Origin: Pelosinus sp. UFO1
Lineage (GTDB): Bacteria > Bacillota > Negativicutes > DSM-13327
Direction of reading: 5' to 3'
Assembly (NCBI RefSeq): GCF_000725345.1
Contig: NZ_CP008852.1
Location: forward strand, 2,385,693 to 2,449,692
DNA: 64,000 bases
A program made the translations under genes and the position numbers. Positions 1 through 64,000 of the stretch are shown in pieces. The number at the start of each line of letters is the position of its first letter. The stretch's first letter is position 1. Under the pieces are notes generated by a model. It was given only the letters and a program-made list of their open reading frames with translations, searched no databases and had not been told where the DNA came from.

Positions 1-176
1 AAGGTCATAGGAGCACTGTTGTAAATTGATGCACCTTGTTTAGCTAGCGCCAATAAGGCTGGATTGACAAGGGAACCGGCATAAATAATAACATCGGCTT
101 CTCCTAATAAACGTTGACCCTTTACTGTAATTAACTCAGGATCTCCAGGACCTGCCCCTACAAATGAAACATGCAT
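1..176 (-). CDS. cobM: Cobalt-precorrin-4 C11-methyltransferase, N-terminal part (cut by window edge)
   Basis: Partial gene; only about the first 58 codons lie in the window. The ATG at 176 is followed by a glycine-rich SAM-binding strand ([15 protein letters not shown]) and then [12 protein letters not shown], the N-terminal signature of tetrapyrrole methylases of the CbiF/CobM type. The family methylates C-11 of precorrin-4 in corrin ring synthesis. It is the last visible gene of the minus-strand cbiD-cbiE-cbiT-cobM run, 48 bp after cbiT, so it probably shares the upstream cobalamin riboswitch. CbiF and CobM are names for the same step; the anaerobic (early cobalt) route is favoured because cbiD is present. 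Confidence 0.85.
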
Positions 177-224
177 TGAAAAACCTCCCAAATATTTATT
201 AGTGAAAATTCTAATATAATTAGC

Positions 225-806
225 TTATATACCTTTAGTACATATAATGATATAGATTGGATTTAATGCTTGCAACATATTACTGCTTTTCACTTGTTTT
301 ATACGTGTTACTTGCATACCAAAAGCTTCTACCGTAAATTCAGGTTTAGCCTGCATACTATGTAAAGCATCATATAATGTTTCTATAGTAATAGCTGTGA
401 TAACTAATCTGCCATTCGGTTTAAGTAAACTATTACTTTGGGCTAAAAGTTCTTGTAAGTGACCACCGCTCCCGCCGATAAAGATTACATCAGCAATGGG
501 AAGACCCTGCAATGCCTCCGGTGCGGAACCTGAGATGACTTCGATATTATCTGCGCCAAAATGTATTGCATTAGAACGAATTAGTTGAGCTCCCTCTGGA
601 TGCCGTTCGATCGCATATACTTTACCACTACTAGCTTGTAAGGCCGCCTCAATTGAGAGGGAGCCAGTACCGGCCCCAATGTCTATAATAGTGTCAGTAG
701 GACAAATCTTCGCTTTAGTAAGAACTAAAATACGAACTTCTTGCTTCGTCATTGGAATATCACCACGAATAAAGTCCTCATCCTTAATCCCTGGAAAATA
801 GCTCAT
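225..806 (-). CDS. cbiT: Cobalt-precorrin-6B C15-methyltransferase (decarboxylating) CbiT
   Basis: Rossmann-fold SAM methyltransferase of about 193 residues. The N-terminal SYFPGIKDEDF and IPMTKQEVR segments and the SAM loop DIGAGTGSLSIEAA (around residues 41-54) are typical of CbiT, which methylates C-15 and removes the C-12 acetate carboxyl group. I take the ATG at 806 as start because it overlaps the cbiE stop in an ATGA junction, which suggests translational coupling; an ATG further upstream at 827 lies inside cbiE. In some bacteria CbiE and CbiT are fused as CobL; here they are separate overlapping genes. Confidence 0.9.
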   Translation of the reverse strand: MSYFPGIKDEDFIRGDIPMTKQEVRILVLTKAKICPTDTIIDIGAGTGSLSIEAALQASSGKVYAIERHPEGAQLIRSNAIHFGADNIEVISGSAPEALQGLPIADVIFIGGSGGHLQELLAQSNSLLKPNGRLVITAITIETLYDALHSMQAKPEFTVEAFGMQVTRIKQVKSSNMLQALNPIYIIICTKGI

Positions 807-1429
807 GCTGCCACCACCATTACACAATGAGTAAACCCATCTAGCATTTTTACTTCACTTAGAGTTGAATGCTTAATCTCTTCATTTTCATAAGACAAAT
901 TAGCACACAACCATACTTTTGCATTTAACGGCCAACCATGATCTATGAGTACGCCCGCAATAAACTTTGGATCTTGTTCATAATCAGTTAGAATGCCGAG
1001 CTTTTTGTCAGGAGCATAATTTAAATCATTATCATTGGCTGTGCGACCATGCATACTGATAAGACGTGCATCTTGCCATATAGCAGTTATACGGGCGAAA
1101 GCTAACTGCATAGAGCTTATTCCTGGGATAACGGTAATACGTTCTGACGTAAATTTAGTTTTAAGAGTAGCTAGGAAACTGTAAAAACCCGGATCACCTG
1201 AAACCATTACCACTACATCACTTTGCGAAAGGGATGTAGCGATGAACGTTAAAACGCCACTGATATCTCGATCGATAACTTTAACCGTTGCATGTTTAGG
1301 TGCAAATGTTATAAGAGCTCGTTGACTTCCAACTAGTACGTCTGCCTGGGCAATTATGCGACTAGCCACTGGCAATATATAATCAGGTGATCCTGGTCCA
1401 ATTCCTACTACTATTATTTTATGTTCCAT
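803..1429 (-). CDS. cbiE: Cobalt-precorrin-7 C5-methyltransferase CbiE
   Basis: Tetrapyrrole methylase of 208 residues. Near the N-terminus it has VVGIGPGSPDYI, and in the middle VVMVSGDPGFYS, the two glycine-rich segments that bind S-adenosylmethionine in this fold. CbiE methylates C-5 of the corrin precursor and works with CbiT. Its start overlaps the end of cbiD by 16 bp and its stop overlaps the cbiT ATG, so the genes form a tightly coupled block. Length is normal for stand-alone CbiE. Confidence 0.9.
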   Translation of the reverse strand: MEHKIIVVGIGPGSPDYILPVASRIIAQADVLVGSQRALITFAPKHATVKVIDRDISGVLTFIATSLSQSDVVVMVSGDPGFYSFLATLKTKFTSERITVIPGISSMQLAFARITAIWQDARLISMHGRTANDNDLNYAPDKKLGILTDYEQDPKFIAGVLIDHGWPLNAKVWLCANLSYENEEIKHSTLSEVKMLDGFTHCVMVVAA

Positions 1430-2514
1430 CCTAGATTGCCTCCAATTTCTTGTGCGGTATCATCAGTTGCTAATATATCTCCTTTAAGAGTAATCATAGC
1501 AGTACCCACTCTTAGATCACCAAAGATATAACGCTCAGCACGTATGCTGGCTCTTTGGGCAATTACGCGGTACACTTCATGCAATTTGTATTTTGTAATA
1601 ATTGGCATAGCAGATTCCGTAGTATTACAGTCTAATACTTCTTGTATCGCAGACTGCGGTGCGCCTAGGGAAGCCATATAGGCAGCCAGTGTTTCAAAAC
1701 GAGCATCAGCCATACGATTATGGGTATGAAAAATCCCTGCAGCCACTTTTACAATTTTTCCCAAATGGCCAAATAACAATACTTGCTCCATACCATAATG
1801 TACAGCACTTTCCAACATATGTCCGACAAAATTGCTAGTTTGTATTACTGCTTCTCTAGGGAGATTATATCGATTGATGGCGATTTCTTGTCCCATTTTT
1901 CCAGGAGCAAAGACAATTTGATTATATCCTAATGCCTTTACCATAGAAATCTGTGGTGATAATGAATTTTTAAAGGCTTCTTCTGACATTGGTTCCACTA
2001 TACCAGTAGTACCAATAATGGATAAACCGCCTACAATGCCTAATGTTGGATTTAAAGTTCGTTGTGCTAACCTTTCACCATCAGGTATTGAAATAGTAAC
2101 ACTTACACCACAACCAGTAGGTAATACATCTTGTATTGCTTGCATGATCATTTTACGAGGTCCAGGGTTAATAGCGGGCTGACCAACAGCTACAGATAAA
2201 CCTGGTTTGGTAACAAACCCCACTCCAACTCCAGCTTTTAGGATTATCTCACTCGTTTTATTGATTTCTACTTCAGCAAAGATCATTGTACCATTTGTAA
2301 CATCAGGATCATCTCCTGCATCCTTAATGATACTTGCCTTTCCTCCATTATATAAGGGCTGACATGTTGCAATTTTTACATGGATATTTTGTCCCTGTGG
2401 TGAGGTTACATGTACAGTAGTAGGCAATTGCCCGGACCATGCTAATAATGCAGCTTTAGTTGCTGCAGCGGCACAAGTGCCAGTAGTAATTCCAGACTTC
2501 ATTTTTTTTTGCAA
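1414..2514 (-). CDS. cbiD: Cobalt-precorrin-5B C1-methyltransferase CbiD
   Basis: Protein of 366 residues with the diagnostic CbiD N-terminus SGITTGTCAAAATKAAL and later the NPGPRKMI and FGHLGKIVKVAAGIFHTH segments. It methylates C-1 in the anaerobic cobalamin pathway; this family is unrelated to the other corrin methylases. The start is uncertain: a TTG at 2514 lies 8 nt after a GGGGG Shine-Dalgarno-like run, and an ATG at 2502 begins four codons later. The G run is itself the 3' arm of the riboswitch hairpin, so ligand binding could both terminate transcription and hide the ribosome site. First gene of the operon. Confidence 0.93.
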   Translation of the reverse strand: MQKKMKSGITTGTCAAAATKAALLAWSGQLPTTVHVTSPQGQNIHVKIATCQPLYNGGKASIIKDAGDDPDVTNGTMIFAEVEINKTSEIILKAGVGVGFVTKPGLSVAVGQPAINPGPRKMIMQAIQDVLPTGCGVSVTISIPDGERLAQRTLNPTLGIVGGLSIIGTTGIVEPMSEEAFKNSLSPQISMVKALGYNQIVFAPGKMGQEIAINRYNLPREAVIQTSNFVGHMLESAVHYGMEQVLLFGHLGKIVKVAAGIFHTHNRMADARFETLAAYMASLGAPQSAIQEVLDCNTTESAMPIITKYKLHEVYRVIAQRASIRAERYIFGDLRVGTAMITLKGDILATDDTAQEIGGNLGWNIK

Positions 2515-2541
2515 AATAAAAACCCCCTGCAGGCAGGAGGT
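2515..2541 (-). terminator. Riboswitch expression platform: hairpin that also contains the cbiD ribosome site
   Basis: Minus-strand hairpin CCTCCTGC / GCAGGGGG with a tiny loop, followed by TTTTTATTTT. It looks like an intrinsic terminator, but the G-rich 3' arm is also the only Shine-Dalgarno-like run in front of cbiD. The linker at 2580-2561 carries AGGCAGG, complementary to CCTGCCT in the 5' arm, and could act as antiterminator. Confidence 0.75.
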
Positions 2542-2604
2542 ACAATAAACCTAATTTATTCTACCACCTGCCTATCCTCCGTAGGTCATAACGGTGTGTG
2601 TCAG

Positions 2605-2757
2605 AATAGGCAGGTCTCCTGACTCTGGTTCATTACATAGCTAAACCTTCCCGGATTATTTCCAGTGGTATATTCTTAGCTGTGCTCCCCAATACAGTGG
2701 CGGGACCGCGCCGGCTTTGACCGGACTTCCCTTTTAAGCATAAGCACCTATTCCCAA
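2605..2757 (-). promoter_or_regulatory. Cobalamin (B12) riboswitch aptamer
   Basis: On the minus strand the stretch contains the conserved core of cobalamin riboswitches. There is GGTGCTTATGC near 2747 and GGGAAGTCCGG near 2728. Then comes GCGCGGTCCCGCCACTGTA near 2704, and last the B12 box AGTCAGGAGACCTGCC at about 2624-2609. These elements occur in the order and spacing expected for the aptamer. It lies directly upstream of cbiD and is expected to repress the cbi operon when adenosylcobalamin is abundant. A second segment at 2580-2561 (GGATAGGCAGGTGG) can pair either with the aptamer 3' end or with the terminator arm. Confidence 0.95.
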
Positions 2758-2833
2758 ATTATTAATTTTGTTATTATGTTGTTATTGGTATATTTTTGTA
2801 GTATTCCACTACTACTGCTAATATTCCTGCTAT

Positions 2834-2862
2834 TATTTATAAATTATAGATGATTTATTCAA
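2834..2862 (-). promoter_or_regulatory. Possible promoter of the cbi operon
   Basis: On the minus strand TTGAAT (2862-2857) is followed after 17 bp by TAAATA (2839-2834). It lies about 75 bp upstream of the aptamer and just after the stop of the upstream glycosyltransferase gene. The match to consensus is moderate and the region is AT-rich, so chance is possible. Confidence 0.4.
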
Positions 2863-2872
2863 TTAGTCTGTT

Positions 2873-4474
2873 TCAATCATTGTGATTGGCCACTCGCTGA
2901 TATAGTGTTATCGCATTACGTGTAGCGACTGGAGAAAACTGCTTAGAAAAAGGTTCATTCATAAAATTCCTGTTATCTTTATTTGAGACCAATATATACG
3001 ACATACTGGTATCAGAAGTAAATTCTCTGATCGTTTGCGTAGGCATTGTATATTTTCCTGCCCAAGTACCTAGTTGCTGCGGTTCTTCTTCATGTATTAA
3101 TCGAGGAATATTATAGCCACTATAAAACACCGCCGATGTTGAATATTCACCATAGGAGGCTATTCTAGCCCTTTCTGCTGGTAACTCAGCAGAGATACTT
3201 TTAGCAGAGCGTGTTTCTGCTAATGGTATAAGGCCATTATGAATTAGGAATAAATTCATAATTACGGTTACTATTGCTATTATCTGTGGCAAGTGATAGA
3301 CATTTCCTTTTAATTGTTTCCAAAGTATTAAAGCAATTGAAACGAAAGCACCAATATATAGCATTGTCCAACTAGCTGCAGTTGGGATAAATCGACTACT
3401 TAGCGAAATAAGAAGTAATAGCGCAATGGCTGGAATGGATAGCCACCACCAAACCTTTCGATCCTTCAGACTTTGCATTTTCCCTAAAGTATAGCCAATT
3501 AGTAAGGCTGCGGGAAAGGATGCAGGGAAAACATATGTAGGATATTTAGTAGCCATCATTGTGTAAAAAATAATCGTTAGAATAGACCAATTTGTTAAAT
3601 AAATTAGCTGAGATGACGAAAGTTCTTTTCTAACAACACCCATTGATTTAATGAAAATTCCTGACCAAGGTAATAAGCTGATGGGAAATAGGACTAGATA
3701 ATAATAAAAGACATTATCTTTAGGATGTTCGGACACTGTGGCACGAAGATAGTTATGTAATCCCAAAAAGGTATCAAGAAAATTTGTACCGTGTAATTGG
3801 TACATCTTAACATACCAAGGAGCAGCAATTATTAAAAAGGCAAAGATCCCAGGGAGAATAAATACCTTTCTAAATAGCTGCCATTGGCGAGAAATCATTA
3901 TATAACTACAGATAATTAATCCTGGTAGCACAAGGCCAACAGGACCTTTGGTTAATACGGCCAGTCCCGCGGCCATATAAGCTAATGAAACATACCATTT
4001 CGAACCAGTATTTTTCAGACCGAGATATAACATAGCTAAAGTAATACTAGTATAAAAAAATAAGATAGAATCAGTAATAACCATTTTAGCTAATACCCAA
4101 AATTCTAAGGAGGTTGCTAATACTAAAGAGCTTAAGAGTGCGGTTTTGGTATTACTAAAAATTTTTTGTCCAAACCAGTAAGTAAAAGTTACACTAGCAG
4201 CGCTAAATAATCCGGCAGGAAAACGTGCGGCAAAATCAGTAATACCAAATATCTTAAAACTTATAGCAAGCAACCAATAGACCATAATCGGTTTATCAAA
4301 CCAATAATGTCCATAAATTTGAGGCGACATCCAATCACCAGTCAGTACCATTTCTTTAGCTGTTAATGCATAATTGGATTCTACAGGGTCGCTTATTGGG
4401 AGAGAGGCATTAAAGGATAGAAAAAAGGTTAATGATGAAAGAAAAAGCAACAACATTGTTAAGCGCTTTGCCAT
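2873..4474 (-). CDS. ArnT-like membrane glycosyltransferase (GT83/PMT family), copy 1
   Basis: Integral membrane protein of 533 residues. An N-terminal TM helix leads into the first periplasmic loop carrying the acidic motif DPVESNYA (D29, E32), followed by YGHYWFDKPIMVYWL and FAARFPAGLFS, the hallmark of the ArnT/PMT family. Multiple further TM segments reach to about residue 420, and a soluble C-terminal domain ends the protein. Family members transfer sugars from undecaprenyl- or polyprenyl-phosphate donors to lipid A or other surface acceptors. It lies 11 bp after a paralogue in a five-gene envelope cluster. The exact sugar and acceptor cannot be read from sequence. The start has a GGGGAGG site. 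Confidence 0.85.
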   Translation of the reverse strand: MAKRLTMLLLFLSSLTFFLSFNASLPISDPVESNYALTAKEMVLTGDWMSPQIYGHYWFDKPIMVYWLLAISFKIFGITDFAARFPAGLFSAASVTFTYWFGQKIFSNTKTALLSSLVLATSLEFWVLAKMVITDSILFFYTSITLAMLYLGLKNTGSKWYVSLAYMAAGLAVLTKGPVGLVLPGLIICSYIMISRQWQLFRKVFILPGIFAFLIIAAPWYVKMYQLHGTNFLDTFLGLHNYLRATVSEHPKDNVFYYYLVLFPISLLPWSGIFIKSMGVVRKELSSSQLIYLTNWSILTIIFYTMMATKYPTYVFPASFPAALLIGYTLGKMQSLKDRKVWWWLSIPAIALLLLISLSSRFIPTAASWTMLYIGAFVSIALILWKQLKGNVYHLPQIIAIVTVIMNLFLIHNGLIPLAETRSAKSISAELPAERARIASYGEYSTSAVFYSGYNIPRLIHEEEPQQLGTWAGKYTMPTQTIREFTSDTSMSYILVSNKDNRNFMNEPFSKQFSPVATRNAITLYQRVANHND

Positions 4475-4485
4475 AAGTACCTCCC

Positions 4486-6024
4486 CTATTTTTTGAGTAG
4501 TAAAATTTTATCGTCAATAACAGATAAAACCGTAAGTAATTGGATGCTTTTGTTTGTTAAACGATCATATTCAGCTTGTCTAAGGAGAAAATATGCCCTT
4601 GGACTTTCTTGAATATATTGATTTAGATCATCATCTTTCTTTAACTCAAATCCATAAACATTTGTATAGAATGTAAAACCTGGGTGTAAGAATTTAATAA
4701 TATATACTGGAGATGTACCATCATACTGTTTCGTAAACTCTTGCGCAATATGTTTAGTTGTAAAATTTGGTGCGGCTAAAGGGAATAACATAAAAACTAA
4801 CACCATAGAAAATGAAACCATAGCAATGATTTGAGTCCAAAAGGCACGGCCTATTTCTTTCATCCATGCAAAATAGGCTATTAATAATGCCATTACAATG
4901 AAAATTCCAGAGGTTATATAGATTCCAAGTTGTAGTATGGGCATGGTTTTGCTACCGAGAATCATACCGGCTGTAAAAAGTATTGTTAAAAGACCCAATA
5001 GGATTGGCCAGCTTGTAAAACGTATGTTTTTGCGTGACCATATCATATCAATGTACCACCCTACTATCATCGCTAAAGGTGGATACATAGGTAAAATGTA
5101 AGAGACTAACTTAGTCTGAGAAATTGTAAAAAAGACAAAAATAAATAGTGCCCAAATATTTAAGAATAATAGGGTTGAAAAATTCCTATTACTGGCAGTC
5201 AAAGATGCCCATATGGACTGTAGCATAATAGTCGTCCAGGGAAAAAAGCCAAGTACAAGAACTGGAATATAATAATACCATAGTACTAACTCGGGATGTT
5301 CAGGAGACGTAAATCTTGTGATATTATGAAAACCAAGAAAGGTATCTATAAAAATACTACCATGGATCTTATACATGATAATATACCACGGGGCAGCTAT
5401 AAGTGCATAGACAAGCAACCCAGAGGGTATTTTCATGCTCTTTAGCAGAGACCAATTTCTTGTAACCAGTAAGTAAAAAAAGATAATTCCACCGGGGAAC
5501 AATAGGCCAATGGGGCCTTTCGTTAATGTTGCCAAACCAGCAAAAATATAAGCGGTATAATATCTTTTTTCAATAAAAGATAACAGAGAAAGAGAAAGAA
5601 ATAAAACTAAGGTAATATCAGTTACAGCAGCTTTACCTAGATAAAAGTATTCGATACTTGTAGCTAATACTAAAGCACTAACCATTCCAGTCCGTTCATT
5701 AAATAAACGGCGCCCTGACCAATATACCACTAGAGCGCAGACTACAGCCAAGGCAGCAGAGGGAAAACGTGCAGCAAATTCATTAACACCTAATATTTTA
5801 TAAGATGCAGCTACTAACCAATAATACATTGGCGGTTTATCATACCAATACTCACCAAAAATACGTGGAGAGACAAACTCATTAAAAGCAAACATTTCTT
5901 TAGGCGTCTCTGCATAGACAGGTTCGTCAGGATCTAGCAATGGTATCCCGCCTAGATTAGAAAATACTATAAATATAGTAATTATGGCTACTAGCCAAAA
6001 GCCAGTTCCCAATTTATTAAACAT
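4486..6024 (-). CDS. ArnT-like membrane glycosyltransferase (GT83/PMT family), copy 2
   Basis: Paralogue of the next gene, 512 residues. It has the same layout: N-terminal TM helix, periplasmic motif DPDEPVYAETPKEM (D31, D33, E34), then FGEYWYDKPPMYYWL and FAARFPSAALA, many TM helices and a short C-terminal domain. The family moves a polyprenyl-phosphate-linked sugar to a lipid acceptor on the outer face of the inner membrane. Two tandem copies suggest two different donors or acceptors. No gene for the polyprenyl-phosphate sugar donor synthase (ArnC/DPM1 type) is in the cluster. The start has TTGGAGG with good spacing. Confidence 0.85.
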   Translation of the reverse strand: MFNKLGTGFWLVAIITIFIVFSNLGGIPLLDPDEPVYAETPKEMFAFNEFVSPRIFGEYWYDKPPMYYWLVAASYKILGVNEFAARFPSAALAVVCALVVYWSGRRLFNERTGMVSALVLATSIEYFYLGKAAVTDITLVLFLSLSLLSFIEKRYYTAYIFAGLATLTKGPIGLLFPGGIIFFYLLVTRNWSLLKSMKIPSGLLVYALIAAPWYIIMYKIHGSIFIDTFLGFHNITRFTSPEHPELVLWYYYIPVLVLGFFPWTTIMLQSIWASLTASNRNFSTLLFLNIWALFIFVFFTISQTKLVSYILPMYPPLAMIVGWYIDMIWSRKNIRFTSWPILLGLLTILFTAGMILGSKTMPILQLGIYITSGIFIVMALLIAYFAWMKEIGRAFWTQIIAMVSFSMVLVFMLFPLAAPNFTTKHIAQEFTKQYDGTSPVYIIKFLHPGFTFYTNVYGFELKKDDDLNQYIQESPRAYFLLRQAEYDRLTNKSIQLLTVLSVIDDKILLLKK

Positions 6025-6136
6025 ATGTAACCTCCAAAAGTTAAAATCATAAGATTCATTGTCTTTGAGTTAGTAACAAAAAGTGTCGTTGTTAAATCGT
6101 ATTTTACTAATATATCCGTTGGAGGAATTTTAAAAC

Positions 6137-7048
6137 CTAGATAAGAGAATTATATGTTTTAGACAAACCTTCAATTAATGGCATAGCTGGATTCCAGTTT
6201 AAGTATTCCTGGGCTGCACAATTTGACAAGGAAGACTTATAAATATCACCTTCACGCATTTCAGCATAGACCCTTGTCACTGTTTTGCCAGCAACTTTTG
6301 CCATATATTCTATTAATGTATTAACGCTTGTTTCAGTTTGTGTGCTAATGTTACAAATCTTATTCGAATAACTAGATAATAAGGATTGGTAATTAGCATT
6401 AGCTATATCTCCTACATAAATAAAATCACGTGTTTGGCTACCGTCACCAAAGATTGTTACGGGCTGATGATGGTGAATTTTGCGCGCAAAAATGCTAATA
6501 ACTCCACCTTCTCCGCCATCTCCCTGGCGCTCGCCATAAACATTTGCATAGCGTAATATCATAAATTCAAGACCATATACTTGGTTATATAAGGATAAGT
6601 AGTTTTCACAAGTTAACTTACTTAAGCCATAAAAAGAAGTAGGCCCTTTTGGGGTTGCTTCTTTTACTGGTAAGTTTGTTGCATTGCCGTAGACAGCTGC
6701 CGTGGAGGAAAATACGATTCGTTTAACATTTGTTTTACGGCAGGCTTCTAAAAGGTTAACCGTACCGGATATATTTACATCACAATCATAATCCGGCATT
6801 TCCAAAGATTTATGCACCATAGTTTGAGCAGCTAAATGAATTACATAATCAAATTTTTCTTTTACAAATAAATCAAGTACTTGATTACTACGTATATCCA
6901 TTTGAACAAATTGGGCTGCTTTATTGATGTTCTCGAGTAACCCAGTACTCAAATTATCAATGATGACAACCTGGCAATTTTCTTGTATTAGTCGGTCTAC
7001 TACATGTGAGCCAATAAAACCGGCTCCCCCAGTTACTAAAACTTTCAT
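6137..7048 (-). CDS. NAD-dependent sugar-nucleotide epimerase (UDP-glucose 4-epimerase-like)
   Basis: Extended short-chain dehydrogenase/reductase of 303 residues. It has the NAD-binding GGAGFIGS at residues 7-14, D31NLSTG for the adenine ribose, and the catalytic serine with YGLSK (tyrosine and lysine near residue 140). RYANVYGERQ and FGDGSQTRDFIYVGD are typical of GalE-like enzymes that interconvert UDP-hexoses. It sits between the flippase-like gene and two ArnT-like transferases, so it probably supplies the sugar nucleotide for that lipid modification. Substrate (glucose, N-acetylglucosamine or uronate forms) is not decidable from sequence alone. Confidence 0.85.
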   Translation of the reverse strand: MKVLVTGGAGFIGSHVVDRLIQENCQVVIIDNLSTGLLENINKAAQFVQMDIRSNQVLDLFVKEKFDYVIHLAAQTMVHKSLEMPDYDCDVNISGTVNLLEACRKTNVKRIVFSSTAAVYGNATNLPVKEATPKGPTSFYGLSKLTCENYLSLYNQVYGLEFMILRYANVYGERQGDGGEGGVISIFARKIHHHQPVTIFGDGSQTRDFIYVGDIANANYQSLLSSYSNKICNISTQTETSVNTLIEYMAKVAGKTVTRVYAEMREGDIYKSSLSNCAAQEYLNWNPAMPLIEGLSKTYNSLI

Positions 7049-7060
7049 TTTTACAACCTC

Positions 7061-8044
7061 CTATTTTATATGGTTAACTAAGAAATTTTGACCAAAAACC
7101 TTTACTGTGAAATATAAGCCGATAATAAACGGTAAATATTCTACTATTATTCGCCAGGCTACAGCAGCGATTCCAACTGTGCCTGAGGGTAAAAAGTTGC
7201 TAAATAAAAAGATAAAGCCACCTTCCGCGATACCCGAGCCTCCTGGTGTCGGTGCAAAGTATAATAGAATGTTTAGTAATATCATTCTCCCAATAATTTG
7301 TGGTAAATTTACAGAAACACCCATACCCATGAATAATATTGGCACAATGCTATATAAAGCCAACAGACTTATGGCTGATTCAATAAAAACTCTACCCATA
7401 CTTGTTGGAGCTGATGATAGCATAAAGACAGCACCTCGTACATCACGATATATCGCGAAGACTCGGCGGCGATAATTGTGATTTAGTTTCTTTGTAAGCA
7501 CAACCAATAAATAATTAGGTAGACTAGTACGGAATAGCCAGATGATTCCTAAGATACTCACAACAAGTAAGCCAGACGCTATAGCCAGCATATTGTCTGT
7601 TAGACCTGGCATAATTTCAGGGTCATAATAAAAAACAACGGGAACTAAAAATAATAAAAATATAATAGATAGCAGTGTTCTAACGACTACTAGAACAGTG
7701 GCCTTTGCTGTAGGTACCCCCGCCTTGCGTAAGAACATGACTTGTGCTACGGCCCCACCGGCTGCTCCGGGTGTTAATAGTGCTAAAAAATAATTGCCAA
7801 AAACAACTTGCACAGCCTCTATTAAGCTTATTCTTTCACCAGAAATACGTACAAGGTGCATGAGACGGACTCCATCAAAATATAAACCAATTACTAAAAA
7901 AACAATAGCCAGTACTAAGGACCAGGGCTGAAAACTATTGAGATGGCGTAAAGTATGAATATCGACTGTAAAGTAAATTACAATAGCAGAGATACCACCA
8001 ACTAACAGTAATAGGAGAATTAGGCGTTGATAAAACTTAGTCAT
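7061..8044 (-). CDS. Flippase-like / lysylphosphatidylglycerol synthase TM-domain family protein
   Basis: Polytopic membrane protein of 327 residues with about eight hydrophobic segments and the conserved FLALLTPGAAGGAVAQVMFLRKAGV and APTPGGSGIAEGG glycine-rich loops of the UPF0104/LPG_synthase_TM family. In envelope gene clusters these proteins are often annotated as flippases for lipid-linked sugars, but biochemical proof is limited. The ATG overlaps the stop of the HpnK-like gene by 8 bp and the epimerase follows after 12 bp, so it belongs to the same transcript. Confidence 0.8.
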   Translation of the reverse strand: MTKFYQRLILLLLLVGGISAIVIYFTVDIHTLRHLNSFQPWSLVLAIVFLVIGLYFDGVRLMHLVRISGERISLIEAVQVVFGNYFLALLTPGAAGGAVAQVMFLRKAGVPTAKATVLVVVRTLLSIIFLLFLVPVVFYYDPEIMPGLTDNMLAIASGLLVVSILGIIWLFRTSLPNYLLVVLTKKLNHNYRRRVFAIYRDVRGAVFMLSSAPTSMGRVFIESAISLLALYSIVPILFMGMGVSVNLPQIIGRMILLNILLYFAPTPGGSGIAEGGFIFLFSNFLPSGTVGIAAVAWRIIVEYLPFIIGLYFTVKVFGQNFLVNHIK

Positions 8045-8891
8045 TTCCTAACTCCCCAAATGAAATTAATTGTATATCACGATTTGTAATCTGTTGGCGT
8101 ACAGTTTTGCTTGTAATGGCGTTTAATTCTGCTTGCCAATGGTAATTCCAGTTATACATAGTATGTAAGATTGATTCATTAGCTCCTGGGTGCATCATGA
8201 TTTCTGATATACCTTCAGGTAAGTTATTAATAATTTGCAATAAAAATTCTTCATGCATATTACCTCCTGCTAACATACCAAAAAAATGGTTTGGTGCAAT
8301 GAGTCCCCGCTCTATTATCTTTTTACGAGCTATTTGGGCCAGACAAGTTAAGCCTGCACGAGCCACAATTCGCGAAGTAGAAAAAGGATATCCGCCTAAA
8401 AAGAGATATGGTTCAGAAGGAATACGTACTGCTTTAATACTAAATTTTTTAGCTAATTCGATAGTAATATCAATGATGCCAGGTACAATATGCATATGTT
8501 GGTGGCTATCTAAATGCGTGATAGGTAATCCACAATCTGCTACCTTTTGTACTTGAGCGGTTAGTTCTTTTTTGATATCATCAAGTTTTATCTGTCCTAA
8601 GCAAAAACGTTTTAAAAATTGGGGATATTGGGGTGATAAGGATCCTTCCTTATCTACCAATGATGGTATTGTGCTAGGGTTACATACTGGTCTCTCTCCT
8701 ACTAAGGTTAGATGTACACCAATACCTAATTCCTTATTATCTAAAGCTAGTGGAACAGCATGATCAAAGGCTTTACCACAGGCCATGATGGTTGTACTGG
8801 TTATAATTCCTGCTGTATGCCCTTGAATAATTCCGACATTTATCATTTCATTAAGTCCAAAATCATCAGCATTTATGATTAATCGTTTCAT
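8037..8891 (-). CDS. HpnK/YdjC-family carbohydrate deacetylase
   Basis: 284 residues with the YdjC/ChbG signature INADDFG at residues 6-12, a metal-binding THLDSHQHMH segment near residue 125, and a C-terminal MMHPG. The family hydrolyses N-acetyl groups from sugars or sugar lipids; the hopanoid-associated HpnK subgroup is the closest in layout. It is the first gene of the five-gene envelope cluster, which together would deacetylate, epimerise, flip and attach a sugar to an envelope lipid. Whether the organism makes hopanoids cannot be told from this window. Confidence 0.8.
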   Translation of the reverse strand: MKRLIINADDFGLNEMINVGIIQGHTAGIITSTTIMACGKAFDHAVPLALDNKELGIGVHLTLVGERPVCNPSTIPSLVDKEGSLSPQYPQFLKRFCLGQIKLDDIKKELTAQVQKVADCGLPITHLDSHQHMHIVPGIIDITIELAKKFSIKAVRIPSEPYLFLGGYPFSTSRIVARAGLTCLAQIARKKIIERGLIAPNHFFGMLAGGNMHEEFLLQIINNLPEGISEIMMHPGANESILHTMYNWNYHWQAELNAITSKTVRQQITNRDIQLISFGELGND

Positions 8892-9096
8892 AAAAACAAC
8901 TCCCTTATAGTACGCCTAGCTATACATGGTAGCATGTATAAGGAAATATGGCAATTAGCGGCTAAGGAAACACTTCTCAAGTTAGTATGAAAATATGTAA
9001 GTATACTCATTGTAGAGGAGCCTATTAAAAGGCTCCTGATCATCTACTCAGTAGACTACTGAGAATTTTCTTAGCAAGTAAATGGAAAAAGATAAC
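8892..9096. other. Intergenic region with two inverted repeats
   Basis: Between folE2 and the envelope cluster. It holds AGGAGCC / GGCTCCT around 9015-9037 and CTCAGTAG / CTACTGAG around 9047-9063. Neither is followed by a clear T tract on the minus strand, so they are weak terminators or operator-like elements. The promoter of the envelope cluster should be here but no convincing -35/-10 pair was recognised. Confidence 0.5.
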
Positions 9097-9885
9097 TTAA
9101 TTATTTACATGCTCAACATGCTTTGCATAGGCACTATGGTTGTGAATTGACTCGTAATTCTCACATTGTATTTCAAACCAGCTGATAAACTTCTGCTGGC
9201 GTAACGCTAACACCAGATCTCGTAATATATCTTCAACAAATTTAGCATTCTCATACGCGTGTTCTGTTACATATTTTTCATCTTCACGTTTTAACAATGG
9301 ATAGATAGGACAACTACCTTGTGCTTCCATTAATGCTACTAAATCCTCAATCCAAATAAATTTTCCACTTGTATATTTAATTTTCACCTTCATTAATCCT
9401 CGTTGATTGTGAGCTCCATATTTAGAAATTTCTTTACTACAAGGACACAAAGAAGTGAAAGGAACGGCAACACCCAGGGTGAAATCCAAAGGCCTGCCCT
9501 TAGTTAATTTTGCAGAAAAAGAACAATCCACATCAAGCATACTTTTAAGCCCGCTGATGGGGGCAACTTTATCAATAAAATATTTGAAATGAATTTCCAT
9601 TTGTGCATATTCAGCATCAAGTTTATTTAAAGTATCTATTAGTATAGATTCCATTTCGCGACTAGATATGGGCTTTTGGCTCCATTCACTTAAGATTTCG
9701 ATGAAACGGCTCATATGGGTACCCTTATATTCTTTTGGTAAATCCACAGTAAGATTTATCGTAGCTAAAACAGACTGAAAAGAGTCTGTTTTAGTTTTGA
9801 TAAGAAATGGTAAGTGTACACCACTGACACCTACATTTTGAATCGCAATACCACGATCATCTGAGATATTCTGAACGTCTTTCAA
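9097..9885 (-). CDS. folE2: GTP cyclohydrolase FolE2 (type IB)
   Basis: 262 residues of the COG1469 family, recognised by SLCPCSKEISKYGAHNQRG near residue 150, with the cysteine that binds the catalytic metal, and by the C-terminal FVEDILRDLV. The enzyme makes 7,8-dihydroneopterin triphosphate from GTP, the entry point to both folate and queuosine. Directly following queC by 3 bp, it most likely serves 7-deazaguanine synthesis. A TTG start at 9885 is preceded by AGGAG at 10 nt. FolE2 uses various metals and often replaces zinc-dependent FolE under zinc limitation. Confidence 0.9.
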   Translation of the reverse strand: MKDVQNISDDRGIAIQNVGVSGVHLPFLIKTKTDSFQSVLATINLTVDLPKEYKGTHMSRFIEILSEWSQKPISSREMESILIDTLNKLDAEYAQMEIHFKYFIDKVAPISGLKSMLDVDCSFSAKLTKGRPLDFTLGVAVPFTSLCPCSKEISKYGAHNQRGLMKVKIKYTSGKFIWIEDLVALMEAQGSCPIYPLLKREDEKYVTEHAYENAKFVEDILRDLVLALRQQKFISWFEIQCENYESIHNHSAYAKHVEHVNN

Positions 9886-9888
9886 ACT

Positions 9889-10569
9889 TTATTCACTCCT
9901 AGTTTTATATAAAATGGGATCTGTTATATTTGCTTCAGAGAAACCTTTTAAACGTAGCAGACAACTATCACACTCGCCACAAGCAGCCGATTCCCCTTTA
10001 TAACAGCTGGTAGTCAATTCTAGAGGAGCATTTAAACTGTGACCTAAGATGACAATGTCTTTTTTAGTTAAATGTAGTAAGGGGGTTTCTATTCTTATTT
10101 TTCGCTGATCTTGCACTCCTGCTTTTGTACTATAATCAGCAACTTCTTGAAATAGATCAATAAATTCAGGACGGCAGTCAGGATAACCTGAATAATCAAG
10201 AGCATTTACACCAATGAAAATTTTATCTGCTCCTGTTACTTCTGCATATCCTAAAGCATAACTTAGGAAAATTAAATTTCTAGCAGGCACATAGGTAATA
10301 GGGATATCATGGGTTGCATTGCTGCCTGATGGTACTTCCAGGTGCTCATCAGTTAAAGCGCTACCTCCTATCGCATTCATATTAGTTTCAATAACGATAT
10401 GTTTAGTAACTTTATAATACTGAGCTACAGTAGTAGCACTTTCTAATTCTCTGGAATGACGTTGATTATAATTAAAACTAATAGGGAAAAGCTCGTAGCC
10501 CTGACTATGAGCTACAGCCATACATACAGTAGAGTCTAGACCACCCGATAATAAAACAACTGCTTTCAC
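9889..10569 (-). CDS. queC: 7-cyano-7-deazaguanine synthase QueC
   Basis: ATP-dependent PP-loop enzyme converting 7-carboxy-7-deazaguanine to preQ0 in queuosine synthesis. VVLLSGGLDST near the N-terminus is the PP-loop, and the C-terminal zinc site has four cysteines in CYKGESAACGECDSC. I chose the GTG at 10569 because AGGAG lies 10 nt before it and the SGGLDS loop then starts about eight residues in, as usual; a GTG at 10593 would add eight residues and has no ribosome site. It is coupled to folE2; queD and queE are not in the window. Confidence 0.92.
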   Translation of the reverse strand: MKAVVLLSGGLDSTVCMAVAHSQGYELFPISFNYNQRHSRELESATTVAQYYKVTKHIVIETNMNAIGGSALTDEHLEVPSGSNATHDIPITYVPARNLIFLSYALGYAEVTGADKIFIGVNALDYSGYPDCRPEFIDLFQEVADYSTKAGVQDQRKIRIETPLLHLTKKDIVILGHSLNAPLELTTSCYKGESAACGECDSCLLRLKGFSEANITDPILYKTRSE

Positions 10570-10623
10570 GCTTAACACACTCCTAATTTTCACGAAAGTT
10601 ATACTAAAAACACTGAATTATGA

Positions 10624-11817
10624 TTACTTGATAGTATTAAAGGCTGCGTCTAGCACTGCTTGCTGCACTTTTTTCAAGGGGATTTTATGTTGTTTTGCTA
10701 TACTTTTACAATCCTCATATTCAGGAGTAACGCTACACACCTTTTCATTATAGGAACTAATTTTCGCTCTAGCTTCACCCCAAGATAGAGCTACCGTTAC
10801 AATTTCTCGTTTTGCCATTTTTCGTTCAACCGAATAATACCTTAGTCCAATTGTAGACGTTTCTTCAAATATAATTGTAGTCACTTGATCTAAGATGTTA
10901 CTTGATACTAATATGGATAGCATAGTAGCAGCACGATTCTTTTTCATAATAATAGGAGTTAACCAGACATCAAATACACCAATCTCTAGCAACTTATCCA
11001 TAACATACGGAAAAACTTGTGGGCTTAAATCATCAATATTTGCTTCTATGAGGAGAGTTTCACTCGTCTTAATGTACTCAGGTATTTCTCCTATATGCAT
11101 CCTAAGAACATTGGGAATCTCCAAATCCCAAGTACCTGCTCCATAACCAATCGTTTTGCTAGTAAAATTCTCTGGCATATTTCCATAATCAGTTCCTAAT
11201 GCTGAAATTACTGCTGCTCCTGTCGGAGTTACTAATTCTTTGCTAATTTCCCCATTATAATAGGGAATGTTTTTTAACAGCTCTGCTGTTGCTGGTGCTG
11301 GTATTGGCATTAGGCCATGGCAACATTTTACAAAACCCTTGCCAACTTGTAATTTCGAAGTATAAATGGCCTCAATTCCAAAATAATTAAGTCCAATTAC
11401 GGTGCCCACAATATCGATAATCGCATCAACGGCTCCAACTTCATGAAAATGAATTTCCTCTATTGTTACACCATGTACCTTAGCCTCTGCTTGGGCTAAC
11501 AACATGAAAACTTTCTTACTATCATCTTTTATTCTTGGTGCTAATTGAGAATCATCAATAATTTGAAATATAGTAGATAAGTGACGATGATGATGATGTC
11601 CATGCCCATGATGGTCATGAGTATGTAATTTTACATCTACATATACTGCACTAATACCATTCTTATTTACTTTTTCAATAGTTAAGTGATAACCGTCGAC
11701 TGGTAAAAGGGATAGCTGTTCTCTTAGAATTTCCTCTGGTAAACCTGCATTTAATAATGCTCCTAATAACATGTTACCACTAATGCCGGCAAAACAATCT
11801 AAATAAAGCGCTTGCAC
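10624..11817 (-). CDS. larC: Nickel-pincer cofactor nickel insertase LarC
   Basis: 397 residues beginning YLDCFAGISGNMLLGALL, the LarC N-terminus, with a histidine-rich stretch HDHHGHGHHHHRH near residue 70 that probably binds nickel. LarC inserts nickel into the pyridinium bis-thiocarboxylate mononucleotide cofactor used by lactate racemase and related racemases or epimerases. In lactobacilli larC needs a programmed frameshift; here it is one open frame. It starts 4 bp after larB with GAGGTG in front. larE and larA are not in the window. Confidence 0.92.
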   Translation of the reverse strand: MQALYLDCFAGISGNMLLGALLNAGLPEEILREQLSLLPVDGYHLTIEKVNKNGISAVYVDVKLHTHDHHGHGHHHHRHLSTIFQIIDDSQLAPRIKDDSKKVFMLLAQAEAKVHGVTIEEIHFHEVGAVDAIIDIVGTVIGLNYFGIEAIYTSKLQVGKGFVKCCHGLMPIPAPATAELLKNIPYYNGEISKELVTPTGAAVISALGTDYGNMPENFTSKTIGYGAGTWDLEIPNVLRMHIGEIPEYIKTSETLLIEANIDDLSPQVFPYVMDKLLEIGVFDVWLTPIIMKKNRAATMLSILVSSNILDQVTTIIFEETSTIGLRYYSVERKMAKREIVTVALSWGEARAKISSYNEKVCSVTPEYEDCKSIAKQHKIPLKKVQQAVLDAAFNTIK

Positions 11818-11821
11818 GATA

Positions 11822-12574
11822 TCACCTCATCTTATTAATAATACTTGCCAATCGTCCTGCACCAAATCCATTATCAATATTCACAACGGATACTCCGGCG
11901 GCACAACTATTTAACATACTTAATAAAGCTGCTAGACCATTAAAGCTAGCACCATAGCCAACACTAGTAGGTAAAGCTATGACTGGCTTGGCAACCATCC
12001 CCCCAACGACACTGACTAAAGCCCCCTCCATACCTGCAGCGACGATAATAACATTCGCCCTTTGGATGACCTGCTGCTGAGAAAATAAGCGATGAATGCC
12101 GGCTACTCCGACGTCATAAACACGTTCTACTTTATTACCCATAATCTCTGCAGTAACAGCAGCTTCCTCAGCTACTGGAATATCACTGGTTCCTGCTGTC
12201 ATAACTAGTATAAATCGTTCATCATCTGGTTCGATGGTATTATGTTTAACAAAAATTATTTTAGCTACTTCATAATACTGTGCGTCAGGTACAACTTTTT
12301 TTACAGCAGAATACATATCCGCTGTTGCTCTAGTAGCTAAAACATTTTGATTATGTATCGATAAGCTTTTCATTATAGTTGCCACTTGCTCGGCTGTCTT
12401 TCCTTGACAAAAGATTACTTCAGGAAATCCCTGTCGAATCATACGATGGTGATCTATCTTTACAAAATCTAAATCTTCATATGGTAAAATTTTAAGCTTG
12501 TCCACTGCTTCATCCAAAGATAATCGACTAGCATGAAATTCTTCTAATACATTGCGTAGGTTCTTGATATCCAT
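11822..12574 (-). CDS. larB: Pyridinium-3,5-biscarboxylate mononucleotide synthase LarB
   Basis: 250 residues; the C-terminal two-thirds is an AIR-carboxylase (PurE)-like domain with VMTAGTSDIPVAEEAA and VAAGMEGALVSVVGG. LarB carboxylates nicotinate adenine dinucleotide as the first step of nickel-pincer cofactor synthesis. AAGGAG lies 5 nt before the ATG. It heads a minus-strand run larB-larC-queC-folE2. Confidence 0.92.
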   Translation of the reverse strand: MDIKNLRNVLEEFHASRLSLDEAVDKLKILPYEDLDFVKIDHHRMIRQGFPEVIFCQGKTAEQVATIMKSLSIHNQNVLATRATADMYSAVKKVVPDAQYYEVAKIIFVKHNTIEPDDERFILVMTAGTSDIPVAEEAAVTAEIMGNKVERVYDVGVAGIHRLFSQQQVIQRANVIIVAAGMEGALVSVVGGMVAKPVIALPTSVGYGASFNGLAALLSMLNSCAAGVSVVNIDNGFGAGRLASIINKMR

Positions 12575-12699
12575 GTTATCTCCTTATTATTATTTATTCA
12601 GTTATCAATAAGATTGTTTCCTATTATATCACTTTTTACTTTTAAGTATGACTAAGAAGGAAAAAAGTTAAGAATTTGTTCAAATAAGACAATATAATA

Positions 12700-12728
12700 C
12701 AGAAAACTTGGCCTTTAGCCAAGTTTTA
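12700..12728 (-). terminator. Intrinsic terminator behind the HD-GYP gene
   Basis: Perfect 10-bp stem AAAACTTGGC / GCCAAGTTTT with a 5-nt loop (12703-12727), then CTGTATTATATT on the minus strand. The stem begins right at the stop codon of the HD-GYP gene. Confidence 0.85.
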
Positions 12729-13763
12729 GTAACTTGTAGCAATGATCCCAATATTAGGTTCATGTAATAAATTCACTATTCCAATTGGCGTGGAAATGAG
12801 CGGACGAGTTAAATTACTACTATTAAGCCCGAACACTTTGCCATTTAAACCATTGGTAAGTTTGACTTCACTATCAATCTGATAAGGAATAGCCACTGTA
12901 TTGAAGGCTTCAATTACATTTTCATCAAAATATACTTTATTACCTTTATTTATTATTTCCATTGCCTCAAATGAAGTAAGTCGTGAACGATAGACTCGAT
13001 TTGTTGTTAATGCATCATAAACATCTGCCACTGCAACAATTCTTGCTAATGGATGTATTTGTAATTTTGGGATCCCCCAAGGATATCCGCTGCCGTCGCA
13101 TCGCTCATGATGCTGTAATGCCATAAAATTAATACGATAATCGAGTTGTGTATCTACTTTTAGTACATTATAGCCAAGGGATGCATGTTGCTTAATTTCA
13201 TTAAATTCTTCTACAGTTAATTTGTCTTGTTTATCAAGAATTGTTTTTGTAATTCTTGTTTTTCCGAAGTCATGTAGTAATCCGCCCATGCCTAAAATAC
13301 ATAATTCTTCATAAGGTAATTCCATTGCAATGCCAATAATGATAGAAAATATTCCTACATTGACACTATGCATAAACAAATAATCACTTGCGCAGTTAAC
13401 ATCATTTAAATACATTAGAATATCCTTATTACTAGCTAATGTAGAGACAATGTCTTCTATATAATTTTGCAATTGTGTTAAATGTTTAGCTAAGCCGTCA
13501 GAACTGGTAAAGGCGTTTTCTACATTAGAAATTAACTGCAACCTAGTGTCCATGCTTATTAAATCGCGAAGTTCGTTAATCTCACGATTTGTAAACTTAT
13601 GGTCACATACATAAACAGAATAAATTTCGTGTTTTATAAGTAAATTAATTATTTCGTTTTTTAATGTCATTCCTGACGCTACAAGTATTCTACCATATTG
13701 ATCAATTACGTCTTCTGCTAAAATCATTCCCGCTTTGACATCATTTAACAACTTTTGTTGAAT
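12726..13763 (-). CDS. HD-GYP domain protein (probable cyclic-di-GMP phosphodiesterase)
   Basis: About 345 residues. The HD-GYP domain spans roughly residues 130-290, with HDFGKTR and the HHERCDGSGYPWG motif that defines the class, which hydrolyses cyclic-di-GMP. The N-terminal part (DVKAGMILAEDVIDQYGR) resembles the small beta domain often fused to HD-GYP. The usual start call is a TTG at 13751, but the only strong ribosome site, GGGAGG, lies 8 nt before an in-frame ATT at 13763, giving an N-terminus QQKLLNDVKAGM that fits relatives better. I therefore propose a rare ATT start. No receiver or sensor domain is visible. Confidence 0.88.
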   Translation of the reverse strand: MQQKLLNDVKAGMILAEDVIDQYGRILVASGMTLKNEIINLLIKHEIYSVYVCDHKFTNREINELRDLISMDTRLQLISNVENAFTSSDGLAKHLTQLQNYIEDIVSTLASNKDILMYLNDVNCASDYLFMHSVNVGIFSIIIGIAMELPYEELCILGMGGLLHDFGKTRITKTILDKQDKLTVEEFNEIKQHASLGYNVLKVDTQLDYRINFMALQHHERCDGSGYPWGIPKLQIHPLARIVAVADVYDALTTNRVYRSRLTSFEAMEIINKGNKVYFDENVIEAFNTVAIPYQIDSEVKLTNGLNGKVFGLNSSNLTRPLISTPIGIVNLLHEPNIGIIATSY

Positions 13764-13904
13764 CTTCGTTACCTCCCATCAAGGGTATGCTTTATCTTCA
13801 TGTAGTAGTAAGCCCAATTTTCTTTATGTTAATTCTACATAAATTTCACAATTCCCTTCTATTTCAATGAAAATATTGGATATTATATAATATTAATAAA
13901 AACA

Positions 13905-13938
13905 AAAAAAGTAACCGCCAATATCAGGCGATTACTTT
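13905..13938 (-). terminator. Intrinsic terminator behind the RND pump gene
   Basis: Minus-strand stem AAAGTAATCGCC / GGCGGTTACTTT (one G-U pair) with a 7-nt loop and a run of seven T, 20 bp after the stop codon of the RND gene. Confidence 0.92.
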
Positions 13939-13956
13939 AGATAAATTTGCAACTTT

Positions 13957-16900
13957 TTATAAATTAATGTTCTTTTCTGTTTTGCTTTTCTTAAAGGATT
14001 GTTGCATTTGATCAATTAAAAAATACACTAGTGGAACAATAATTAAAGTTAAGAAAGTGGATGTTATTAGACCGCCAATAAGTACTACACCCATTGAAGA
14101 GCGTAATTCGGCACCCGCTCCCAAACCTAATGCTACGGGCATCATACCAAAAATCATGGCCATTGTAGTCATGAGAATTGGCCGCAATCTTAAAACTCCA
14201 GCTTCGACCAAAGCATCCTGGATTGACATGCCGTTATTACGTAACTGTATTGTATGGTCAATTAGTAATATTGCATTTTTCGTAACTAGACCCATTAACA
14301 TGATAATACCAATTAAAGACATCATATTAATTGTTTTACCTGAGATTAAGAGGCCTAGAACGGCACCAACAAGTGAAAAAGGTAGTGAAAGCATAATCGT
14401 CAAGGGATGAATAAAGCTTTCAAACTCTGCAGCTAGTACCATGTAGATAAGTACAATAGCCAAAAGTAACGCTTTACCAATTTCTTTGAAAGAATCCTGC
14501 ATCATCTGCGCTTGGCCTACAAATTTATAGGTATAGCCTAAAGGCAAATTGATCGATGGAATAATTTCTTTAATCTTTGTGAGAACTTCACCTGTAGATA
14601 CCCCTACTGTATTTGCATAAACGATAACTTGCCTTTGTCGAGATTCGCGGTCAATTTGGGTAGGGCCGGATGAAAACTTTACGTTAGCAATGTCTGCAAG
14701 CCGGACAAATCCGCCTGTTTTAGATGATATTCGTAAGTTGGCTACATCAGACATGCTTAACCGATTGCTAGGCTGCATCTGCACACGAATGTCATAATCA
14801 CTGTCTGCTACATTATATTGATTCTTAGTTGTGATTCCGAGGAATGCCATCTGAATGACCTCTCCGGCAATAGTACTGTTAATCCCTAGCTCAGCTGCTC
14901 TGACAGGGTCCAATTTAACTTGCACTTCTGGTTCAGATTGATCACTTGAGATATCTACATCTGTTGTACCAGAAATTTGTTTAATGGCTTCTGCTAAATC
15001 AAAAGCACTACGGTTTAAGACCTCTAATTCAGGTCCCCTGATGCCCACCTGAACAGGGCGAGAATCCCCTCTACCCATACCTTGGTTAGATTGTACTGCA
15101 ACCTTTAAATTTTGGACTGTACGGAATTTGATTCTTAATTGATCCATGATTTGAGACATAGATCGCGATCTATCAGCACTGTCGATTAGTCGTATACCTA
15201 TGTTTACTTTATTTAATTGCCGGTTTGTGCCAATCAAAACAAACGCAGATTCTAGTTCTGGAATAGATAATACTTCTTTTTCGATTGGCTCTACAAGCTC
15301 CTTCATTTTTTCCATAGATGTGCCAGAGGATGCAGTTAACATCACGTTGAACTCTCCAGAATCGTAAGTAGGCTGAAACTCAACACCAATAAACGGTAGT
15401 AAAAGTCCGTTAAGGAACAAGGACAATACAGCTAATGCAACTAATTTCTTCGGACGTTTTAGGGCCCATTGAAGAATTAATTTGTAGTTATCTCTTAAGG
15501 AAAGGAAGCCAGTCTCCCAAACATCAAGGATTTTTTGCAGCCAACTCCAGCGGCTTTGTAGTGATTCACCATGATTGTTTTTTAGCCAGTAAGCGGCTAA
15601 GGTAGGAGTTAAAGTAAAAGCTACAAATAAGGAAAAAGCTACTGCAAAAGCAACGGTAATACCAAACTGTTTAAAAAATTGGCCTATGATTTCTCCCATA
15701 TTACCTACAGGAACAAACACGGCTAAAATCGATAAAGTAGTAGCAACTACTGCCAAAGAGATTTCGGTAGTACCGACTCTAGCAGCCTCCATAGGTGATA
15801 GACCATCTTCCATATGACGGAAGATATTTTCAATGACAACAATAGCATCATCAATCAAAATCCCTACTGCTAAACTAAGCCCCATGAGTGACATATTATT
15901 AAGAGTAAAGCCCATTACTTTCATAGCAAAGAAAGTCGCTATGATAGAGGTTGGGATGGCAATGGCTCCAATCATTGTTGCTCGAGTATTTTGTAAGAAG
16001 AGAAATGTAATTACCACTGCCAATAAGCCACCAAAGAGCAATGATACCATAACATCTTCCACACTACTGCGAATATACTTGGAGCTATCTCGGACAATAG
16101 AAACTTTAATATCTTGTGGTAAGACATTCGTCTGCATGTTTTCCATTGCCCTTTTTACTCGTTCTGCCACATCTACTGTATTTGTACCGGATTGCTTTTG
16201 CACAGAAATAATTACACTAGGTGTACCATTTGTATGTGCGTAAACACGTTCTTCGGCCCAGCCATCTTCAATTGTAACAACGTCCTTTAAAGTAATAAGA
16301 CGGCCGTCTTGATTTGCTACAATTATATTCTTAATCTCATCTACACTTTTATATTTGCCCATTGTACGTACCGTTAATTCGGTACCTTTTTCGTTTACTT
16401 TACCACCAGGAGTATTTAAGTTTTGGTCATTAATTGCATCACGGATTTGTTGGAAAGAAATATTATAAGATTCTATTTTTTTAGGGTCAATAAAAATATG
16501 AATTTCCCGATCCGTGGCACCAAAAACGTCTACTTGCGCTACTCCGTCCATGCGTTGTAATTCATCTTTTACAACATCAATGGCCAATTTACGTATTTCA
16601 CCACGACTACGAGTATCAGAGGCTAAACTAAAATAAACAATGGATTGCGCCGTAATATCGAAACGTTGTACAACAGGTTCGTCAATTTGATCAGGTAATC
16701 TTTTACGGACCCCTGCCACTTTTTCTCTAATCTCATTAGCCGCTAATTTTGGATTTGTTCCAAACTCAAATTCCAAAGTGACTTGAGAGGTACCTTCACG
16801 AGAAACTGAGGATAAAGATTTTATTCCGGAAACGGAACTAACTGCGTCTTCCACTGGTTTAGTAATTAGGCTTTCCATTTCTTCTGGTGAAGCACCTGTG

Positions 16901-17046
16901 TAAGTTATGGTTACAGTAACAATAGGAAACTCAACATCTGGGTTTAAATCAATTCCCAAGGTAGGATAAGCACCTAAACCAAATACTACGAGTAGCATGA
17001 CGATCATCGTAGTAAATACAGGCCGCTTAATAAATGTATCAATCAT
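13957..17046 (-). CDS. RND-family efflux transporter, inner-membrane pump (AcrB/HAE1 type)
   Basis: 1029 residues, normal for HAE1-type RND pumps. The N-terminal MIDTFIKRPVFTTMIVM helix, periplasmic porter domains, and the TM4 proton-relay aspartates in GILIDDAIVVIENIFRH (near residue 400) are all present, and both halves of the internal duplication are intact. The pump exports drugs or amphiphiles across both membranes together with the adaptor encoded just upstream; a TolC-type outer-membrane partner is not in the window. The ATG directly follows the adaptor stop (TAAATG). Confidence 0.93.
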   Translation of the reverse strand: MIDTFIKRPVFTTMIVMLLVVFGLGAYPTLGIDLNPDVEFPIVTVTITYTGASPEEMESLITKPVEDAVSSVSGIKSLSSVSREGTSQVTLEFEFGTNPKLAANEIREKVAGVRKRLPDQIDEPVVQRFDITAQSIVYFSLASDTRSRGEIRKLAIDVVKDELQRMDGVAQVDVFGATDREIHIFIDPKKIESYNISFQQIRDAINDQNLNTPGGKVNEKGTELTVRTMGKYKSVDEIKNIIVANQDGRLITLKDVVTIEDGWAEERVYAHTNGTPSVIISVQKQSGTNTVDVAERVKRAMENMQTNVLPQDIKVSIVRDSSKYIRSSVEDVMVSLLFGGLLAVVITFLFLQNTRATMIGAIAIPTSIIATFFAMKVMGFTLNNMSLMGLSLAVGILIDDAIVVIENIFRHMEDGLSPMEAARVGTTEISLAVVATTLSILAVFVPVGNMGEIIGQFFKQFGITVAFAVAFSLFVAFTLTPTLAAYWLKNNHGESLQSRWSWLQKILDVWETGFLSLRDNYKLILQWALKRPKKLVALAVLSLFLNGLLLPFIGVEFQPTYDSGEFNVMLTASSGTSMEKMKELVEPIEKEVLSIPELESAFVLIGTNRQLNKVNIGIRLIDSADRSRSMSQIMDQLRIKFRTVQNLKVAVQSNQGMGRGDSRPVQVGIRGPELEVLNRSAFDLAEAIKQISGTTDVDISSDQSEPEVQVKLDPVRAAELGINSTIAGEVIQMAFLGITTKNQYNVADSDYDIRVQMQPSNRLSMSDVANLRISSKTGGFVRLADIANVKFSSGPTQIDRESRQRQVIVYANTVGVSTGEVLTKIKEIIPSINLPLGYTYKFVGQAQMMQDSFKEIGKALLLAIVLIYMVLAAEFESFIHPLTIMLSLPFSLVGAVLGLLISGKTINMMSLIGIIMLMGLVTKNAILLIDHTIQLRNNGMSIQDALVEAGVLRLRPILMTTMAMIFGMMPVALGLGAGAELRSSMGVVLIGGLITSTFLTLIIVPLVYFLIDQMQQSFKKSKTEKNINL

Positions 17047-18180
17047 TTAGTTTCCACCCTCTTTGCCGCTAGGAGCAGTTATAGTGGAACCATCTTTTAA
17101 TTTATTTTGTCCTGCAATTACAATGCGTTCACCATCGTTTAAGCCTGCTAATACTTCAGCCCAACCCTCACCTACATATCCTAATTTTAGAACGCGTTGT
17201 TGGACTTTATTTTCATTTGTTACCACATAGACTGTCTTTTGATCTTCACGCATGACTAATGCACTTTCAGGGACAACTAATGCATTTTTATGGACTGTAC
17301 CAGGAATTACTATTTTACTAAATAAACCAGGTTTCAATATCCCAGAAGTATTAGGAATTGTAATTTCTGCGGTAAATGTTCGGGCTGGCAAAGTTGCTGC
17401 CGGAGAGATACGAGTGATTGTTCCGATGTATTCCTTATCTTGTAAAGCATTTACTATGATTTTAACTTGTAAGCCAACTGCAATTTCACTAAGTTCAGAT
17501 TCACCAAGTGTAGCCTTACCCAATAAAGATGAGACATCAGCGATACTTACGATTTGTGCTCCAGCTTTTGCATATGAGCCAGCTTGTATGTAACGTTTTA
17601 AAACAATCCCACTGCGCGGTGCTATAATATTTGCATTGTCTAAACGAGCCTGCAATAAAACAACATTACCTTCTGCTGAACGTACTTGTCCAATCGCCAG
17701 ATCTCTTTTTGTACGAGCTGTATCTAATGATTGTGCTGATACAGCGCCTTGCTTTGCTAGCGCCTGTGCTCTAGATAAGTCTAATTCGGCTTGTTCCAAA
17801 CTTGCCTGATTCGAAAGTAAATTACCTTCTGCTTGCATAACTTGTGCTGCTAGCTCATTCGTATCAAGCACACCAATTATCATACCTGCAGTTACAATAT
17901 CCCCTTCATCAACGTAAAGTTTATCAACTCTACCATCTACTTTAGGCGAAATATCTGCATTCCATAAGGGTTCAAGATTAGCTGAAAATGTTAAAGTAGG
18001 AGTAATGTCTCGTCTTGTTACTACTCCTGTTTCGACGGCTGCGCCACGTCCTTGGGAACCTTTGATTGCACGTTCTTTGTTGGCGGAAACATTGTCATAG
18101 ATTCGGTATGAGATAATACCTAAGAAAACGAGTACTACGAAACCTGTAATAAAGAAAACCTTTTTCTTTTTTGCATTCAC
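17047..18180 (-). CDS. RND efflux periplasmic adaptor (membrane fusion protein)
   Basis: About 377 residues with an N-terminal TM anchor (FFITGFVVLVFLGIISYRI), a lipoyl/barrel-sandwich half with PKVDGRVDKLYVDEGDIV, an alpha-hairpin coiled coil near residues 110-170, the second lipoyl half with IIAPRSGIVLKR, and a C-terminal beta-barrel. It links the RND pump to an outer-membrane channel. I place the start at the GTG at 18180, 8 nt after GGAGG; an ATG at 18207 would add nine residues but has its ribosome site too close. It is coupled to the pump gene without a gap. Confidence 0.9.
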   Translation of the reverse strand: MNAKKKKVFFITGFVVLVFLGIISYRIYDNVSANKERAIKGSQGRGAAVETGVVTRRDITPTLTFSANLEPLWNADISPKVDGRVDKLYVDEGDIVTAGMIIGVLDTNELAAQVMQAEGNLLSNQASLEQAELDLSRAQALAKQGAVSAQSLDTARTKRDLAIGQVRSAEGNVVLLQARLDNANIIAPRSGIVLKRYIQAGSYAKAGAQIVSIADVSSLLGKATLGESELSEIAVGLQVKIIVNALQDKEYIGTITRISPAATLPARTFTAEITIPNTSGILKPGLFSKIVIPGTVHKNALVVPESALVMREDQKTVYVVTNENKVQQRVLKLGYVGEGWAEVLAGLNDGERIVIAGQNKLKDGSTITAPSGKEGGN

Positions 18181-18260
18181 TACTATAACCTCCATAAAAA
18201 GTTGCATATCCTTATAGTTAATTCGATTTGAATGAATATGTTCCTGTTTATTAACTAAAA

Positions 18261-18296
18261 AAAATAAGTAATAATTTTAATTATTACTTATTTTTA
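18261..18296. terminator. Bidirectional terminator between aroB and the RND genes
   Basis: Perfect 13-bp stem AATAAGTAATAAT / ATTATTACTTATT (18263-18275 and 18280-18292) with A tract on one side and T tract on the other. It ends the minus-strand aroK-aroB transcript. Confidence 0.88.
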
Positions 18297-18299
18297 AAT

Positions 18300-19400
18300 C
18301 TAGTATATTTTATTTGGAACTGTAATTTCTTTTAAGACACGAATGACAACATCTTCAGGAACTTGTTTACAGATACTGACCTGCCCAATCTCATTCAGCA
18401 ATACCCAATTAATCTTATTATCAACTACTTTTTTATCTCTATATAAAAGTGCAAATAATTCGGTTATGTTACATTCAGGTGCAGATAATGGTAATTTGAA
18501 TTTACTAATAGTATCTTTCAAATTGATAACAGTCATCTCACTGCACATGCCAAGATACTTGCTAATTAACGCTGCGCCATACATACCAATGGCTACAGCC
18601 TCGCCATGATTATAGATGGAAAAGCCCGTATTAGCCTCAATAGCATGGCCAATTGTATGTCCAAAGTTTAAAATCGCTCGCAATGAACTCTCTTGCTCAT
18701 CTTGTTCTACCACCCAGGCCTTTATTTCACAAGATCTACGGATAATTTCGGTTAAGGTACCTGGCTCTTTGTCCAAAATTTGTTGTACATTGTTATTCAG
18801 ATACATAAAGAAGTTTTTATCTGCGATGACACCGCATTTAATGACTTCTGCTAGGCCAGTGAATAATTCTCTATCGGGTAACGTATGCAGGCAATCAATA
18901 TCGATTACTACAGTTTTGGGCTGATAAAAAGCACCAATTAGATTCTTCCCTAGGGGATGATTAACTGCAACCTTTCCCCCGACACTTGAATCTACTTGCG
19001 AAAGCAGTGATGTTGGTACTTGAATAAAAGGAATACCTCTAAGATAAGTAGCTGCTACAAAACCTGATAAGTCACCAACTACTCCACCACCCAATGCAAG
19101 TATAGTTGAATTACGGTCAAGCCCTAAAGCTATGGCTTTTGTGTACAATTCCATAGCTGTATCAAGGCATTTTGAGTGCTCACCTGGTGAAATACAATGT
19201 AGCTCTACAATAAAACCAGATTGTTGTAATTGCTTTTTTAGTTCTAACCCATAAATATTTCCTACATTATGGTCTGAAATAATTAAAACTTTTTGATTTA
19301 CTTTCATATTTTGCATAAGTGTAGCAATTATGTTCTTGTTTGCCACATCAATAAAGATTTTGTAACTTCTGTTTCCTAAATTCACATTAACTTCTGCCAC
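18300..19400 (-). CDS. aroB: 3-dehydroquinate synthase AroB
   Basis: 366 residues. NAD-binding GGGVVGDLSGFVAATYLRG, the VPTSLLSQVDSSVGGKVAVN segment, and the metal ligands in NFGHTIGHAIE and NHGEAVAIGM identify AroB, the second step of the shikimate pathway. A GTG start at 19400 follows GGGAGG; it overlaps the aroK end by 14 bp, so the two are co-translated. Length is typical. Confidence 0.95.
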   Translation of the reverse strand: MAEVNVNLGNRSYKIFIDVANKNIIATLMQNMKVNQKVLIISDHNVGNIYGLELKKQLQQSGFIVELHCISPGEHSKCLDTAMELYTKAIALGLDRNSTILALGGGVVGDLSGFVAATYLRGIPFIQVPTSLLSQVDSSVGGKVAVNHPLGKNLIGAFYQPKTVVIDIDCLHTLPDRELFTGLAEVIKCGVIADKNFFMYLNNNVQQILDKEPGTLTEIIRRSCEIKAWVVEQDEQESSLRAILNFGHTIGHAIEANTGFSIYNHGEAVAIGMYGAALISKYLGMCSEMTVINLKDTISKFKLPLSAPECNITELFALLYRDKKVVDNKINWVLLNEIGQVSICKQVPEDVVIRVLKEITVPNKIY

Positions 19401-19920
19401 GCAAATAACCTCCCTGCCGTAAAAAAAACATGATTTCGTTAATTACCTGTTGTGGTGAACTATTACTCGTATCAATATGACAATCTGCTTTCTGATATAG
19501 TTCCATCCGCTCTTTCAGTAACTTATTAACAATTTGCTCTCGTTTTTCAAAATCATCAAGTAATGGACGAGTATTGCGTCTACCCGTTCTTTCTAGAATC
19601 GTTTCGGTAGAAGCAGTTAGGGCGATAATAACACCATTTCGTTTTAAACGGATCATATTCTCGGCTGATAGCACCACACCACCACCAGCTGCAATAACAG
19701 TACTATTATAGTGGGATAACCTGGCTATCATTGACCTTTCTTGTTGGCGAAAGTATGTTTCGCCGTAAGCATTAAAGATTTCACGAATGCTCATACCGTT
19801 TTCATATTCAATTTTCTTGTCGCTATCAATAAAGGGGCGACCTAGACGATTGGCCAAGAGTCTACCAATCGTTGTTTTCCCTGTTCCCATAAAACCTATC
19901 AATACAATATTTCTCATCAT
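19387..19920 (-). CDS. aroK: Shikimate kinase AroK
   Basis: 177 residues with the Walker A loop GFMGTGKTT at residues 8-16, the shikimate-binding FIDSDKKIE, the GGGVVL loop, and the adenine-binding RRNTRPLL lid segment. It phosphorylates shikimate at O3. It lies between the pil genes upstream and aroB downstream. A 33-codon frame with its own ribosome site ends one base before the aroK ATG. Confidence 0.95.
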   Translation of the reverse strand: MMRNIVLIGFMGTGKTTIGRLLANRLGRPFIDSDKKIEYENGMSIREIFNAYGETYFRQQERSMIARLSHYNSTVIAAGGGVVLSAENMIRLKRNGVIIALTASTETILERTGRRNTRPLLDDFEKREQIVNKLLKERMELYQKADCHIDTSNSSPQQVINEIMFFLRQGGYLRGRS

Positions 19921-19921
19921 A

Positions 19922-20023
19922 TTACCTACAAACTCGTTGGTAACAGTTATTAATCGTTATATCAATTGACATTTTTTTTGAAGCTTGTCTATAAGGTCTA
20001 CCTATAGTAATAATTTTTGTCAT
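19922..20023 (-). CDS. Small 33-residue frame directly upstream of aroK
   Basis: The ATG at 20023 follows GAGGTG at 7 nt, and the TAA is one base before the aroK ATG, so translation could be coupled. The peptide starts MTKIITIGRPYRQASKKM and is basic with no TM segment. The opening MTKIITIGR resembles the N-terminus of AAA_26 cytidylate-kinase-like proteins, so it may be a remnant, or a leader peptide for aroK. There is no aromatic-residue run that would suggest attenuation. Unrecognised otherwise. Confidence 0.4.
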   Translation of the reverse strand: MTKIITIGRPYRQASKKMSIDITINNCYQRVCR

Positions 20024-20072
20024 AGTAATTCACCTCAGCGAAAAATAAAGAAAACAATAAGACAAGCGATGT

Positions 20073-20113
20073 TGTTATTAATATTTCGTGATTAAATTTC
20101 ACTATTAATAACA
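20073..20113. repeat. Inverted repeat behind pilO
   Basis: TGTTATTAATA / TATTAATAACA (11 bp) with an inner GTGA / TCAC stem. No T tract follows, so it is either a weak terminator at the end of the pil transcript or a protein-binding site for aroK expression. Confidence 0.45.
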
Positions 20114-20186
20114 GCACCGCCTGTACTTTTTTCAAGGCTTGTGTATACTATTTTACTATATAATTGTAAATATATCTAAAGTTATT

Positions 20187-20771
20187 TCAATTATTTTTAA
20201 TATCTGTAGTTTTACTGCTTTCAGCAGGTACTCCAAAACTATAAATTTTAGCTAAAATTTTACTTTCTAAATTGTTTTTACCTGCTTGCATAGAAATGGT
20301 ATGTACATTTATAAAACGTAGTTCATTTTCAAGTTTATTTAAAAAGTTCATAGATTGTGCAAATGATCCACTTATCAGTATTTCAATAGCATATTCTCTA
20401 TAGCCTTCTTTGTTAGACGTTTGTGTTGGTTTGACATGACCAAGATGTACACCGCATCCCTTCGATAATTGTTCTATTTGTATAAGAAAATTACTAATAC
20501 CAGGATTATTCGGTAACATTGCATCAACATTTATAAACTTTTTATCTAATTCTAATGCAAATTGTTCAACATTTGGATGGAGTAATAAAAACTCCTCAAT
20601 TACTTTTACCTTTTGACGTTCTATATTAGATTGTGCTGTTAATTCTTCGATTTGACTCCATTGAGGCAAGAGTAAAAAAGAATATAAGAACCAAGTTGTA
20701 GCTGCTACACTTGCAATAAACAAAATAACTTTATCTTTATTTGATGTTTTATTCCATGAAAAAGAATTCAT
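20187..20771 (-). CDS. pilO: Type IV pilus inner-membrane assembly protein PilO
   Basis: 194 residues: short cytoplasmic N-terminus, one TM helix around residues 17-33 (ILFIASVAATTWFLYSFLL), then a coiled coil and a ferredoxin-like periplasmic domain with LPNNPGISNFLIQIEQL, characteristic of PilO. In the pilus machine PilM-PilN-PilO form the alignment complex that links the inner-membrane platform to the secretin. It is the last pil gene and overlaps pilN by one base. Confidence 0.88.
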   Translation of the reverse strand: MNSFSWNKTSNKDKVILFIASVAATTWFLYSFLLLPQWSQIEELTAQSNIERQKVKVIEEFLLLHPNVEQFALELDKKFINVDAMLPNNPGISNFLIQIEQLSKGCGVHLGHVKPTQTSNKEGYREYAIEILISGSFAQSMNFLNKLENELRFINVHTISMQAGKNNLESKILAKIYSFGVPAESSKTTDIKNN

Positions 20772-21304
20772 TATTGCATCCCCTTAAACTTTACCATTAT
20801 TTCAAATTTAACAATTGATAAAGTCCCATCACTTTCAACCTTGTTCAAATTTGGTTCGGTAAAAATAGGATCATTCTCTAAATTTTTCATTAATTGGGCT
20901 ACAGCGGGATAGGCTCCTGCCGAACCTTTAATATAGACGACACCTTTATCCGTATTGCTTAAATCAGTAAACCATAAATCCTGAGGCGTTATAGTTACTA
21001 AATGTTGTATAATGGAATACCAAGTGCTACGTCCTTTTGTTAAACTCACTACTAAATTATTTTTTTTATCATATAATTGCTGTTTGGCATCCAAATTAAT
21101 CATCTGGATTCTTGTTGGCTGCAACAATTCATATTGGTTACGAGTAGCTTGCAGTTCTTTTTCGATACTCCAGATTTTATAAGTATTATAACAATATAAA
21201 CTGCTAAACAGCAAAAGTAATAAGAAAATAGATATAATTAGAAATTGATTTATAGGCCACTTAGGTTGGCGCTCCGCAAGAGGTAAGAGATTGATGGTAT
21301 TCAT
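20771..21304 (-). CDS. pilN: Type IV pilus assembly protein PilN
   Basis: 177 residues. The short N-terminal motif INLLPLAERQP is the conserved peptide that docks on PilM; a TM helix follows around residues 22-42 and then a coiled coil and periplasmic domain. It overlaps pilM by 4 bp (ATGA) and pilO by 1 bp, indicating coupled translation of the alignment complex. Confidence 0.88.
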   Translation of the reverse strand: MNTINLLPLAERQPKWPINQFLIISIFLLLLLFSSLYCYNTYKIWSIEKELQATRNQYELLQPTRIQMINLDAKQQLYDKKNNLVVSLTKGRSTWYSIIQHLVTITPQDLWFTDLSNTDKGVVYIKGSAGAYPAVAQLMKNLENDPIFTEPNLNKVESDGTLSIVKFEIMVKFKGMQ

Positions 21305-22368
21305 CTCTCACCTCCTCGTAAGGATAAACCAATTGCAGTGCTTAATTGAGGTGCTATTTGTTGTAAGTGATTTTTATCAAAAGATGCTGGGATTTCTAAT
21401 TTTTCCAATGGGTCATGCAATACGATTGGTAAATCTAATTGTGTGGCCAAATAAGGAATCAAATTACTCATTTTTGAGCCACCACCTGTAATATACATCT
21501 TATCAATAATTGCTGCGTTATTTTGTAGCTGATAGTATTCAGCAGTGCGACGTATGTCTCTACAAAACTCAGTTAACAGTAACTTTAGTTGTTGATTTAC
21601 CTCAGCATATTTTCCCGTCATGTCTTCGTTAATCAAATCAAACTGTCCTTGTTTTACTTGCTCTGCTTCAGTATCTGTAAGCTCCTCTACTTCCATAATT
21701 ACCTCAGTCATACGTTCTCCACCAATCGGAATGTTGCGGATTACAGCAGGGCTACCATTTTGGAATATAGTAACTTGGGAAATCATTTTTCCAATATCAA
21801 TTATTATAGCATTTTCGGCATTAATAAAAGTACGATATAAAGCCATTGGTTCAACATCAACAGCGACTGGTACTAAGTCAACACTTCTAATAATAGTCGT
21901 AAGACTATTAATTAGTTCATGAGGAGCAGCCACTAATAAAACCTTTATTTCCGTCTCAATATCACCCTTACCTACGATAGAAAAATCAAAATAATAACTC
22001 TCAGGAGCATAGGGTATATATTTTTCTAAATCCCACTTAATTGCTTCTTGTAATTCTTCTTGCGTCATTACAGGGAAAACTAATTCTCGTGCAAACATTC
22101 CTCGGCCACCTACTGCGACAACAACATGCTTACTAGAAATTTTGATAGTGGCAAGCAATTTACTTAGAATATCACTTAAAAGGTTACTGTTAATGATACG
22201 CCCATCTTCAATGACTTTTGGTGGTAAGGTTTGAATACCAAAGTTTTTTAATACGGGTTGCTCTTTCGTCCATACGATTTCAACAACTTTTATGGCACCT
22301 GTACCAATATCAATACCAATCGTATTTGATGTCTTTTTTAATAAAAATCTTTCGATTTTTTTCCACAT
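21301..22368 (-). CDS. pilM: Type IV pilus assembly ATPase-like protein PilM
   Basis: About 355 residues with an actin-like fold: IGIDIGTGAIKVVEI near the N-terminus, AIIIDIGKMISQVTIF in the middle, and MYITGGGSKMSNLIPYL near the C-terminus are the phosphate and adenosine loops. PilM is a cytoplasmic partner of the PilN N-terminal peptide. I prefer the ATG at 22368 (AGGTG 6 nt upstream) over a GTG nine bases earlier. Length is standard. Confidence 0.9.
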   Translation of the reverse strand: MWKKIERFLLKKTSNTIGIDIGTGAIKVVEIVWTKEQPVLKNFGIQTLPPKVIEDGRIINSNLLSDILSKLLATIKISSKHVVVAVGGRGMFARELVFPVMTQEELQEAIKWDLEKYIPYAPESYYFDFSIVGKGDIETEIKVLLVAAPHELINSLTTIIRSVDLVPVAVDVEPMALYRTFINAENAIIIDIGKMISQVTIFQNGSPAVIRNIPIGGERMTEVIMEVEELTDTEAEQVKQGQFDLINEDMTGKYAEVNQQLKLLLTEFCRDIRRTAEYYQLQNNAAIIDKMYITGGGSKMSNLIPYLATQLDLPIVLHDPLEKLEIPASFDKNHLQQIAPQLSTAIGLSLRGGER

Positions 22369-22377
22369 AATACTCAC

Positions 22378-22650
22378 CTATTTTTCCGCATGATGGGGTT
22401 GCTTTTTCACTATTTTAATGGCTTGGGTAATAGCAGATACGACATCGACGTGAAACTGTTGGTCCAATGAACTTATTTTAGTATAGGTTTCACCTGTAGA
22501 AGTTGCAACATAACGAGTCGGCAAAGCATTCAGAGCTAAGGCGGCAATATCATACTGGCATCGCTGGCAAGTACACATAGTAGGGTTTGCCTGAATAACA
22601 ATCTCAAGTTTTTCCATAACTAGTTTTTCCATATAATTTTTAAGTTCCAT
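22378..22650 (-). CDS. ComFB-family protein with CxCxxC cluster, inside the pil operon
   Basis: About 90 residues. It has MELKNYMEKLVMEKLE, then CTCQRCQYDIAALALN and LPTRYVATSTG, which match the ComFB (late competence) domain. ComFB-type proteins in cyanobacteria have been described as cyclic-dinucleotide receptors acting on pili and competence; that role here is inference. The ATG at 22650 is chosen because AAGGAG stands 9 nt upstream; an earlier in-frame GTG-type start overlaps the PilX-like gene and lacks a site. It lies between the prepilin genes and pilM, with an HD-GYP gene 9 kb downstream. Confidence 0.75.
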   Translation of the reverse strand: MELKNYMEKLVMEKLEIVIQANPTMCTCQRCQYDIAALALNALPTRYVATSTGETYTKISSLDQQFHVDVVSAITQAIKIVKKQPHHAEK

Positions 22651-22663
22651 AATACACATCTCC

Positions 22664-23716
22664 TTAATAATCCCAAGTAATTTCAAAAGGACTTGCTATG
22701 TCAGTTGGCAGATTGAAAAATTGTATAATATTGTTATCATAAATAACAGTGGCATCCTCTACATTAAGTTTTCCACCGACAGAAATACAGCCTGTAATTT
22801 CTGCACTCGTATCAATTTGCCCATTACCTTTCGCTAATAAGATAGCTTTGTTTAGGATAGCATGATCTGAGATGATAATATTTCCACCTGCAACTATCAT
22901 AATATTGCCGAGTATTTGAGATTTTGTATCAATTATGACATTGTTTTTCACGTAGATTAAACCGTTTCCTAGTAAGTAGCTATTATTTTTCATAATAAAA
23001 TTGTCATTTGCAAATGATAGGTTATCAGTTAGAGTATAAGTTTGTCCATCAAGAAAATCATGCAAAAGGCTACTATTCCTATAGTCATTTTCATTGTAAG
23101 CAGGTATTTTAATAATTGGTACATTATAGTTTATCATACCATTTATTGTTGTTTCATTGTAACTTATTTTAGTAGAATCCCGAATAAATATATCACCGAT
23201 TATTTCACAATTGTTACTCAAAGTAATGTTGTCATTACTACGGAGTGATCCAGTAATCATAGTGTTCGTAATGCTTAAATTGGCAGTGGAGAACAAAGCA
23301 TAATTAAAAACACTACTAGCTACTACTGGTAAAAGCACCTTGCCAATAATTTGGCGTTTTGCTTTATTAACTGTTCCAATGGATCGAATGAGGCGTACAT
23401 TTTTGTTAGTAGTTTTAGAATCCGGTCCTATTTTAACATTATAACTTCCAATTGGTGATAACGTACCAAGAATTTCGAACGTGGTTATAAAATCCTTGCT
23501 CTCAGTTTGGCTTTTGAATTCATCATCTATTTTTAGCTTAGTAATAGCCCATTGTATTCCAGCCTCAGCTACGTATTGTGCAGCAACTCCATCTCGATGA
23601 TTCGTTGCTATTTCCAACTCTATTCTGCTGCGTGTCATCATGCCAAGGCCTATTAGTCCTAATAACATCATAGCAATAATCCCTAACAATGCTGCCGAAC
23701 CTCGCTTATTGTTCAT
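22664..23716 (-). CDS. PilX-like pilus protein with long repetitive beta region
   Basis: About 350 residues. The N-terminus NNKRGSAALLGIIAMMLLGLIGLGMMTRSRIELE is a prepilin-like hydrophobic helix without the canonical GFTLxE processing site, as in PilX proteins. The remainder is rich in short Asn/Ile/Gly turns (ITNTMITGSLRSNDNITLSNNCEIIGD and on), reminiscent of a bactofilin-like or right-handed beta-helix fold. It could be a minor pilin that carries a rigid beta-helical tip. Start at 23716 is supported by GGTGG 8 nt upstream. It overlaps the PilW-like gene by 11 bp. Confidence 0.75.
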   Translation of the reverse strand: MNNKRGSAALLGIIAMMLLGLIGLGMMTRSRIELEIATNHRDGVAAQYVAEAGIQWAITKLKIDDEFKSQTESKDFITTFEILGTLSPIGSYNVKIGPDSKTTNKNVRLIRSIGTVNKAKRQIIGKVLLPVVASSVFNYALFSTANLSITNTMITGSLRSNDNITLSNNCEIIGDIFIRDSTKISYNETTINGMINYNVPIIKIPAYNENDYRNSSLLHDFLDGQTYTLTDNLSFANDNFIMKNNSYLLGNGLIYVKNNVIIDTKSQILGNIMIVAGGNIIISDHAILNKAILLAKGNGQIDTSAEITGCISVGGKLNVEDATVIYDNNIIQFFNLPTDIASPFEITWDY

Positions 23717-24242
23717 TAAGCATGCCACCTTTATTTAAAGGGTAACAGGCTGTATGAAGCAGCTTTTTTTCGCCAGTATTCTCGTCAGTTGTTTCTAATG
23801 TTATCATTACCGCTTTTGGATTTTCACTCTCCGGATAAGCAAGAAAATCTAAGTTGGTTACAAAATTTTCTGTTATCGGATTACTGGATATCCCCCCTGC
23901 AGGTTTTGTCTTAGTTTTATCTATAATAATATATATGGTTTTGGAATGAGTTCCGCCACCTAATTGAAAGGTATTATTTTCCCCACTTGGTTTGGTAATA
24001 AGTAAAGAGGATTTATTCTTAAAAGTGATTTGCTGAGCATAGCGTATTTCTCGAGCTATACTATCCATTGCTAGGCGTGCTGTTTGCTGAATATTCTCTT
24101 GATTTCTATTAAATATCCAAAGTCTTAAAGATTCGGAAAACAAATCTGCGATACCAGAAAGTAACGTAAGCATTAGCGTGATACTAATTAATAATTCTAC
24201 TAGAGTCAATCCATCTTGTGCAGTAAGGTATGCTTTTTTCAT
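23706..24242 (-). CDS. Minor prepilin, PilW-like
   Basis: 178 residues with a type IV prepilin leader AYLTAQDG followed by LTLVELLISITLMLTLLSG; glycine at -1 and glutamate at +5 are present, so PilD should process it. The soluble part ends in a large beta-rich domain. It follows two other small prepilins and precedes the PilX-like gene, the order common for minor pilins that prime pilus assembly. The ATG has AGAGGTGG upstream. Confidence 0.8.
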   Translation of the reverse strand: MKKAYLTAQDGLTLVELLISITLMLTLLSGIADLFSESLRLWIFNRNQENIQQTARLAMDSIAREIRYAQQITFKNKSSLLITKPSGENNTFQLGGGTHSKTIYIIIDKTKTKPAGGISSNPITENFVTNLDFLAYPESENPKAVMITLETTDENTGEKKLLHTACYPLNKGGMLNEQ

Positions 24243-24274
24243 GGGACACCACCTCTTTTGCTAACAAAATGCTA

Positions 24275-24676
24275 TTAGTTAAGGGTAGGATAAAATGCAA
24301 CAAACTGTAGATTGCACTCTCTATTCCTCTCCTTCCAAGAAGCAATAATATTCACCTGCACAAGATGACTGTCTAGTGTAGATAAAGTTGCTTGTGAGGT
24401 TAATGTGTATTTTGATGGTGGTAGTAAACGATTTACTTGCCACGGTATTTGACAAGGCAGTGCCAGCTCTGCCCAATATTCAGGAGATTTAGTTTTTAAT
24501 AATTCTAATTGTTGTTGCATGAGATTCGCAGCACGGGTATAGTCAGCAGCTTCAGCACTGGTCTGTATTGATTGCGTAAACAAACCAGAAATTGGTACTA
24601 AGGCTACACAGACAAGAAAAATTGCGATTATCACATCAGCTAACATGAACCCCCGATTTTCCTTCAGAACATTCAT
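24275..24676 (-). CDS. Minor prepilin, PilV/GspI-like
   Basis: 133 residues. The leader MNVLKENRG is followed by FMLADVIIAIFLVCVALVPISGLF: glycine at the cleavage site, but the usual +5 glutamate is replaced by aspartate (FMLAD), which is unusual though tolerated in some minor pilins. Its C-terminal domain is short and beta-rich. It lies between the FimT-like and PilW-like genes. GGGGGAGG stands before the ATG. Confidence 0.75.
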   Translation of the reverse strand: MNVLKENRGFMLADVIIAIFLVCVALVPISGLFTQSIQTSAEAADYTRAANLMQQQLELLKTKSPEYWAELALPCQIPWQVNRLLPPSKYTLTSQATLSTLDSHLVQVNIIASWKERNRECNLQFVAFYPTLN

Positions 24677-24691
24677 ATGAGTACCTCCCCC

Positions 24692-25153
24692 TTATTCTTC
24701 AGGTTGTGTACTTATAGAGCTACTGATACGCACTCGTCCAGTGACTGGCGCAAGAATAACATACTTCGACTCTTTTAGTTTAGGGCTATAAAGAGCAACT
24801 GATTGCGCACTATTTTTAGGTGCTCCATTCAAGCTAAAAGAAATAGAGGAAAACTGCCCGGATAAATTTACTGATGGTGGAAAGGTAACAGCTTTTATTC
24901 TTTGGGTATTCGCAGTAATATAATAGCCATAAGGAGCCGTATATTTAAAAATTAATACATAAGCAGTTGTATCTACACCCGAATTTATAGATATCTGCTG
25001 TAACCAACGAATGTCTGCAACTAATTGACGAGTGCTATTCTCAAGCTCTTGTTTTGCTAAGGATTGACCAATTGTTGGCACTGCCATACTAGAAAAAATG
25101 CTGAGTATAGCAATACATAGCAGAAGTTCAATAAGGGTTACACCTCGTTGCAT
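24692..25153 (-). CDS. Minor prepilin, FimT/GspH-like
   Basis: About 153 residues. The leader is very short (MQRG) and is followed by VTLIELLLCIAILSIFSSM, with glutamate at +5. The C-terminal region with SVALYSPKLKES and VTGRVRISS resembles the GspH/FimT domain. I use the ATG at 25153 with AAGGTGG 9 nt upstream; an earlier start at 25192 lies inside pilD and would give an unusually long leader. Confidence 0.8.
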   Translation of the reverse strand: MQRGVTLIELLLCIAILSIFSSMAVPTIGQSLAKQELENSTRQLVADIRWLQQISINSGVDTTAYVLIFKYTAPYGYYITANTQRIKAVTFPPSVNLSGQFSSISFSLNGAPKNSAQSVALYSPKLKESKYVILAPVTGRVRISSSISTQPEE

Positions 25154-25170
25154 GGGATATAGCCACCTTA

Positions 25171-25917
25171 TTATAATCGTTCCAAATACCAAGTAATAAT
25201 TTCATTTCCGTATAAGCTACTAATTAAGGCACCTAGGGCGATAAAGGGACCAAAGGGTATGAAATCTTTACGGTTTTTTAACTTAAAAGCTAATAATAAT
25301 AAGCCGCCTACACCACCAATTATAAAAGATAATAGTAAGGTTAGAAGTAAGTATTGCCATCCCAACCAAATACCAAGAGCTGCAGCAAACTTAATATCGC
25401 CGCCTCCCATGCCACCACGGCTGATTACGGCAATGAAAAGTAATAATCCACCACCAAGGAAACTGGCGATAATCATGTCCCAGATGTCTAGGCTATTTGT
25501 CCACAAATTTATAACAACACCAGCCCCAAATAGCCATAGTAAAACTTTGTCTAATATAAGTTGGTGATCATAGTCAATGAAAGTAATAACAAGTAAAAAG
25601 GATGTAAGAATAAGGGTTTTGAAAAGTTCTAAAGAGATCCCCAATATATACAGACACCAGACAAAAAGGCCTGCGGTCAATATTTCTACGATAGGATAGC
25701 GCGACGAAAAGGAAACACCACAATAGCGGCAACGACCGCGGGATAAATGATAACTAAGGACAGGAATTAGATCCCATGGTTTAAGATGTGTATTGCATGT
25801 CATACAGTGAGAAGAAGGCGTAAGGATAGATTGGTTTTGCGGTAGACGGTAGATGCAGACGTTGAGGAAGCTACCAATGATGAGACCTAGAGTAAAGAAA
25901 AATAGTTCAATATACAA
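25171..25917 (-). CDS. pilD: Prepilin peptidase PilD (leader peptidase / N-methyltransferase)
   Basis: About 248 residues, A24 aspartic peptidase. The N-terminal methyltransferase part has GSFLNVCIYRLP and two zinc-type cysteine pairs (CMTC and CRYC); the catalytic aspartates are in FIDYDHQLILD and GGGDIKFAAALG. It cleaves and N-methylates the major and minor prepilins encoded around it. The start is set at the TTG at 25917 because AAGGAG is 7 nt upstream; a TTG at 25935 precedes that ribosome site. It overlaps the following FimT-like frame only if the long form of that gene is used. Confidence 0.92.
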   Translation of the reverse strand: MYIELFFFTLGLIIGSFLNVCIYRLPQNQSILTPSSHCMTCNTHLKPWDLIPVLSYHLSRGRCRYCGVSFSSRYPIVEILTAGLFVWCLYILGISLELFKTLILTSFLLVITFIDYDHQLILDKVLLWLFGAGVVINLWTNSLDIWDMIIASFLGGGLLLFIAVISRGGMGGGDIKFAAALGIWLGWQYLLLTLLLSFIIGGVGGLLLLAFKLKNRKDFIPFGPFIALGALISSLYGNEIITWYLERL

Positions 25918-25980
25918 TTGAATTCTCCTTAGCAATTTTATCTATTAAAATGCAAATAAATACTATAAATCTGTCAAGAA

Positions 25981-26018
25981 AACCATCAAGGCGACTACAA
26001 GAAGCCGCCTTGATGGGA
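25981..26018 (-). terminator. Terminator behind the major pilin gene
   Basis: Perfect 11-bp stem CCATCAAGGCG / CGCCTTGATGG (25983-26016) followed on the minus strand by TTTTCTTG. Placed directly after the pilin, it would give an abundant short pilin transcript with partial readthrough into pilD. Confidence 0.88.
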
Positions 26019-26067
26019 TATTGTTTCTAGTTGAAAATATTTCTCAACTTCCCACAGACGAATATAT

Positions 26068-26496
26068 TTACTGTATCGCTTCACTGCCTGGAGATTTAGT
26101 GGCAGTACCTGCCGAATTTTTTCCTGATAATTTGTATGAAGAACTTGAAGCTACTGTTGATCCACTTGCTGCTCCTTCATCTGTAGGTGTATAACTCATA
26201 TCTTCACCTTTAGCATCTTTAGGAACTTCGGCTATAAGTTTATCTGTAACTAAAGTAGCCAAGGTTGCAGGATATTTTTTAGGAGTAGTGGTTGAGTTAG
26301 CATAGCTCATCATTAGTGCGCCGTCGAGAGTTCGTAAATCAGCTGTCAGCTTAGCATCTTTTGCTGACGCTGTTGCACCGGTCATTTTAGGTATGGCAAT
26401 TGTAGCTAAAATACCAATTATTGCAATTACTACCATCAACTCTACTAATGTGAACCCTTTTTGATTTTTCATTTTTTTTCTTAAATTGATTAACAT
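26068..26496 (-). CDS. pilA: Major type IV pilin
   Basis: About 142 residues; leader MLINLRKKMKNQKG followed by FTLVELMVVIAIIGILATIAIPKM, the canonical processing site with +1 Phe and +5 Glu. The C-terminal domain is small, Ser/Thr/Ala-rich and has no cysteine pair. I set the start at 26496 where GAGG lies 8 nt upstream; the longer frame from 26562 would add 22 residues. A strong terminator follows. Position after pilB-pilT-pilC and the sharp terminator support the main subunit role. Confidence 0.88.
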   Translation of the reverse strand: MLINLRKKMKNQKGFTLVELMVVIAIIGILATIAIPKMTGATASAKDAKLTADLRTLDGALMMSYANSTTTPKKYPATLATLVTDKLIAEVPKDAKGEDMSYTPTDEGAASGSTVASSSSYKLSGKNSAGTATKSPGSEAIQ

Positions 26497-26583
26497 AGAT
26501 TTACCTCTTTTCAATTTTTTATAAATATCAACAATTATTGTAATCCGAATGAAACGATTCACCTCCTTACATTAAAACAAATT

Positions 26584-27804
26584 TTACACATTACTAAAAT
26601 TTGTTATGACATCAAAGAGTGGTATCATAATAGAAATCACAATTAAACCAATCACCACTCCCAATACCCCAATAATTACAGGCTCAATGATGCTACTTAG
26701 ACGGCTAATCACATCATCTACATCATTCTCATAAAAATCAGCAATTTTTTCTAGCATTTTGTCCAAGGCACCACTTTCTTCGCCTATGGATACCATTTGG
26801 ATGACCATAGGAGTGAAGACTTTACTTTGGGCTAAGGTTGTGGCTAGTCCCATGCCTTCTTTGATACCACTTTGGGCTTGTTCTAAGGCTTTCGTCATAC
26901 TAAGATTACCAATAGTTTTCTGGACTACTTCTAAGGCAGTAATGATAGATACGCCACCGTGTAGCAAAGTACTCAAGGTACGACTAAAGCGAGCAATACC
27001 AACTTTCCGGGACAACATACCAACAATGGGGATCTTTAGTGTTAAGGCATCTATATATTTTTGCGTATCTTCTCGCTGATAGGCAATCTTGAAGCCGTAA
27101 ACGCCAGCGATAACGGCTATTAAGAGAAAAGGAGCATAATTACGTAAGAAAGCACTAATTGCTAATAAGATACGAGTTAGTAATGGTAACTCCATCTTCA
27201 TATTGTCAAACATTTGTACAAATGTGGGTAAAACAAAGGTTAGGATAAATACTACAGATAAAACTGCCATAGCACTTACGACAGCAGGATAAGTCAGAGC
27301 AGATTTGATCTTCTCATTCATTTTGTGTTCTTTTTCAAAATGATTTGCCAAACGACCGAGTACATCATCGAGCACCCCACCAACCTCTCCAGCTTCTACC
27401 ATGTTAATCATAAGCCCAGGGAAGATACGAGGGTGATCCCCTAAAGAACGTGATAAAGTTTCCCCTTCCTTGACTTTTTTATAAACATCCTGGAGTGCCT
27501 TTTTCATCCGAGGATTATCAGTTTGTTCAATGAGTACATTAAGACATGACACTAGAGGTAAACCTGCATCGATCATCGTAGAAAATAACCGACAAAAAAT
27601 AGATATTTCCTTTAGACTAATACGCTGTAAGTTATCGATAAAAGAGCGTATTGCACTAGTGCTACCTTCTTCTTTAAGCTGAGTAATAAAATAGCCTTTT
27701 TCACGAACGTGCAGAGCTACGGCATGTTCATTCTCAGCCAAAATACTGCCTGTCAGCACTTGTCCATTACGGTCTTTTGCTCTATAGGCAAAATTTCTAG
27801 CCAC
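26584..27804 (-). CDS. pilC: Type IV pilus platform protein PilC
   Basis: 406 residues of the GspF family: two GspF repeats of about 120 residues each, with FCRLFSTMIDAGLPLVSCL and FSRTLSTLLHGGVSIITALE as the equivalent conserved helices, and TM helices after each, the last being IGVLGVVIGLIVISIMIPLFDV. PilC is the inner-membrane platform driven by PilB and PilT. GTG start with AGGAG upstream. Confidence 0.93.
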   Translation of the reverse strand: MARNFAYRAKDRNGQVLTGSILAENEHAVALHVREKGYFITQLKEEGSTSAIRSFIDNLQRISLKEISIFCRLFSTMIDAGLPLVSCLNVLIEQTDNPRMKKALQDVYKKVKEGETLSRSLGDHPRIFPGLMINMVEAGEVGGVLDDVLGRLANHFEKEHKMNEKIKSALTYPAVVSAMAVLSVVFILTFVLPTFVQMFDNMKMELPLLTRILLAISAFLRNYAPFLLIAVIAGVYGFKIAYQREDTQKYIDALTLKIPIVGMLSRKVGIARFSRTLSTLLHGGVSIITALEVVQKTIGNLSMTKALEQAQSGIKEGMGLATTLAQSKVFTPMVIQMVSIGEESGALDKMLEKIADFYENDVDDVISRLSSIIEPVIIGVLGVVIGLIVISIMIPLFDVITNFSNV

Positions 27805-27826
27805 TCAAAATCTCCTACTTTCCTTT

Positions 27827-28876
27827 TTAACTATTAGCGAGACGAGCGAAGGTTTCCTCATCAATGGCTCGCATGGCTGCTTCCCCATAAGATACAATTC
27901 CACGTCGATATAGATCTCTTAGGGCCATGTCCATTGGTTGCATGCCAAACTTTGCTCCCGTTTGAATCACCGAAGTTAACTGGTGGGTTTTACCTTCCCG
28001 AATCATGTTGCGTACTGCAGGCGTGGCGATTAGTATTTCTAAAGCAGCAATCCTACCTAGTTGATCAATGCGAGGCAAAAGTTGCTGGGCAACAATTCCT
28101 TGTAATGTGACGGAAAGTTGAATACGAATTTGCTGCTGTTGATGGGCGGGAAAAGCGTCGATAATACGGTCAATAGTCTGGGCGGCACTGCCAGTATGCA
28201 GGGTGGCAAATACCAAATGTCCTGTCTCTGCTGCTGTAATGGCAGTAGCTATTGTTTCGGGATCACGCATTTCCCCTACCAAAATAACATCAGGATCTTC
28301 CCGTAGTGCAGCCCTTAGAGCAATTGTAAAAGATTTTGTATCTGAATGCATTTCACGCTGATTTACAATAGATTGATTGTGTTTATGTAAGTATTCGATC
28401 GGGTCTTCCAGAGTTAGGATATGGCAGGACCTTTCCTTGTTAATCAAATTAATCATCGCTGCTAACGTTGTGGATTTACCACTACCAGTAGGCCCAGTAA
28501 CTAGGACCAGCCCTCTAGCTTGAGAGGCTAGATTTTTAAGCACAGGCGGATGCCCTAATTCTTCCAAAGTAGGCACAGTTTCATTTACAACACGAATGAC
28601 AATGGCCGTTGAACCACGTTGCCGGAAGGCATTTACCCGGAAACGGCTTAGACCGAAAATAGCAAAAGAAAAGTCAATTTCACCATGGTCTTTAAAATAC
28701 AACTGTTGTTCTGGTTTGGTAATGGAGAAAAATAATTCCTCCGTATCCTTGACTGTGAGCACCTTGTGTTCTGCCCGTACCAAATTACCATTGACTCTCA
28801 ATATAGGTGGTACTCCTACCGTAATATGTAAATCTGAAGCCCCACTTTTTACGGCTTGATGTAATAATTTTTCCAT
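27827..28876 (-). CDS. pilT: Pilus retraction ATPase PilT
   Basis: 349 residues. Walker A VTGPTGSGKSTTLAAM, the Asp box LTLEDPIEYLH, Walker B PDVILVGEMRDPET and the His box GHLVFATLHT are all present, and the C-terminal motif is NMIREGKTHQL. PilT disassembles pili and powers twitching and DNA uptake. It follows pilB with the junction TAATG. Presence of PilT makes this a dynamic retractable pilus rather than a pure secretion system. Confidence 0.94.
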   Translation of the reverse strand: MEKLLHQAVKSGASDLHITVGVPPILRVNGNLVRAEHKVLTVKDTEELFFSITKPEQQLYFKDHGEIDFSFAIFGLSRFRVNAFRQRGSTAIVIRVVNETVPTLEELGHPPVLKNLASQARGLVLVTGPTGSGKSTTLAAMINLINKERSCHILTLEDPIEYLHKHNQSIVNQREMHSDTKSFTIALRAALREDPDVILVGEMRDPETIATAITAAETGHLVFATLHTGSAAQTIDRIIDAFPAHQQQQIRIQLSVTLQGIVAQQLLPRIDQLGRIAALEILIATPAVRNMIREGKTHQLTSVIQTGAKFGMQPMDMALRDLYRRGIVSYGEAAMRAIDEETFARLANS

Positions 28877-30561
28877 TAGAGTTCCTCCCCGTTACTTCCA
28901 GCATAGGCCACCCGCATCACCTCTTGAACATCTGTCAAACCAGCTAAGGCTTTTTGAATCGCATCCTGGCGCATAGTAGTCATACCCTGTTTAACAGCAA
29001 TGTTACTAATTTCGTCACTAGAAGCTTTACGGCTAATCGCTTCTCGTATTTGAGCGGTTATAGGCATTAGTTCATGAATGGCCATTCGTCCCCGATAGCC
29101 CGTATGATTACAACGTGCGCAGCCTACTCCCCTATGTAGTGTAATTTGTGCGTCGGGTCCGATACCTAAGAAGAGCCGTTCTAAAGAATCAGAATTAGGT
29201 ATATAACCTTCTTTGCATTCGGGACATATTAACCTGACTAACCGTTGTGCTACAACACCTAAAACAGACGAAGCTACAAGAAAAGGCTCAACATTCATAT
29301 CTAGTAAACGGGTGATAGTCCCTGCTGCATTATTTGTATGTAAGGTACTAAAGACTAGATGGCCAGTCAAGGCCGCTCGAATCGCAATATCCGCAGTTTC
29401 GCTATCACGTATCTCGCCTACTAACACAATATTAGGATCTTGGCGCAATACGGAACGAAGTCCGCTAGCAAAGGTAAGACCAGCTTTAGGATTGACTTGT
29501 ACCTGATTTACACCAGCCAAACGATATTCTACAGGATCTTCTAGGGTAATAATATTTTTACTGGGTGAATTCACTTTAGTTAACGTAGAATAGAGAGTCG
29601 TCGTTTTTCCTGATCCAGTGGGACCTGTAACTAAAACCATGCCATAGGAATGGGAACATAATTTGTGATACATAGTAAAGTTTTCAGGGGAAAAGCCAAG
29701 TTTATTAAGATCCAAAATAACTGCTTTCTGATCTAATAGCCGCATGACGACTTTTTCTCCCATAATGGTAGGTAGAGTTGATACTCGCACGTCCACATTA
29801 TGGCCTGCTTCTTTCACTTTGATTCTGCCATCCTGGGGTATCCGCTTCTCCGCGATGTCCATATCACTCATAATTTTAATTCTAGCAACAATTGCAGGAT
29901 GAATGTCTCGCGGAAAGCTGCCAACTTCTCTTAACATGCCATCTACACGATAGCGAACTCGGAGTGTCTTATCTTGTGGTTCAATATGTATGTCACTAGC
30001 CATGTCCTTAATGGCTTGGTTCATAAGAGAATTGACCAAGCCAATGATAGGCGCATCATCTGCTGTTTGGAGTTCGGCTGTTAATGCCATATCTTCTGGT
30101 CGCATATTATTGACAGCCTTTTGCACTAAATCTTGGACACCATAAGATTCTCTTATGGCTCGTAAAATATCTTTTTCCGTGGCGATAACTGGTTCTACAT
30201 CAAAACCAGAAGCCATACGAATGTCATCAATGGCATAAAAATTAGTAGGATCAACCATAGCTAGGGTAATTTTATTACCAGCTATTTTTATCGGAATCAC
30301 TTGGTGTCGTTCTGCTAAATTCACTGGAACAAGAGCTGCTGTTGCTGGCTTTATAACAATATTTGATAAATCCACATGAGGTACGCCTAATTGAAACTCA
30401 AGAACTTGAATCATGGCATCTTCGGATACATAATTAAGATCGCTCAATACTTTACCTAGCCGTTTATTGTCCTTTTTTTGAATCTTTAGTGCTTCCTCTA
30501 ATTGTTGTTGTGTGATTAGATTTGTCTCAAGCAACAAATCACCCAGTCTTTTTCGTTTCAT
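28876..30561 (-). CDS. pilB: Pilus extension ATPase PilB
   Basis: 561 residues. N-terminal MshEN domain (residues about 1-150; LGDLLLETNLITQQQLEEAL and QLGVPHVDLS), a fold known in MshE-type ATPases to bind cyclic-di-GMP. Then Walker A VTGPTGSGKTTT, ITLEDPVEYRL, VLVGEIRDSET and GHLVFSTLHTNNAAG, and the zinc cluster CPECKEGY ... CARCNHTGYRG. The protein drives pilus extension. The ATG follows GGTAGGTGG. An intrinsic-terminator-like hairpin lies just upstream. Confidence 0.95.
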   Translation of the reverse strand: MKRKRLGDLLLETNLITQQQLEEALKIQKKDNKRLGKVLSDLNYVSEDAMIQVLEFQLGVPHVDLSNIVIKPATAALVPVNLAERHQVIPIKIAGNKITLAMVDPTNFYAIDDIRMASGFDVEPVIATEKDILRAIRESYGVQDLVQKAVNNMRPEDMALTAELQTADDAPIIGLVNSLMNQAIKDMASDIHIEPQDKTLRVRYRVDGMLREVGSFPRDIHPAIVARIKIMSDMDIAEKRIPQDGRIKVKEAGHNVDVRVSTLPTIMGEKVVMRLLDQKAVILDLNKLGFSPENFTMYHKLCSHSYGMVLVTGPTGSGKTTTLYSTLTKVNSPSKNIITLEDPVEYRLAGVNQVQVNPKAGLTFASGLRSVLRQDPNIVLVGEIRDSETADIAIRAALTGHLVFSTLHTNNAAGTITRLLDMNVEPFLVASSVLGVVAQRLVRLICPECKEGYIPNSDSLERLFLGIGPDAQITLHRGVGCARCNHTGYRGRMAIHELMPITAQIREAISRKASSDEISNIAVKQGMTTMRQDAIQKALAGLTDVQEVMRVAYAGSNGEEL

Positions 30562-30580
30562 TTTCCACCTACCTATTCAT

Positions 30581-30645
30581 AAAAAAAGCAACCGAACAGC
30601 AAATACATTCATATTTTAATTAAATGCATAAAGTTAGTCGGTTGC
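30581..30645 (-). terminator. Long hairpin with T tract between the secretin gene and pilB
   Basis: Minus-strand outer stem GCAACCGA / TCGGTTGC with an inner ATGCATT / AATGTAT stem in the loop, followed by seven T. It ends about 20 nt before the pilB ATG. It may terminate the secretin transcript or attenuate transcription into pilB. Confidence 0.8.
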
Positions 30646-30717
30646 ACTACTTGTTCCATCCTAGATAAAGTGCCCAAATACATCACGGATTTCATCACAA
30701 CTATCTATATCAACTTT

Positions 30718-30747
30718 TATATCCAGCATTCGCTAAAATAATGTCAA
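30718..30747 (-). promoter_or_regulatory. Possible promoter upstream of the pilB leader
   Basis: On the minus strand TTGACA (30747-30742) and GATATA (30723-30718) are 18 bp apart. It sits after the secretin stop codon and before the hairpin at 30581-30645, so a pilB transcript from here would start with a leader of about 150 nt that contains a terminator. The -10 match is imperfect. Confidence 0.4.
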
Positions 30748-30802
30748 TTTATTACCAAAAATGCTAAATAATAGATTTATAATTATGTAAAGATTACTCT
30801 TA

Positions 30803-32032
30803 TTACTTAGAAGTGTGTGCTGTTAAAAATATAATGACTTCCGTTTCTGATTTCGAATTATGTACACTTTTAAATAATGTTCCGATCAAAGGCAATTCAC
30901 TTAAGAAAGGTACATTATTATTTGTTTTGGATTCTTCACTACCAATAAGACCGCCAATTACCATTGTCTCACCATCGTTCATGCAGACCGTAGTTTCAGC
31001 TTCGCGAGTAGTAATACGATAATTTTTAATATCAGATACTAAAGTTGGAGTACTCACTTCCGTACGAACTTTAGCAGTCACAGTACCTTCAGCGGTAATG
31101 GTGGGGGTATAAGTAAGTTTAATACCTGCGTCAACATATTCTACAGTAGTGGTTGTTTTACCGTTTTCTGTTTTTTCTGTGAGCACAGGGATGTGATCTC
31201 CAATTAAAATACGTGCTTCCTTGCCATTAATGGTAGTTACCTTAGGACTTGCTAAAATCTTAGCATTACCATTGCTAATAAGAGCATTGATCTTTGCCTG
31301 GTAGTAAAACTCATAGGGGACTCCTGCAGGACTACTACCAAATCTTATAGTACCTTTATGTGCTGTCCGAGTAATTGTGGTCTTTGCGGGTGTTGTTACT
31401 TTACCGTTACTATCTCGTACTTCATCTGTTGTTTCAACTTCAGGGTACTGGGGCGTCACATCCCATGACCAATCAATTCCTAGATCTTTTGTTTTAGCTT
31501 TATTTATGGCTACTACTTTCGCTTCCAGGGTTACCTGCTGTTGCGGAATATCAAGATCTGTTAATAGTGTTTTAATACGAGCACAGCCTGTAGGTGAACC
31601 ACTAACAAGTAAGGAGTTTGATACTTCATCTATCTCTGCTTTTAGTTTGAGACTTCCCATAATAGGTTCTAGAGATTTTTTTATATCAACAGCACGAATA
31701 TAACGAAGTTTATAGACTTCTGTTATACCCATGTCAGCAGGTTCGATAATGTAGGAATCACCTATTTTTCGATACGATATTCCCTTAGCAGAAGTGATTA
31801 GGGCCAAAGCATTTTCAAAGGTTATATTATTAATTTTCATGGTAATATTACCTTTGATCGAATCATCAATAATCATATCAACATTTCCAATTGTGGCAAG
31901 AGTATGTAGGACTACACGCACATCTTCATCCATGAAATTAAGGTTAATACTTTGAGGAGATGCCATTGCCATACTAGAAATCCCTATAGAGAGAAAAAGT
32001 ACTAACAAGCATATAAATATCTTGTATCTCAT
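30803..32032 (-). CDS. Short secretin (PilQ/GspD-like outer-membrane channel)
   Basis: 409 residues with a signal peptide ending about SSMAMA. It has an STN-type N-domain (INLNFMDEDVRVVLHTLATIGNVDMII), one N1-type domain with VYKLRYIRAVDIKKSLEPIMG, and a C-terminal secretin domain ending in ETMVIGGLIGSEESKTNNNVPFLSELPLIGTLF. It should form the outer-membrane gate of the pilus. It lacks the AMIN domains and is much shorter than proteobacterial PilQ (about 700 residues). The ATG has AAGGAGG upstream and overlaps the previous gene by 4 bp. Confidence 0.9.
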   Translation of the reverse strand: MRYKIFICLLVLFLSIGISSMAMASPQSINLNFMDEDVRVVLHTLATIGNVDMIIDDSIKGNITMKINNITFENALALITSAKGISYRKIGDSYIIEPADMGITEVYKLRYIRAVDIKKSLEPIMGSLKLKAEIDEVSNSLLVSGSPTGCARIKTLLTDLDIPQQQVTLEAKVVAINKAKTKDLGIDWSWDVTPQYPEVETTDEVRDSNGKVTTPAKTTITRTAHKGTIRFGSSPAGVPYEFYYQAKINALISNGNAKILASPKVTTINGKEARILIGDHIPVLTEKTENGKTTTTVEYVDAGIKLTYTPTITAEGTVTAKVRTEVSTPTLVSDIKNYRITTREAETTVCMNDGETMVIGGLIGSEESKTNNNVPFLSELPLIGTLFKSVHNSKSETEVIIFLTAHTSK

Positions 32033-32610
32033 TTTCTTCCTCCTTTTTTCCCGGGAGTTTCTAGGGATAATACGAGCTGGCTATCATTATCTTTAAGAAT
32101 AACAGTATCATCCTGAATCGCAACCAGTTGGTATGTATCTATAAATTCATATAACTGGTAGGCTTTACTTTTGTTCGCTGATTGAATAACTGCTAAACGC
32201 TGATTATCGGTACTAACTATACCAGTCAGTGTAACAGATTCTTTGGCTTTAATTGGGGTAATTAGTTTTTCACTCGCGGTAGGTTCTCTATTTGAACTAG
32301 GAACCTTTGAAAATCCTTGATCTCTTACGTTGTTAGTAATTGGTATTTTTTCTTGAAATTCGGAAGGTATAAGGAAAGGATCACGAAACACTTGGTTTGT
32401 TTGATTACCTTGTTGTCCAACAAGCATAATAGCCTTATTGGTGGAGCTCTTAACAACTCCCGTATTTGCTTGTTTAGGAATAGTAGGTGCCGTCACTACT
32501 TCGGTAGGTGTTATATACATTGTGATGATAAATACGATGCTTCCCACTCCGAGAATTATGCCTAGACGTTGTTTGGCTGTAAATTTTCCAATTTGAGCTG
32601 ATAATTCCAA
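32029..32610 (-). CDS. PilP/GspC-like pilus periplasmic protein
   Basis: 193 residues: short cytoplasmic N-terminus, TM helix around residues 15-32 (LGIILGVGSIVFIITMYI), a proline- and serine-rich linker, and a small beta domain with KESVTLTGIVSTDNQRLAVIQS near residue 125 that resembles the PilP/GspC HR domain. It is first in the pil cluster and overlaps the secretin gene, so it probably links the alignment complex to the secretin. A TTG start with GGGGTGG upstream. Assignment rests on layout and position more than on sequence. Confidence 0.65.
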   Translation of the reverse strand: MELSAQIGKFTAKQRLGIILGVGSIVFIITMYITPTEVVTAPTIPKQANTGVVKSSTNKAIMLVGQQGNQTNQVFRDPFLIPSEFQEKIPITNNVRDQGFSKVPSSNREPTASEKLITPIKAKESVTLTGIVSTDNQRLAVIQSANKSKAYQLYEFIDTYQLVAIQDDTVILKDNDSQLVLSLETPGKKGGRK

Positions 32611-32738
32611 AGTTGTCCACCCCTACTATACTAAATAAGACCTAGCAATTTTTCTCTTATTTACTTAAAAAATTACTGATAATTGCGACAAATAAAAAGG
32701 ATATTATAATGCAATTTATCATAATAAAATTTCAAAAT

Positions 32739-32772
32739 AAAGGCTCGGGTCCTGGGACCCAAGCCTTTATGT
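32739..32772. terminator. Terminator behind aroE
   Basis: Almost perfect 14-bp palindrome AAAGGCTCGGGTCC / GGACCCAAGCCTTT. On the minus strand it is followed by ATTTTGAAATTTT. It separates aroE from the pil cluster. Confidence 0.85.
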
Positions 32773-32839
32773 CCTAATTATGTATATTCTAACCAATTTT
32801 GTAAATTCCTGCTTTAAAATAAGGTGTTTTGTTATTTTT

Positions 32840-33685
32840 TTACATATATTTTGATAAAATATTCGACATAATAGTACGCGGTGCTTGCTTATCTGTCCAT
32901 AGTTCAAATGCTAAGGCCCCTTGCTCTACCAACATTCCTGCTCCATTAATGATTCTATAGCCACGAATTTGAGCTGAGTTTAAAAAAGCAGTAATTGGCG
33001 GATTATATATTAAATCACAGATAGTAGCGTCCTTATTTACATTCTCCCATAGAATAGGCAACTCTTCTTTTTCACTAGTTGACATACCAATGGGAGTCGA
33101 GTTAATCAGAATATCGCATTCTTTGACTTGGTTAGTAAAAGTACTATCTCGCCAGTTACAGCCTAATAAATTTTTAAAATTTGGGAAAAAATTGGTGAAC
33201 TCTTGTGCCTTTAGAGAGTTTCTTGTGCCAATGGTGATTTGGTGTATGCCATTTTGTATGAGACCAGAGGCGACAGCTCTTGCTGCGCCACCAGCGCCCA
33301 TAACAACAGCTTTCTTACCCCTTATAGTTACATTCTTTCTTGTTAACGACTGGATAAATCCTTGAGCATCCGTATTGTAACCAATACATTTTCCTTCTTT
33401 TATAAGAATTGTATTCACCGCTCCCACAAACTGGGCACTAGGATCAATTTCATCAAGGTAAGACATAATAGCAACCTTATGTGGTATGGTGACGTTTGCA
33501 CCAGTAAAGTCCATGGCTTTTAAACCAGCCACAGCTTGAGCCAATTTTTCTGGTTCAACAGGTAATGGTACATAAACATAATCAAGATCGAGTGCTGTAA
33601 AAGCTGCATTATGCATGAGGGGGGATAAGGAATGTCCCAAAGGCCATCCTAAAATGCCTATTTTTTTTGTCTTACTGGTAATCAT
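32840..33685 (-). CDS. aroE: Shikimate dehydrogenase AroE
   Basis: 281 residues: LGWPLGHSLSPLMHNAAF is the shikimate-binding N-terminus, ANVTIPHK carries the catalytic lysine, and the NADP Rossmann loop is VMGAGGAARAV. It reduces 3-dehydroshikimate. TAATGGAGG precedes the ATG. Two more shikimate genes (aroK, aroB) lie on the far side of the pil cluster. Confidence 0.94.
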   Translation of the reverse strand: MITSKTKKIGILGWPLGHSLSPLMHNAAFTALDLDYVYVPLPVEPEKLAQAVAGLKAMDFTGANVTIPHKVAIMSYLDEIDPSAQFVGAVNTILIKEGKCIGYNTDAQGFIQSLTRKNVTIRGKKAVVMGAGGAARAVASGLIQNGIHQITIGTRNSLKAQEFTNFFPNFKNLLGCNWRDSTFTNQVKECDILINSTPIGMSTSEKEELPILWENVNKDATICDLIYNPPITAFLNSAQIRGYRIINGAGMLVEQGALAFELWTDKQAPRTIMSNILSKYM

Positions 33686-33730
33686 AACCTTACCTCCATT
33701 TATTGGATATTTCCTGGAAATATATGTAAT

Positions 33731-34237
33731 CTATTTTAATAACCCCTTAGTTTTTAATAATCCTACAGCCAATTTTTCTAATCGACGAGTAATTTTGGTA
33801 CCAATGAATTCTTTTGCACTGAGAGGTTTAACCCAAATGGTAACTAAACCTAAACGATTACCACCAAGTATATCAGTGAATAATTGATCACCGATAACAG
33901 CCACTTGGTTTGGAGATAATTCCATTGTTGCGATTGCTTGGCGAAAGCCTTTCTTAGCAGGTTTATAAGCTCTAGATACAAAGGGTGCATTAAAAATAGT
34001 AGCTATACTTTTCACCCTTTTCCCCATATTATTTGATAAAAAACATATTTTAAAACCTTCAGCCAGCAAGGTATTTAACCATGCGATAATTTCAGGTGAC
34101 ATTTCTTGGCTATCCCAAGGAATGATGGTATTATCTAAATCAAAAATGATCCCTTTAATACCTCGGCTTTTTAAATGATTGTATTCAAGGTCGTGTAAGG
34201 AATTATAAATTAAGTTTGGACATAAAAGACTATACAA
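33731..34237 (-). CDS. yqeG: YqeG-family HAD phosphatase
   Basis: 168 residues, HAD superfamily IIIA: motif I IIFDLDNTIIPWDS, motif II FLSNN, and motif III KPAKKGFRQA with GDQLFTDILGGNRLG. YqeG-type enzymes in Firmicutes are thought to be phosphatidylglycerophosphate phosphatases or similar, and the gene commonly lies near aroE as it does here. TTG start with GGAGG 10 nt upstream. Confidence 0.88.
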   Translation of the reverse strand: MYSLLCPNLIYNSLHDLEYNHLKSRGIKGIIFDLDNTIIPWDSQEMSPEIIAWLNTLLAEGFKICFLSNNMGKRVKSIATIFNAPFVSRAYKPAKKGFRQAIATMELSPNQVAVIGDQLFTDILGGNRLGLVTIWVKPLSAKEFIGTKITRRLEKLAVGLLKTKGLLK

Positions 34238-34290
34238 AGAATCTGTACCTCCATAATTAAGGATCGTTCACTTTCATCTTACGAAAAATC

Positions 34291-35802
34291 CTATATATTA
34301 TTACGAAAATGAATGGCTTCTGCAATGTGCATATCTGTTATTTCGTCTGTTTTTGCTAAATCTGCAATTGTACGAGCTACTTTTAGTATACGATCATATC
34401 CTCGTGCGCTTAAATTCATTTTTTCGAAAGCCTGTTTAAGGATTAATTGTGCTCCTGGCGTCATGTGACAAGCAGTCTTAAGATGTTTATGACTCATTTG
34501 GGCATTACAAAATAAATTATACTTTTTTAAACGAGCATACTGAATAGCTCTTGCTTCTATCACCCGTTGGCGGATAATAGCAGAGGATTCTGTGGGTACA
34601 GTCGTTGTCATTTCTGCGTATTCTAAGCGTGGTACATGTACATGTATATCCATTCGATCAAGTAAAGGACCAGAGATCTTCTTGCGATAACGATTAATAT
34701 CACCAATACTACAGGAGCAGCCCTTACTACTATCACCCAAAAATCCACACGGACAAGGATTCATTGCCGTAAGAAGCATTAGCTTTGCTGGATAAGAAAA
34801 AGAAGCATTAACTCTCGAAATTGTAACTTGTCCATCTTCTAAGGGCTGGCGTAATACTTCTAAAACGGTTCTTGGAAATTCAGCTAACTCATCTAAAAAT
34901 AACACACCATGATGGCTCAATGTAACTTCGCCGGGCCGAGGGATACGTCCACCACCTACCATGCTAGCAGCAGAAATAGTATGATGGGGACTGCGAAATG
35001 GTCTTGTCGTTACCAATCCCGTATGATTGTGTAGTAAATCTGCAATGCTATATATTTTTGTGACTTCTAATGCTTCCTGGGGCGACATGGTAGGTAAAAT
35101 AGAGGTAATGCGCCTAGCTAACATAGTCTTTCCAGAGCCTGGTGGTCCTACCATTAATAAATTATGTCCACCCGCTGCTGCAACTTCTAAGGCCCTTTTG
35201 GCAACGAATTGCCCCTGTACATCAGCAAAATCCTCATAGTTATTGTTCCCCAAATCGGTAAAAGGTTTTTGCTTTTCGGGTGTCAGAAGCTCTTGTCCAT
35301 TTAAATGGTTAACTAATTGAGCTAAGTTAGTAGGGGAATATACCATTAACCTATCTACCAGCAGGGCCTCTTGAGAATTATCAGTGCCAACAACTATTTG
35401 ATTGACTCCTTGCTCAAAGCAATGAATCGCCATTGGTAATACCCCTGAGATACCTCGTAACTTACCTTCTAAGGATAACTCACTGACAAACACATATTGC
35501 TGATAATGTTTTGAAATAATTTGTCCGCTGGCCGCTAGGATACCAATGGCAATAGGTAAATCTAGTCCCGAGCTATCTTTTTTTAGATCAGCCGGTGCTA
35601 AATTAATTGTAATACGTCGGGAAGGAAATTCAAAACCTGAATTTTTTATTGCTGCCCGTACACGTTCTTTCGACTCTTTAACAGCAGTATCGGGTAAACC
35701 AACAATATCTAATGCTGGCAGTCCATTGGATATATCTACTTCTACTGTAATAAGAACTCCATTCAAACCTAAAGTGGTTGAGCCAAATGTTTGCGAAAAC
35801 AC
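34291..35802 (-). CDS. yifB: YifB/ComM-family Mg-chelatase-like AAA ATPase
   Basis: 503 residues. N-terminal Lon-like domain (GLPALDIVGLPDTAVKESKERVRAA), AAA core with Walker A GPPGSGKTMLARR, FRSPHH, VLFLDELAEF and a C-terminal Mg-chelatase domain with MNPCPCGFLGD. ComM homologues are branch-migration helicases that aid integration of transformed DNA; the nearby pilus and ComFB genes suit a DNA-uptake role. GTG start with GGAGG 7 nt upstream. Confidence 0.92.
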   Translation of the reverse strand: MFSQTFGSTTLGLNGVLITVEVDISNGLPALDIVGLPDTAVKESKERVRAAIKNSGFEFPSRRITINLAPADLKKDSSGLDLPIAIGILAASGQIISKHYQQYVFVSELSLEGKLRGISGVLPMAIHCFEQGVNQIVVGTDNSQEALLVDRLMVYSPTNLAQLVNHLNGQELLTPEKQKPFTDLGNNNYEDFADVQGQFVAKRALEVAAAGGHNLLMVGPPGSGKTMLARRITSILPTMSPQEALEVTKIYSIADLLHNHTGLVTTRPFRSPHHTISAASMVGGGRIPRPGEVTLSHHGVLFLDELAEFPRTVLEVLRQPLEDGQVTISRVNASFSYPAKLMLLTAMNPCPCGFLGDSSKGCSCSIGDINRYRKKISGPLLDRMDIHVHVPRLEYAEMTTTVPTESSAIIRQRVIEARAIQYARLKKYNLFCNAQMSHKHLKTACHMTPGAQLILKQAFEKMNLSARGYDRILKVARTIADLAKTDEITDMHIAEAIHFRNNI

Positions 35803-35924
35803 AAAGTTACCTCCGTAAGTTATTCATCTTACCATCTGGAAATAAATCGTTAATATCAATTGTATCACAAATTTTACCAACCATCATATCAATTAGGTCG
35901 TTTAATGTATTGGGTTAGGGATAT

Positions 35925-36020
35925 CTACTTTGTCAATTTTACGCGACATTTTCGTTCTAGTATATCATATCCAGCTCGAAGTAAATAATCTGCAGCCACC
36001 TGTTCCCCAATATCTCCTCC
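35925..36020 (-). pseudogene. yraN (UPF0102) fragment upstream of yifB
   Basis: A 31-codon minus-strand stretch reads GDIGEQVAADYLLRAGYDIL followed by ERKCRVKLTK and a stop. This matches the N-terminal helix region of YraN-type putative endonucleases (UPF0102), including the GE..AA..L pattern. In relatives yraN stands directly upstream of yifB, so position agrees. The frame has a stop immediately before it and no catalytic core, so it is a remnant. It marks the left edge of the accessory zone. Confidence 0.6.
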
Positions 36021-36327
36021 TGAGCCTTATGCACAATTACACCTAGATACAATATACCCCTAAAAAACAACATCCTGCTACTTCTCATTTTCAATAATAC
36101 TCAGTGTTGGAATAAATGTAGACCAAGACTTTTATGGTAAAGACGCACCGGAAAATAAATCTTCGAGCCTAGTAAGATAATAAAGGAAAAAAGCTTTGCT
36201 AAACTATAAAATTCTAGATAAAAATCTCCCACTATTAGTAAACTTTAATTATAGCAGATTTGTTGCTGATGTCACTGTAGTGGCTACTCCATAATCTGAG
36301 GCGCGTACGTGGCTAACTCCAATACAA
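36021..36327. other. AT-rich gap without recognisable gene
   Basis: About 300 bp between the yraN fragment and the Gly/Ala-rich fossil. No open frame, hairpin or promoter convincing enough to name. Probably decayed sequence. Confidence 0.5.
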
Positions 36328-36633
36328 TTAATTTCTATTAGACTGGTTGCTGTTATGAAAAATTGCATCCCGAAGTTTCTTTACTCCAATACCTATTGCG
36401 ACTCCAGCTCCAACCACAATAGTTACTGCCGCACCGTAGCTGCTACTCCAGCCGCCCCAGCGTTACCCTGCTGCAGTTAGGGCTGAAGCAGTAGCTGCCG
36501 AGAGGTACCCATCTCTTGCTACCTTTCCAGTGAACTCTCCAACCAAATATACGCTGACGATTCCTCAACTGCCACACACGGTTAAGTAGTAAATTCTTCA
36601 ATTGTTAATACCTAAATTGCTTGTCGTTATCAT
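36328..36633 (-). pseudogene. Decayed Gly/Ala-rich small gene with three in-frame stops
   Basis: A minus-strand frame of 102 codons begins at ATG 36633 with AGGAGTGG upstream and reads on in one frame through TGA, TGA and TAA. Its coding-like end includes GEFTGKVARDGYLSAATASA and TIVVGAGVAIGIGVKKLRD before a proper stop. The Gly/Ala-rich hydrophobic stretch recalls small membrane or bacteriocin-like proteins. It has a ribosome site but cannot be translated in full, so I call it a pseudogene; identity unknown. Confidence 0.45.
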
Positions 36634-36759
36634 TAATTCCACTCCTATTCACATTTAGTACTAGCATTTGAGCACTTTACTTAATTTTAGAATTAACAAA
36701 AATATAGTGAATTCAAATTCGTCTCGTTATTAGTTACTTCGTTTCTCTTTTAAAGCCCT

Positions 36760-36873
36760 TTTCCCTGCCTGTCTATAAACAAATCCATATTCTGCAATAA
36801 TATGTAAAAATATGAGTACACAAAAAAGCACAGCTCTGCTCCACTGATGGATAGGCTGTGCCTCTTTTATTAA
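36760..36873. repeat. Modular palindromic repeat, copy 1 (modules A and B)
   Basis: Module A at about 36785-36820 contains CATATTCTGCAATAATATG and the flanking CCCTGCC-type lead-in. Module B at 36822-36873 has the stem GCACAGC / GCTGTGC with inner TCCACTGATGGA, flanked by A and T tracts. The B stem carries paired changes relative to the other copies (GCACAGC for ACACAGC on both arms). Confidence 0.85.
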
Positions 36874-36899
36874 GTAATTATTGTTTGTATGTGTAATGG

Positions 36900-37076
36900 C
36901 TATTGCTGCGCAATATCAACTAAGATCGTTGCCAATCCTTGAGGATCAGATAAAAATGAAGAGTGCCCAGTATTCATTGAATATATTTTCCGGACAGGTG
37001 TTGCGGCAATCATCTTATCTTGTAATGCTGGTGATATGGCTAAATCTTGAAGAGAAGACAATACCACCGTCCCCAT
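36900..37076 (-). pseudogene. Alpha/beta-hydrolase C-terminal fragment
   Basis: A 58-codon frame reads TVVLSSLQDLAISPALQDKM and then KIYSMNTGHSSFLSDPQGLA before the stop. The TGHSPFL-like motif holding the catalytic histidine and the DLAISPALQDKM strand are the C-terminal third of methylesterase/salicylesterase-like alpha/beta hydrolases. The nucleophile and acid parts are missing. It lies between two repeat copies. A plus-strand frame here is only its shadow. Confidence 0.6.
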
Positions 37077-37103
37077 TGTCTTCTTGTTGAGTTGTAATTA
37101 TTC

Positions 37104-37220
37104 TTTCATAACCATATCGATACACATAACCGATGCCAATACAAGTGTACGTATATTGTCATCTTTATTAATCGAGTCATTGATTGAAAGCATGTAGTAT
37201 TTTCTTCTCCCTTTGTTGTA
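37104..37220 (-). pseudogene. Possible LURP-one/YxjI-like C-terminal fragment
   Basis: Minus-strand reading YNKGRRKYYMLSINDSINKD then DNIRTLVLASVMCIDMVMKE and stop. The pattern of a charged turn followed by a hydrophobic helix ending CIDMV resembles the end of LURP-one-related proteins. It is short, without start signal, and lies between the alpha/beta-hydrolase remnant and a repeat. Low confidence. Confidence 0.3.
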
Positions 37221-37252
37221 TTAAAATCCATTACTGAACCTTTCTAGTCTAA

Positions 37253-37390
37253 TGAAGACACAGCACTACTCCACTAATGGATAGGCTGTGTCTTTCTTAT
37301 AGTTTTTCGTCGTTACAAGTGATACGGTTCTTCATATCGGGTCAAACGGCGAGTTTTTTAGGGAAACTCTGAGTCAAGGAACCGCCCCAT
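37253..37390. repeat. Modular palindromic repeat, copy 2 (modules B, C and D)
   Basis: Module B (37254-37297): AGACACAGC / GCTGTGTCT with inner TCCACTAATGGA. Module C (37309-37352): outer CGTCGTT / AACGGCG around GATACGG ... ATATC. Module D: AGTCAAGGAACCGCCCC near 37372, resembling REP ends. It lies just behind the minus-strand UPF0173 gene. Confidence 0.85.
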
Positions 37391-37393
37391 TAC

Positions 37394-38155
37394 TCATAAA
37401 ATAAGTGTCCCTCCCGGCTGCATTACGTGAACCGGAATTCTGTAGCGTTTTTCCACTAACTTTTTAAACTCCTCAGGCGAGGCTTTTATTAAAGGATTGG
37501 TATTATAATGCATTGGAATTACTGCCTTGGGTTTGATCAGTCCCACCGCATCTGCCGCGTCAGCTATTCCCATAGTGTAGTTATCTCCTATTGGCAGCAA
37601 CGCATAATCGACTTTAGCCTTGGCGATGAAGGCCATGTCACCGAATAAGGCGGTATCACCGGCAAAATAGATGGTTTTCCCGTAGAAGTTAACAATAAAC
37701 CCAGCGGCCAGTCCTCCGGGGACACCAGAACCATGAACAGCCGGTGTTAACTTGACGTAGCCGAAGTCAAATGCCCGCTGACCACCGATATCCATAGGGG
37801 CCACATCACATCCTTGCTCTTTCAGCAGTCCGGCAAGAGCGTTAAACGTAATAACCTTAGCACCAGTGCGCTTGGCAATTGGAACGGTATCCCCCAGATG
37901 GTCCTGATGACCATGTGAAACAAGGATGTACTGGCATTCAATTTCATCGGCATTGGCCGCCTTCCACGGACTCTTACTCAGATAAGGATCGAAGATCAAC
38001 TTTGTGTTGCCGTGAGAAAGCATAAACGCCGATTGCCCATAGTAGGTCAGGGTAACTTTTTCGTTAACTGAGTTGTCATTTGCGCTTGCTGCTGCAGCCA
38101 GCGAGCTACTCAACAACAGCATTAAAAAAGATAAATAAACCAGAAATTTTCTCAA
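37394..38155 (-). CDS. Exported UPF0173-type metallo-beta-lactamase-fold hydrolase
   Basis: 253 residues. A signal peptide (KFLVYLSFLMLLLSSSLAAA) precedes a metallo-beta-lactamase domain with VSHGHQDHLGD near residue 80, YFAGDTALFGDM and a C-terminal PMHYNTNP. The family resembles cytoplasmic UPF0173 hydrolases, but this one should be exported. Substrate unknown. TTG start with AGGAGGG 8 nt upstream. GC content is clearly higher than in neighbours, so it may be acquired. Confidence 0.82.
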   Translation of the reverse strand: MRKFLVYLSFLMLLLSSSLAAAASANDNSVNEKVTLTYYGQSAFMLSHGNTKLIFDPYLSKSPWKAANADEIECQYILVSHGHQDHLGDTVPIAKRTGAKVITFNALAGLLKEQGCDVAPMDIGGQRAFDFGYVKLTPAVHGSGVPGGLAAGFIVNFYGKTIYFAGDTALFGDMAFIAKAKVDYALLPIGDNYTMGIADAADAVGLIKPKAVIPMHYNTNPLIKASPEEFKKLVEKRYRIPVHVMQPGGTLIL

Positions 38156-38235
38156 TATGTTTTCCCTCCTATTGTCCTTTAGTCAACAAGTTGTACGCCT
38201 TAGATTAATATATAAAATATCTTTCTCTTTAAAAT

Positions 38236-38372
38236 CCTCTTTCCCTGCCAATCTTTGAGAAAAAATCCATATTTTGCAACAATATGTAAAAATATGAGTA
38301 CACAAAAAAGACACAACCGCTCCATTAGTGGATAGGCTGTGTCTTTTTTGTGAGCAATGATTGCTTGTACGT
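38236..38372. repeat. Modular palindromic repeat, copy 3 (modules A and B)
   Basis: Lead-in TTTCCCTGCCAATCTTTGAG, module A with CATATTTTGCAACAATATG (38268-38286), and module B with AAAAAGACACAACC / GGCTGTGTCTTTTTT around a TCCATTAGTGGA core (38303-38350), then TGAGCAATGATTGCTTGTAC. The lead-in and trailer are shared with copies 1 and 9 or 8, so the repeat extends beyond the hairpins. Confidence 0.88.
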
Positions 38373-38528
38373 GAACGAGTCGGACAACCGTCAGCTGACT
38401 CATTCATATGTTAAATTCATATTAAGACTTGTTCTATTACATAGCACCACTGTCATAATCCTCGTGAACTCTAAGTTCATTTTTTCTGGGATTGTTCTAT
38501 GACTTTTGGTATTCGCCGAAGTCCATCC

Positions 38529-39059
38529 CTACCTATCAAGAACAAATACTCTCACCCCATGAGTACGCCCTAGCTCATATAGTTCTTCGTCTGAAGCGTC
38601 TATATGAACGTCAAACACTTTACCTTTAACCGCCCCCCCGGTATCTTCTGCGATACGCCGAAACACTCTGCCGTCAGGCATAACAATCTCAACCTCTGAA
38701 CCTAGTGGAACTACGTCCGGGTCAACGGCTACAGTCCTGCCCGAGGTAGCTGTTGTGCCTGATGCTGTTTTACCTATATCGTTGTACCAAGTCACCTGTG
38801 CGCCGTCTATGTAGCGAGCCACCCGGTGCCCACCACGGCTAGTTGGGTAGACGTCACGCTGGACCGCCAGCTCACGCCTTAGAATTGCTATGTCTTTTTG
38901 CATGTCCTCAACCTTTTGCAGATTCGCTTGGGCCTCAGACGTTATTTGTGCTATTCGCGCTTCATCTGCTTGCTTTTGATCAATGATTGTTTTGTAGTTG
39001 ATGCCAACGCCAAGCATTAAGGTTATTATAATCGTGCCGATAGTCAATTTTAGTCTCAT
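38529..39059 (-). CDS. 3D-domain protein (putative peptidoglycan hydrolase-like, membrane anchored)
   Basis: 176 residues. An N-terminal membrane anchor (IGTIIITLMLGVGINY) and a short coiled coil (residues about 30-65) lead to a 3D domain: VTWYNDIGKTASGTTATSG, VAVDPDVVPLGSEVEI and AEDTGGAVKGKVFDVHID, with the three conserved aspartates. The domain is the double-psi barrel of MltA and of Rpf/YabE-like cell-wall enzymes. GC content and codon use differ from the surrounding AT-rich DNA, as for the UPF0173 gene. No operon partner. Confidence 0.85.
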   Translation of the reverse strand: MRLKLTIGTIIITLMLGVGINYKTIIDQKQADEARIAQITSEAQANLQKVEDMQKDIAILRRELAVQRDVYPTSRGGHRVARYIDGAQVTWYNDIGKTASGTTATSGRTVAVDPDVVPLGSEVEIVMPDGRVFRRIAEDTGGAVKGKVFDVHIDASDEELYELGRTHGVRVFVLDR

Positions 39060-39198
39060 CCTATCACTCCTTCAAATGATATATTAAGGCTTAGCTTATA
39101 TTATATCGGTAAAGTGGAAGCGGTATCAATGGATAAATTTTCTCATTCCCATTAGAGTCCATCAAGGTAACTGTTTGTCCTTACCATCTACAACTAAA

Positions 39199-39281
39199 AT
39201 ACTATATTTTGCAATAATATGTAAAAATGTAAGTAAAATAAAAAACAGCCCTGTTCCACTAATGGATGGGCTGTGTCTCAC
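39199..39281. repeat. Modular palindromic repeat, copy 4 (modules A and B)
   Basis: Module A with CTATATTTTGCAATAATATG (39203-39222), module B with AAAACAGCCCTGTTCCACTA and GGGCTGTGTCTC (39240-39281). It overlaps the last codon and stop of the small secreted gene and reads as its terminator on the minus strand. Confidence 0.85.
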
Positions 39282-39520
39282 ATTGATTTCATATTGAAAA
39301 AATCCAAAGTTGAGTAATAGAGCGAATTTCTAATATTACTTACACCATTATACGAGGATGCGCCCTCACTGGTTAGATTATAACCTGAAGGGTATGGAAT
39401 AGTCTTACTTTCCGCAATAATCTCATTGTTATCTGTACTAGCTGCGAAAACTATATTCACAGTATTCAAACTAATTCCCAGAACCATATAAGTAACTAAC
39501 AAACAAAATATTTTCTTCAC
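39278..39520 (-). CDS. Small secreted protein of unknown function
   Basis: 80 residues from a GTG at 39520 (GGAG 7 nt upstream). Signal peptide VKKIFCLLVTYMVLGISLNT ... VFAA, then a short Ser/Asn/Tyr-rich mature part of about 50 residues ending YYSTLDFFNMKSM. No family recognised. The stop codon lies at the edge of a modular repeat, whose module B would act as its terminator; the C-terminal end may have been altered by that insertion. Confidence 0.5.
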   Translation of the reverse strand: MKKIFCLLVTYMVLGISLNTVNIVFAASTDNNEIIAESKTIPYPSGYNLTSEGASSYNGVSNIRNSLYYSTLDFFNMKSM

Positions 39521-39659
39521 TTTACCACTCCATTCTTTTATATTGTACAAACTAATTGATACTAATCAATTCTATAACTTCCCAGTTATAAAAATAGCAT
39601 ATGCCACACAATACTATAAAGGATGATTTTCACACTAATTACTTAAGGAGGCAATATTC

Positions 39660-39869
39660 ATGACTGTACAAAAAGATTTACAAAAAGCTGTTGCTGCTGC
39701 AGAATCCGCTAAAGGTACATACGCTACCTTTGGACAATCCACTGATGATCAAACTGCTAAACAAATGTTTACACAAATGGCACAAGATATGGACCACCAC
39801 ATCAGTCAGCTCAATAGCCGCCTTAATGTTACAGCAGAAAATCAGTTAAATAATCAAGAAGACCAATAA
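39660..39869 (+). CDS. DUF1657-family small protein
   Basis: 69 residues, MTVQKDLQKAVAAAESAKGT and QTDDQ-like helix FGQSTDDQTAKQMFTQMAQD, an all-alpha helical hairpin matching DUF1657. Such proteins are frequent in spore-formers, for example next to mobile spoVA operons; function unknown. AAGGAGG stands 9 nt before the ATG. A strong 13-bp hairpin follows the stop. First plus-strand gene of the accessory zone. Confidence 0.8.
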   Translation: MTVQKDLQKAVAAAESAKGTYATFGQSTDDQTAKQMFTQMAQDMDHHISQLNSRLNVTAENQLNNQEDQ

Positions 39870-39871
39870 GG

Positions 39872-39901
39872 AATAAGGGGTAGTGATAACTACCCCTTAT
39901 T
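39872..39901. terminator. Hairpin behind the DUF1657 gene
   Basis: Perfect 13-bp stem AATAAGGGGTAGT / ACTACCCCTTATT with GATA loop. There is no T tract on the plus strand, so termination strength is uncertain. Confidence 0.6.
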
Positions 39902-39938
39902 CGCGATGCTCCATATTCTAAAATAAAGGATTGATACG

Positions 39939-40850
39939 GTGGACGTTCATGTTGGCATCCCACGCGCAATGCTCTATCACGAGTTTGGCAGTTTATGGAC
40001 TGCTTTTTTTAAAAATTTAGGGGTTCCAGTAACAGTATCTAATGAAACGAATCAGCAGATACTAGATCGAGGTACAATGCTGGCGATTGATGAATCATGC
40101 CTGCCATTAAAAATATATCTTGGACATGTCGAATCATTGTTACCAAAATGCACGCATATTTTTATCCCTCGTATCGCAGGATATCACCCTGGTTTTTTTC
40201 TATGTGCTAAATTTGCTGGCCTACCTGATATTGTAAGAAACACTTTTAACATGTCTTCCGATCAGCTTATTGCCCCAAATATTGAAAATAAATCTCTGGT
40301 TACCCAACTCAAAGCCCTCTATACCACATGCCAGGCTCTAGGCGCATCTAAAACATCAGGTTACCTGGCCTATCAAAAAGCTAAAAAATCCTGGAAAAGC
40401 GACCTTGCCTGCCCTGCATCTGGTTCTAAAATAGCAGTTATCGGTCACAGTTATTTATTAAATGACGCATTTTTCTGCCACAATATCTTAACCACCCTGT
40501 CCGAGCGTGATATTAAAATAATCACTCCTGAGCAAATTCCAGGTAAGATATTATACCAGGAATCCGTAGTCTCTCAATCTGATATTTATTGGCAGCTATC
40601 AGCAAAAATTGACGGGGCAGTTCGTTTTTTTAGCCGTCAGCCTGATATACGCGGCATTATTATGGTATCAAGTTTTGGCTGTGGTCCTGATTCACTATTG
40701 AACGAATATGTCGAACATCATATTTTGAAAAACAGTAGTAAACCTTATATAATTCTTAATCTTGATGAACATACAGGTAATGCAGGTATTATTACTAGAT
40801 TGGAAGCATTTTTGGATTTAATGGATCGGAGGTTAGAATCTTGCAGGTAA
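39939..40850 (+). CDS. CoA-dehydratase activase-related protein (DUF2229-like), component 1
   Basis: 303 residues: GIPRAMLYHEFGSLWTAFFK at the N-terminus, DESCLPLKIYLGHVE with a cysteine near residue 65, and FGCGPDSL with a further cysteine near residue 250, ending LDEHTGNAGIITRLEAFLD. These are hallmarks of the non-ATPase portion of large CoA-enzyme activases. A GTG start has AAAGGA upstream. It overlaps the next gene by 10 bp and is followed by the ATPase subunit, so the three form one system. Confidence 0.82.
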   Translation: MDVHVGIPRAMLYHEFGSLWTAFFKNLGVPVTVSNETNQQILDRGTMLAIDESCLPLKIYLGHVESLLPKCTHIFIPRIAGYHPGFFLCAKFAGLPDIVRNTFNMSSDQLIAPNIENKSLVTQLKALYTTCQALGASKTSGYLAYQKAKKSWKSDLACPASGSKIAVIGHSYLLNDAFFCHNILTTLSERDIKIITPEQIPGKILYQESVVSQSDIYWQLSAKIDGAVRFFSRQPDIRGIIMVSSFGCGPDSLLNEYVEHHILKNSSKPYIILNLDEHTGNAGIITRLEAFLDLMDRRLESCR

Positions 40851-41917
40851 CATTCCCCCACATGGGCTATTTGAATATCCCAGTATCTAATATGCTGACA
40901 AACCTAGGGGTTAGCGTCATCGAAGCGCCGACAATTACCAAAAAGACTATAGAATTAGGCTCACTTCATTCCCCAGAAGGCGTCTGCCTGCCATATAAAA
41001 TTAATATGGGCAATTTCTTAGAAGGTATTGAACGTGGAGCTGACACGTTGGTAACAGTTTGTGGCGCAGGCAAATGCCGCCAGGGGTTTTATAATTCTGT
41101 GCAGAAAATATCCTTATCAGAAAAAACACCACTGCAATTTCACACTATCAACGCCTCAGAGAACTTATTCATAAACTTATATGGTTTCTTACGGACAGTA
41201 GCACCAAATGCCAGCCGCTTTTCAATCGTAGAAAATATTGCTATAGCTATTAAAACATTAAAAGCCCTGGATGCCCTTAACAATGCGAAAAACTATTATG
41301 GAGCACGTGCTAAGAACGCTGATACCATAATTTCTATTTATCAGAGCGGGATAAGTCAATTAGGTCAATGCCATACATTTCGAGAAATAAACAAAAAACA
41401 AGCCGAAATTACTGCTCAGATGCAAGCTATTGCTACTGGCGGTGCAAACCAACCTGCAAAAGTTGGAATAATTGGTGAATTATATCTATTATTAGAACCA
41501 TATGTAAATCACAATATTGAAGATCTACTTATTAAACAAGGTGTTGAAGTGAAAAAATTTGTTTACACTGGCGATTGGGCCTATTCGCAAATAATATTAC
41601 GCACTTTAGGACTGTATAATGAAGAAACTGATCATCTGAAGCAAGCACGTCCTTATTTAAACTATCACGTAGGTGGCGATGGATTAAAATCCGTCGGTAC
41701 AGCCTTATGGTGCACGCGTCATCACTATGATGGCATCATTCACCTTTACCCATTTGGCTGCATGCCTGAAATAGTAGCACAATATGCACTTAAAAATATT
41801 GCTAAAGACTATAACATCCCTATGCTAGCGTTAAGTATTGATGAACATGCGAGCGATGTTGGAATAATAACTCGTCTGGAAGCATTTATCGACTGCCTCA
41901 AACGCAAGCAAAAATAA
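40841..41917 (+). CDS. CoA-dehydratase activase-related protein (DUF2229-like), component 2
   Basis: 358 residues, distantly similar to the preceding gene product. It has SPEGVCLPYKINMGNFLEG near residue 48, TVCGAGKCRQGFY with two cysteines near residue 80, FGCMPEIVAQ near 305 and the end LSIDEHASDVGIITRLEAFI, parallel to component 1. Conserved cysteines suggest an Fe-S cluster. TTG start inside the previous gene. With component 1 it resembles a single fused protein split in two. Confidence 0.82.
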   Translation: MQVTFPHMGYLNIPVSNMLTNLGVSVIEAPTITKKTIELGSLHSPEGVCLPYKINMGNFLEGIERGADTLVTVCGAGKCRQGFYNSVQKISLSEKTPLQFHTINASENLFINLYGFLRTVAPNASRFSIVENIAIAIKTLKALDALNNAKNYYGARAKNADTIISIYQSGISQLGQCHTFREINKKQAEITAQMQAIATGGANQPAKVGIIGELYLLLEPYVNHNIEDLLIKQGVEVKKFVYTGDWAYSQIILRTLGLYNEETDHLKQARPYLNYHVGGDGLKSVGTALWCTRHHYDGIIHLYPFGCMPEIVAQYALKNIAKDYNIPMLALSIDEHASDVGIITRLEAFIDCLKRKQK

Positions 41918-41922
41918 AAAAT

Positions 41923-41960
41923 AATGATCGATCAAAAAACAGTGTTAAAGATCATTTTTT
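41923..41960 (+). terminator. Terminator-like hairpin between component 2 and the activase ATPase
   Basis: Stem AATGATC / GATCATT with a 20-nt loop followed by TTTTTT. It would reduce but perhaps not stop transcription into the ATPase gene. Confidence 0.6.
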
Positions 41961-41966
41961 CTCAAG

Positions 41967-41986
41967 CTTAGAGCATTCGCTCTAAG
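41967..41986 (+). promoter_or_regulatory. Hairpin just upstream of the activase ribosome site
   Basis: Perfect 8-bp stem CTTAGAGC / GCTCTAAG with ATTC loop, 7 nt before AAGGAGG of the ATPase gene. It could protect the 5' end of a processed or new transcript. Confidence 0.45.
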
Positions 41987-42008
41987 ACATTTTAAGGAGG
42001 ATTTAGTT

Positions 42009-42971
42009 ATGCAGGCTTTTTTAGGGCTTGATGTTGGTTCTGTGAGTACCAATATTGCAGTACTTAATATGCAAGATCAAATTATAGACAATTTATATAT
42101 ACGTACTCAGGGGCGGCCGATTGATGCGGTACAGAGCGGTTTGCGAGAAATTAAAGAGCGTAACCCTGAATTGACGATAGAAGGCGTCGGTACTACAGGT
42201 AGCGGCAGACAATTGGCAGGAATCGTTGTAGGTGCTGACTCCATCAAAAATGAAATTACAGCCCACGCCGTAGCTGCAATACATATTGTTCCTGATGTAC
42301 AGACTGTTATTGAAATTGGTGGACAAGATTCTAAATTGATTATTATTCGCAATGGGATAGTTACTGATTTTACTATGAATACCGTGTGCGCGGCAGGAAC
42401 AGGCTCATTTTTGGATCAGCAAGCTGCTAGGCTTAATATACCTATAGAAGCTTTCGGTGAACGGGCTATTGAATCATCGGCATCAGTAAGGGTAGCAGGA
42501 CGCTGCGCAGTATTCGCTGAGTCGGATATGATTCACAAACAGCAAACTGGGCATCAGATTCCAGATATTTTAAATGGCCTATGTCAAGCGTTAGTACGCA
42601 ATTTTCTTAATAATTTAGGTAAAGGTAAAGAACTCAAAGGTCCTATTATCTTTCAAGGCGGTGTAGCTGCTAATAAAGGTATGAAACGGGCGTTTGAAGA
42701 GGCATTAAATTGTTCAGTAATAGTACCGACCTACCATAATGTTATGGGCGCTATTGGAGCGGCACTCCTAGCTAAGGAGCAAATGGCGAAGTTAGAGCAG
42801 GCAACCGTTTTTCATGGTTTTGATATAGTTGATTTTACCTATACACCGCGTAGTTTTGCATGTGATGGCTGTCCTAACATATGTGAAGTAATCGAACTTA
42901 AAATGAATGATCAGATAACAGCAATGTGGGGTGACTGTTGTGGTAAGTGGAGCAAAAGTATGCCATTATAA
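42009..42971 (+). CDS. BadF/BcrA/HgdC-type CoA-substrate enzyme activase (ATPase)
   Basis: 320 residues of the acetate/sugar kinase-Hsc70-actin fold. FLGLDVGSVSTNIAVLN is the phosphate-1 loop, EIGGQDSKLI the second, and VCAAGTGSFLDQQAARL and VAGRCAVFAESDM hold the two cysteines that bind the [4Fe-4S] cluster shared in the dimer. The C-terminal tail adds CDGCPNICEV and CCGKW, a further cysteine group. The enzyme uses ATP to push an electron into a 2-hydroxyacyl-CoA dehydratase or related enzyme; no such dehydratase is present here, so the target is unknown. Confidence 0.88.
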   Translation: MQAFLGLDVGSVSTNIAVLNMQDQIIDNLYIRTQGRPIDAVQSGLREIKERNPELTIEGVGTTGSGRQLAGIVVGADSIKNEITAHAVAAIHIVPDVQTVIEIGGQDSKLIIIRNGIVTDFTMNTVCAAGTGSFLDQQAARLNIPIEAFGERAIESSASVRVAGRCAVFAESDMIHKQQTGHQIPDILNGLCQALVRNFLNNLGKGKELKGPIIFQGGVAANKGMKRAFEEALNCSVIVPTYHNVMGAIGAALLAKEQMAKLEQATVFHGFDIVDFTYTPRSFACDGCPNICEVIELKMNDQITAMWGDCCGKWSKSMPL

Positions 42972-43129
42972 AATAAGAACATTGATTTATGCCCGCATTA
43001 AGATTGCATGAACGATCGGTATTAGCTGTAGCGTAGATCATTACGAGCTCTTTAAAGCTAACGGATATACTCATTAGTTTTTTACGTTTTAGCTTAGACA
43101 AGCCTGCAAAATTAGCATACTAAAAAAGT

Positions 43130-43166
43130 GAGGTCAGCGGATTTTTATCCGTTGACCTCTTTGCTT
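43130..43166. terminator. Bidirectional terminator
   Basis: 13-bp stem GAGGTCAGCGGAT / ATCCGTTGACCTC (one G-T) with TTTT loop; A tract and T tract flank it. It would end the minus-strand fragment at 43185 and lies between two zones of opposite transcription. Confidence 0.82.
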
Positions 43167-43184
43167 CATTGTACTTGTAATTTA

Positions 43185-43271
43185 TTACTGACGTGCGTCT
43201 TGGATCTTACGATTTAGTTCTTCGTATGCTCTACAACTCATCGGCACCTTTACACCTAATGAAGCCGCAAT
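43185..43271 (-). pseudogene. C-terminal fragment of an unidentified protein
   Basis: Minus-strand reading IAASLGVKVPMSCRAYEELN then RKIQDARQ and stop, followed by a terminator. Upstream, a frame change is needed to continue (LNE in another frame), so this is the end of a decayed gene. A type A repeat module lies about 40 bp upstream. Family not recognised. Confidence 0.35.
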
Positions 43272-43310
43272 TCATTTAATCTTACATACCTTGCTATTCC
43301 ATGATTTAAT

Positions 43311-43343
43311 ACCATATTTTTCAACAATATGTAAAAATATGAT
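43311..43343. repeat. Modular palindromic repeat, copy 5 (module A only)
   Basis: CCATATTTTTCAACAATATG followed by TAAAAATATGA, matching module A of the other copies, but without B. Confidence 0.7.
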
Positions 43344-43454
43344 TGATACAGACAACCTGGCACGGGTATTGAAACCTAAAGCCTGACACCGCGTACTCTC
43401 CTTATAACGGCAATTTAAAACTAGAATAATCTGCTGGAGTTCAAACAAGGGGCA

Positions 43455-44594
43455 TCAACGGGAGATATAGCCTGGTGATAGAGGCTTGAAGCGGAAAATC
43501 AGATATGGTGTTGTATTTTCTGCCTTTCCATCGTGGAAAACAGCGGCTGCGGAGACTTGGGACGCTGAAACATACATATTACCGTCTAAGGAATATGAAA
43601 TACCATCAGGCCACACCATGTCCGGATGACTTATTAACGTATGGTATTTACGGTCTGGTGTTATAAGTCCAATAGACTTGCTCTCCAACGCAGTCAAGTA
43701 AATATTACCTGATTTATCGATGGATAGCCCGCCATTATTGGGCTTATCAGAGTACCGCTCCACTTTCGAGCTAAGTTCTGCAGACGTAAGCTTTTCGTTG
43801 TTCAGTTCATCTACACGAATCCGATATAAAGATTGCCCACTCAACGGTCCATAATATAGCCACTCTGCCTTCCAATCCATAGTAATACCGTCACACCCAA
43901 CTTTGATAATGACGGGATTTCCGTCTTTGCCTGGGAAGGTAAGATCTTTATCATCAAAATGAAGTGGAACATTCTCCGGTATTGTAGAGCGGTCGCCTTC
44001 CAAAACTCTTCGTGCATATCCACTGTCCATGTCGATAATGATGATGGCGGATTGTGAACCATCCCCACCAGGACCGATATCTTCATCTGCTATATAAAAC
44101 TTTCGATTTTTCTGATCGATAACTAAGTCTTGTGGTTGCGATCCTGGTCGTGTCACAGGTTCTGGCATATAATATATTCGCTCAAGCTTGTTAGTCCGTG
44201 TGTTCCATCCAACCAATTTTGGGGTAATATGGGTGCGAAACCCCATATCAAGCATCCAGACAACTCCATTCTCATCCGACCTCAATCCAAGTACGTTATC
44301 AAGATAATGATCAGTGCCCTGCCGCGGTGTGTTCCATTCGGCATTCGGAAAAGCTTCGAACGTCGTTGGCGATGTGAGTCTAGCTACTCGAATATTCGGA
44401 GCATAAAACGGATGATGACTAAAAATAATTTGATTTTCTGGCGTGAAAGCAATGTTACCTACGGAATAAGGAAGTCTTGCAACAATTTCCGATTGGACAG
44501 GCTGAATGTTCGACTCAGCAGCATCGACGCTCGTAAAAAATGTGGTCAAAAAAACTGTTAATACAAGTATTATAATATTAGTCATTCTTATCAT
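43455..44594 (-). CDS. Major royal jelly / L-dopachrome tautomerase-related secreted protein
   Basis: 379 residues with a signal peptide (IIILVLTVFLTTFFTSVDAA). The rest is a six-bladed beta-propeller of the MRJP/Yellow type, with VWMLDMGFR, QDLVIDQKNRKFYIADEDIG, GCDGITMDWKAEWLYYGPLSG and MVWPDGISYSLDGNMYVSAS. Bacterial members are mostly from Proteobacteria and their role is not known. GGAGG upstream of the ATG at about 12 nt. It stands alone, with a strong terminator 150 bp upstream on its left flank; likely horizontally acquired. Confidence 0.85.
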   Translation of the reverse strand: MIRMTNIIILVLTVFLTTFFTSVDAAESNIQPVQSEIVARLPYSVGNIAFTPENQIIFSHHPFYAPNIRVARLTSPTTFEAFPNAEWNTPRQGTDHYLDNVLGLRSDENGVVWMLDMGFRTHITPKLVGWNTRTNKLERIYYMPEPVTRPGSQPQDLVIDQKNRKFYIADEDIGPGGDGSQSAIIIIDMDSGYARRVLEGDRSTIPENVPLHFDDKDLTFPGKDGNPVIIKVGCDGITMDWKAEWLYYGPLSGQSLYRIRVDELNNEKLTSAELSSKVERYSDKPNNGGLSIDKSGNIYLTALESKSIGLITPDRKYHTLISHPDMVWPDGISYSLDGNMYVSASQVSAAAVFHDGKAENTTPYLIFRFKPLSPGYISR

Positions 44595-44750
44595 ATCGAT
44601 TTATTTCCTCCTACTAAATTTAGTCCATACGATTCCTGTATCCTAACTTAACTTCCAAAAGCAAAAACACTTATAGCAATTACACTGCGAATAAAAATGC
44701 ACCTCCTCTTCGCCAGCAACCTTTGTTTTCCCTACTGGTCAGAAAAAAAC

Positions 44751-44789
44751 AACTAGAGACCAATCCCAAAACGGAATTGGTCTCTAGTT
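44751..44789. terminator. Terminator hairpin upstream of the MRJP-like gene
   Basis: Stem AACTAGAGACCAAT / ATTGGTCTCTAGTT, extended by CC/GG. A-rich on the left; on the minus strand it is followed by GTTTTTTTC, so it terminates minus-strand transcripts arriving from 45 kb. Confidence 0.8.
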
Positions 44790-44940
44790 ATCTAGTCAAC
44801 CATTATTTGTTATATCTTAAACTATATTATTTCTTCTTGTCAAGATGTCTTTTAGAAAGGACAGGCTATTTTATTCCCTAAAAAAACCAAAGAACTTCTA
44901 CCAAATTAATAAAAATCTGACAAGAGTTCTATTTATTTCG

Positions 44941-44981
44941 CATTACCAATGATACCGTTCTCCGTATCGGGTCAAGCGACG
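44941..44981. repeat. Modular palindromic repeat, copy 6 (module C only)
   Basis: CATTACCAATGATACCGTTC then TCCGTATCGGGTCAAGCGAC, the same hairpin seen at 37309 and 60219 without modules A and B. It lies directly behind the 61-codon minus-strand gene. Confidence 0.75.
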
Positions 44982-45001
44982 AAATTCATTTTTAGAAAAT
45001 A

Positions 45002-45187
45002 TCAATGCGAAAAGACATCCCTTGTCCCATTATTTAATGTAAATCTTTTTTCAGCAGTCCCTGAACCGCTTTTTGCCAATTCCTGCACAACTTCCGGCGG
45101 TGGCTGTTCTTTGGGGTACTTCTTATCACCTAAAATCCAGCCATCTTTTGTCGCAAGAATTTCTTGCTTTTTCTTATCCTCTGCCAT
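45002..45187 (-). CDS. Small hydrophilic protein of unknown function
   Basis: 61 residues, MAEDKKKQEILATKDGWILG then KKYPKEQPPPEVVQELAKSG, rich in charged residues with a PPP turn and no TM or cysteine. A very strong ribosome site (AAGGAGG, 10 nt from the ATG) supports it as real. It lies just after the stop of a decayed frame and before repeat module C. A plus-strand frame over the same bases is a shadow. Confidence 0.55.
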   Translation of the reverse strand: MAEDKKKQEILATKDGWILGDKKYPKEQPPPEVVQELAKSGSGTAEKRFTLNNGTRDVFSH

Positions 45188-45202
45188 AAAAACACCCCTC
45201 CT

Positions 45203-45340
45203 TCACCAATACTCACACCGCCCTAAGGTGACGATTCTACCGTCTCCTCCTTCTTGAAGGGACATCACCTGTAACGCTGTACCCCGTTCTTCCTCGTTTA
45301 ACAATACATCCAAGCCTAAGGCAGCAAAACCTCCAACAGG
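45203..45340 (-). pseudogene. Fragment of an unidentified gene upstream of the 61-residue gene
   Basis: Minus-strand reading PVGGFAALGLDVLLNEEERG then TALQVMSLQEGGDGRIVTLG and RCEYW before the stop. Coding-like composition, opened by a stop codon immediately upstream, no ribosome site at a good distance from a start. A shorter translated version from an internal TTG is possible. Not recognised. Confidence 0.35.
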
Positions 45341-45513
45341 TTAACTATTTAATACTCCATAACATGCCATGTTGCATGCTGTCACCAGAATATGCAAGGA
45401 ATTAAAGGAATTTCTCTTGATTTAAGGAACAATAATATTACTAATATCTATTTTTATATTCATTGTAATTTTGCAGTGTCACTGCAAGTCTAATATCGGG
45501 GGAGGATGCACCT

Positions 45514-46290
45514 ATGAAAAAAATATTTTTATCTAATGTGCAAACTGAGCTAAATAAATGTAAAGCGAATAACGAGGTATTTACGGAAGAAGATATTTCT
45601 AATCTTCCTAGCCCAGTACAGCGATATTTTAGATATTGTGGCTACATCGGCACAGAAAAAATGACTAATGTTAAATTTCTGTGGGATGACGTTAACTTTA
45701 AAATACGCCTTGATAAACCATGGACAAAAATGGAAGTCCAGCAATATAATTTTGCCTCTGAGCCAGGCAGAATCACTTATATGTATATAAAAATGTTTGG
45801 CATAATTCCTATGGAGGCCAAAGAAGAATATCTGAATGGGAAAGGCACAATGCTTGGCAAATTGCTAAAAAAAGTAACCATATTTGATAATAGGGGATCG
45901 GAAACAAATGCATCCCAAGCTATAAATTACTTAGCTGAATCTTTGTTTGTCCCTACTTGTGCTCTACAGCAAAATATCCTATGGCAGTATATAGACCAAA
46001 ATCATGTCAAAGCAATCTATGAATACAAGGGCGTTAAAGTAGAGGGTATACTTACCTTTAATGATAAGGGTGAATACACAAAGTTTGAAACAGAAGATCG
46101 ATATATGGACACTGGTGGCGGCACATTAAAAAAAACCAAATGGACGGCTGAAGTATGTAATTATGTTGAAAAAAATGGTATAGCAATACCATCGGATTTA
46201 AAAGCAATTTGGAACCTACCTACTGGAGATTTCGAGTATTTTAATGGTACTTTAACAAATATTGTGCATAATAATACAAGAATCAATTAA
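45514..46290 (+). CDS. DUF6544-like protein
   Basis: 258 residues: LPSPVQRYFRYCGYIGTEKM near residue 30 is the typical opening of the DUF6544/DUF6920 family, followed by a beta-rich body with MEVQQYNFASEPGRITYMYIKMFGI and VEGILTFNDKGEYTKFETEDRYMDTG. No signal peptide or TM is visible, and function is unknown. The ATG has GGGGGAGG 8 nt upstream. A short hairpin (AGGCGG / CCGTCT then TTTTTC) near 46441 may terminate it. It stands alone on the plus strand. Confidence 0.7.
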   Translation: MKKIFLSNVQTELNKCKANNEVFTEEDISNLPSPVQRYFRYCGYIGTEKMTNVKFLWDDVNFKIRLDKPWTKMEVQQYNFASEPGRITYMYIKMFGIIPMEAKEEYLNGKGTMLGKLLKKVTIFDNRGSETNASQAINYLAESLFVPTCALQQNILWQYIDQNHVKAIYEYKGVKVEGILTFNDKGEYTKFETEDRYMDTGGGTLKKTKWTAEVCNYVEKNGIAIPSDLKAIWNLPTGDFEYFNGTLTNIVHNNTRIN

Positions 46291-46488
46291 CTTAGAAAAC
46301 ATCAGATGGTTTTAAATACTAAACTTAATTAATCAACATCTCTAAATGTCCTAGCCTATTCGCAAGAAAATTGCAATACTGATATAAATATTTAAACTTA
46401 AGCGGATTCCCCTTAAGCTTTTAGAATGATATTATATATAAGGCGGTACATCCGTCTTTTTCTTTAATCATTTTACCGAACATATGTA

Positions 46489-46560
46489 CTAATGATATTT
46501 TTTTAGAATAATAATATCGTGTTTTGCGACAACTTCTACAAATACCTTATAGTTACTCAT
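46489..46560 (-). pseudogene. LexA-controlled truncated small gene
   Basis: 23-codon frame MSNYKVFVEVVAKHDIIILK then KYH. The first 15 residues match a known 60-80 residue small protein found beside Y-family polymerase genes in Firmicutes (Y/F-V-V-A-K-x-D then a DG..P..I.W region), but the frame diverges after VAKHD and stops. AAGAGGTGG is a good ribosome site. A near-consensus promoter with a LexA box lies just upstream. Either a truncated relic or a very short functional peptide. Confidence 0.45.
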
Positions 46561-46577
46561 AATTCCACCTCTTAAAG

Positions 46578-46625
46578 CGAACACACGTTCGTTATCGTTA
46601 TAAAGTCAAGATTAGTAAAAATCAA
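46578..46625 (-). promoter_or_regulatory. SOS promoter with perfect LexA box
   Basis: Minus-strand TTGATT (46625-46620), 17 bp, TATAAC (46602-46597), then the palindrome CGAACGTGTGTTCG (46591-46578), which fits the Firmicute LexA/DinR consensus CGAAC-N4-GTTCG exactly. The box begins six bases past the -10, so LexA would cover the transcription start. Confidence 0.85.
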
Positions 46626-46680
46626 GTAATATGGAACAAACAGATTCTACCAATAGGAATCCAAGTAGCAAAGGTGACGC

Positions 46681-46716
46681 TAAAAGAACCAGCAAATTAA
46701 TTCGCTGGTTCTTTTA
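46681..46716. terminator. Terminator hairpin
   Basis: Stem TAAAAGAACCAGC / GCTGGTTCTTTTA with a 10-nt loop and A/T tracts on both sides, about 60 bp from the LexA promoter. Confidence 0.75.
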
Positions 46717-46910
46717 ACTGAGAAAGACATGGGGAGAATCCAAAAGGAGAATTATTTCATCTCCATGAATTGTCGTTAGGTTTATCATACATTAAATTTG
46801 TGAAATAATTGTATCGTTTTTGTTATTTTTATGTTAAAAAGCAATTTAACATATGTTAAGGATATTTTCTGGTATTTAATTTTATAGATATAATTGGCAC
46901 TAAAATCAAA

Positions 46911-46957
46911 TAAAAAAGCACCGCCCTACCAATTAAGGTAAGACGGTGCATCTTTAT
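46911..46957 (-). terminator. Terminator behind GlsB-like gene 1 (sequence repeated at 48107)
   Basis: Hairpin GCACCGtC/GGCGGTGC with inner TTACC / GGTAG, followed on the minus strand by TTTTTTATTTG. The 35-bp core is almost identical to the terminator at 48107-48147. Confidence 0.85.
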
Positions 46958-46996
46958 ATCCACTCACCTAATTAAAGGTAAATGAAGATGGAAAAT

Positions 46997-47263
46997 TCAT
47001 TCTTTCTTATGTGCGGCAGGTGCTACGTTAGAAAACATCCTTAGAATCCATAGAAAGATAATGGCTCCTATAGTACTTGAAATTATCGATCCTATCGTAC
47101 CATATACGGGCATACCTATGAGGTTAAATAAATATCCACCAATAAAAGAACCAAGAACGCCAGTTACTAAGTCACCCCAAATACCAAAACCTCTACCGCG
47201 TGAAATCAAGCCTGCCAACCAACCAGAGATTAATCCGATTAATAATAACCAAAGCATTTGCAT
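46997..47263 (-). CDS. GlsB/YeaQ/YmgE-family small membrane protein
   Basis: About 88 residues, three TM segments: MLWLLLIGLISGWLAGLI, GIWGDLVTGVLGSFIGGYLFNLIG and SSTIGAIIFLWILRMF. The GWLAGLI and GD...GVxGSFIGGYLF glycine motifs define the transglycosylase-associated/GlsB family, linked to general stress in several bacteria. I use the ATG at 47263 (AAAGGA 9 nt upstream) rather than the preceding TTG. It is followed by a small membrane gene and a second copy of the family upstream. Confidence 0.85.
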   Translation of the reverse strand: MQMLWLLLIGLISGWLAGLISRGRGFGIWGDLVTGVLGSFIGGYLFNLIGMPVYGTIGSIISSTIGAIIFLWILRMFSNVAPAAHKKE

Positions 47264-47400
47264 CAAGTATCATCCTTTCATGAGTGATGCTTGTATGCTC
47301 TCCATATATTTACCATTTTATACAATGAGAATGTGACTGTTTAGTCATTTCTCATTAAAAATAAAATCATCGTATTTTGATGAAAACTTACGAGTGCCAC

Positions 47401-47565
47401 CTATAAATGAAATAATGTAATAATCGAACTACTAGCAGTGTACAATACTAGTATTCCAGCAAAAATTACAATCGGATGACTACGCCATTCATTTTCTTTT
47501 ATATTGTCACGTTCGTAACCATCACTGGAGCGACCGTCTGAACCGTCACTATTGACATAGCTCAT
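47401..47565 (-). CDS. 54-residue small membrane protein
   Basis: MSYVNSDGSDGRSSDGYERD, NIKENEWRSHP and then a TM helix IVIFAGILVLYTASSSIITL. The hydrophilic half is Ser/Gly/Asp-rich. AAGGAGGGG stands 7 nt before the ATG, a very strong site. It lies between the two GlsB-like genes on the same strand and may belong to the same stress-related group. No family recognised. Confidence 0.6.
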   Translation of the reverse strand: MSYVNSDGSDGRSSDGYERDNIKENEWRSHPIVIFAGILVLYTASSSIITLFHL

Positions 47566-47707
47566 GTATTATCCCCTCCTTCTTTCAGAATTATAATACA
47601 GGAAAAATATGACAATTTGATGACAGCAAGAAAGCGTCCACCAATTCGGTAGACGACTTTTATTCAGTTATATGAGCCATTTCATTCTTTCTTATGACTA
47701 GCTCTGC

Positions 47708-47959
47708 TTAACGAAACATACGTATGGCCCATAGAAGTATAATAGCTCCCATAGTACTTGAAAGTATCGATTCTATTGTGCCATACACAAAGATATCCGT
47801 AACATTAAATAAAAATCCGCCAATAAAAGAACCTATAACAGCCGCCCCTAAGTCTCCCCATATACCACCGAAACTATCGTTGCGAGAAATCATGCCAGCC
47901 GCCCGCCGAATCTTCGTATTACTTTCTTTATCTGCTGGTTCACAATATGTATTCGACAT
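47708..47959 (-). CDS. GlsB/YeaQ-like protein with altered N-terminus
   Basis: 83 residues from the ATG at 47959 (AAGGA 9 nt upstream). The last 55 residues (FGGIWGDLGAAVIGSFIGGF and SSTMGAIILLWAIRMFR) align with the neighbouring copy, but the first TM helix is replaced by a hydrophilic stretch MSNTYCEPADKESNTKIRRA. It therefore has two TM segments instead of three. Either a degenerate duplicate or a diverged partner. Identity of the C-terminal half is clear. Confidence 0.7.
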   Translation of the reverse strand: MSNTYCEPADKESNTKIRRAAGMISRNDSFGGIWGDLGAAVIGSFIGGFLFNVTDIFVYGTIESILSSTMGAIILLWAIRMFR

Positions 47960-48106
47960 TAAAATCATTCCTTCCGAACTAAAATATTATCGTTGAGGTA
48001 AATATATACTTTTTGATAATCATTGTAAATTTAAAAGTGTATTCCGTTAAAAGGCGCAATTGTGTAAATTATAAATATTAAATATTGCTGTAATTGTTTG
48101 TAAAAT

Positions 48107-48147
48107 AAAAAAGCACCGCCCTACCAATTAAGGTAAGGCGGCGCTTA
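48107..48147 (-). terminator. Terminator behind the acyltransferase gene (duplicate of 46911)
   Basis: Same hairpin as at 46911-46957, with paired changes in the outer stem (GCGCCGCC on the 5' arm, GGCGGTGC on the 3' arm, minus strand) and TTTTTTATTTTAC behind. Confidence 0.85.
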
Positions 48148-48159
48148 AATAGATAACTT

Positions 48160-49305
48160 CTATTCTTCAATCTTTTTTGCGCTACCCTTTACACACTCTC
48201 TATAGATATCTAAGTCAACATATTTGCTTCGAATAAAATTGCGACCTAATGCTATCGCGGGATTTTCAATAAACTTGTTATAAAAATGCGCAACAACAAT
48301 AGATATTAGCGGAACCATAGCTACAATGGCGTAAATAGGAAAAAAATCTTTAAGAGAATAAATTGCAGTCAGTAGGACTATCGGGTGTACTAAATATAAA
48401 CTATATGAGATTTTACCAAGATATATTAATTTGGGTTTTAACAAAAATCCTTTTACTTTATCGTCTCCTAATGATAGTGCAATAAAAATAGATGCCCCAA
48501 TTCCTGTTAAAAGATCAAGAACATTATGACTTAAATTAAAAGGAATTAACCATTCAAAAAGGTAAAAAATTAATCCAACAATAGAAAATGTGAAATTCAT
48601 TGCTTTTTTTGAATTAGCTATATATGAAGAAATAGAATAGTGATACTTAGCCAATAAACATCCCATTATAAAGAAAGATGAAAAATGTACTAAATGCGAC
48701 TTATGAAATATTAGTAAAATAGAAATACATAAGACTATTCTCCAATTTGCCTTTTTGACGAGGTATACCAATAAGGGGAATATAATTGAAACTTGCATCT
48801 CGTACACAAGAGACCATGTTACAGTGTTGATATTGTGTGTTTCATCTGTGCTTACCATAAGCAATAAACCTAACCAACCCGCAAAGTCGGGGATACTTTT
48901 CCACATTGCATTAAACCATTTACTAAGACTGACTATTCCATGTTCAGATAATATTTGTAATAACAATGCCGAAATTATTAGAGAGACTACATATGGGATG
49001 TATATACGGAAAATCCTCTTTATAATGTATTTGAAATATTTTTGTTGATTTTCTTGAAAATAAGGAAGAGATAATACAAATCCACTTAGTATAAAGAATA
49101 GAATAACGGCTTCATGCCCAGCCCAAAATAAATGCAACGGCGAATAGGTTAAGAAAGAAACAATAGGTATGATACCTTCATGAAAGTTAGCTGCAAGAAA
49201 TAATGGGAATACAAGCAGGCAATGGTGAAGAACAACTGAAAACGATGCCAAACCCCGTAGTGCGTCTAATTGATGAATTCTAGTTGCTATAACTATGCAC
49301 CTCAC
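48160..49305 (-). CDS. Acyltransferase family 3 (OafA/YrhL-like membrane acetyltransferase)
   Basis: 381 residues, about ten TM helices. HQLDALRGLASFSVVLHHCL with the catalytic-type histidine, FWAGHEAVILFFILSGFVLSLPYF and YLGKISYSLYLVHPIVLL are the standard motifs of acyltransferase 3 enzymes, which O-acetylate surface sugars or lipids. The start is unsure: GTG at 49305 opens the frame, but the GAGGTG just after it points to initiation a few codons later (in ATA/GTT context). It stands alone between terminators. Confidence 0.83.
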   Translation of the reverse strand: MRCIVIATRIHQLDALRGLASFSVVLHHCLLVFPLFLAANFHEGIIPIVSFLTYSPLHLFWAGHEAVILFFILSGFVLSLPYFQENQQKYFKYIIKRIFRIYIPYVVSLIISALLLQILSEHGIVSLSKWFNAMWKSIPDFAGWLGLLLMVSTDETHNINTVTWSLVYEMQVSIIFPLLVYLVKKANWRIVLCISILLIFHKSHLVHFSSFFIMGCLLAKYHYSISSYIANSKKAMNFTFSIVGLIFYLFEWLIPFNLSHNVLDLLTGIGASIFIALSLGDDKVKGFLLKPKLIYLGKISYSLYLVHPIVLLTAIYSLKDFFPIYAIVAMVPLISIVVAHFYNKFIENPAIALGRNFIRSKYVDLDIYRECVKGSAKKIEE

Positions 49306-49353
49306 TTTATAGACATATTATAACAAACTAGACAAGTATTTACTACCCAAGCA

Positions 49354-49400
49354 TACACAAAGGCCGCCAAACTCATAAAGAGCTAGGCGGCCTTTGTGTA
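49354..49400. terminator. Strong terminator, 15-bp perfect stem
   Basis: TACACAAAGGCCGCC / GGCGGCCTTTGTGTA with a 17-nt loop. It lies between the acyltransferase and a 52-residue gene, both on the minus strand, and would end transcripts of the latter. Confidence 0.85.
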
Positions 49401-49403
49401 TTA

Positions 49404-49562
49404 CTAACGTGTTAGCAAATATCCTCCTGCAGCAGTACCAACTATACATCCAATACGTTCCTTCTTGCGGGAGGATTTTTCTTTCTTCATCTCTTCTGCA
49501 TTTATTTTTGCTTGTTTTTCCAGTTTTTGATTAGCGATTAGCCTAGCTTGAACATTCGCCAT
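49404..49562 (-). CDS. 52-residue basic coiled protein with C-terminal hydrophobic end
   Basis: MANVQARLIANQKLEKQAKI and NAEEMKKEKSSRKKERIG form a charged helix, followed by the hydrophobic CIVGTAAGGYLLTR. No convincing ribosome site. It is adjacent to the phage-type beta-helix fragment and ends at a strong terminator, which argues for a transcribed gene, possibly of phage origin. Family unknown. Confidence 0.45.
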   Translation of the reverse strand: MANVQARLIANQKLEKQAKINAEEMKKEKSSRKKERIGCIVGTAAGGYLLTR

Positions 49563-49577
49563 TCAGTAACATCTATT

Positions 49578-50189
49578 TTAGTAGTAGAAGATGTTGAAAA
49601 TCCCAAAAATCATCATAGTCCTAAACATATGATTAAGCCCCATAGAGTTATCCAATAGGTTTGCAAGCGATACCATTACAAGAATAAAAACCTTTCGTTT
49701 CAGACCATTCAAACGCAGCATAAAACCCTTTTCCATATTCCCGGATAATAAGCAATTTTCTATTATGATATTCTTAGGTGCTATGCCTTTATGAGTTTCC
49801 CAGTGATTTGGCTCGATTCCGATTCCGGATTCTGGTGCTGTACCATTCTGGTTTGTAAAATCTGAATCCCGAATTATAACACCATCACACGACACAATTG
49901 ATAAGCCCTGTCGCCTATTGTTAGTAGAAATTACATTTGTTACCAAAACGTTTTTTAGATAATTTATAGTCATATTACTGCCCAAATAGATGCCATCTCC
50001 CCAACCATCCTGAGTAATGACAGAATCTATTTTTATGTTGTTACACCCTTCAATGATCTTTATACAGTGCCCCCATTCTCCCTTTATTGTGCCACCGGCA
50101 ATAACTACATTCTCAACATTTGACAGGTTAAAAACAGCATAAGTATCTGAATTATTAGGGATAGCTTGGATTACAGCGTTTCCTGCCAT
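49578..50189 (-). pseudogene. Parallel beta-helix protein, frameshifted at the C-terminus (phage tail/pectin-lyase-like)
   Basis: The first 155 residues form regular beta-helix turns (VENVVIAGGTIKGEWGHCIKI, IIRDSDFTNQNGT, PKNIIIENCLLSGN). After GNMEKGF the reading frame becomes unlike the family; a neighbouring frame continues YAAFEWSETKGFYSCNGIA, so a frameshift occurs near 49720. The start is also internal in character. It resembles pectin-lyase-fold tail or capsule proteins of phages, and is probably a decayed prophage gene. Confidence 0.6.
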
Positions 50190-50191
50190 AA

Positions 50192-50410
50192 TTATTCTGG
50201 TTCTGCAAGCGGCTTAATGTCAATATCGACCCTGGCCTTTTCTTTTTCAAGCCCAAGGCTGTTCTCTGTTTCCAGTGCCTCCGCTTCCAGGAGGAGAAAC
50301 TTGTGTGCGTTTTCCACTCCCTCCACCGATGAAGCATATTCCGTTAAGGCGGCTTCACTACCTTCTGTTAGTCTACCGTTTTTAATTAGAAATCTTGAAT
50401 TCCTTCGCAA
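50192..50410 (-). CDS. Possible phage-related small protein
   Basis: 72 residues, RRNSRFLIKNGRLTEGSEAA ... LTEYASSVEGVENAHKFLLL, very acidic helical, ending DIDIKPLAEPE. The start is a TTG without clear ribosome site, and the frame overlaps the end of the next upstream fragment. Higher GC than neighbours, as for the rest of 50.1-50.5 kb, suggests a shared foreign origin. Whether it is complete is unclear. Confidence 0.35.
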   Translation of the reverse strand: MRRNSRFLIKNGRLTEGSEAALTEYASSVEGVENAHKFLLLEAEALETENSLGLEKEKARVDIDIKPLAEPE

Positions 50411-50607
50411 ATCGAAGCTTGGTGTTGCATTAGTAAGCTATTCTTATTTGCAGTCGAACACTTGTTCGTTTCGTCGTTTGCCGACACCCCCATCCATGGT
50501 TTAAAATGGATACGAGATAGTAGTTGGAGAAGATCTGTGGCCACAGTGTAGCCTACTATCTCCTGCTGGGAGTGCCCAGAAAAAGGGGTGGACGTTAGCG
50601 CGTCCAC
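50386..50607 (-). pseudogene. Fragment of a decayed gene
   Basis: Minus-strand frame with SGHSQQEIVGYTVATDLLQL then SRIHFKPWMGVSANDETNKC. Coding-like but short, TTG-started and overlapping its neighbour in another frame; no family recognised. Probably part of the same prophage remnant. Confidence 0.25.
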
Positions 50608-50644
50608 CCTCTATCTTTCCCTCTTACATTGATAAAGAGAAAAG

Positions 50645-50690
50645 CTTAAAATCCAGGAAGCTTTACGCTACCTGGATTTCTAAACTAGCT
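50645..50690 (-). terminator. Terminator behind the cupin gene
   Basis: Minus-strand stem AAATCCAGG / CCTGGATTT with a 13-nt loop, followed by TAAGCTTTTC. Confidence 0.65.
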
Positions 50691-50692
50691 TA

Positions 50693-50920
50693 CTATTTTT
50701 TTATCTTATATCGAGATTTTTGATCAAAATAAGTCATATCGGCATAACCAGCGTAAATTTTGCCGGAATGTCTAACTCCTTCGAAAATAAAATAACGGTC
50801 ACCTTTGACAAATGTTTTCTTTACTCCATCAATTGTTAGATCAATTTTTCCTTCTAAGACGATACCCCATTGAAATTCATGAGAGTGTTCGGGTAGTTCA
50901 ACATCTTCACTAAATTCCAT
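50693..50920 (-). pseudogene. Cupin-domain protein, N-terminally truncated
   Basis: 75 residues: ELPEHSHEFQWGIVLEGKID and GDRYFIFEGVRHSGKIYAGY are the two cupin motifs, with the metal histidines. Full relatives have about 25 more residues ahead. Here a stop codon (TAG) lies five codons upstream of the ATG, and the bases between still read as family-like sequence (KII). No ribosome site. I regard it as truncated, though a short cupin could still fold. Confidence 0.55.
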
Positions 50921-51084
50921 TATGATTTTTGACTAATATGAAACAAATGATAAATGAAAAAGTGCCATTGGTAAATATCCAATTAATTCTCTTATAACAC
51001 AATTGGACTTACTCTATTCGAAAGTTAATGTGCCAGTAAGTTTTACGGCTACTTGTCCTGTGAAATTACCTTTATATGGATGGT

Positions 51085-51119
51085 ATTAGATAATAAAAAG
51101 CACCCCGAAGGATGCTTGA
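51085..51119 (-). repeat. 35-bp terminator repeat, copy 1 (behind the Cys-Asp-Ser gene)
   Basis: Identical 35-bp sequence to 51433-51467. On the minus strand it reads AAGCATCC TTCG GGGTGCTT plus TTTATTATC, a terminator with TTCG loop. It lies 40 bp after the stop of the Cys-rich gene. Confidence 0.85.
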
Positions 51120-51160
51120 TAATCACAATTTTATTTCTTTTAGAAGTACACTTTTATCAA

Positions 51161-51325
51161 TCAGGAATCACAGGAATCACAAGAGTCACTGGAGTCGCAA
51201 GAATCACAAGAATCACAGGAGTCACTGGAGTCGCAAGAGTCGAAGGAGTCGCACTCGCACTCCCACTCGCATTTATGACACTTATGACACTTTTTACAAT
51301 CACGATTGGATTCAAAATCGTTCAT
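51161..51325 (-). CDS. Cysteine-aspartate-serine repeat protein
   Basis: 54 residues from the ATG at 51325 (AGAGGTG upstream). The N-terminal half MNDFESNRDCKKCHKCHKCE has a CxxCxxCxxC-like cluster with two histidines; the rest is a run of DSC, DSS and FDS units (CDSSDSCDSCDSCDSSDSCD) up to the last residue. The protein has 13 cysteines. The DNA repeats are 9-12 bp direct repeats that can expand and contract. Unrecognised; a metal-binding or spore-coat protein or peptide precursor is possible. The plus-strand frames here are shadows of the repeat. Confidence 0.65.
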   Translation of the reverse strand: MNDFESNRDCKKCHKCHKCEWECECDSFDSCDSSDSCDSCDSCDSSDSCDSCDS

Positions 51326-51432
51326 TTCTTCACCTCTTTTACACATTATTCTATATATAATATGTAATTTAAGTGAAAAGGCTCCTAACTATTTGATTCT
51401 TAACAAAACTGCCCCAGTACTGAGGGGAGAAC

Positions 51433-51467
51433 ATTAGATAATAAAAAGCACCCCGAAGGATGCTTGA
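51433..51467 (-). repeat. 35-bp terminator repeat, copy 2 (behind the 50-residue hydrophobic gene)
   Basis: Exact copy of the sequence at 51085-51119. It lies 68 bp downstream of the 50-residue minus-strand gene. Confidence 0.85.
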
Positions 51468-51534
51468 GTGTTGAGCCTCAAAATTTGAAGTGCTCTCTAT
51501 TTAGAATGTTTTGCGCATAAGAATACCTTCATAT

Positions 51535-51687
51535 TTAATCACTAACGTACCTATTATATAAGTTCTTGGTAGCTAATGTAATAATAATAACTGAAACTAC
51601 TATATTGGGTATACTTACGCACCAAGAAGTTATTAGAGTATTTACCCCTGTCAAACCAATATTTAGCAAGGTTAAATAAAAAATCAT
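51535..51687 (-). CDS. 50-residue hydrophobic small protein
   Basis: MIFYLTLLNIGLTGVNTLIT then SWCVSIPNIVVSVIIITLAT and a short basic tail KNLYNRYVSD. It has two hydrophobic stretches, so probably membrane-embedded. TTGGAGGTG stands just upstream of the ATG and a terminator repeat follows. Too short for the usual gene callers. Function unknown; holin-like or toxin-like peptides are alternatives. Confidence 0.55.
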   Translation of the reverse strand: MIFYLTLLNIGLTGVNTLITSWCVSIPNIVVSVIIITLATKNLYNRYVSD

Positions 51688-51802
51688 AGCTACACCTCCA
51701 ACATTATAATATGCGCATTAGTTAATAATAGTCTAATTAATTACAGTATTGACATATCCAACATTTACCATACGTCTTTTATCTAAAAAAGAGCACATTG
51801 GC

Positions 51803-51934
51803 TTAGTTTCTAATATAGGTTCGGCGTTTTGTTGTAGATCTTCTTTTGCTTGTTATTTTCTCATAAAAATCAATACTCATTGTTAGTATTCCCAAGAGGG
51901 TCGCGATTAATGTTAGTATCCTATCATAATCCAC
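51803..51934 (-). CDS. Possible 43-residue single-TM peptide (holin-like toxin type)
   Basis: GTG-started frame VDYDRILTLIATLLGILTMS followed by IDFYEKITSKRRSTTKRRT. One TM helix and a strongly basic tail, a layout shared with small putative holin-like toxins. The AGGAGG present upstream is 15 nt from the GTG, and an ATG in another frame uses it better, so the start is doubtful. Confidence 0.35.
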   Translation of the reverse strand: MDYDRILTLIATLLGILTMSIDFYEKITSKRRSTTKRRTYIRN

Positions 51935-52215
51935 TCCCCCATGAACCCACCTCCTAATGTAATTTTAGAGATATATTACAAGGGTTACACTTATATATTA
52001 CCATAATATGGTACTAAAGTAAAACATTCACGTATAGCAAATACCGACAATCCCACATAATACCAATTGAACTTTTTTTCACTTTTATACTACAAAAGGT
52101 TTTAATAATAGTTATGAGTAAGTACATAATTCTATGACTTCTTTTATGTAAAAAAAGCCATCTGTTAATCACTTTCCATGTTTCTATGATATCCCTCTTA
52201 ACTATTAAAATAAAA
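51935..52215. other. AT-rich intergenic stretch
   Basis: No gene recognised between the 43-residue frame and the terminator at 52216. AT-rich with several short inverted stretches; probably promoter region for the minus-strand small genes. Confidence 0.5.
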
Positions 52216-52252
52216 GAGAAGGTAGCAGATAATTAGTCTGCAGATCCTTCTC
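52216..52252. terminator. Terminator-like hairpin behind the ArpU/sigma-like gene
   Basis: Outer stem GAGAAGG / CCTTCTC and inner CAGA / TCTG, about 75 bp after the minus-strand stop at 52329; minus-strand flank is TTTTATTTTAATAG. Confidence 0.75.
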
Positions 52253-52328
52253 ATGTAATTACTTATAAATTTTACTAATATCATTTTATCTCATGTGAAC
52301 TCGCATGTCACTGTCATGTTTTTCGCAT

Positions 52329-52858
52329 CTAAGAAATGCCATCAATGCCGAAGATTAAAGCACTTAGCTTTGAGCAAGCTTCACGAATGTCACGATAGTA
52401 GGTACTTTCATCTATCCCTTCACTCTCACATAAATCCGCTAGTTTGAGTCCATCAAAGTAAACAGCCTGTATAATGCGATACCTCCGCTCATCCTCAACC
52501 TTCCCAGATGTCTCACAATAAATCTTATATAACTTTAACATCTGATCAATATGAGCAAGGATGATATAGGTCCTGGTTACACTTTTTTTAATAGACTCAA
52601 TGTAAATATCACTGCTATAACATTCTAGAGAATCAAGCACATCTACAACCCTTTCAGTAGTGATAGCCTTCGGTAAATCAAATACAGATTCTCTGCAATG
52701 CTCTTTTAAAAGTGGGTAGTGCTTTAAAAGCAACTTTGTTTTCTCAGTCTTTTATCATGACGGGATTTTTTCTTTTTTAAGCTCTGTTGCGCAAGATAAT
52801 TCATAGCTGCATTTACGGCCGCTTCAGCTGCAATTTTAACAATTAATTCTTTGTTCAT
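52329..52858 (-). pseudogene. ArpU/RinA-like phage transcription regulator (sigma-region-4-like) with a frameshift
   Basis: Two frames make one protein. Frame 1 (52858-52724) starts at ATG after GGGGGG: MNKELIVKIAAEAAVNAAMN ... KKKKSRHDKRLR. Frame 2 (from about 52740 to 52329) continues TKLLLKHYPLLKEHCRESVF and ends with a helix-turn-helix YFDGLKLADLCESEGIDEST. Relatives have R-L-R-N-T-K-L-L-L in one frame; here AGAAAACAAAG has lost a base. The C-terminal half resembles sigma-70 region 4 and phage late regulators. Joined length about 177. It may be an inactive prophage remnant or a rare programmed frameshift. Confidence 0.65.
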
Positions 52859-52884
52859 TTTTCATGCCCCCCACAAAATAAAAT

Positions 52885-52916
52885 GCCGACACTCCTGGTA
52901 ATCAGGTAGTGCCGGC
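52885..52916 (-). terminator. Terminator behind the DUF2292 gene
   Basis: Minus-strand stem GCCGGCACTACCTG / CAGGAGTGTCGGC, then ATTTTATTTTG. Confidence 0.82.
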
Positions 52917-52929
52917 TTCCGTTCTTCGG

Positions 52930-53091
52930 TCAGCCAATTATTCTTTTTTTCTCCGGCCGGATACTCTGACGTATATCGACTCGGGTGACTTCACCGTTTT
53001 GGATTATAAAATCTACGTTCCCATATTTGAGGGAATCTAACTGGTCTTGTACTTTTTTTATTTGAGCGATGAGTTCATTACTTAATGTCAT
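52930..53091 (-). CDS. YezD-like small protein (DUF2292)
   Basis: 53 residues: MTLSNELIAQIKKVQDQLDS, then LKYGNVDFIIQNGEVTRVDI and RQSIRP. A leading helix followed by a YG-V-xF-x-x-x-x-G-x-V beta hairpin is the pattern of the DUF2292/YezD family. AAGGAGG is 5 nt before the ATG and a terminator follows, so it is a monocistronic real gene. Function unknown; relatives are often near sulfur-metabolism or stress genes. Confidence 0.72.
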   Translation of the reverse strand: MTLSNELIAQIKKVQDQLDSLKYGNVDFIIQNGEVTRVDIRQSIRPEKKRIIG

Positions 53092-53192
53092 TCGCGCCTC
53101 CTTCAACCCCTTAATAACTTAAGAAATAGTAAATATTTACCGATATACTAGTGGAATTATGGAAGCTTATTGATTTAAAGGAGATGTTTTAT

Positions 53193-53687
53193 TTGAAACG
53201 TATATTATTGCTCATTCTATTGCTAATGGTATTTATAACAACTTGTGCTTTTGCATCTGAGGGAAGTGTATATGAGGATCGATTCCACAATACATTCCGC
53301 ATCACATTGCCCAACGAATGGCAAAGCAACCAAGTTCATGGAGCCATATTCGGAGCAACTGCACCTAGCCATTCTACTTTTAAAATTTACATAGATGTTG
53401 CAAACAAAGAAGATCCTTTTTCTTCGAAGAAAGAGGAAGAAGAATTTGCAACCGCTATTGTTGGAGAAACAAACACGGTAAAAGATAATCACCACATAGT
53501 GATTGATAACCGAGATGCCTTACGAATCATATCTTTCGATGATAAAAAATCAACGTATAGAATACAATACACTTTCTATAAAAAAGGGGTTATCTTTGTG
53601 GTAACGGGTGAAGGTGAGCTTGGCCAACTAGATGAAGATCAAAGTACTTTTGACCAGATTATGTCCACCTTTAAGTTCCTCTATTAA
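53193..53687 (+). CDS. Secreted DcrB/PsbP-like protein, paralogue 1
   Basis: About 165 residues from a TTG at 53193 (AAGGAG 9 nt upstream). Signal peptide LKRILLLILLLMVFITTCAF, then a single DcrB/PsbP-type domain with HNTFRITLPNEWQS near the start, IVIDNRDALRIISFD in the middle and DQSTFDQIMSTFKFLY at the end. First of three tandem paralogues, all with TTG-AAA-CG starts. The role is unknown; DcrB-like folds are found in envelope stress or lipoprotein-like proteins. A terminator follows. Confidence 0.65.
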   Translation: MKRILLLILLLMVFITTCAFASEGSVYEDRFHNTFRITLPNEWQSNQVHGAIFGATAPSHSTFKIYIDVANKEDPFSSKKEEEEFATAIVGETNTVKDNHHIVIDNRDALRIISFDDKKSTYRIQYTFYKKGVIFVVTGEGELGQLDEDQSTFDQIMSTFKFLY

Positions 53688-53694
53688 TTCAACC

Positions 53695-53720
53695 TACCCA
53701 GTACATGCTGGGTATTTTTC
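53695..53720 (+). terminator. Terminator behind paralogue 1
   Basis: TACCCAG / CTGGGTA followed by TTTTTCTTT, 8 bp after the stop. Confidence 0.85.
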
Positions 53721-53768
53721 TTTACCTCCCCATAATAACCTCACGCCTACCATCACTGTAGGTTCTTT

Positions 53769-53816
53769 TCACTTATCTACTCTCCATTTAATCTCCGCTA
53801 TTTCTTCTTTAGTCAT
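53769..53816 (-). pseudogene. 15-codon fossil frame MTKEEIAEI type, copy 1
   Basis: Antisense frame MTKEEIAEIKWRVDK between paralogues 1 and 2. The same opening occurs at 54903, so it belongs to a duplicated unit. It resembles the first residues of small phage proteins that begin MTKEELAEI. Confidence 0.35.
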
Positions 53817-53850
53817 TATGCTTGCTCTCCTATCATTTGGTTAATTTTAG

Positions 53851-53856
53851 TATAAT
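53851..53856 (+). promoter_or_regulatory. Possible -10 element for paralogue 2
   Basis: TATAAT 22 bp before the TTG start; no matching -35 found. The equivalent TATAAT occurs 23 bp before paralogue 3. Confidence 0.35.
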
Positions 53857-53877
53857 AGTAAAGAAGGAGATGATTAT

Positions 53878-54831
53878 TTGAAACGTATTATCTTATTTAC
53901 ATTGGCATTATTATTTACATTCTCAACTATTGGATTTGCCCAAAAAGGAATAACTTACGAAGTTGATGATTCTTTTATAGTTACATTTCCTGAGACTTGG
54001 GAAGTGAAAGAGAGAGATTATAAGATTAGCTTTATAAACCTAATTTTGCCTAACCATTCATCTTCGGTATATATCTATGCATTGCCAATTAGTAATATAA
54101 AAGATTTTAAAAGCCTTGATGACATGGTAGTTCGTAGTGAAAAAGATAAAGTTTTATTATATAGCCGATCAGGTTTAGACATTAGATTACAAGAAAGTAG
54201 TAGCCTTTACATAGACAATCATGAAGCGAGACGAATATTATATTCTATCGAAGAGCATCCACCCTTTAAAAAGACCTACCATCTTGAATATAAATGTCAA
54301 TATAACGAATATATCTATTCATTTATTTTTGATGGCAACTACGATGATTTAGAAACTGATCAGCTAACTATTAACGATATAATAGATAGTTGTAAACTAC
54401 TAAATAAACAAGAAAACATACATGGAATTACTAATATCTTTACTGTTGATTTCCCAGAAGATTGGACTGTAAAATCGTTTCGCAATTTGGCAACAAGCGG
54501 TATCTCCCCTAATGAATTACCTAAAGTAACCATAACATTCTTTCCTATGATCCAAGAAAGTCTTAATGAATATATTGATAGGATAAAGCGTACGGAAAAA
54601 GAATCTATTCAGTTAGAAGATAGTCAAAACCTATATATCGACAATCGAGAAGCAAGATTGCTAATATATTCTGGCTATAATCCCAAAGGAGTCAAATCTT
54701 ATTATATAAACTGTTATGTATATGGTGATCAAAATGTCTATTATATTTGGAGTACAGGGAATTACGATGATTTAGAAACTGATCTCAAAACCTTTGATAA
54801 GATAATATCTAGCATAAAAATACTTAAGTGA
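53878..54831 (+). CDS. Secreted DcrB/PsbP-like protein with two domains, paralogue 2
   Basis: 317 residues. Signal peptide LKRIILFTLALLFTFSTIGF then two tandem domains of about 150 residues. Each has the pattern VTFPE-TW / VDFPEDW at its start, SLYIDNHEARRI / NLYIDNREARLL in the middle and NYDDLETD at the end, so the gene arose by internal duplication of a paralogue 1-like domain. TTG start with GAAGGAG upstream. Function unknown, extracellular or periplasmic. Confidence 0.65.
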   Translation: MKRIILFTLALLFTFSTIGFAQKGITYEVDDSFIVTFPETWEVKERDYKISFINLILPNHSSSVYIYALPISNIKDFKSLDDMVVRSEKDKVLLYSRSGLDIRLQESSSLYIDNHEARRILYSIEEHPPFKKTYHLEYKCQYNEYIYSFIFDGNYDDLETDQLTINDIIDSCKLLNKQENIHGITNIFTVDFPEDWTVKSFRNLATSGISPNELPKVTITFFPMIQESLNEYIDRIKRTEKESIQLEDSQNLYIDNREARLLIYSGYNPKGVKSYYINCYVYGDQNVYYIWSTGNYDDLETDLKTFDKIISSIKILK

Positions 54832-54903
54832 CCTTCCACCAGCACTCGTTGCTGGTTTTTCCTTATCCCGCCCACGAATCTCCGCTAGTTCTTCTTTAGT
54901 CAT
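54772..54903 (-). pseudogene. Fossil frame MTKEELAEI type, copy 2
   Basis: Minus-strand frame MTKEELAEIRGRDKEKPATS that runs into the antisense of the paralogue 2 end. Only the first part up to about 54860 is meaningful and matches the 15-codon fossil at 53816. Confidence 0.35.
54838..54862 (+). terminator. Terminator behind paralogue 2
   Basis: ACCAGCA / TGCTGGT followed by TTTTCC. Confidence 0.8.
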
Positions 54904-54937
54904 TGCCATATGCCTGTCATTTTTAGTTAATATTGGA

Positions 54938-54943
54938 TATAAT
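54938..54943 (+). promoter_or_regulatory. Possible -10 element for paralogue 3
   Basis: TATAAT 23 bp before the TTG start, in the same place as for paralogue 2; the surrounding bases are also similar, showing that the promoter was copied with the gene. Confidence 0.35.
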
Positions 54944-54965
54944 GGTCCCAAAAGGGTTTTTTTAT

Positions 54966-55454
54966 TTGAAACGAATATTTTTTTTCTTATTACTAATTTT
55001 AGGTTTATTATCAAATGTCGTTAATGCTGAACAAGGAATTAAATATCAAAACAGCTATTTTTGTATCATAGTTCCAGAGAGTTGGAATACGGTTTACATT
55101 CCAACTTCTATTAGAATTACATCTCCCAATGGAACAAGTAGCATATTAATTTGTCCATATGCTCAGCAGCAAATCTCGCTTGATGAAAAAGTGGCTGGAA
55201 TAGAAAAAGATTATCCACTTTTTAATAGATATTTAGAGCAAAGTGGGAATTTACATATTGATAATCTGGATGCAAGATTTTCATTATATGTTGAAAAAAA
55301 CTCAGACAATATAAAGGAAAAATATCTACTTAATTATGACTTTTATAAAGATCAACGCTTCTATATGATTTGGACTAATGGCAATTATGATAATCTGGAA
55401 ACAGATCGCAAAGTTATTTCCGAAATAGTGTCTAGCCTCAAAGTACTACAATAA
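54966..55454 (+). CDS. Secreted DcrB/PsbP-like protein, paralogue 3
   Basis: About 162 residues from a TTG at 54966 (AAAGGG 9 nt upstream). Signal peptide LKRIFFFLLLILGLLSNVVN, then a single domain with FCIIVPESWNTVY, NLHIDNLDARFSLYVE and NYDNLETDRKVISEIVSSLK. It resembles the second domain of paralogue 2 most. An alternative ATG at 54933 would interrupt the signal peptide layout. No terminator was identified directly behind it. Confidence 0.65.
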   Translation: MKRIFFFLLLILGLLSNVVNAEQGIKYQNSYFCIIVPESWNTVYIPTSIRITSPNGTSSILICPYAQQQISLDEKVAGIEKDYPLFNRYLEQSGNLHIDNLDARFSLYVEKNSDNIKEKYLLNYDFYKDQRFYMIWTNGNYDNLETDRKVISEIVSSLKVLQ

Positions 55455-55483
55455 TTAACTATCCATGTCCCATCAGTCACCTT

Positions 55484-55972
55484 TTAAACTCTAGCCCTTA
55501 TCTCTTTCAGTCTAGCTCTCATACCATCTCCCCCCCAATTCCAAATACGTTGCTGCCCTCTAGCTGGTATTGGGTCTATTGCTTTGATGTTTTTGAGTAA
55601 CCAGGCATAACGGCCAATCGTGTAATCACCAAATTCCAGCTCATTTCCCATAATCTTTATGTCATTTTCTAAGACAACAGCCACTCTTTTTTCATCACCT
55701 ATTTTGAGCGATATTTTCCCTATTACTTTAAGGCAATTAGTTAAATCCGCTATAGCTATGACAGCTCCAAAGTGCAATTCAGGAACTATTACCCCTAATC
55801 TTTCAGCTCTGAAAACAATATGTCTAATGCGCTCATTCTTTTTATCTTGGTCCTTAGCTGCATGGATGGCTATTGGACCTCTATATTTTGTTGACCATGA
55901 TCTAGTCTCTATTGTTTTTGCACCCGCTGGGATTAGTCCCGCCCACGGCTGCAGGATGGTTATTGCTTTCAA
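55484..55972 (-). CDS. ASCH-domain protein
   Basis: About 162 residues. KAITILQPWAGLIPAGAKTI and ETRSWSTKYRGPIAIHAAK at the N-terminus identify the ASCH fold, which binds RNA or nucleotides; phage and mobile-element copies are common. The TTG at 55972 lies 8 nt after AAAGGAGG and is taken as start; an earlier in-frame TTG-type start at 56020 has no ribosome site. It is convergent with paralogue 3. Related E. coli YqfB hydrolyses N4-acetylcytidine; activity here is not known. Confidence 0.75.
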   Translation of the reverse strand: MKAITILQPWAGLIPAGAKTIETRSWSTKYRGPIAIHAAKDQDKKNERIRHIVFRAERLGVIVPELHFGAVIAIADLTNCLKVIGKISLKIGDEKRVAVVLENDIKIMGNELEFGDYTIGRYAWLLKNIKAIDPIPARGQQRIWNWGGDGMRARLKEIRARV

Positions 55973-56054
55973 TATATCTTCCTCCTTTAAACGTATATTT
56001 ATTGTGGAACAAACCAACAATTAAATATACGTAATTTTCTAGGGGTTGATTTAA

Positions 56055-56576
56055 ATGAGTAATCAGACGTTATTATGGGCAAGTTTCGTACTTTCTTGGT
56101 TATCTGTTCTTTTTCTAAAGAAAACAGAACTCAAACGTTATATGCCTGTTGCCTTGTTTGGCGGTCTTGTAGCCACGATTGTAATAGAGATGGGGATAAC
56201 TTTGCATTGGTGGGCGACTAAAGAAACTGTTTTCCCGCTTGTAAATATGCCGATATTTAATTATGGCTCTTTTCTTATCGGGATTATTTGGATTTTCAAG
56301 TTCACTTATAAACGCTTTTGGTTGTTTCTTGCCACAAACGCAGTTATTGACTTCATACTCACAGGTCCCATGGATAAATGGCTTGTCAATCGAGGCATTT
56401 TAGAGTTGTATGATATTACTAGTTTTCAATTGTTTCTTGTGGCTACTGGAAACGCCATCATCTTATATTGGTATCAACTTTGGCAGGAAGGCGATGCTAG
56501 TCCGTTTCAAATATTAAAATTTTCACAAAACGTACAACCTGTTGCCAGCAAGCCCCTTAAGGATAATGAGGATTAA
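56055..56576 (+). CDS. Four-to-five-TM membrane protein (CBO0543-like)
   Basis: 173 residues with hydrophobic stretches LLWASFVLSWLSVLFL, MPVALFGGLVATIVIEMGIT, FLIGIIWIFKF, FWLFLATNAVIDFILT and LFLVATGNAIILYWYQLWQ. The WW and YxF pattern fits the CBO0543 family of spore-former membrane proteins of unknown function. ATG start with GGGGTTG upstream. Confidence 0.6.
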   Translation: MSNQTLLWASFVLSWLSVLFLKKTELKRYMPVALFGGLVATIVIEMGITLHWWATKETVFPLVNMPIFNYGSFLIGIIWIFKFTYKRFWLFLATNAVIDFILTGPMDKWLVNRGILELYDITSFQLFLVATGNAIILYWYQLWQEGDASPFQILKFSQNVQPVASKPLKDNED

Positions 56577-56700
56577 ATTTAACCACGTTTAAACCTGCCC
56601 TCCCAAATATAACCTCACTCCTACCATCCTTATATGATGCTTATCCTAATGTTCTGTGCGATGATCGCTATGAATACAATGGGTACAGGGGGAGATTATA

Positions 56701-56802
56701 TTGGTTATTGAATTCATTCAAAATTCAATCCTGCTCATGCTTACTCCGGTAGCAACTGTCGTGATTATATGGTTAATCTGCAAGATATTTAAAGGCCATT
56801 AA
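56701..56802 (+). CDS. 33-residue single-TM peptide
   Basis: TTG-started MVIEFIQNSILLMLTPVATV followed by VIIWLICKIFKGH. GGGGGAG stands 6 nt before the TTG, and a terminator hairpin follows the stop at once. Just upstream another 25-codon hydrophobic frame overlaps. Function unknown; the layout resembles sporulation or toxin-type membrane peptides. Confidence 0.5.
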   Translation: MVIEFIQNSILLMLTPVATVVIIWLICKIFKGH

Positions 56803-56828
56803 GCTCTCCTTAGGAGGGCTATTTCTTA
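56802..56828 (+). terminator. Terminator behind the 33-residue gene
   Basis: AGCTCTCCT / AGGAGGGCT, followed by ATTTCTTAT. Confidence 0.78.
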
Positions 56829-56914
56829 TATGCTCGGCTAATCACTCTTATTTACCAAAGATCATATTATGTATAAATATCTTTCTATGAGCAATTAGGA
56901 GGTGATAGTATAAT

Positions 56915-57187
56915 ATGGATTATCATAAATGGGGAGATCCTGATATTGAAGAGTGGAGAGAAGACCTAAACGATAGAAATGAATTCGGACTAGGGTATAA
57001 TACTAGTGGTTATCGTCATTCTTGGTCATGCTGGCCTAGGCAAGACTGCTGGTATAATGATCATCATCATCAGTATAATGGTTGTTGGCCTAGATACTTC
57101 TGTTGGCCCAGACAGTCATGCTGGCCTAGAGGGAATTGTTGGCCTTGGAAAGCTTGTTGGCCTAGACAAGGTTGCTGTCCACGTTAG
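56915..57187 (+). CDS. Cys-Trp-Pro-Arg repeat protein
   Basis: 90 residues with AGGAGG 10 nt before the ATG. The N-terminal third (MDYHKWGDPDIEEWREDLND) is acidic; from about residue 38 the sequence is a chain of C-W-P-R/W units spaced by 3-7 residues (CWPRQDCWYNDHHHQY, GCWPRYFCWPRQSCWPRGNC, CWPRQGCCPR), nine to ten cysteines in all, with a histidine cluster. No signal peptide. Unrecognised. Disulfide-rich or metal-binding spore-coat-like, or a peptide precursor, are guesses. A terminator follows; GC and repeats suggest slippage-prone DNA. Confidence 0.7.
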   Translation: MDYHKWGDPDIEEWREDLNDRNEFGLGYNTSGYRHSWSCWPRQDCWYNDHHHQYNGCWPRYFCWPRQSCWPRGNCWPWKACWPRQGCCPR

Positions 57188-57210
57188 TATTCCATACTTA
57201 TTTACTATTA

Positions 57211-57232
57211 GAAAGCCTTCGGGCTTTTTCTT
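57211..57232 (+). terminator. Terminator behind the CWPR gene
   Basis: AAAGCC TTC GGGCTTT then TTCTTTTATTT. Confidence 0.85.
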
Positions 57233-57259
57233 TTATTTCTCACGCTCTAATAATAAGTA

Positions 57260-57481
57260 TCACTCCCACCTATTTATTTCCAAAACCAGCCCCGCCCACA
57301 CATCATTTTCTCCTATCGCATCGTAATTCAGCTCCCGAATCCCCTCACGGAACTCAGCTACTTGCCGAATTCGACTACCTGGACAATACTCCTCTGCTAA
57401 TGACTGCAGTGTTTCTCCAGGGGAGCAAATATGTTGAATTGCCACAAGTACCAATACAAGAACAAACCGTCTCATTTTCAA
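57260..57481 (-). CDS. Short exported LysM-like protein
   Basis: About 73 residues. A hydrophobic N-terminus RRFVLVLVLVAIQHICSPG is followed by the LysM-like ETLQSLAEEYCPGSRIRQVA and REGIRELNYDAI ... VWAGLVLEI. LysM domains bind peptidoglycan or chitin. I set the start at the TTG at 57481, 6 nt after AAGGAG; the ATG at 57475 is the alternative. Short single-LysM proteins of this kind are often found in prophage regions. Confidence 0.65.
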   Translation of the reverse strand: MKMRRFVLVLVLVAIQHICSPGETLQSLAEEYCPGSRIRQVAEFREGIRELNYDAIGENDVWAGLVLEINRWE

Positions 57482-57680
57482 CCCCATCTCCTTTTAGATT
57501 TCATCTTTAGTATTTTAGTTTGACTCAGATTTTCCAAGCTACAGAATAAACTATATGTCGCAAAGTATTTATTATGCATTTGTTTTCCAGAGTTATGTTC
57601 ATCTTAACCTAATAACCGGCAGGGATTTTTATAGTCACGGCCAATGTTTTTAATATCACGTAGATCTGATACCCTATCGT

Positions 57681-57694
57681 CGAACATTAGTTCT
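57681..57694 (+). promoter_or_regulatory. Possible LexA-like box before the ImmA/IrrE gene
   Basis: CGAACATTAGTTCT contains GAAC-N4-GTTC and lies 18 bp before the ATG. The spacer and last base differ from consensus, so this is a weak candidate. Confidence 0.35.
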
Positions 57695-57711
57695 TTTTGT
57701 CGGAGGATTCT

Positions 57712-58158
57712 ATGGATATTAAACGTCGTGTAAGGAACTTAGTTAAAAAGTATAACACCCGTAACCCTTATGAACTTGCAGAGTATTTCAAAATAGAAAT
57801 TAGATTAACTTCTTTACCATTACATATTCATGGCTTTTATGATCGTGTTCTTAGACGCAAATTCATTGTGATTAATAGTGAGTTAGAGCCATACAAACAA
57901 CGACAAACTTGCGCTCATGAATTAGCACATGCCCTACTTCACAAAGGTTGGGGTTATTACTTTATGATTGAGCATACCTTCTTCTCTCCTGGGCGCTTTG
58001 AACGTGAGGCAAATGAGTTTGCGTGGCAGCTGTTGTTTGATGAAGAAAGTTGCAGATCTGATTATGACAATGATCTTGGTAGGTATGCGCGTGAGGAAGG
58101 GATTGTTGAGTTGGTTGATTATATGAAGAATAACATAGCAAAGACACAGCACTACTAA
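57712..58158 (+). CDS. ImmA/IrrE-family metallopeptidase
   Basis: 148 residues from the ATG at 57712 (GGAGG 5 nt upstream). The zinc motif HELAHALLH (residues about 72-80) and the glutamate further on in FEREANEFAW are intact. ImmA-type enzymes cleave repressors of mobile elements; no partner repressor is adjacent. The last residues AKTQHY are encoded by a modular repeat, so the original C-terminus is lost. A second, decayed copy of the tail lies at 58984. Confidence 0.85.
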   Translation: MDIKRRVRNLVKKYNTRNPYELAEYFKIEIRLTSLPLHIHGFYDRVLRRKFIVINSELEPYKQRQTCAHELAHALLHKGWGYYFMIEHTFFSPGRFEREANEFAWQLLFDEESCRSDYDNDLGRYAREEGIVELVDYMKNNIAKTQHY

Positions 58159-58177
58159 TAGATAGGCTGTGTTTTAT
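58139..58177. repeat. Modular palindromic repeat, copy 7 (module B)
   Basis: AAAGACACAGC / GCTGTGTTTT with a shortened loop ACTACTAATAGATAG. It overlaps the 3' end of the ImmA gene. Confidence 0.8.
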
Positions 58178-58357
58178 TTTAAGGGATGTATATCTTTTAG
58201 ATGAGGTAATTCCTGCCGTGATACTGTATCCTATAAGTAACAATATTTATTGAAATCATAAAGTAGCAAAACTTTAGCCTAAAAACGGTGGACTTAACAA
58301 TACAATTAAGACAAAAGCAGTCTTATATCTGTCACACGACGCATGGGAGTGATTCAA

Positions 58358-58894
58358 ATGTATTTACCTAATTGGAAAGATACTATTCATTATATTAAAA
58401 AGGATAAATGGTATTTTACTTATGGATTACTTGTTACGTTCATTTTATTTACTGGATTACTCTTTTATCATTATTATATTATTCCGCAACTACCCGCCCC
58501 ACCACCGACCCCAGGAATAATGGCAGAAGAACTTTTGGGAAAAGAGTTTGGTCTTCTCACTACTTTATCAGGAACGGCACTACAACATTATGCGAGTTCT
58601 CATAAACGTACTCTAGCATATAGTCAAGGCAGCTATAAAACTAATAAAAGCTATAGAGAAATTCGTGCCTTCTATATTGAAGAAGCGAAGAAAAATGGAT
58701 GGACATTTGTAACGGAAGAGCATCTTAATTCGGATTCATCAGAACATATTCAGTTTCGTAAAGATGGTCCTCAAAAAGCTGATCAATTTCATATTTATTC
58801 TTTTCAACACAAATTAAGTATTTATTACTTTTCAAATAAAAACCTTTTTACAGTAGATCTGACTTCAAATGGACACGTTATCAGCAATAACTAA
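58358..58894 (+). CDS. Membrane-anchored protein of unknown function
   Basis: 178 residues from the ATG at 58358 (GGGAG upstream). A short cytoplasmic N-terminus YLPNWKDTIHYIKKDKWY, one TM helix TYGLLVTFILFTGLLFYHYY, a proline-rich PAPPPTP linker and a soluble domain of about 125 residues with KTNKSYREIRAFYIEEAKKNGW, which recalls periplasmic sensor-like folds. No clear family. It lies between ImmA and its decayed tail copy. Confidence 0.55.
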   Translation: MYLPNWKDTIHYIKKDKWYFTYGLLVTFILFTGLLFYHYYIIPQLPAPPPTPGIMAEELLGKEFGLLTTLSGTALQHYASSHKRTLAYSQGSYKTNKSYREIRAFYIEEAKKNGWTFVTEEHLNSDSSEHIQFRKDGPQKADQFHIYSFQHKLSIYYFSNKNLFTVDLTSNGHVISNN

Positions 58895-58901
58895 AAAGGG
58901 C

Positions 58902-58935
58902 AGCCTACTTCATTATTAGATGCAGGCTTTTGTTT
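58902..58935 (+). terminator. Weak terminator behind the membrane-anchored gene
   Basis: AGCCT / AGGCT with an 18-nt loop then TTTGTTTTG. Confidence 0.5.
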
Positions 58936-58960
58936 TGAATATGCTCTATTCCACAGGTTA

Positions 58961-59040
58961 AGATTGTTGTCGGTTCCGGTTCTGGCAGGTATGTGCGTGA
59001 GGAAGGGATTGTGGAGTTAAGTGGATACATGAGAAAATAA
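58961..59040 (+). pseudogene. Decayed C-terminal copy of the ImmA/IrrE gene
   Basis: The reading GRYVREEGIVELSGYMRK before the stop corresponds to GRYAREEGIVELVDYMKN of the intact gene at 58080-58133. The DNA is also alike, and a modular repeat follows in both places. It shows a partial duplication or a deletion of a second copy. Translation would lack the zinc motif. Confidence 0.8.
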
Positions 59041-59101
59041 AAAAAAGACGCAGCACTATTCCACTAATGGATGTGCTATGTCTTTCCTTTGAGCAATTAT
59101 T
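59041..59101. repeat. Modular palindromic repeat, copy 8 (module B plus trailer)
   Basis: AAAAAAGACGCAGC ... GTGCTATGTCTTTCC with inner TCCACTAATGGA, then TGAGCAATTATTG as in copy 3. Confidence 0.85.
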
Positions 59102-59218
59102 GACATCACATGTCTAGTAAGTACAAAAAAGAATCAGCAATTACTCTGAGATTTTCGTTCTTAGTACACTTTCCTTTATACAACCAGCATATAGGTTCTT
59201 TCATAGATTTTCTCGTGG

Positions 59219-59872
59219 TCAATGTTCATCTATGAATTTTTGTAATTCATAGTGCCATGCATCAGGCTCAAATGTACCAATTCCAGTTTCCTCTCCAAAC
59301 AAAAGGTCTACGATGTAGCGTGGCTTTTTACCTCCGATATGCATTGCTTTGATACATGAAATGCAATAAACCACCACATTATCACAAGGTATATCATTTG
59401 AGCGTTTTTTCATCTGTTCTTTTACAAGCTCCACAGGCAAAATTCCGTAAAAACTGTCGCCACAGCAGATTGCTTTAGTACGAGTATTTTCTGGTTCAAT
59501 AATTTTTATATTCATTCTTTCAAGGAGTTTTCTAATTGCAGAATGTACCCTTTCCTCGGTGCGTGTAGGACAGGCATCATGTATGGACATATTCATACCG
59601 TTATAGTCAGGAAATGAAAATGTTTTACTTTCAGCTAATATCTCCCAAAGCGATATGGTAGATATCCCATCATAAAGCTCTCTATATCGCCTGTCACAGC
59701 CTCCACAGGTGTTAATTACCTGTATGCCACTTTCGAGATTAGGTTCATGTCTACAACAAATCAGATGTTCAGGAATATCGCCTAAATCCTTATTTAAAAA
59801 ATCTAATACTTTTCTAGCAAGCTCCGACTTATAAATCATAAATGCACAACCTGGTGCATAAACTTGTTGCAT
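59219..59872 (-). CDS. CCG-domain (heterodisulfide-reductase-like) protein
   Basis: 217 residues with two cysteine clusters: near residue 40-60 ICCRHEP ... NTCGGCDRRYRE, and near residues 135-165 AICCGDSFYG ... YCISCIKAMHIGG, the arrangement of the CCG domain of heterodisulfide reductase subunit B and related Fe-S proteins. An N-terminal PGCAFMIYK also fits. Probable redox partner in an unidentified process. ATG with GGAGGGGG upstream; monocistronic between a repeat and an AT-rich gap. Confidence 0.8.
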   Translation of the reverse strand: MQQVYAPGCAFMIYKSELARKVLDFLNKDLGDIPEHLICCRHEPNLESGIQVINTCGGCDRRYRELYDGISTISLWEILAESKTFSFPDYNGMNMSIHDACPTRTEERVHSAIRKLLERMNIKIIEPENTRTKAICCGDSFYGILPVELVKEQMKKRSNDIPCDNVVVYCISCIKAMHIGGKKPRYIVDLLFGEETGIGTFEPDAWHYELQKFIDEH

Positions 59873-60100
59873 TACAATCCCCCTCCAACAATAATTCTAG
59901 TACAGACATATTTTACAGGAAATGAAATTATAAATCTTCCTATATTTCATCGAGTAATTTTGTGCTAAAAAATTTGTTCTTCAGTTAACTTTTTAACAGA
60001 CTCACTGAAAGCTGGATTTGATTAATATGTACATTAAACAAAATCATTATTGTCAGCATACTCTTTGATCTCAGTCATGATTTAACGCTTCATCGCCTTT
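59873..60100. other. Upstream region of the CCG-domain gene, no gene recognised
   Basis: AT-rich, contains the ribosome site and presumably the promoter of the minus-strand gene; nothing further identified. Confidence 0.4.
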
Positions 60101-60303
60101 ATCCTGCCAATCTTTGAGAAAAAAACCTATTTTGCAACAATATGTAAAAATGAGTAAAACAAAAAGACACAGCACTACTCCACTAATGGATGGGCTGTGT
60201 CTTTCTTATAGTTTTTTTCGCCGTTACCAGTGATACGGTTCTCCGTATCATTTATAACGGCGGATTATTCTAATCGCATTCAAGTCAAGGACCGTCCTTG
60301 AAT
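60101..60303. repeat. Modular palindromic repeat, copy 9 (complete A-B-C-D)
   Basis: The most complete copy. Lead-in TCCTGCCAATCTTTGAG; module A CTATTTTGCAACAATATG; module B AAAAGACACAGC ... GGGCTGTGTCTTT (60162-60205) with inner TCCACTAATGGA; module C CGCCGTTA ... TAACGGCG around GATACGG TTCT CCGTATC (60219-60262); module D TCAAGGACCGTCCTTGA (60282-60298), a REP-like palindrome. Confidence 0.9.
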
Positions 60304-60738
60304 AGCTCAAAAAGCAACTTAATAAAGTGTATTACTTTGAAATTAAGTGTATTAATAAAAATATTGCGAGTTAGTAAAGTTCTATAATATTGCGCTAAAC
60401 GAGGATGAGATTATATATATTTTTCATATTCTTATGAGTCTATGGCGACTATATGATGCGTATAAGGTGGAAATCTATACTAATTAGATGATGTGTATAG
60501 TAGATAGGCGATAAGTGTATTTTTTTATTTTCAACAGATCCCAAGATAATCTTAGCGTATTTTTTATATTTTGCACCAGTTGTCAGAAATTCTACTACCG
60601 AAAAACATAGAAAATCCGCGCATCTGCCATTTAACTACAAATACTAAAATGATGAAAGCGCCGACACTACAATATCAATGATGGTGCTTTTTCTTAGTGG
60701 CCCAGTTAGTACTACCTGTTTTTCCGGCGTATATTATA
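60304..60738. other. Gap of about 430 bp upstream of the chemotaxis receptor
   Basis: No gene. It has direct copies of AAGTGTATTA near 60325 and 60345 and repeated ATGATGTGTATAGTAG-like words near 60450-60510, which could be binding sites for a sigma-54 enhancer protein. Inference only. Confidence 0.4.
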
Positions 60739-60756
60739 TTTGGCACAAAAGTTGCA
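60739..60756 (+). promoter_or_regulatory. Sigma-54 promoter of the chemotaxis receptor
   Basis: TTTGGCACAAAAGTTGCA contains TGGCAC and TTGCA with the correct 5-bp gap, the -24/-12 pair of RpoN promoters. It is 195 bp before the receptor start; GCACAAA differs from the common GCACG at one base. Confidence 0.8.
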
Positions 60757-60950
60757 TTATTATGGAAATGTAATAATAGAAGAAGGAGCGAAATCAAGAT
60801 ATTATGAGTAGATATTAAAACGAGGCCATTTATTGTATAAAATGGCATGGACACATTAGAAGAATCTTTAAATAAAGATGTAAAGTTTTTTTCCATATGC
60901 CCCCTTTCAGAGATTTATGCCAAGGAATAAGAGTATGGAGGTATTACGTC

Positions 60951-62147
60951 ATGTCACAATATCAATCTGAAGAACATTACACAATCAGAAAATCGTCTTT
61001 CCTTGCCGATAATAAACGTCATCAATGGCTATTGTCAGCCTACTTATTAATAATGATAGTGATCCATGGCATTAATATTTTTGCATCTTTCACATCCAGC
61101 GTATTAAGTGGTTTTGTTTTACTATTAACGATACTTATGTTGGTCGTTTTGTATCAGCAAAGAGCTACAAAAGAAAACACAATACCAACAATTGTTGAAA
61201 AAAAAGCAGTCTCGGCTGCGGGGCAAGAAATCAAGGCATCACTTATAGAATACTCTCTTCAATTAGATACTATAAGCGAAAAACTTTTGTTAAGTATGGA
61301 CTGCTCATTACAGACAAATCGACAAGTAGTTACCAATGCTAACCAAATATCGAATGACACAGATTCGCAAATCATTGTAGTTGCTCAGGCCATGACAATT
61401 GCAGAAAAAATGGTAGAAATCATTGATAACATATTTGTTGCTATGGCAGAAGCTTCAGAAAAATTCGAAGTAACAATGTCAAGTGCTTCAGCTGGGAATC
61501 AAGCAGTACTATCGGCTACCCAACAAATGATGGTAATCAATAATGCAGTGAAACAATCAGCTAAAACGGTACAAGAATTAGGGAATAATTCAGAACAAAT
61601 TGGTGAGATTGTGGAAGTCATTACTGCTATTTCTAGGCAGACGAATCTATTGGCATTGAATGCAGCCATAGAAGCAGCCCGCGCAGGTGAACACGGACGA
61701 GGCTTTGCAGTGGTTGCGGAAGAAGTACGTAAGTTGGCCGAACAATCACAGTCTGCTGCTCAGAAGATAACCTTGATTGTGAGTGAAATTCAATCTAAAA
61801 CAGGGGAAACTATTCAGTTGATGCTCCAAGGTGCCACAGAAGTAGAACGAGGCAATGAAGTCATTATACGTTCAGGTGACTTCTTTAAGCATATATCATC
61901 TTTAGTAGAACAACTTAGAGGGCAAATACATCAAGTAGCTGCAAATACTTCTGAACTTGCTTCAACTGGTTATGAAATATTAGATTCTGTAAGTACCGTA
62001 AAAAACAAAATGGTTAAAAGTATCGGCTCTACCAAAGGATTAATCGAAATCACAGGAGAACAATCACACAGTGCAGCCCAAAATATTGCTATAGCTGAAA
62101 CCATTGTTCAAATTGCTAGCAAACTGAAAACCACAGTAAATGTATAA
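60951..62147 (+). CDS. Methyl-accepting chemotaxis protein with minimal sensor
   Basis: 398 residues from the ATG at 60951 (GGAGG 9 nt upstream). Two TM helices close together ([20 protein letters not shown] and [18 protein letters not shown]) leave almost no periplasmic domain. The rest is a signalling domain with [20 protein letters not shown] and [20 protein letters not shown]. It should sense from the membrane or cytoplasm. The upstream sigma-54 promoter suggests control by an enhancer protein. No HAMP domain is obvious. Confidence 0.88.
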
Positions 62148-62260
62148 ATAGTTGTATCCTATCGCTCTGGTCGGCGACTAACCTTGTCAGCACACATTTA
62201 GAGTGTAGCAAAGGGTAAGTACTTTTTATGTAAATCGCGAGAATTTTGATCCTAAAGATT
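62148..62260. other. Trailer of the chemotaxis gene
   Basis: About 110 bp without structure before the long inverted repeat. Confidence 0.4.
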
Positions 62261-62324
62261 TAAGCTAGTATATAAGAGAAGCAGGGAGCAATTTAACTCC
62301 CTACTTCTCTTATATACTAGCTTA
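62261..62324. terminator. Very long inverted repeat / terminator
   Basis: Arms of 28 bp (62261-62288 and 62297-62324) with one mismatch: TAAGCTAGTATATAAGAGAA and its complement, extended by CAGGGAG / CTCCCT. A T-rich flank follows on the plus strand. It is longer than a usual terminator and could form a cruciform. Confidence 0.85.
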
Positions 62325-62730
62325 ATTTATTCAATTACTTCTGACATAGCTTCCTTATACACCATCACTATAATGTTCGCTCTGATATACAAAATTCCGC
62401 ACAAGCTAGCTTGCAGCGATGATAGCCGGAATGAAACTACTGTTTTTCCGTTCGATTTTATGTCTAGAACTAACACGGACTCCAAGACTCTTGAGAAAAC
62501 TAACTATAATTAGCATCGTCACAAACATTCCTATATAAATGATACGGTTCTCCCTAATTAATCTTAAACGACTGATATAAGCTTTCTAGTCTTATGTGTT
62601 GCGGTCAATTTTACCTCCATATTTCCTCCCCCTGCCCTCTCTCATCAGATAGCGATCCCTATTCAAATTGCTCATTTAGATGATTGTGCTGCTGATGCTA
62701 TTGCACCAATAAAAAGAGAGGTTCTTTAAT
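62325..62730. other. Gap with a partial repeat and a doubtful small frame
   Basis: About 400 bp. It contains a partial module C at 62534 and a 40-codon minus-strand frame (62528-62406, MFVTMLIIVSFLKSLGVRVS) that has no ribosome site and is probably a fragment. Otherwise no features. Confidence 0.4.
62534..62555. repeat. Modular palindromic repeat, copy 10 (partial module C)
   Basis: ATAAATGATACGGTTCTCCC, the left half of the module C hairpin; the right arm is lost. Confidence 0.6.
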
Positions 62731-63315
62731 TTATTTTGTATATTTTATTAATAAACGTTGTTGATTTTTATAAGCCCACTGCGTCGCCGTTTTATCGTTG
62801 TTAAGTTCAATACATTTATTATAGTCTGCTAGAGCAAGATCGTATTGTCCTTTAAATTCATAAGCAACTCCTCGATTATTGTAAGCGATCGCATATTGAG
62901 GGTTAATTTGAAGAGCTTTATTATAGTCATCTATTGCAAGGTCATATTCACCGATTATGTAATATGCCCAACCACGACGGTTATAAGCTGTTATATTGAA
63001 AAATTCTGTATTGTTTAACTCGATTACTTTGCTATAATCTTTTATAGATAGATCATATTTTTGCTGTTCAAAATAGGTAAACGCTCTCTTCCAGTAAAGG
63101 CCTTGAATAATAATTGGATCGCTCTGTTTTGCAATTGCTTCATTATAGGCTAATATAGCATTATCATAATCTTTATTATCACTATACTCCACACCTTTAA
63201 TAAACCATTGTTCGGCAGTCAGTTCTTGTTTAGCGGCGAATACAGGAAAAGTTAGAAGTAACATTAGTAATATAATAATGCTAGTAACTAATTTGTGTGG
63301 TATTAAATTAAACAT
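62731..63315 (-). CDS. Secreted TPR-repeat protein
   Basis: 194 residues from an ATG at 63315 (GGAGG 9 nt upstream). Signal peptide KLVTSIIILLMLLLTFPVFA followed by at least four tetratricopeptide units: AEQWFIKGVEYSDNKDYDNA, LYWKRAFTYFEQQKYDLSIK, AYNRRGWAYYIIGEYDLAID and AYNNRGVAYEFKGQYDLALA, each with the W/A-G-Y-A pattern. It probably binds proteins in the periplasm or surface. No partner in sight. Confidence 0.82.
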   Translation of the reverse strand: MFNLIPHKLVTSIIILLMLLLTFPVFAAKQELTAEQWFIKGVEYSDNKDYDNAILAYNEAIAKQSDPIIIQGLYWKRAFTYFEQQKYDLSIKDYSKVIELNNTEFFNITAYNRRGWAYYIIGEYDLAIDDYNKALQINPQYAIAYNNRGVAYEFKGQYDLALADYNKCIELNNDKTATQWAYKNQQRLLIKYTK

Positions 63316-63410
63316 GCAAAAAAACCTCCATTTAGATATGTAATCATGCTGCATAACTAAGCTATTACATATAGTCCATAAATTAACCTTTAATTACAAA
63401 AAACAAAATA

Positions 63411-63555
63411 TCAAGCGAACTCTAATACAGGTAAGTTTCATTATGCTGGCTGTAGGTATGTTAGGATGATGTCGCCAGGTCATAAGGTATTTTATGATAA
63501 TAGAGATGAGGCTATAAATGCGGGGTTTGTGCCTTTTAAGGTTTGTAGGCCGTAA
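63411..63555 (+). pseudogene. Ada-type zinc-binding (sunset) domain fragment
   Basis: Plus-strand reading ANSNTGKFHYAGCRYVRMMS, then PGHKVFYDNRDEAINAGFVP and FKVCRP before the stop. The C-x-x-V ... S-x-E-A-x-x-A-G-x-x-P-C/F-x-x-C-R-P pattern is the Ada-like or sunset domain, commonly at the C-terminus of secreted nucleases. The catalytic part is missing upstream. One of the expected cysteines is phenylalanine (PFKVC). A modular repeat begins 20 bp further on. Confidence 0.72.
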
Positions 63556-63576
63556 GGTTGATAGTTACTTAAATAA

Positions 63577-63650
63577 GAAAGACACAGCCTTGCTCCATTA
63601 ATGGATAGGCTGTGTCTTTCTTCTTGTTTTTCGCGCTTACCAGGTCTATC
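63577..63650. repeat. Modular palindromic repeat, copy 11 (module B and part of C)
   Basis: AGAAAGACACAGCC ... GGCTGTGTCTTTCT with inner TCCATTAATGGA, then the beginning of module C (TTTTTCGCGCTTACCAG). It lies between the Ada-like fragment and the tautomerase gene, with both genes reading towards it. Confidence 0.85.
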
Positions 63651-63794
63651 ATGAAATCTTCTCGCATTTAATATCTTAAAAAATGATTACAAACATAATC
63701 CTCCATTATGCTATATATTTATAATTTAACTAAAAAAGAATGAAATTGCCAATGTCGTACAATAGGATTGATAGCACACACTATTCGTTATTTC

Positions 63795-63983
63795 TCATTT
63801 TCTTTTCCTCAGGGAAGTAACAGTTTCTCCACCTATTCCCCAATTATCCGTATCTACTTCATCAATCACGACAACGGTAGTCTTCGGATTTTTTCCTAGA
63901 AGTTGAGTTGCTCCCTGAATCAACAGTGCCTTTTGTTCGGGTGTGGCTCCTTCTTTGGTAATCTTTATGTTTACATATGGCAT
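63795..63983 (-). CDS. 4-oxalocrotonate tautomerase-family enzyme
   Basis: 62 residues. The catalytic Pro2 directly follows the initiator Met (MPYVNIKITKEGATPEQKAL), and the VVVIDEVDTDNWGIGGE segment is typical of the 4-OT family. Small hexameric tautomerase with keto-enol activity; physiological substrate unknown. GGGTGG precedes the ATG. It faces the last repeat copy. Confidence 0.87.
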   Translation of the reverse strand: MPYVNIKITKEGATPEQKALLIQGATQLLGKNPKTTVVVIDEVDTDNWGIGGETVTSLRKRK

Positions 63984-64000
63984 TATGCATCACCACCCTT

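Follow-up and report, generated by a model that had tools for sequence, protein, structure and literature searches.

C-x-P repeat peptides of Pelosinus and their radical SAM/SPASM partner: a probable RiPP system with a sigma-K-like promoter

Introduction

The window analysed in this work is a stretch of 64,000 nucleotides from Pelosinus sp. UFO1 (positions 2,385,693-2,449,692 of the genome's single 5.1-Mb contig). The open reading frame (ORF) at 56915-57187 raises the question of whether a chain of CWPR units is a real protein and, if so, how it is processed and where it is used. A sequence-only reading of this DNA had described a 90-residue protein of CWPR units with a His spot, considered its Trp, Cys and Arg density extraordinary, and guessed at a heavily cross-linked or metal-loaded product and a spore-surface or metal function. 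The frame, its relatives across genomes, the enzyme encoded beside them, and their promoters are described here.

Results

The window ORF is a conserved gene with a leader and a repeat core

The protein is present as described, with 9 Cys and 11 Trp in 90 aa and a short HHH stretch placed between the first and second blocks. The features of the gene are as follows.

56842..56873, + strand: two-box promoter, TCAC (-35, 56842-56845), 17 nt, CATATTATGTA (-10, 56863-56873); boxes shared with most precursors that are not beside an enzyme gene
56897..56905, + strand: ribosome-binding site AGGAGGTGA; read from the sequence
56915..57187, + strand: complete CxP-repeat precursor gene, ATG at 56915, stop ending at 57187, 90 aa; from translation, family and conservation
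56915..57028, + strand: leader, residues 1-38, MDYHKWGDPDIEEWREDLNDRN..., holding W-x2-P-[ED]-[IM]-x-[ED]-W; from paralogue and homologue alignments
57029..57184, + strand: core, residues 39-90, with seven C-x-P motifs (CWPR, CWPW, CCPR); from translation, family rule and conservation
57210..57229, + strand: intrinsic-terminator-like hairpin and T-run

The ribosome site and the terminator that had been proposed are both among these features. Five of the seven C-x-P motifs are exact CWPR, one is CWPW and one is CCPR, and a degenerate CWYN is also present. Among the ORFs of the window, only 56915-57187 has at least four C-x-P motifs; no such ORF was found in 20 shuffles of the window or in 78 kb of control loci. 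The repeat part exhibits zero nonsynonymous differences among five Pelosinus-group orthologues (the window and four other genomes) at a dS of approximately 0.2-0.6. Since the repeat amino acids are constant while the silent sites differ, the comparison indicates that the frame is real and translated and that its repeat part is under purifying selection, which counters the untranslated frame that the sequence-only reading had named as a refutation. The other refutation it had named, a match to a known structural family, did not appear either. No Pfam or NCBIfam family, including any known spore coat or structural protein family, was identified for the ORF at E<=1. The Rfam search around the gene found nothing, and the sigma-70 promoter scan at the gene gave background level.

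The window gene belongs to a family of six precursors

The composition is unusual, but the gene is not singular, as it is one of six family members in the genome (the window copy, L002, L003, L005, L006, and L120). All six genes encode a short W/E/D-rich leader (MDYxKWxDPEIEDW) followed by a C-x-P repeat core. The leader consensus from the alignments of paralogues and homologues is the motif listed above for the window copy. The core follows a rule: 671 of 701 Cys residues (96%) over 58 family members lie within C-x-P. Across the family, the position between Cys and Pro holds W, F, N, Y, R or S, and the residue after P is usually R. The sequence-only reading had caught the CWPR units but noticed neither the general C-x-P rule nor the leader, and neither the paralogues nor the promoter. 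The short precursor with a conserved leader and a variable, repeated core that characterises RiPPs is thus present. The CxP precursors fall into no Pfam or NCBIfam family; a formin match of one paralogue was rejected as low-complexity, and the other paralogues have no family.

Several further observations were made around these genes. In Pelosinus fermentans JBW45, the maturase-adjacent precursor (L062, 7279-7620, +) is apparently frame-shifted in its CWPR repeats and is read as two overlapping frames, by decay or sequencing error. In genome G022, a CxPR precursor is followed on the same strand by a second ORF with CMPDHECMPSCEPMP (L017, 813-1220 and 1345-1713, -). Two of the six precursor genes are preceded, at a distance of a few hundred bases, by genes for small membrane proteins that look alike and belong to no known family (window 56055-56576 and L005 2348-2935), and ORFs resembling the 56055-56576 neighbour flank the orthologues L009 and L011. 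This neighbour was considered as a part of the system in view of the look-alike at the L005 paralogue and was rejected, as nothing ties the ORF to the system.

A radical SAM/SPASM enzyme is encoded beside precursors of the family

The window copy is an orphan that is not adjacent to an enzyme gene. The maturase gene is located at a distance of approximately 0.74 Mb, next to a precursor copy of its own (L003), which starts approximately 30 nt behind this radical SAM/SPASM gene. In most Negativicutes loci, the next gene after the enzyme gene is a C-x-P precursor, so that the family exhibits the precursor-beside-enzyme arrangement of RiPPs. A modifying-enzyme gene near homologues, which had been suggested as a check, is found directly adjacent, and the enzyme contains radical SAM and SPASM parts and a predicted leader-recognition domain.

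The radical SAM CxxxCxxC (C107, C111, and C114) and the seven SPASM cysteines (C314, C330, C369, C372, C378, C381, and C401) are invariant among 22 homologues and intact in the partner enzyme, for which Pfam matches were also obtained. The maturase scores under the cut-off of every curated NCBIfam model. The best-scoring model is grasp-with-spasm (TIGR04193; 111.9 bits against a cut-off of 175), and the scores are 79.5 bits against 300 for the SkfB model and 71.7 bits against 625 for the StsB model.

The AlphaFold model of the full-length maturase has a mean pLDDT of 73 with a weak C-terminal SPASM part. Its best solved structural matches are the RiPP maturases SkfB, SuiB, CteB, and TigE, of which SkfB is the closest. 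The N-terminal 95 aa modelled alone reached a pLDDT of 82.7. The best PDB matches of this domain are leader-bound RRE proteins (TbiB1, a lasso-peptide B1 protein, and PbtF) at modest E-values, the best being 1.2e-3, and Pfam PqqD gave no match in the maturase at E<=1. The domain is predicted from these models to have an RRE-like fold and was counted as the putative leader-recognition part of the enzyme.

The maturase locus lies in a conserved tig-clpP-clpX neighbourhood, and no ABC transporter, leader peptidase or immunity genes were found at the locus. No metal transporter or regulator travels with the system in the neighbourhoods read.

The named loci with the highest identity in the maturase family are from Pelosinus. 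Distant homologues of approximately 26-36% identity were identified in Clostridia, Proteobacteria, Bacteroidetes, Synergistaceae, and a Woesearchaeota genome among 28 loci, and 17 of these 28 distant radical SAM loci of other phyla have small C-x-P ORFs on the same strand. At one of these loci (L094, 4318-5951, +), a Tat-like RRDFLRKAGTAVVVGL signal is present on the Woesearchaeota C-x-P peptides encoded next to the maturase homologue and suggests that these peptides may be exported after modification.

The maturase co-occurs with precursors and with spoIVA

Among 40 genomes, 20 have both the maturase and a precursor, 16 have neither, and 4 are discordant (p=3e-7). Outside the own family, 11 have both, 16 have neither, and 3 are discordant (p=7e-6). 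The maturase also tracks the sporulation gene spoIVA across the class (21 genomes with both, 14 with neither, and 5 discordant among 40; p=3e-6). All three values come from Fisher tests that ignore shared ancestry and are indicative. For precursors, the discordant genomes are G007 (85% complete), where precursors were found and a maturase was not, and three genomes that have a maturase and no detected precursor. For spoIVA, the discordant genomes are G007, G014, and G032, which have spoIVA without the maturase, and G037 and G005, which have the maturase without spoIVA.

Precursors outside the enzyme operon share a promoter with sigma-K-like boxes

The pattern TCAC-N17-CATATTATGTA is common to the five precursors outside the enzyme operon, with a single mismatch in the second box of L005. 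It has a single match in the window. The whole-genome search with a 34-nt version at up to three mismatches yielded five sites and no more, each of them ahead of a CxP precursor, and its reversed control yielded 0 sites. This search used no protein input and revealed the sixth precursor, L120, which had been unseen earlier. In all loci read, AC-N15..18-CATANNAT[AG] is upstream of 36 of the 43 precursors that are not beside an enzyme gene and of none of the 25 directly behind one, as expected if the latter are transcribed along with the enzyme gene. In most families, separate AC-N16/17-CATATNATG boxes precede the enzyme gene itself.

Sigma-K promoters of C. difficile combine AC at -35 with a -10 of the CATA type, while its sigma-E promoters have ATA at -35 (PMC3789822). 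In a published sporulation signature (PMC10681294), yabG is the sole gene of the late mother-cell (sigma-K) stage. It was used as the sigma-K calibrator in place of CoatF; the CoatF genes of the genome have no clear copy of the boxes upstream, and no true dpaA gene was found to serve as calibrator. In Pelosinus, yabG has CATAGTATGTA at its own start and shares the -10 box with the precursors, and a suitably spaced AC box is present in only a part of the yabG promoters compared. In the precursor promoters, AC at -35 is separated by approximately 16-18 nt from a CATA-type -10, a likeness judged by eye and by the yabG comparison. With a -10 box shared with yabG and boxes that resemble the published sigma-K pattern, they are most simply read as late mother-cell promoters, and both the precursors and the maturase look like carriers of a sigma-K-type late-sporulation promoter. 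Cleavage by YabG at the Arg of each repeat was also considered and was dropped, as the published account gave no support.

Similar boxes were seen at other small ORFs. A 61-aa, extremely Cys/His-rich ORF (MSVDSDRDCCHHHKKCSKCCRRC...; L126, G000:C1:1909788 region, +) has CATATTATGTA upstream, lies less than 2 kb from the L005 precursor and is another candidate spore protein. In the window, the only other ORF with a sigma-K-like promoter by the rule applied here is a 50-aa hydrophobic ORF (51535-51687, -) with AC-N17-CATATTATAATG upstream. The Ser-Asp-Cys repeat protein (51161-51346, -) has AGAGGTGAAG ahead of ATG 51325, which is the more likely start, and CATATTATATATA just upstream. The sequence-only reading had linked this protein to the CWPR protein. 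The protein has a CATATTATA -10-like box upstream, but no AC box lies at 16-18 nt and the sequence is unrelated to the CWPR family, so that the link is weak.

Discussion

The proposed mechanism

The reading that we regard as likely is that the window gene encodes a RiPP precursor that is modified in trans by the radical SAM/SPASM maturase, expressed from a sigma-K-type promoter, and used in a product of the spore surface. The family, the leader/core split, the enzyme adjacency, the RRE-like fold of the model, the co-occurrence, and the shared promoter are established by computation. From here on we infer the modification of the peptide, the type of bond, the sigma-K dependence, and the spore location of the product.

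In the proposed mechanism, one maturase would serve the six precursor genes in trans. Its N-terminal winged-helix (RRE-like) domain would hold the leader motif W-x2-P-E-x2-DW, and the radical enzyme would then act repeatedly along the C-x-P units. The most likely reaction would be a thioether from each Cys sulphur to a carbon of a nearby residue, since Cys and Pro do not vary whereas the residue between them does. The outcome would be a rigid cross-linked repeat that is irreversible by reduction. Sigma-K-type promoters would drive the maturase and the precursors late in the mother cell, and the resulting product would be deposited in the spore coat or exosporium. Such a placement would explain the absent export and peptidase genes; this absence and the tig-clpP-clpX neighbourhood fit a product that stays within the mother cell and serves on the spore surface. 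The product is thus probably a chemically cross-linked spore building block. Cross-linking, a guess in the sequence-only reading, is the favoured reading because a dedicated radical SAM/SPASM gene with a leader-recognition domain adjoins the homologues. Its guess of a spore-surface function gains from the sigma-K-like promoter and from a maturase that tracks sporulation.

Comparison with known systems

By its computable defining features, the CxP system appears to work like a radical-SAM RiPP. It resembles the systems of the sactipeptide/ranthipeptide SPASM maturases (SkfB, CteB, and TigE; StsB, TIGR04403) in having a radical SAM domain, a seven-Cys SPASM domain, and an N-terminal leader-binding domain, with a Cys-rich precursor adjoining the enzyme gene. 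The conservation of Cys favours a thioether of this type (to an alpha, beta or gamma carbon). However, the CxP system differs in that its C-x-P unit is repeated many times, a genome holds several orphan precursors, export genes are lacking, the promoter is of a sporulation type, and the enzyme passes no curated maturase model of this class. Grasp-with-spasm differs in that no ATP-grasp partner was found in the neighbourhoods read and the TIGR04193 cut-off is not reached. The TvgAB TVGG-repeat system is similar in that one SPASM enzyme modifies a repeat core again and again, but it converts Val to cyclopropylglycine, uses no Cys, and has peptidase/transporters and an oxygenase (PMC9062424).

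Alternative explanations

The strongest alternative, which we still consider unlikely, is a RiPP with a three-residue cyclophane on W/F-P-R (Trp/Phe to Arg) instead of a Cys thioether. SPASM enzymes form cyclophane bonds on aromatic-X-(N/D/R/K) motifs, and the Pelosinus units are mostly aromatic-Pro-Arg. Aro-Xaa-Asn motifs for such bonds are discussed in PMC9062424. However, the middle residue is aromatic in only 417 of the 671 units of the Negativicutes family and is mostly D, S, G or N in the distant loci, so that Cys and Pro, not Trp, are common to the partners of the enzyme family. The aromatic-X-X acceptor of triceptides is not conserved in every core. A W/F-P-R cyclophane in Pelosinus alone is possible.

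It is rather improbable that the protein is an ordinary Cys-rich coat protein of the CotY/CdeC type with disulphide or Tyr/Trp-oxidation crosslinks, and that the radical SAM enzyme modifies the adjacent copy only or something else. To our knowledge, CdeC and CdeM have no radical SAM partner. These Clostridioides exosporium/coat proteins are also small, Cys-rich and expressed late in the mother cell, but they have no leader and no C-x-P rule, and the likeness is a functional analogy only (PMC10681294). The sporulation-type promoter, the Cys-rich composition and the -10 box on other small Cys-rich ORFs such as L126 fit this explanation. However, the adjacent copy and the copies far from the enzyme gene carry the same leader motif, the maturase model includes an RRE-like domain, and precursor presence follows the maturase. 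Plain disulphide proteins also need no Pro two residues after Cys, as the C-x-P rule provides.

A small protein for metal storage or detoxification, modified or unmodified, that holds Cu, Zn or Fe-S through its Cys, His and Trp residues, is improbable to a still greater degree. The high Cys content, the HHH spot and the metal-rich soil habitat of Pelosinus (PMC6107796) are compatible with it, but the orthologues differ in the length and content of the His stretch and not in their CWPR units, the paralogues have no such stretch, C-x-P is not a usual metal motif, and no metal transporter or regulator accompanies the system. The least probable explanation is a secreted antimicrobial or signalling RiPP made in sporulation like the sporulation killing factor, since the closest solved structure (SkfB) and the spore-linked expression suggested by the promoter are set against a tig-clpP-clpX locus lacking ABC transporter, leader peptidase and immunity gene, and six parallel long-repeat copies are unlike a bacteriocin.

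Conclusions

The likely reading of a spore-surface RiPP would be new in its C-x-P repeat substrate, its single enzyme for several unlinked precursors, and its apparent sporulation control. No description of a CxP or Cys-Xaa-Pro radical-SAM system, of Pelosinus/Sporomusa RiPPs or of spore-coat RiPPs was found in the literature searched, which consisted mostly of non-subscription sources, and no report of a spore-building use of radical-SAM peptides was found in these sources. The C-x-P rule and the leader motif are precise enough for immediate testing.

For the wider proposal, the arguments seem to us evenly balanced: the system may be a developmental, structural class of radical-SAM RiPP, in which spore-forming Negativicutes build their spore surface partly from C-x-P repeat peptides with reduction-proof crosslinks made by one maturase that acts in trans on several gene copies. 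Other phyla and a Woesearchaeota archaeon may use such peptides with enzymes of the same family. If true, the system would offer a repeat-processing enzyme of possible use for rigid peptide materials, and a test of what makes the spore coats in non-model Firmicutes resistant to reducing agents. RiPPs have mostly been studied as secreted antibiotics, toxins or cofactors; in this sporulation-regulated, multi-copy repeat system, radical-SAM chemistry would be part of building a resistant cell structure.
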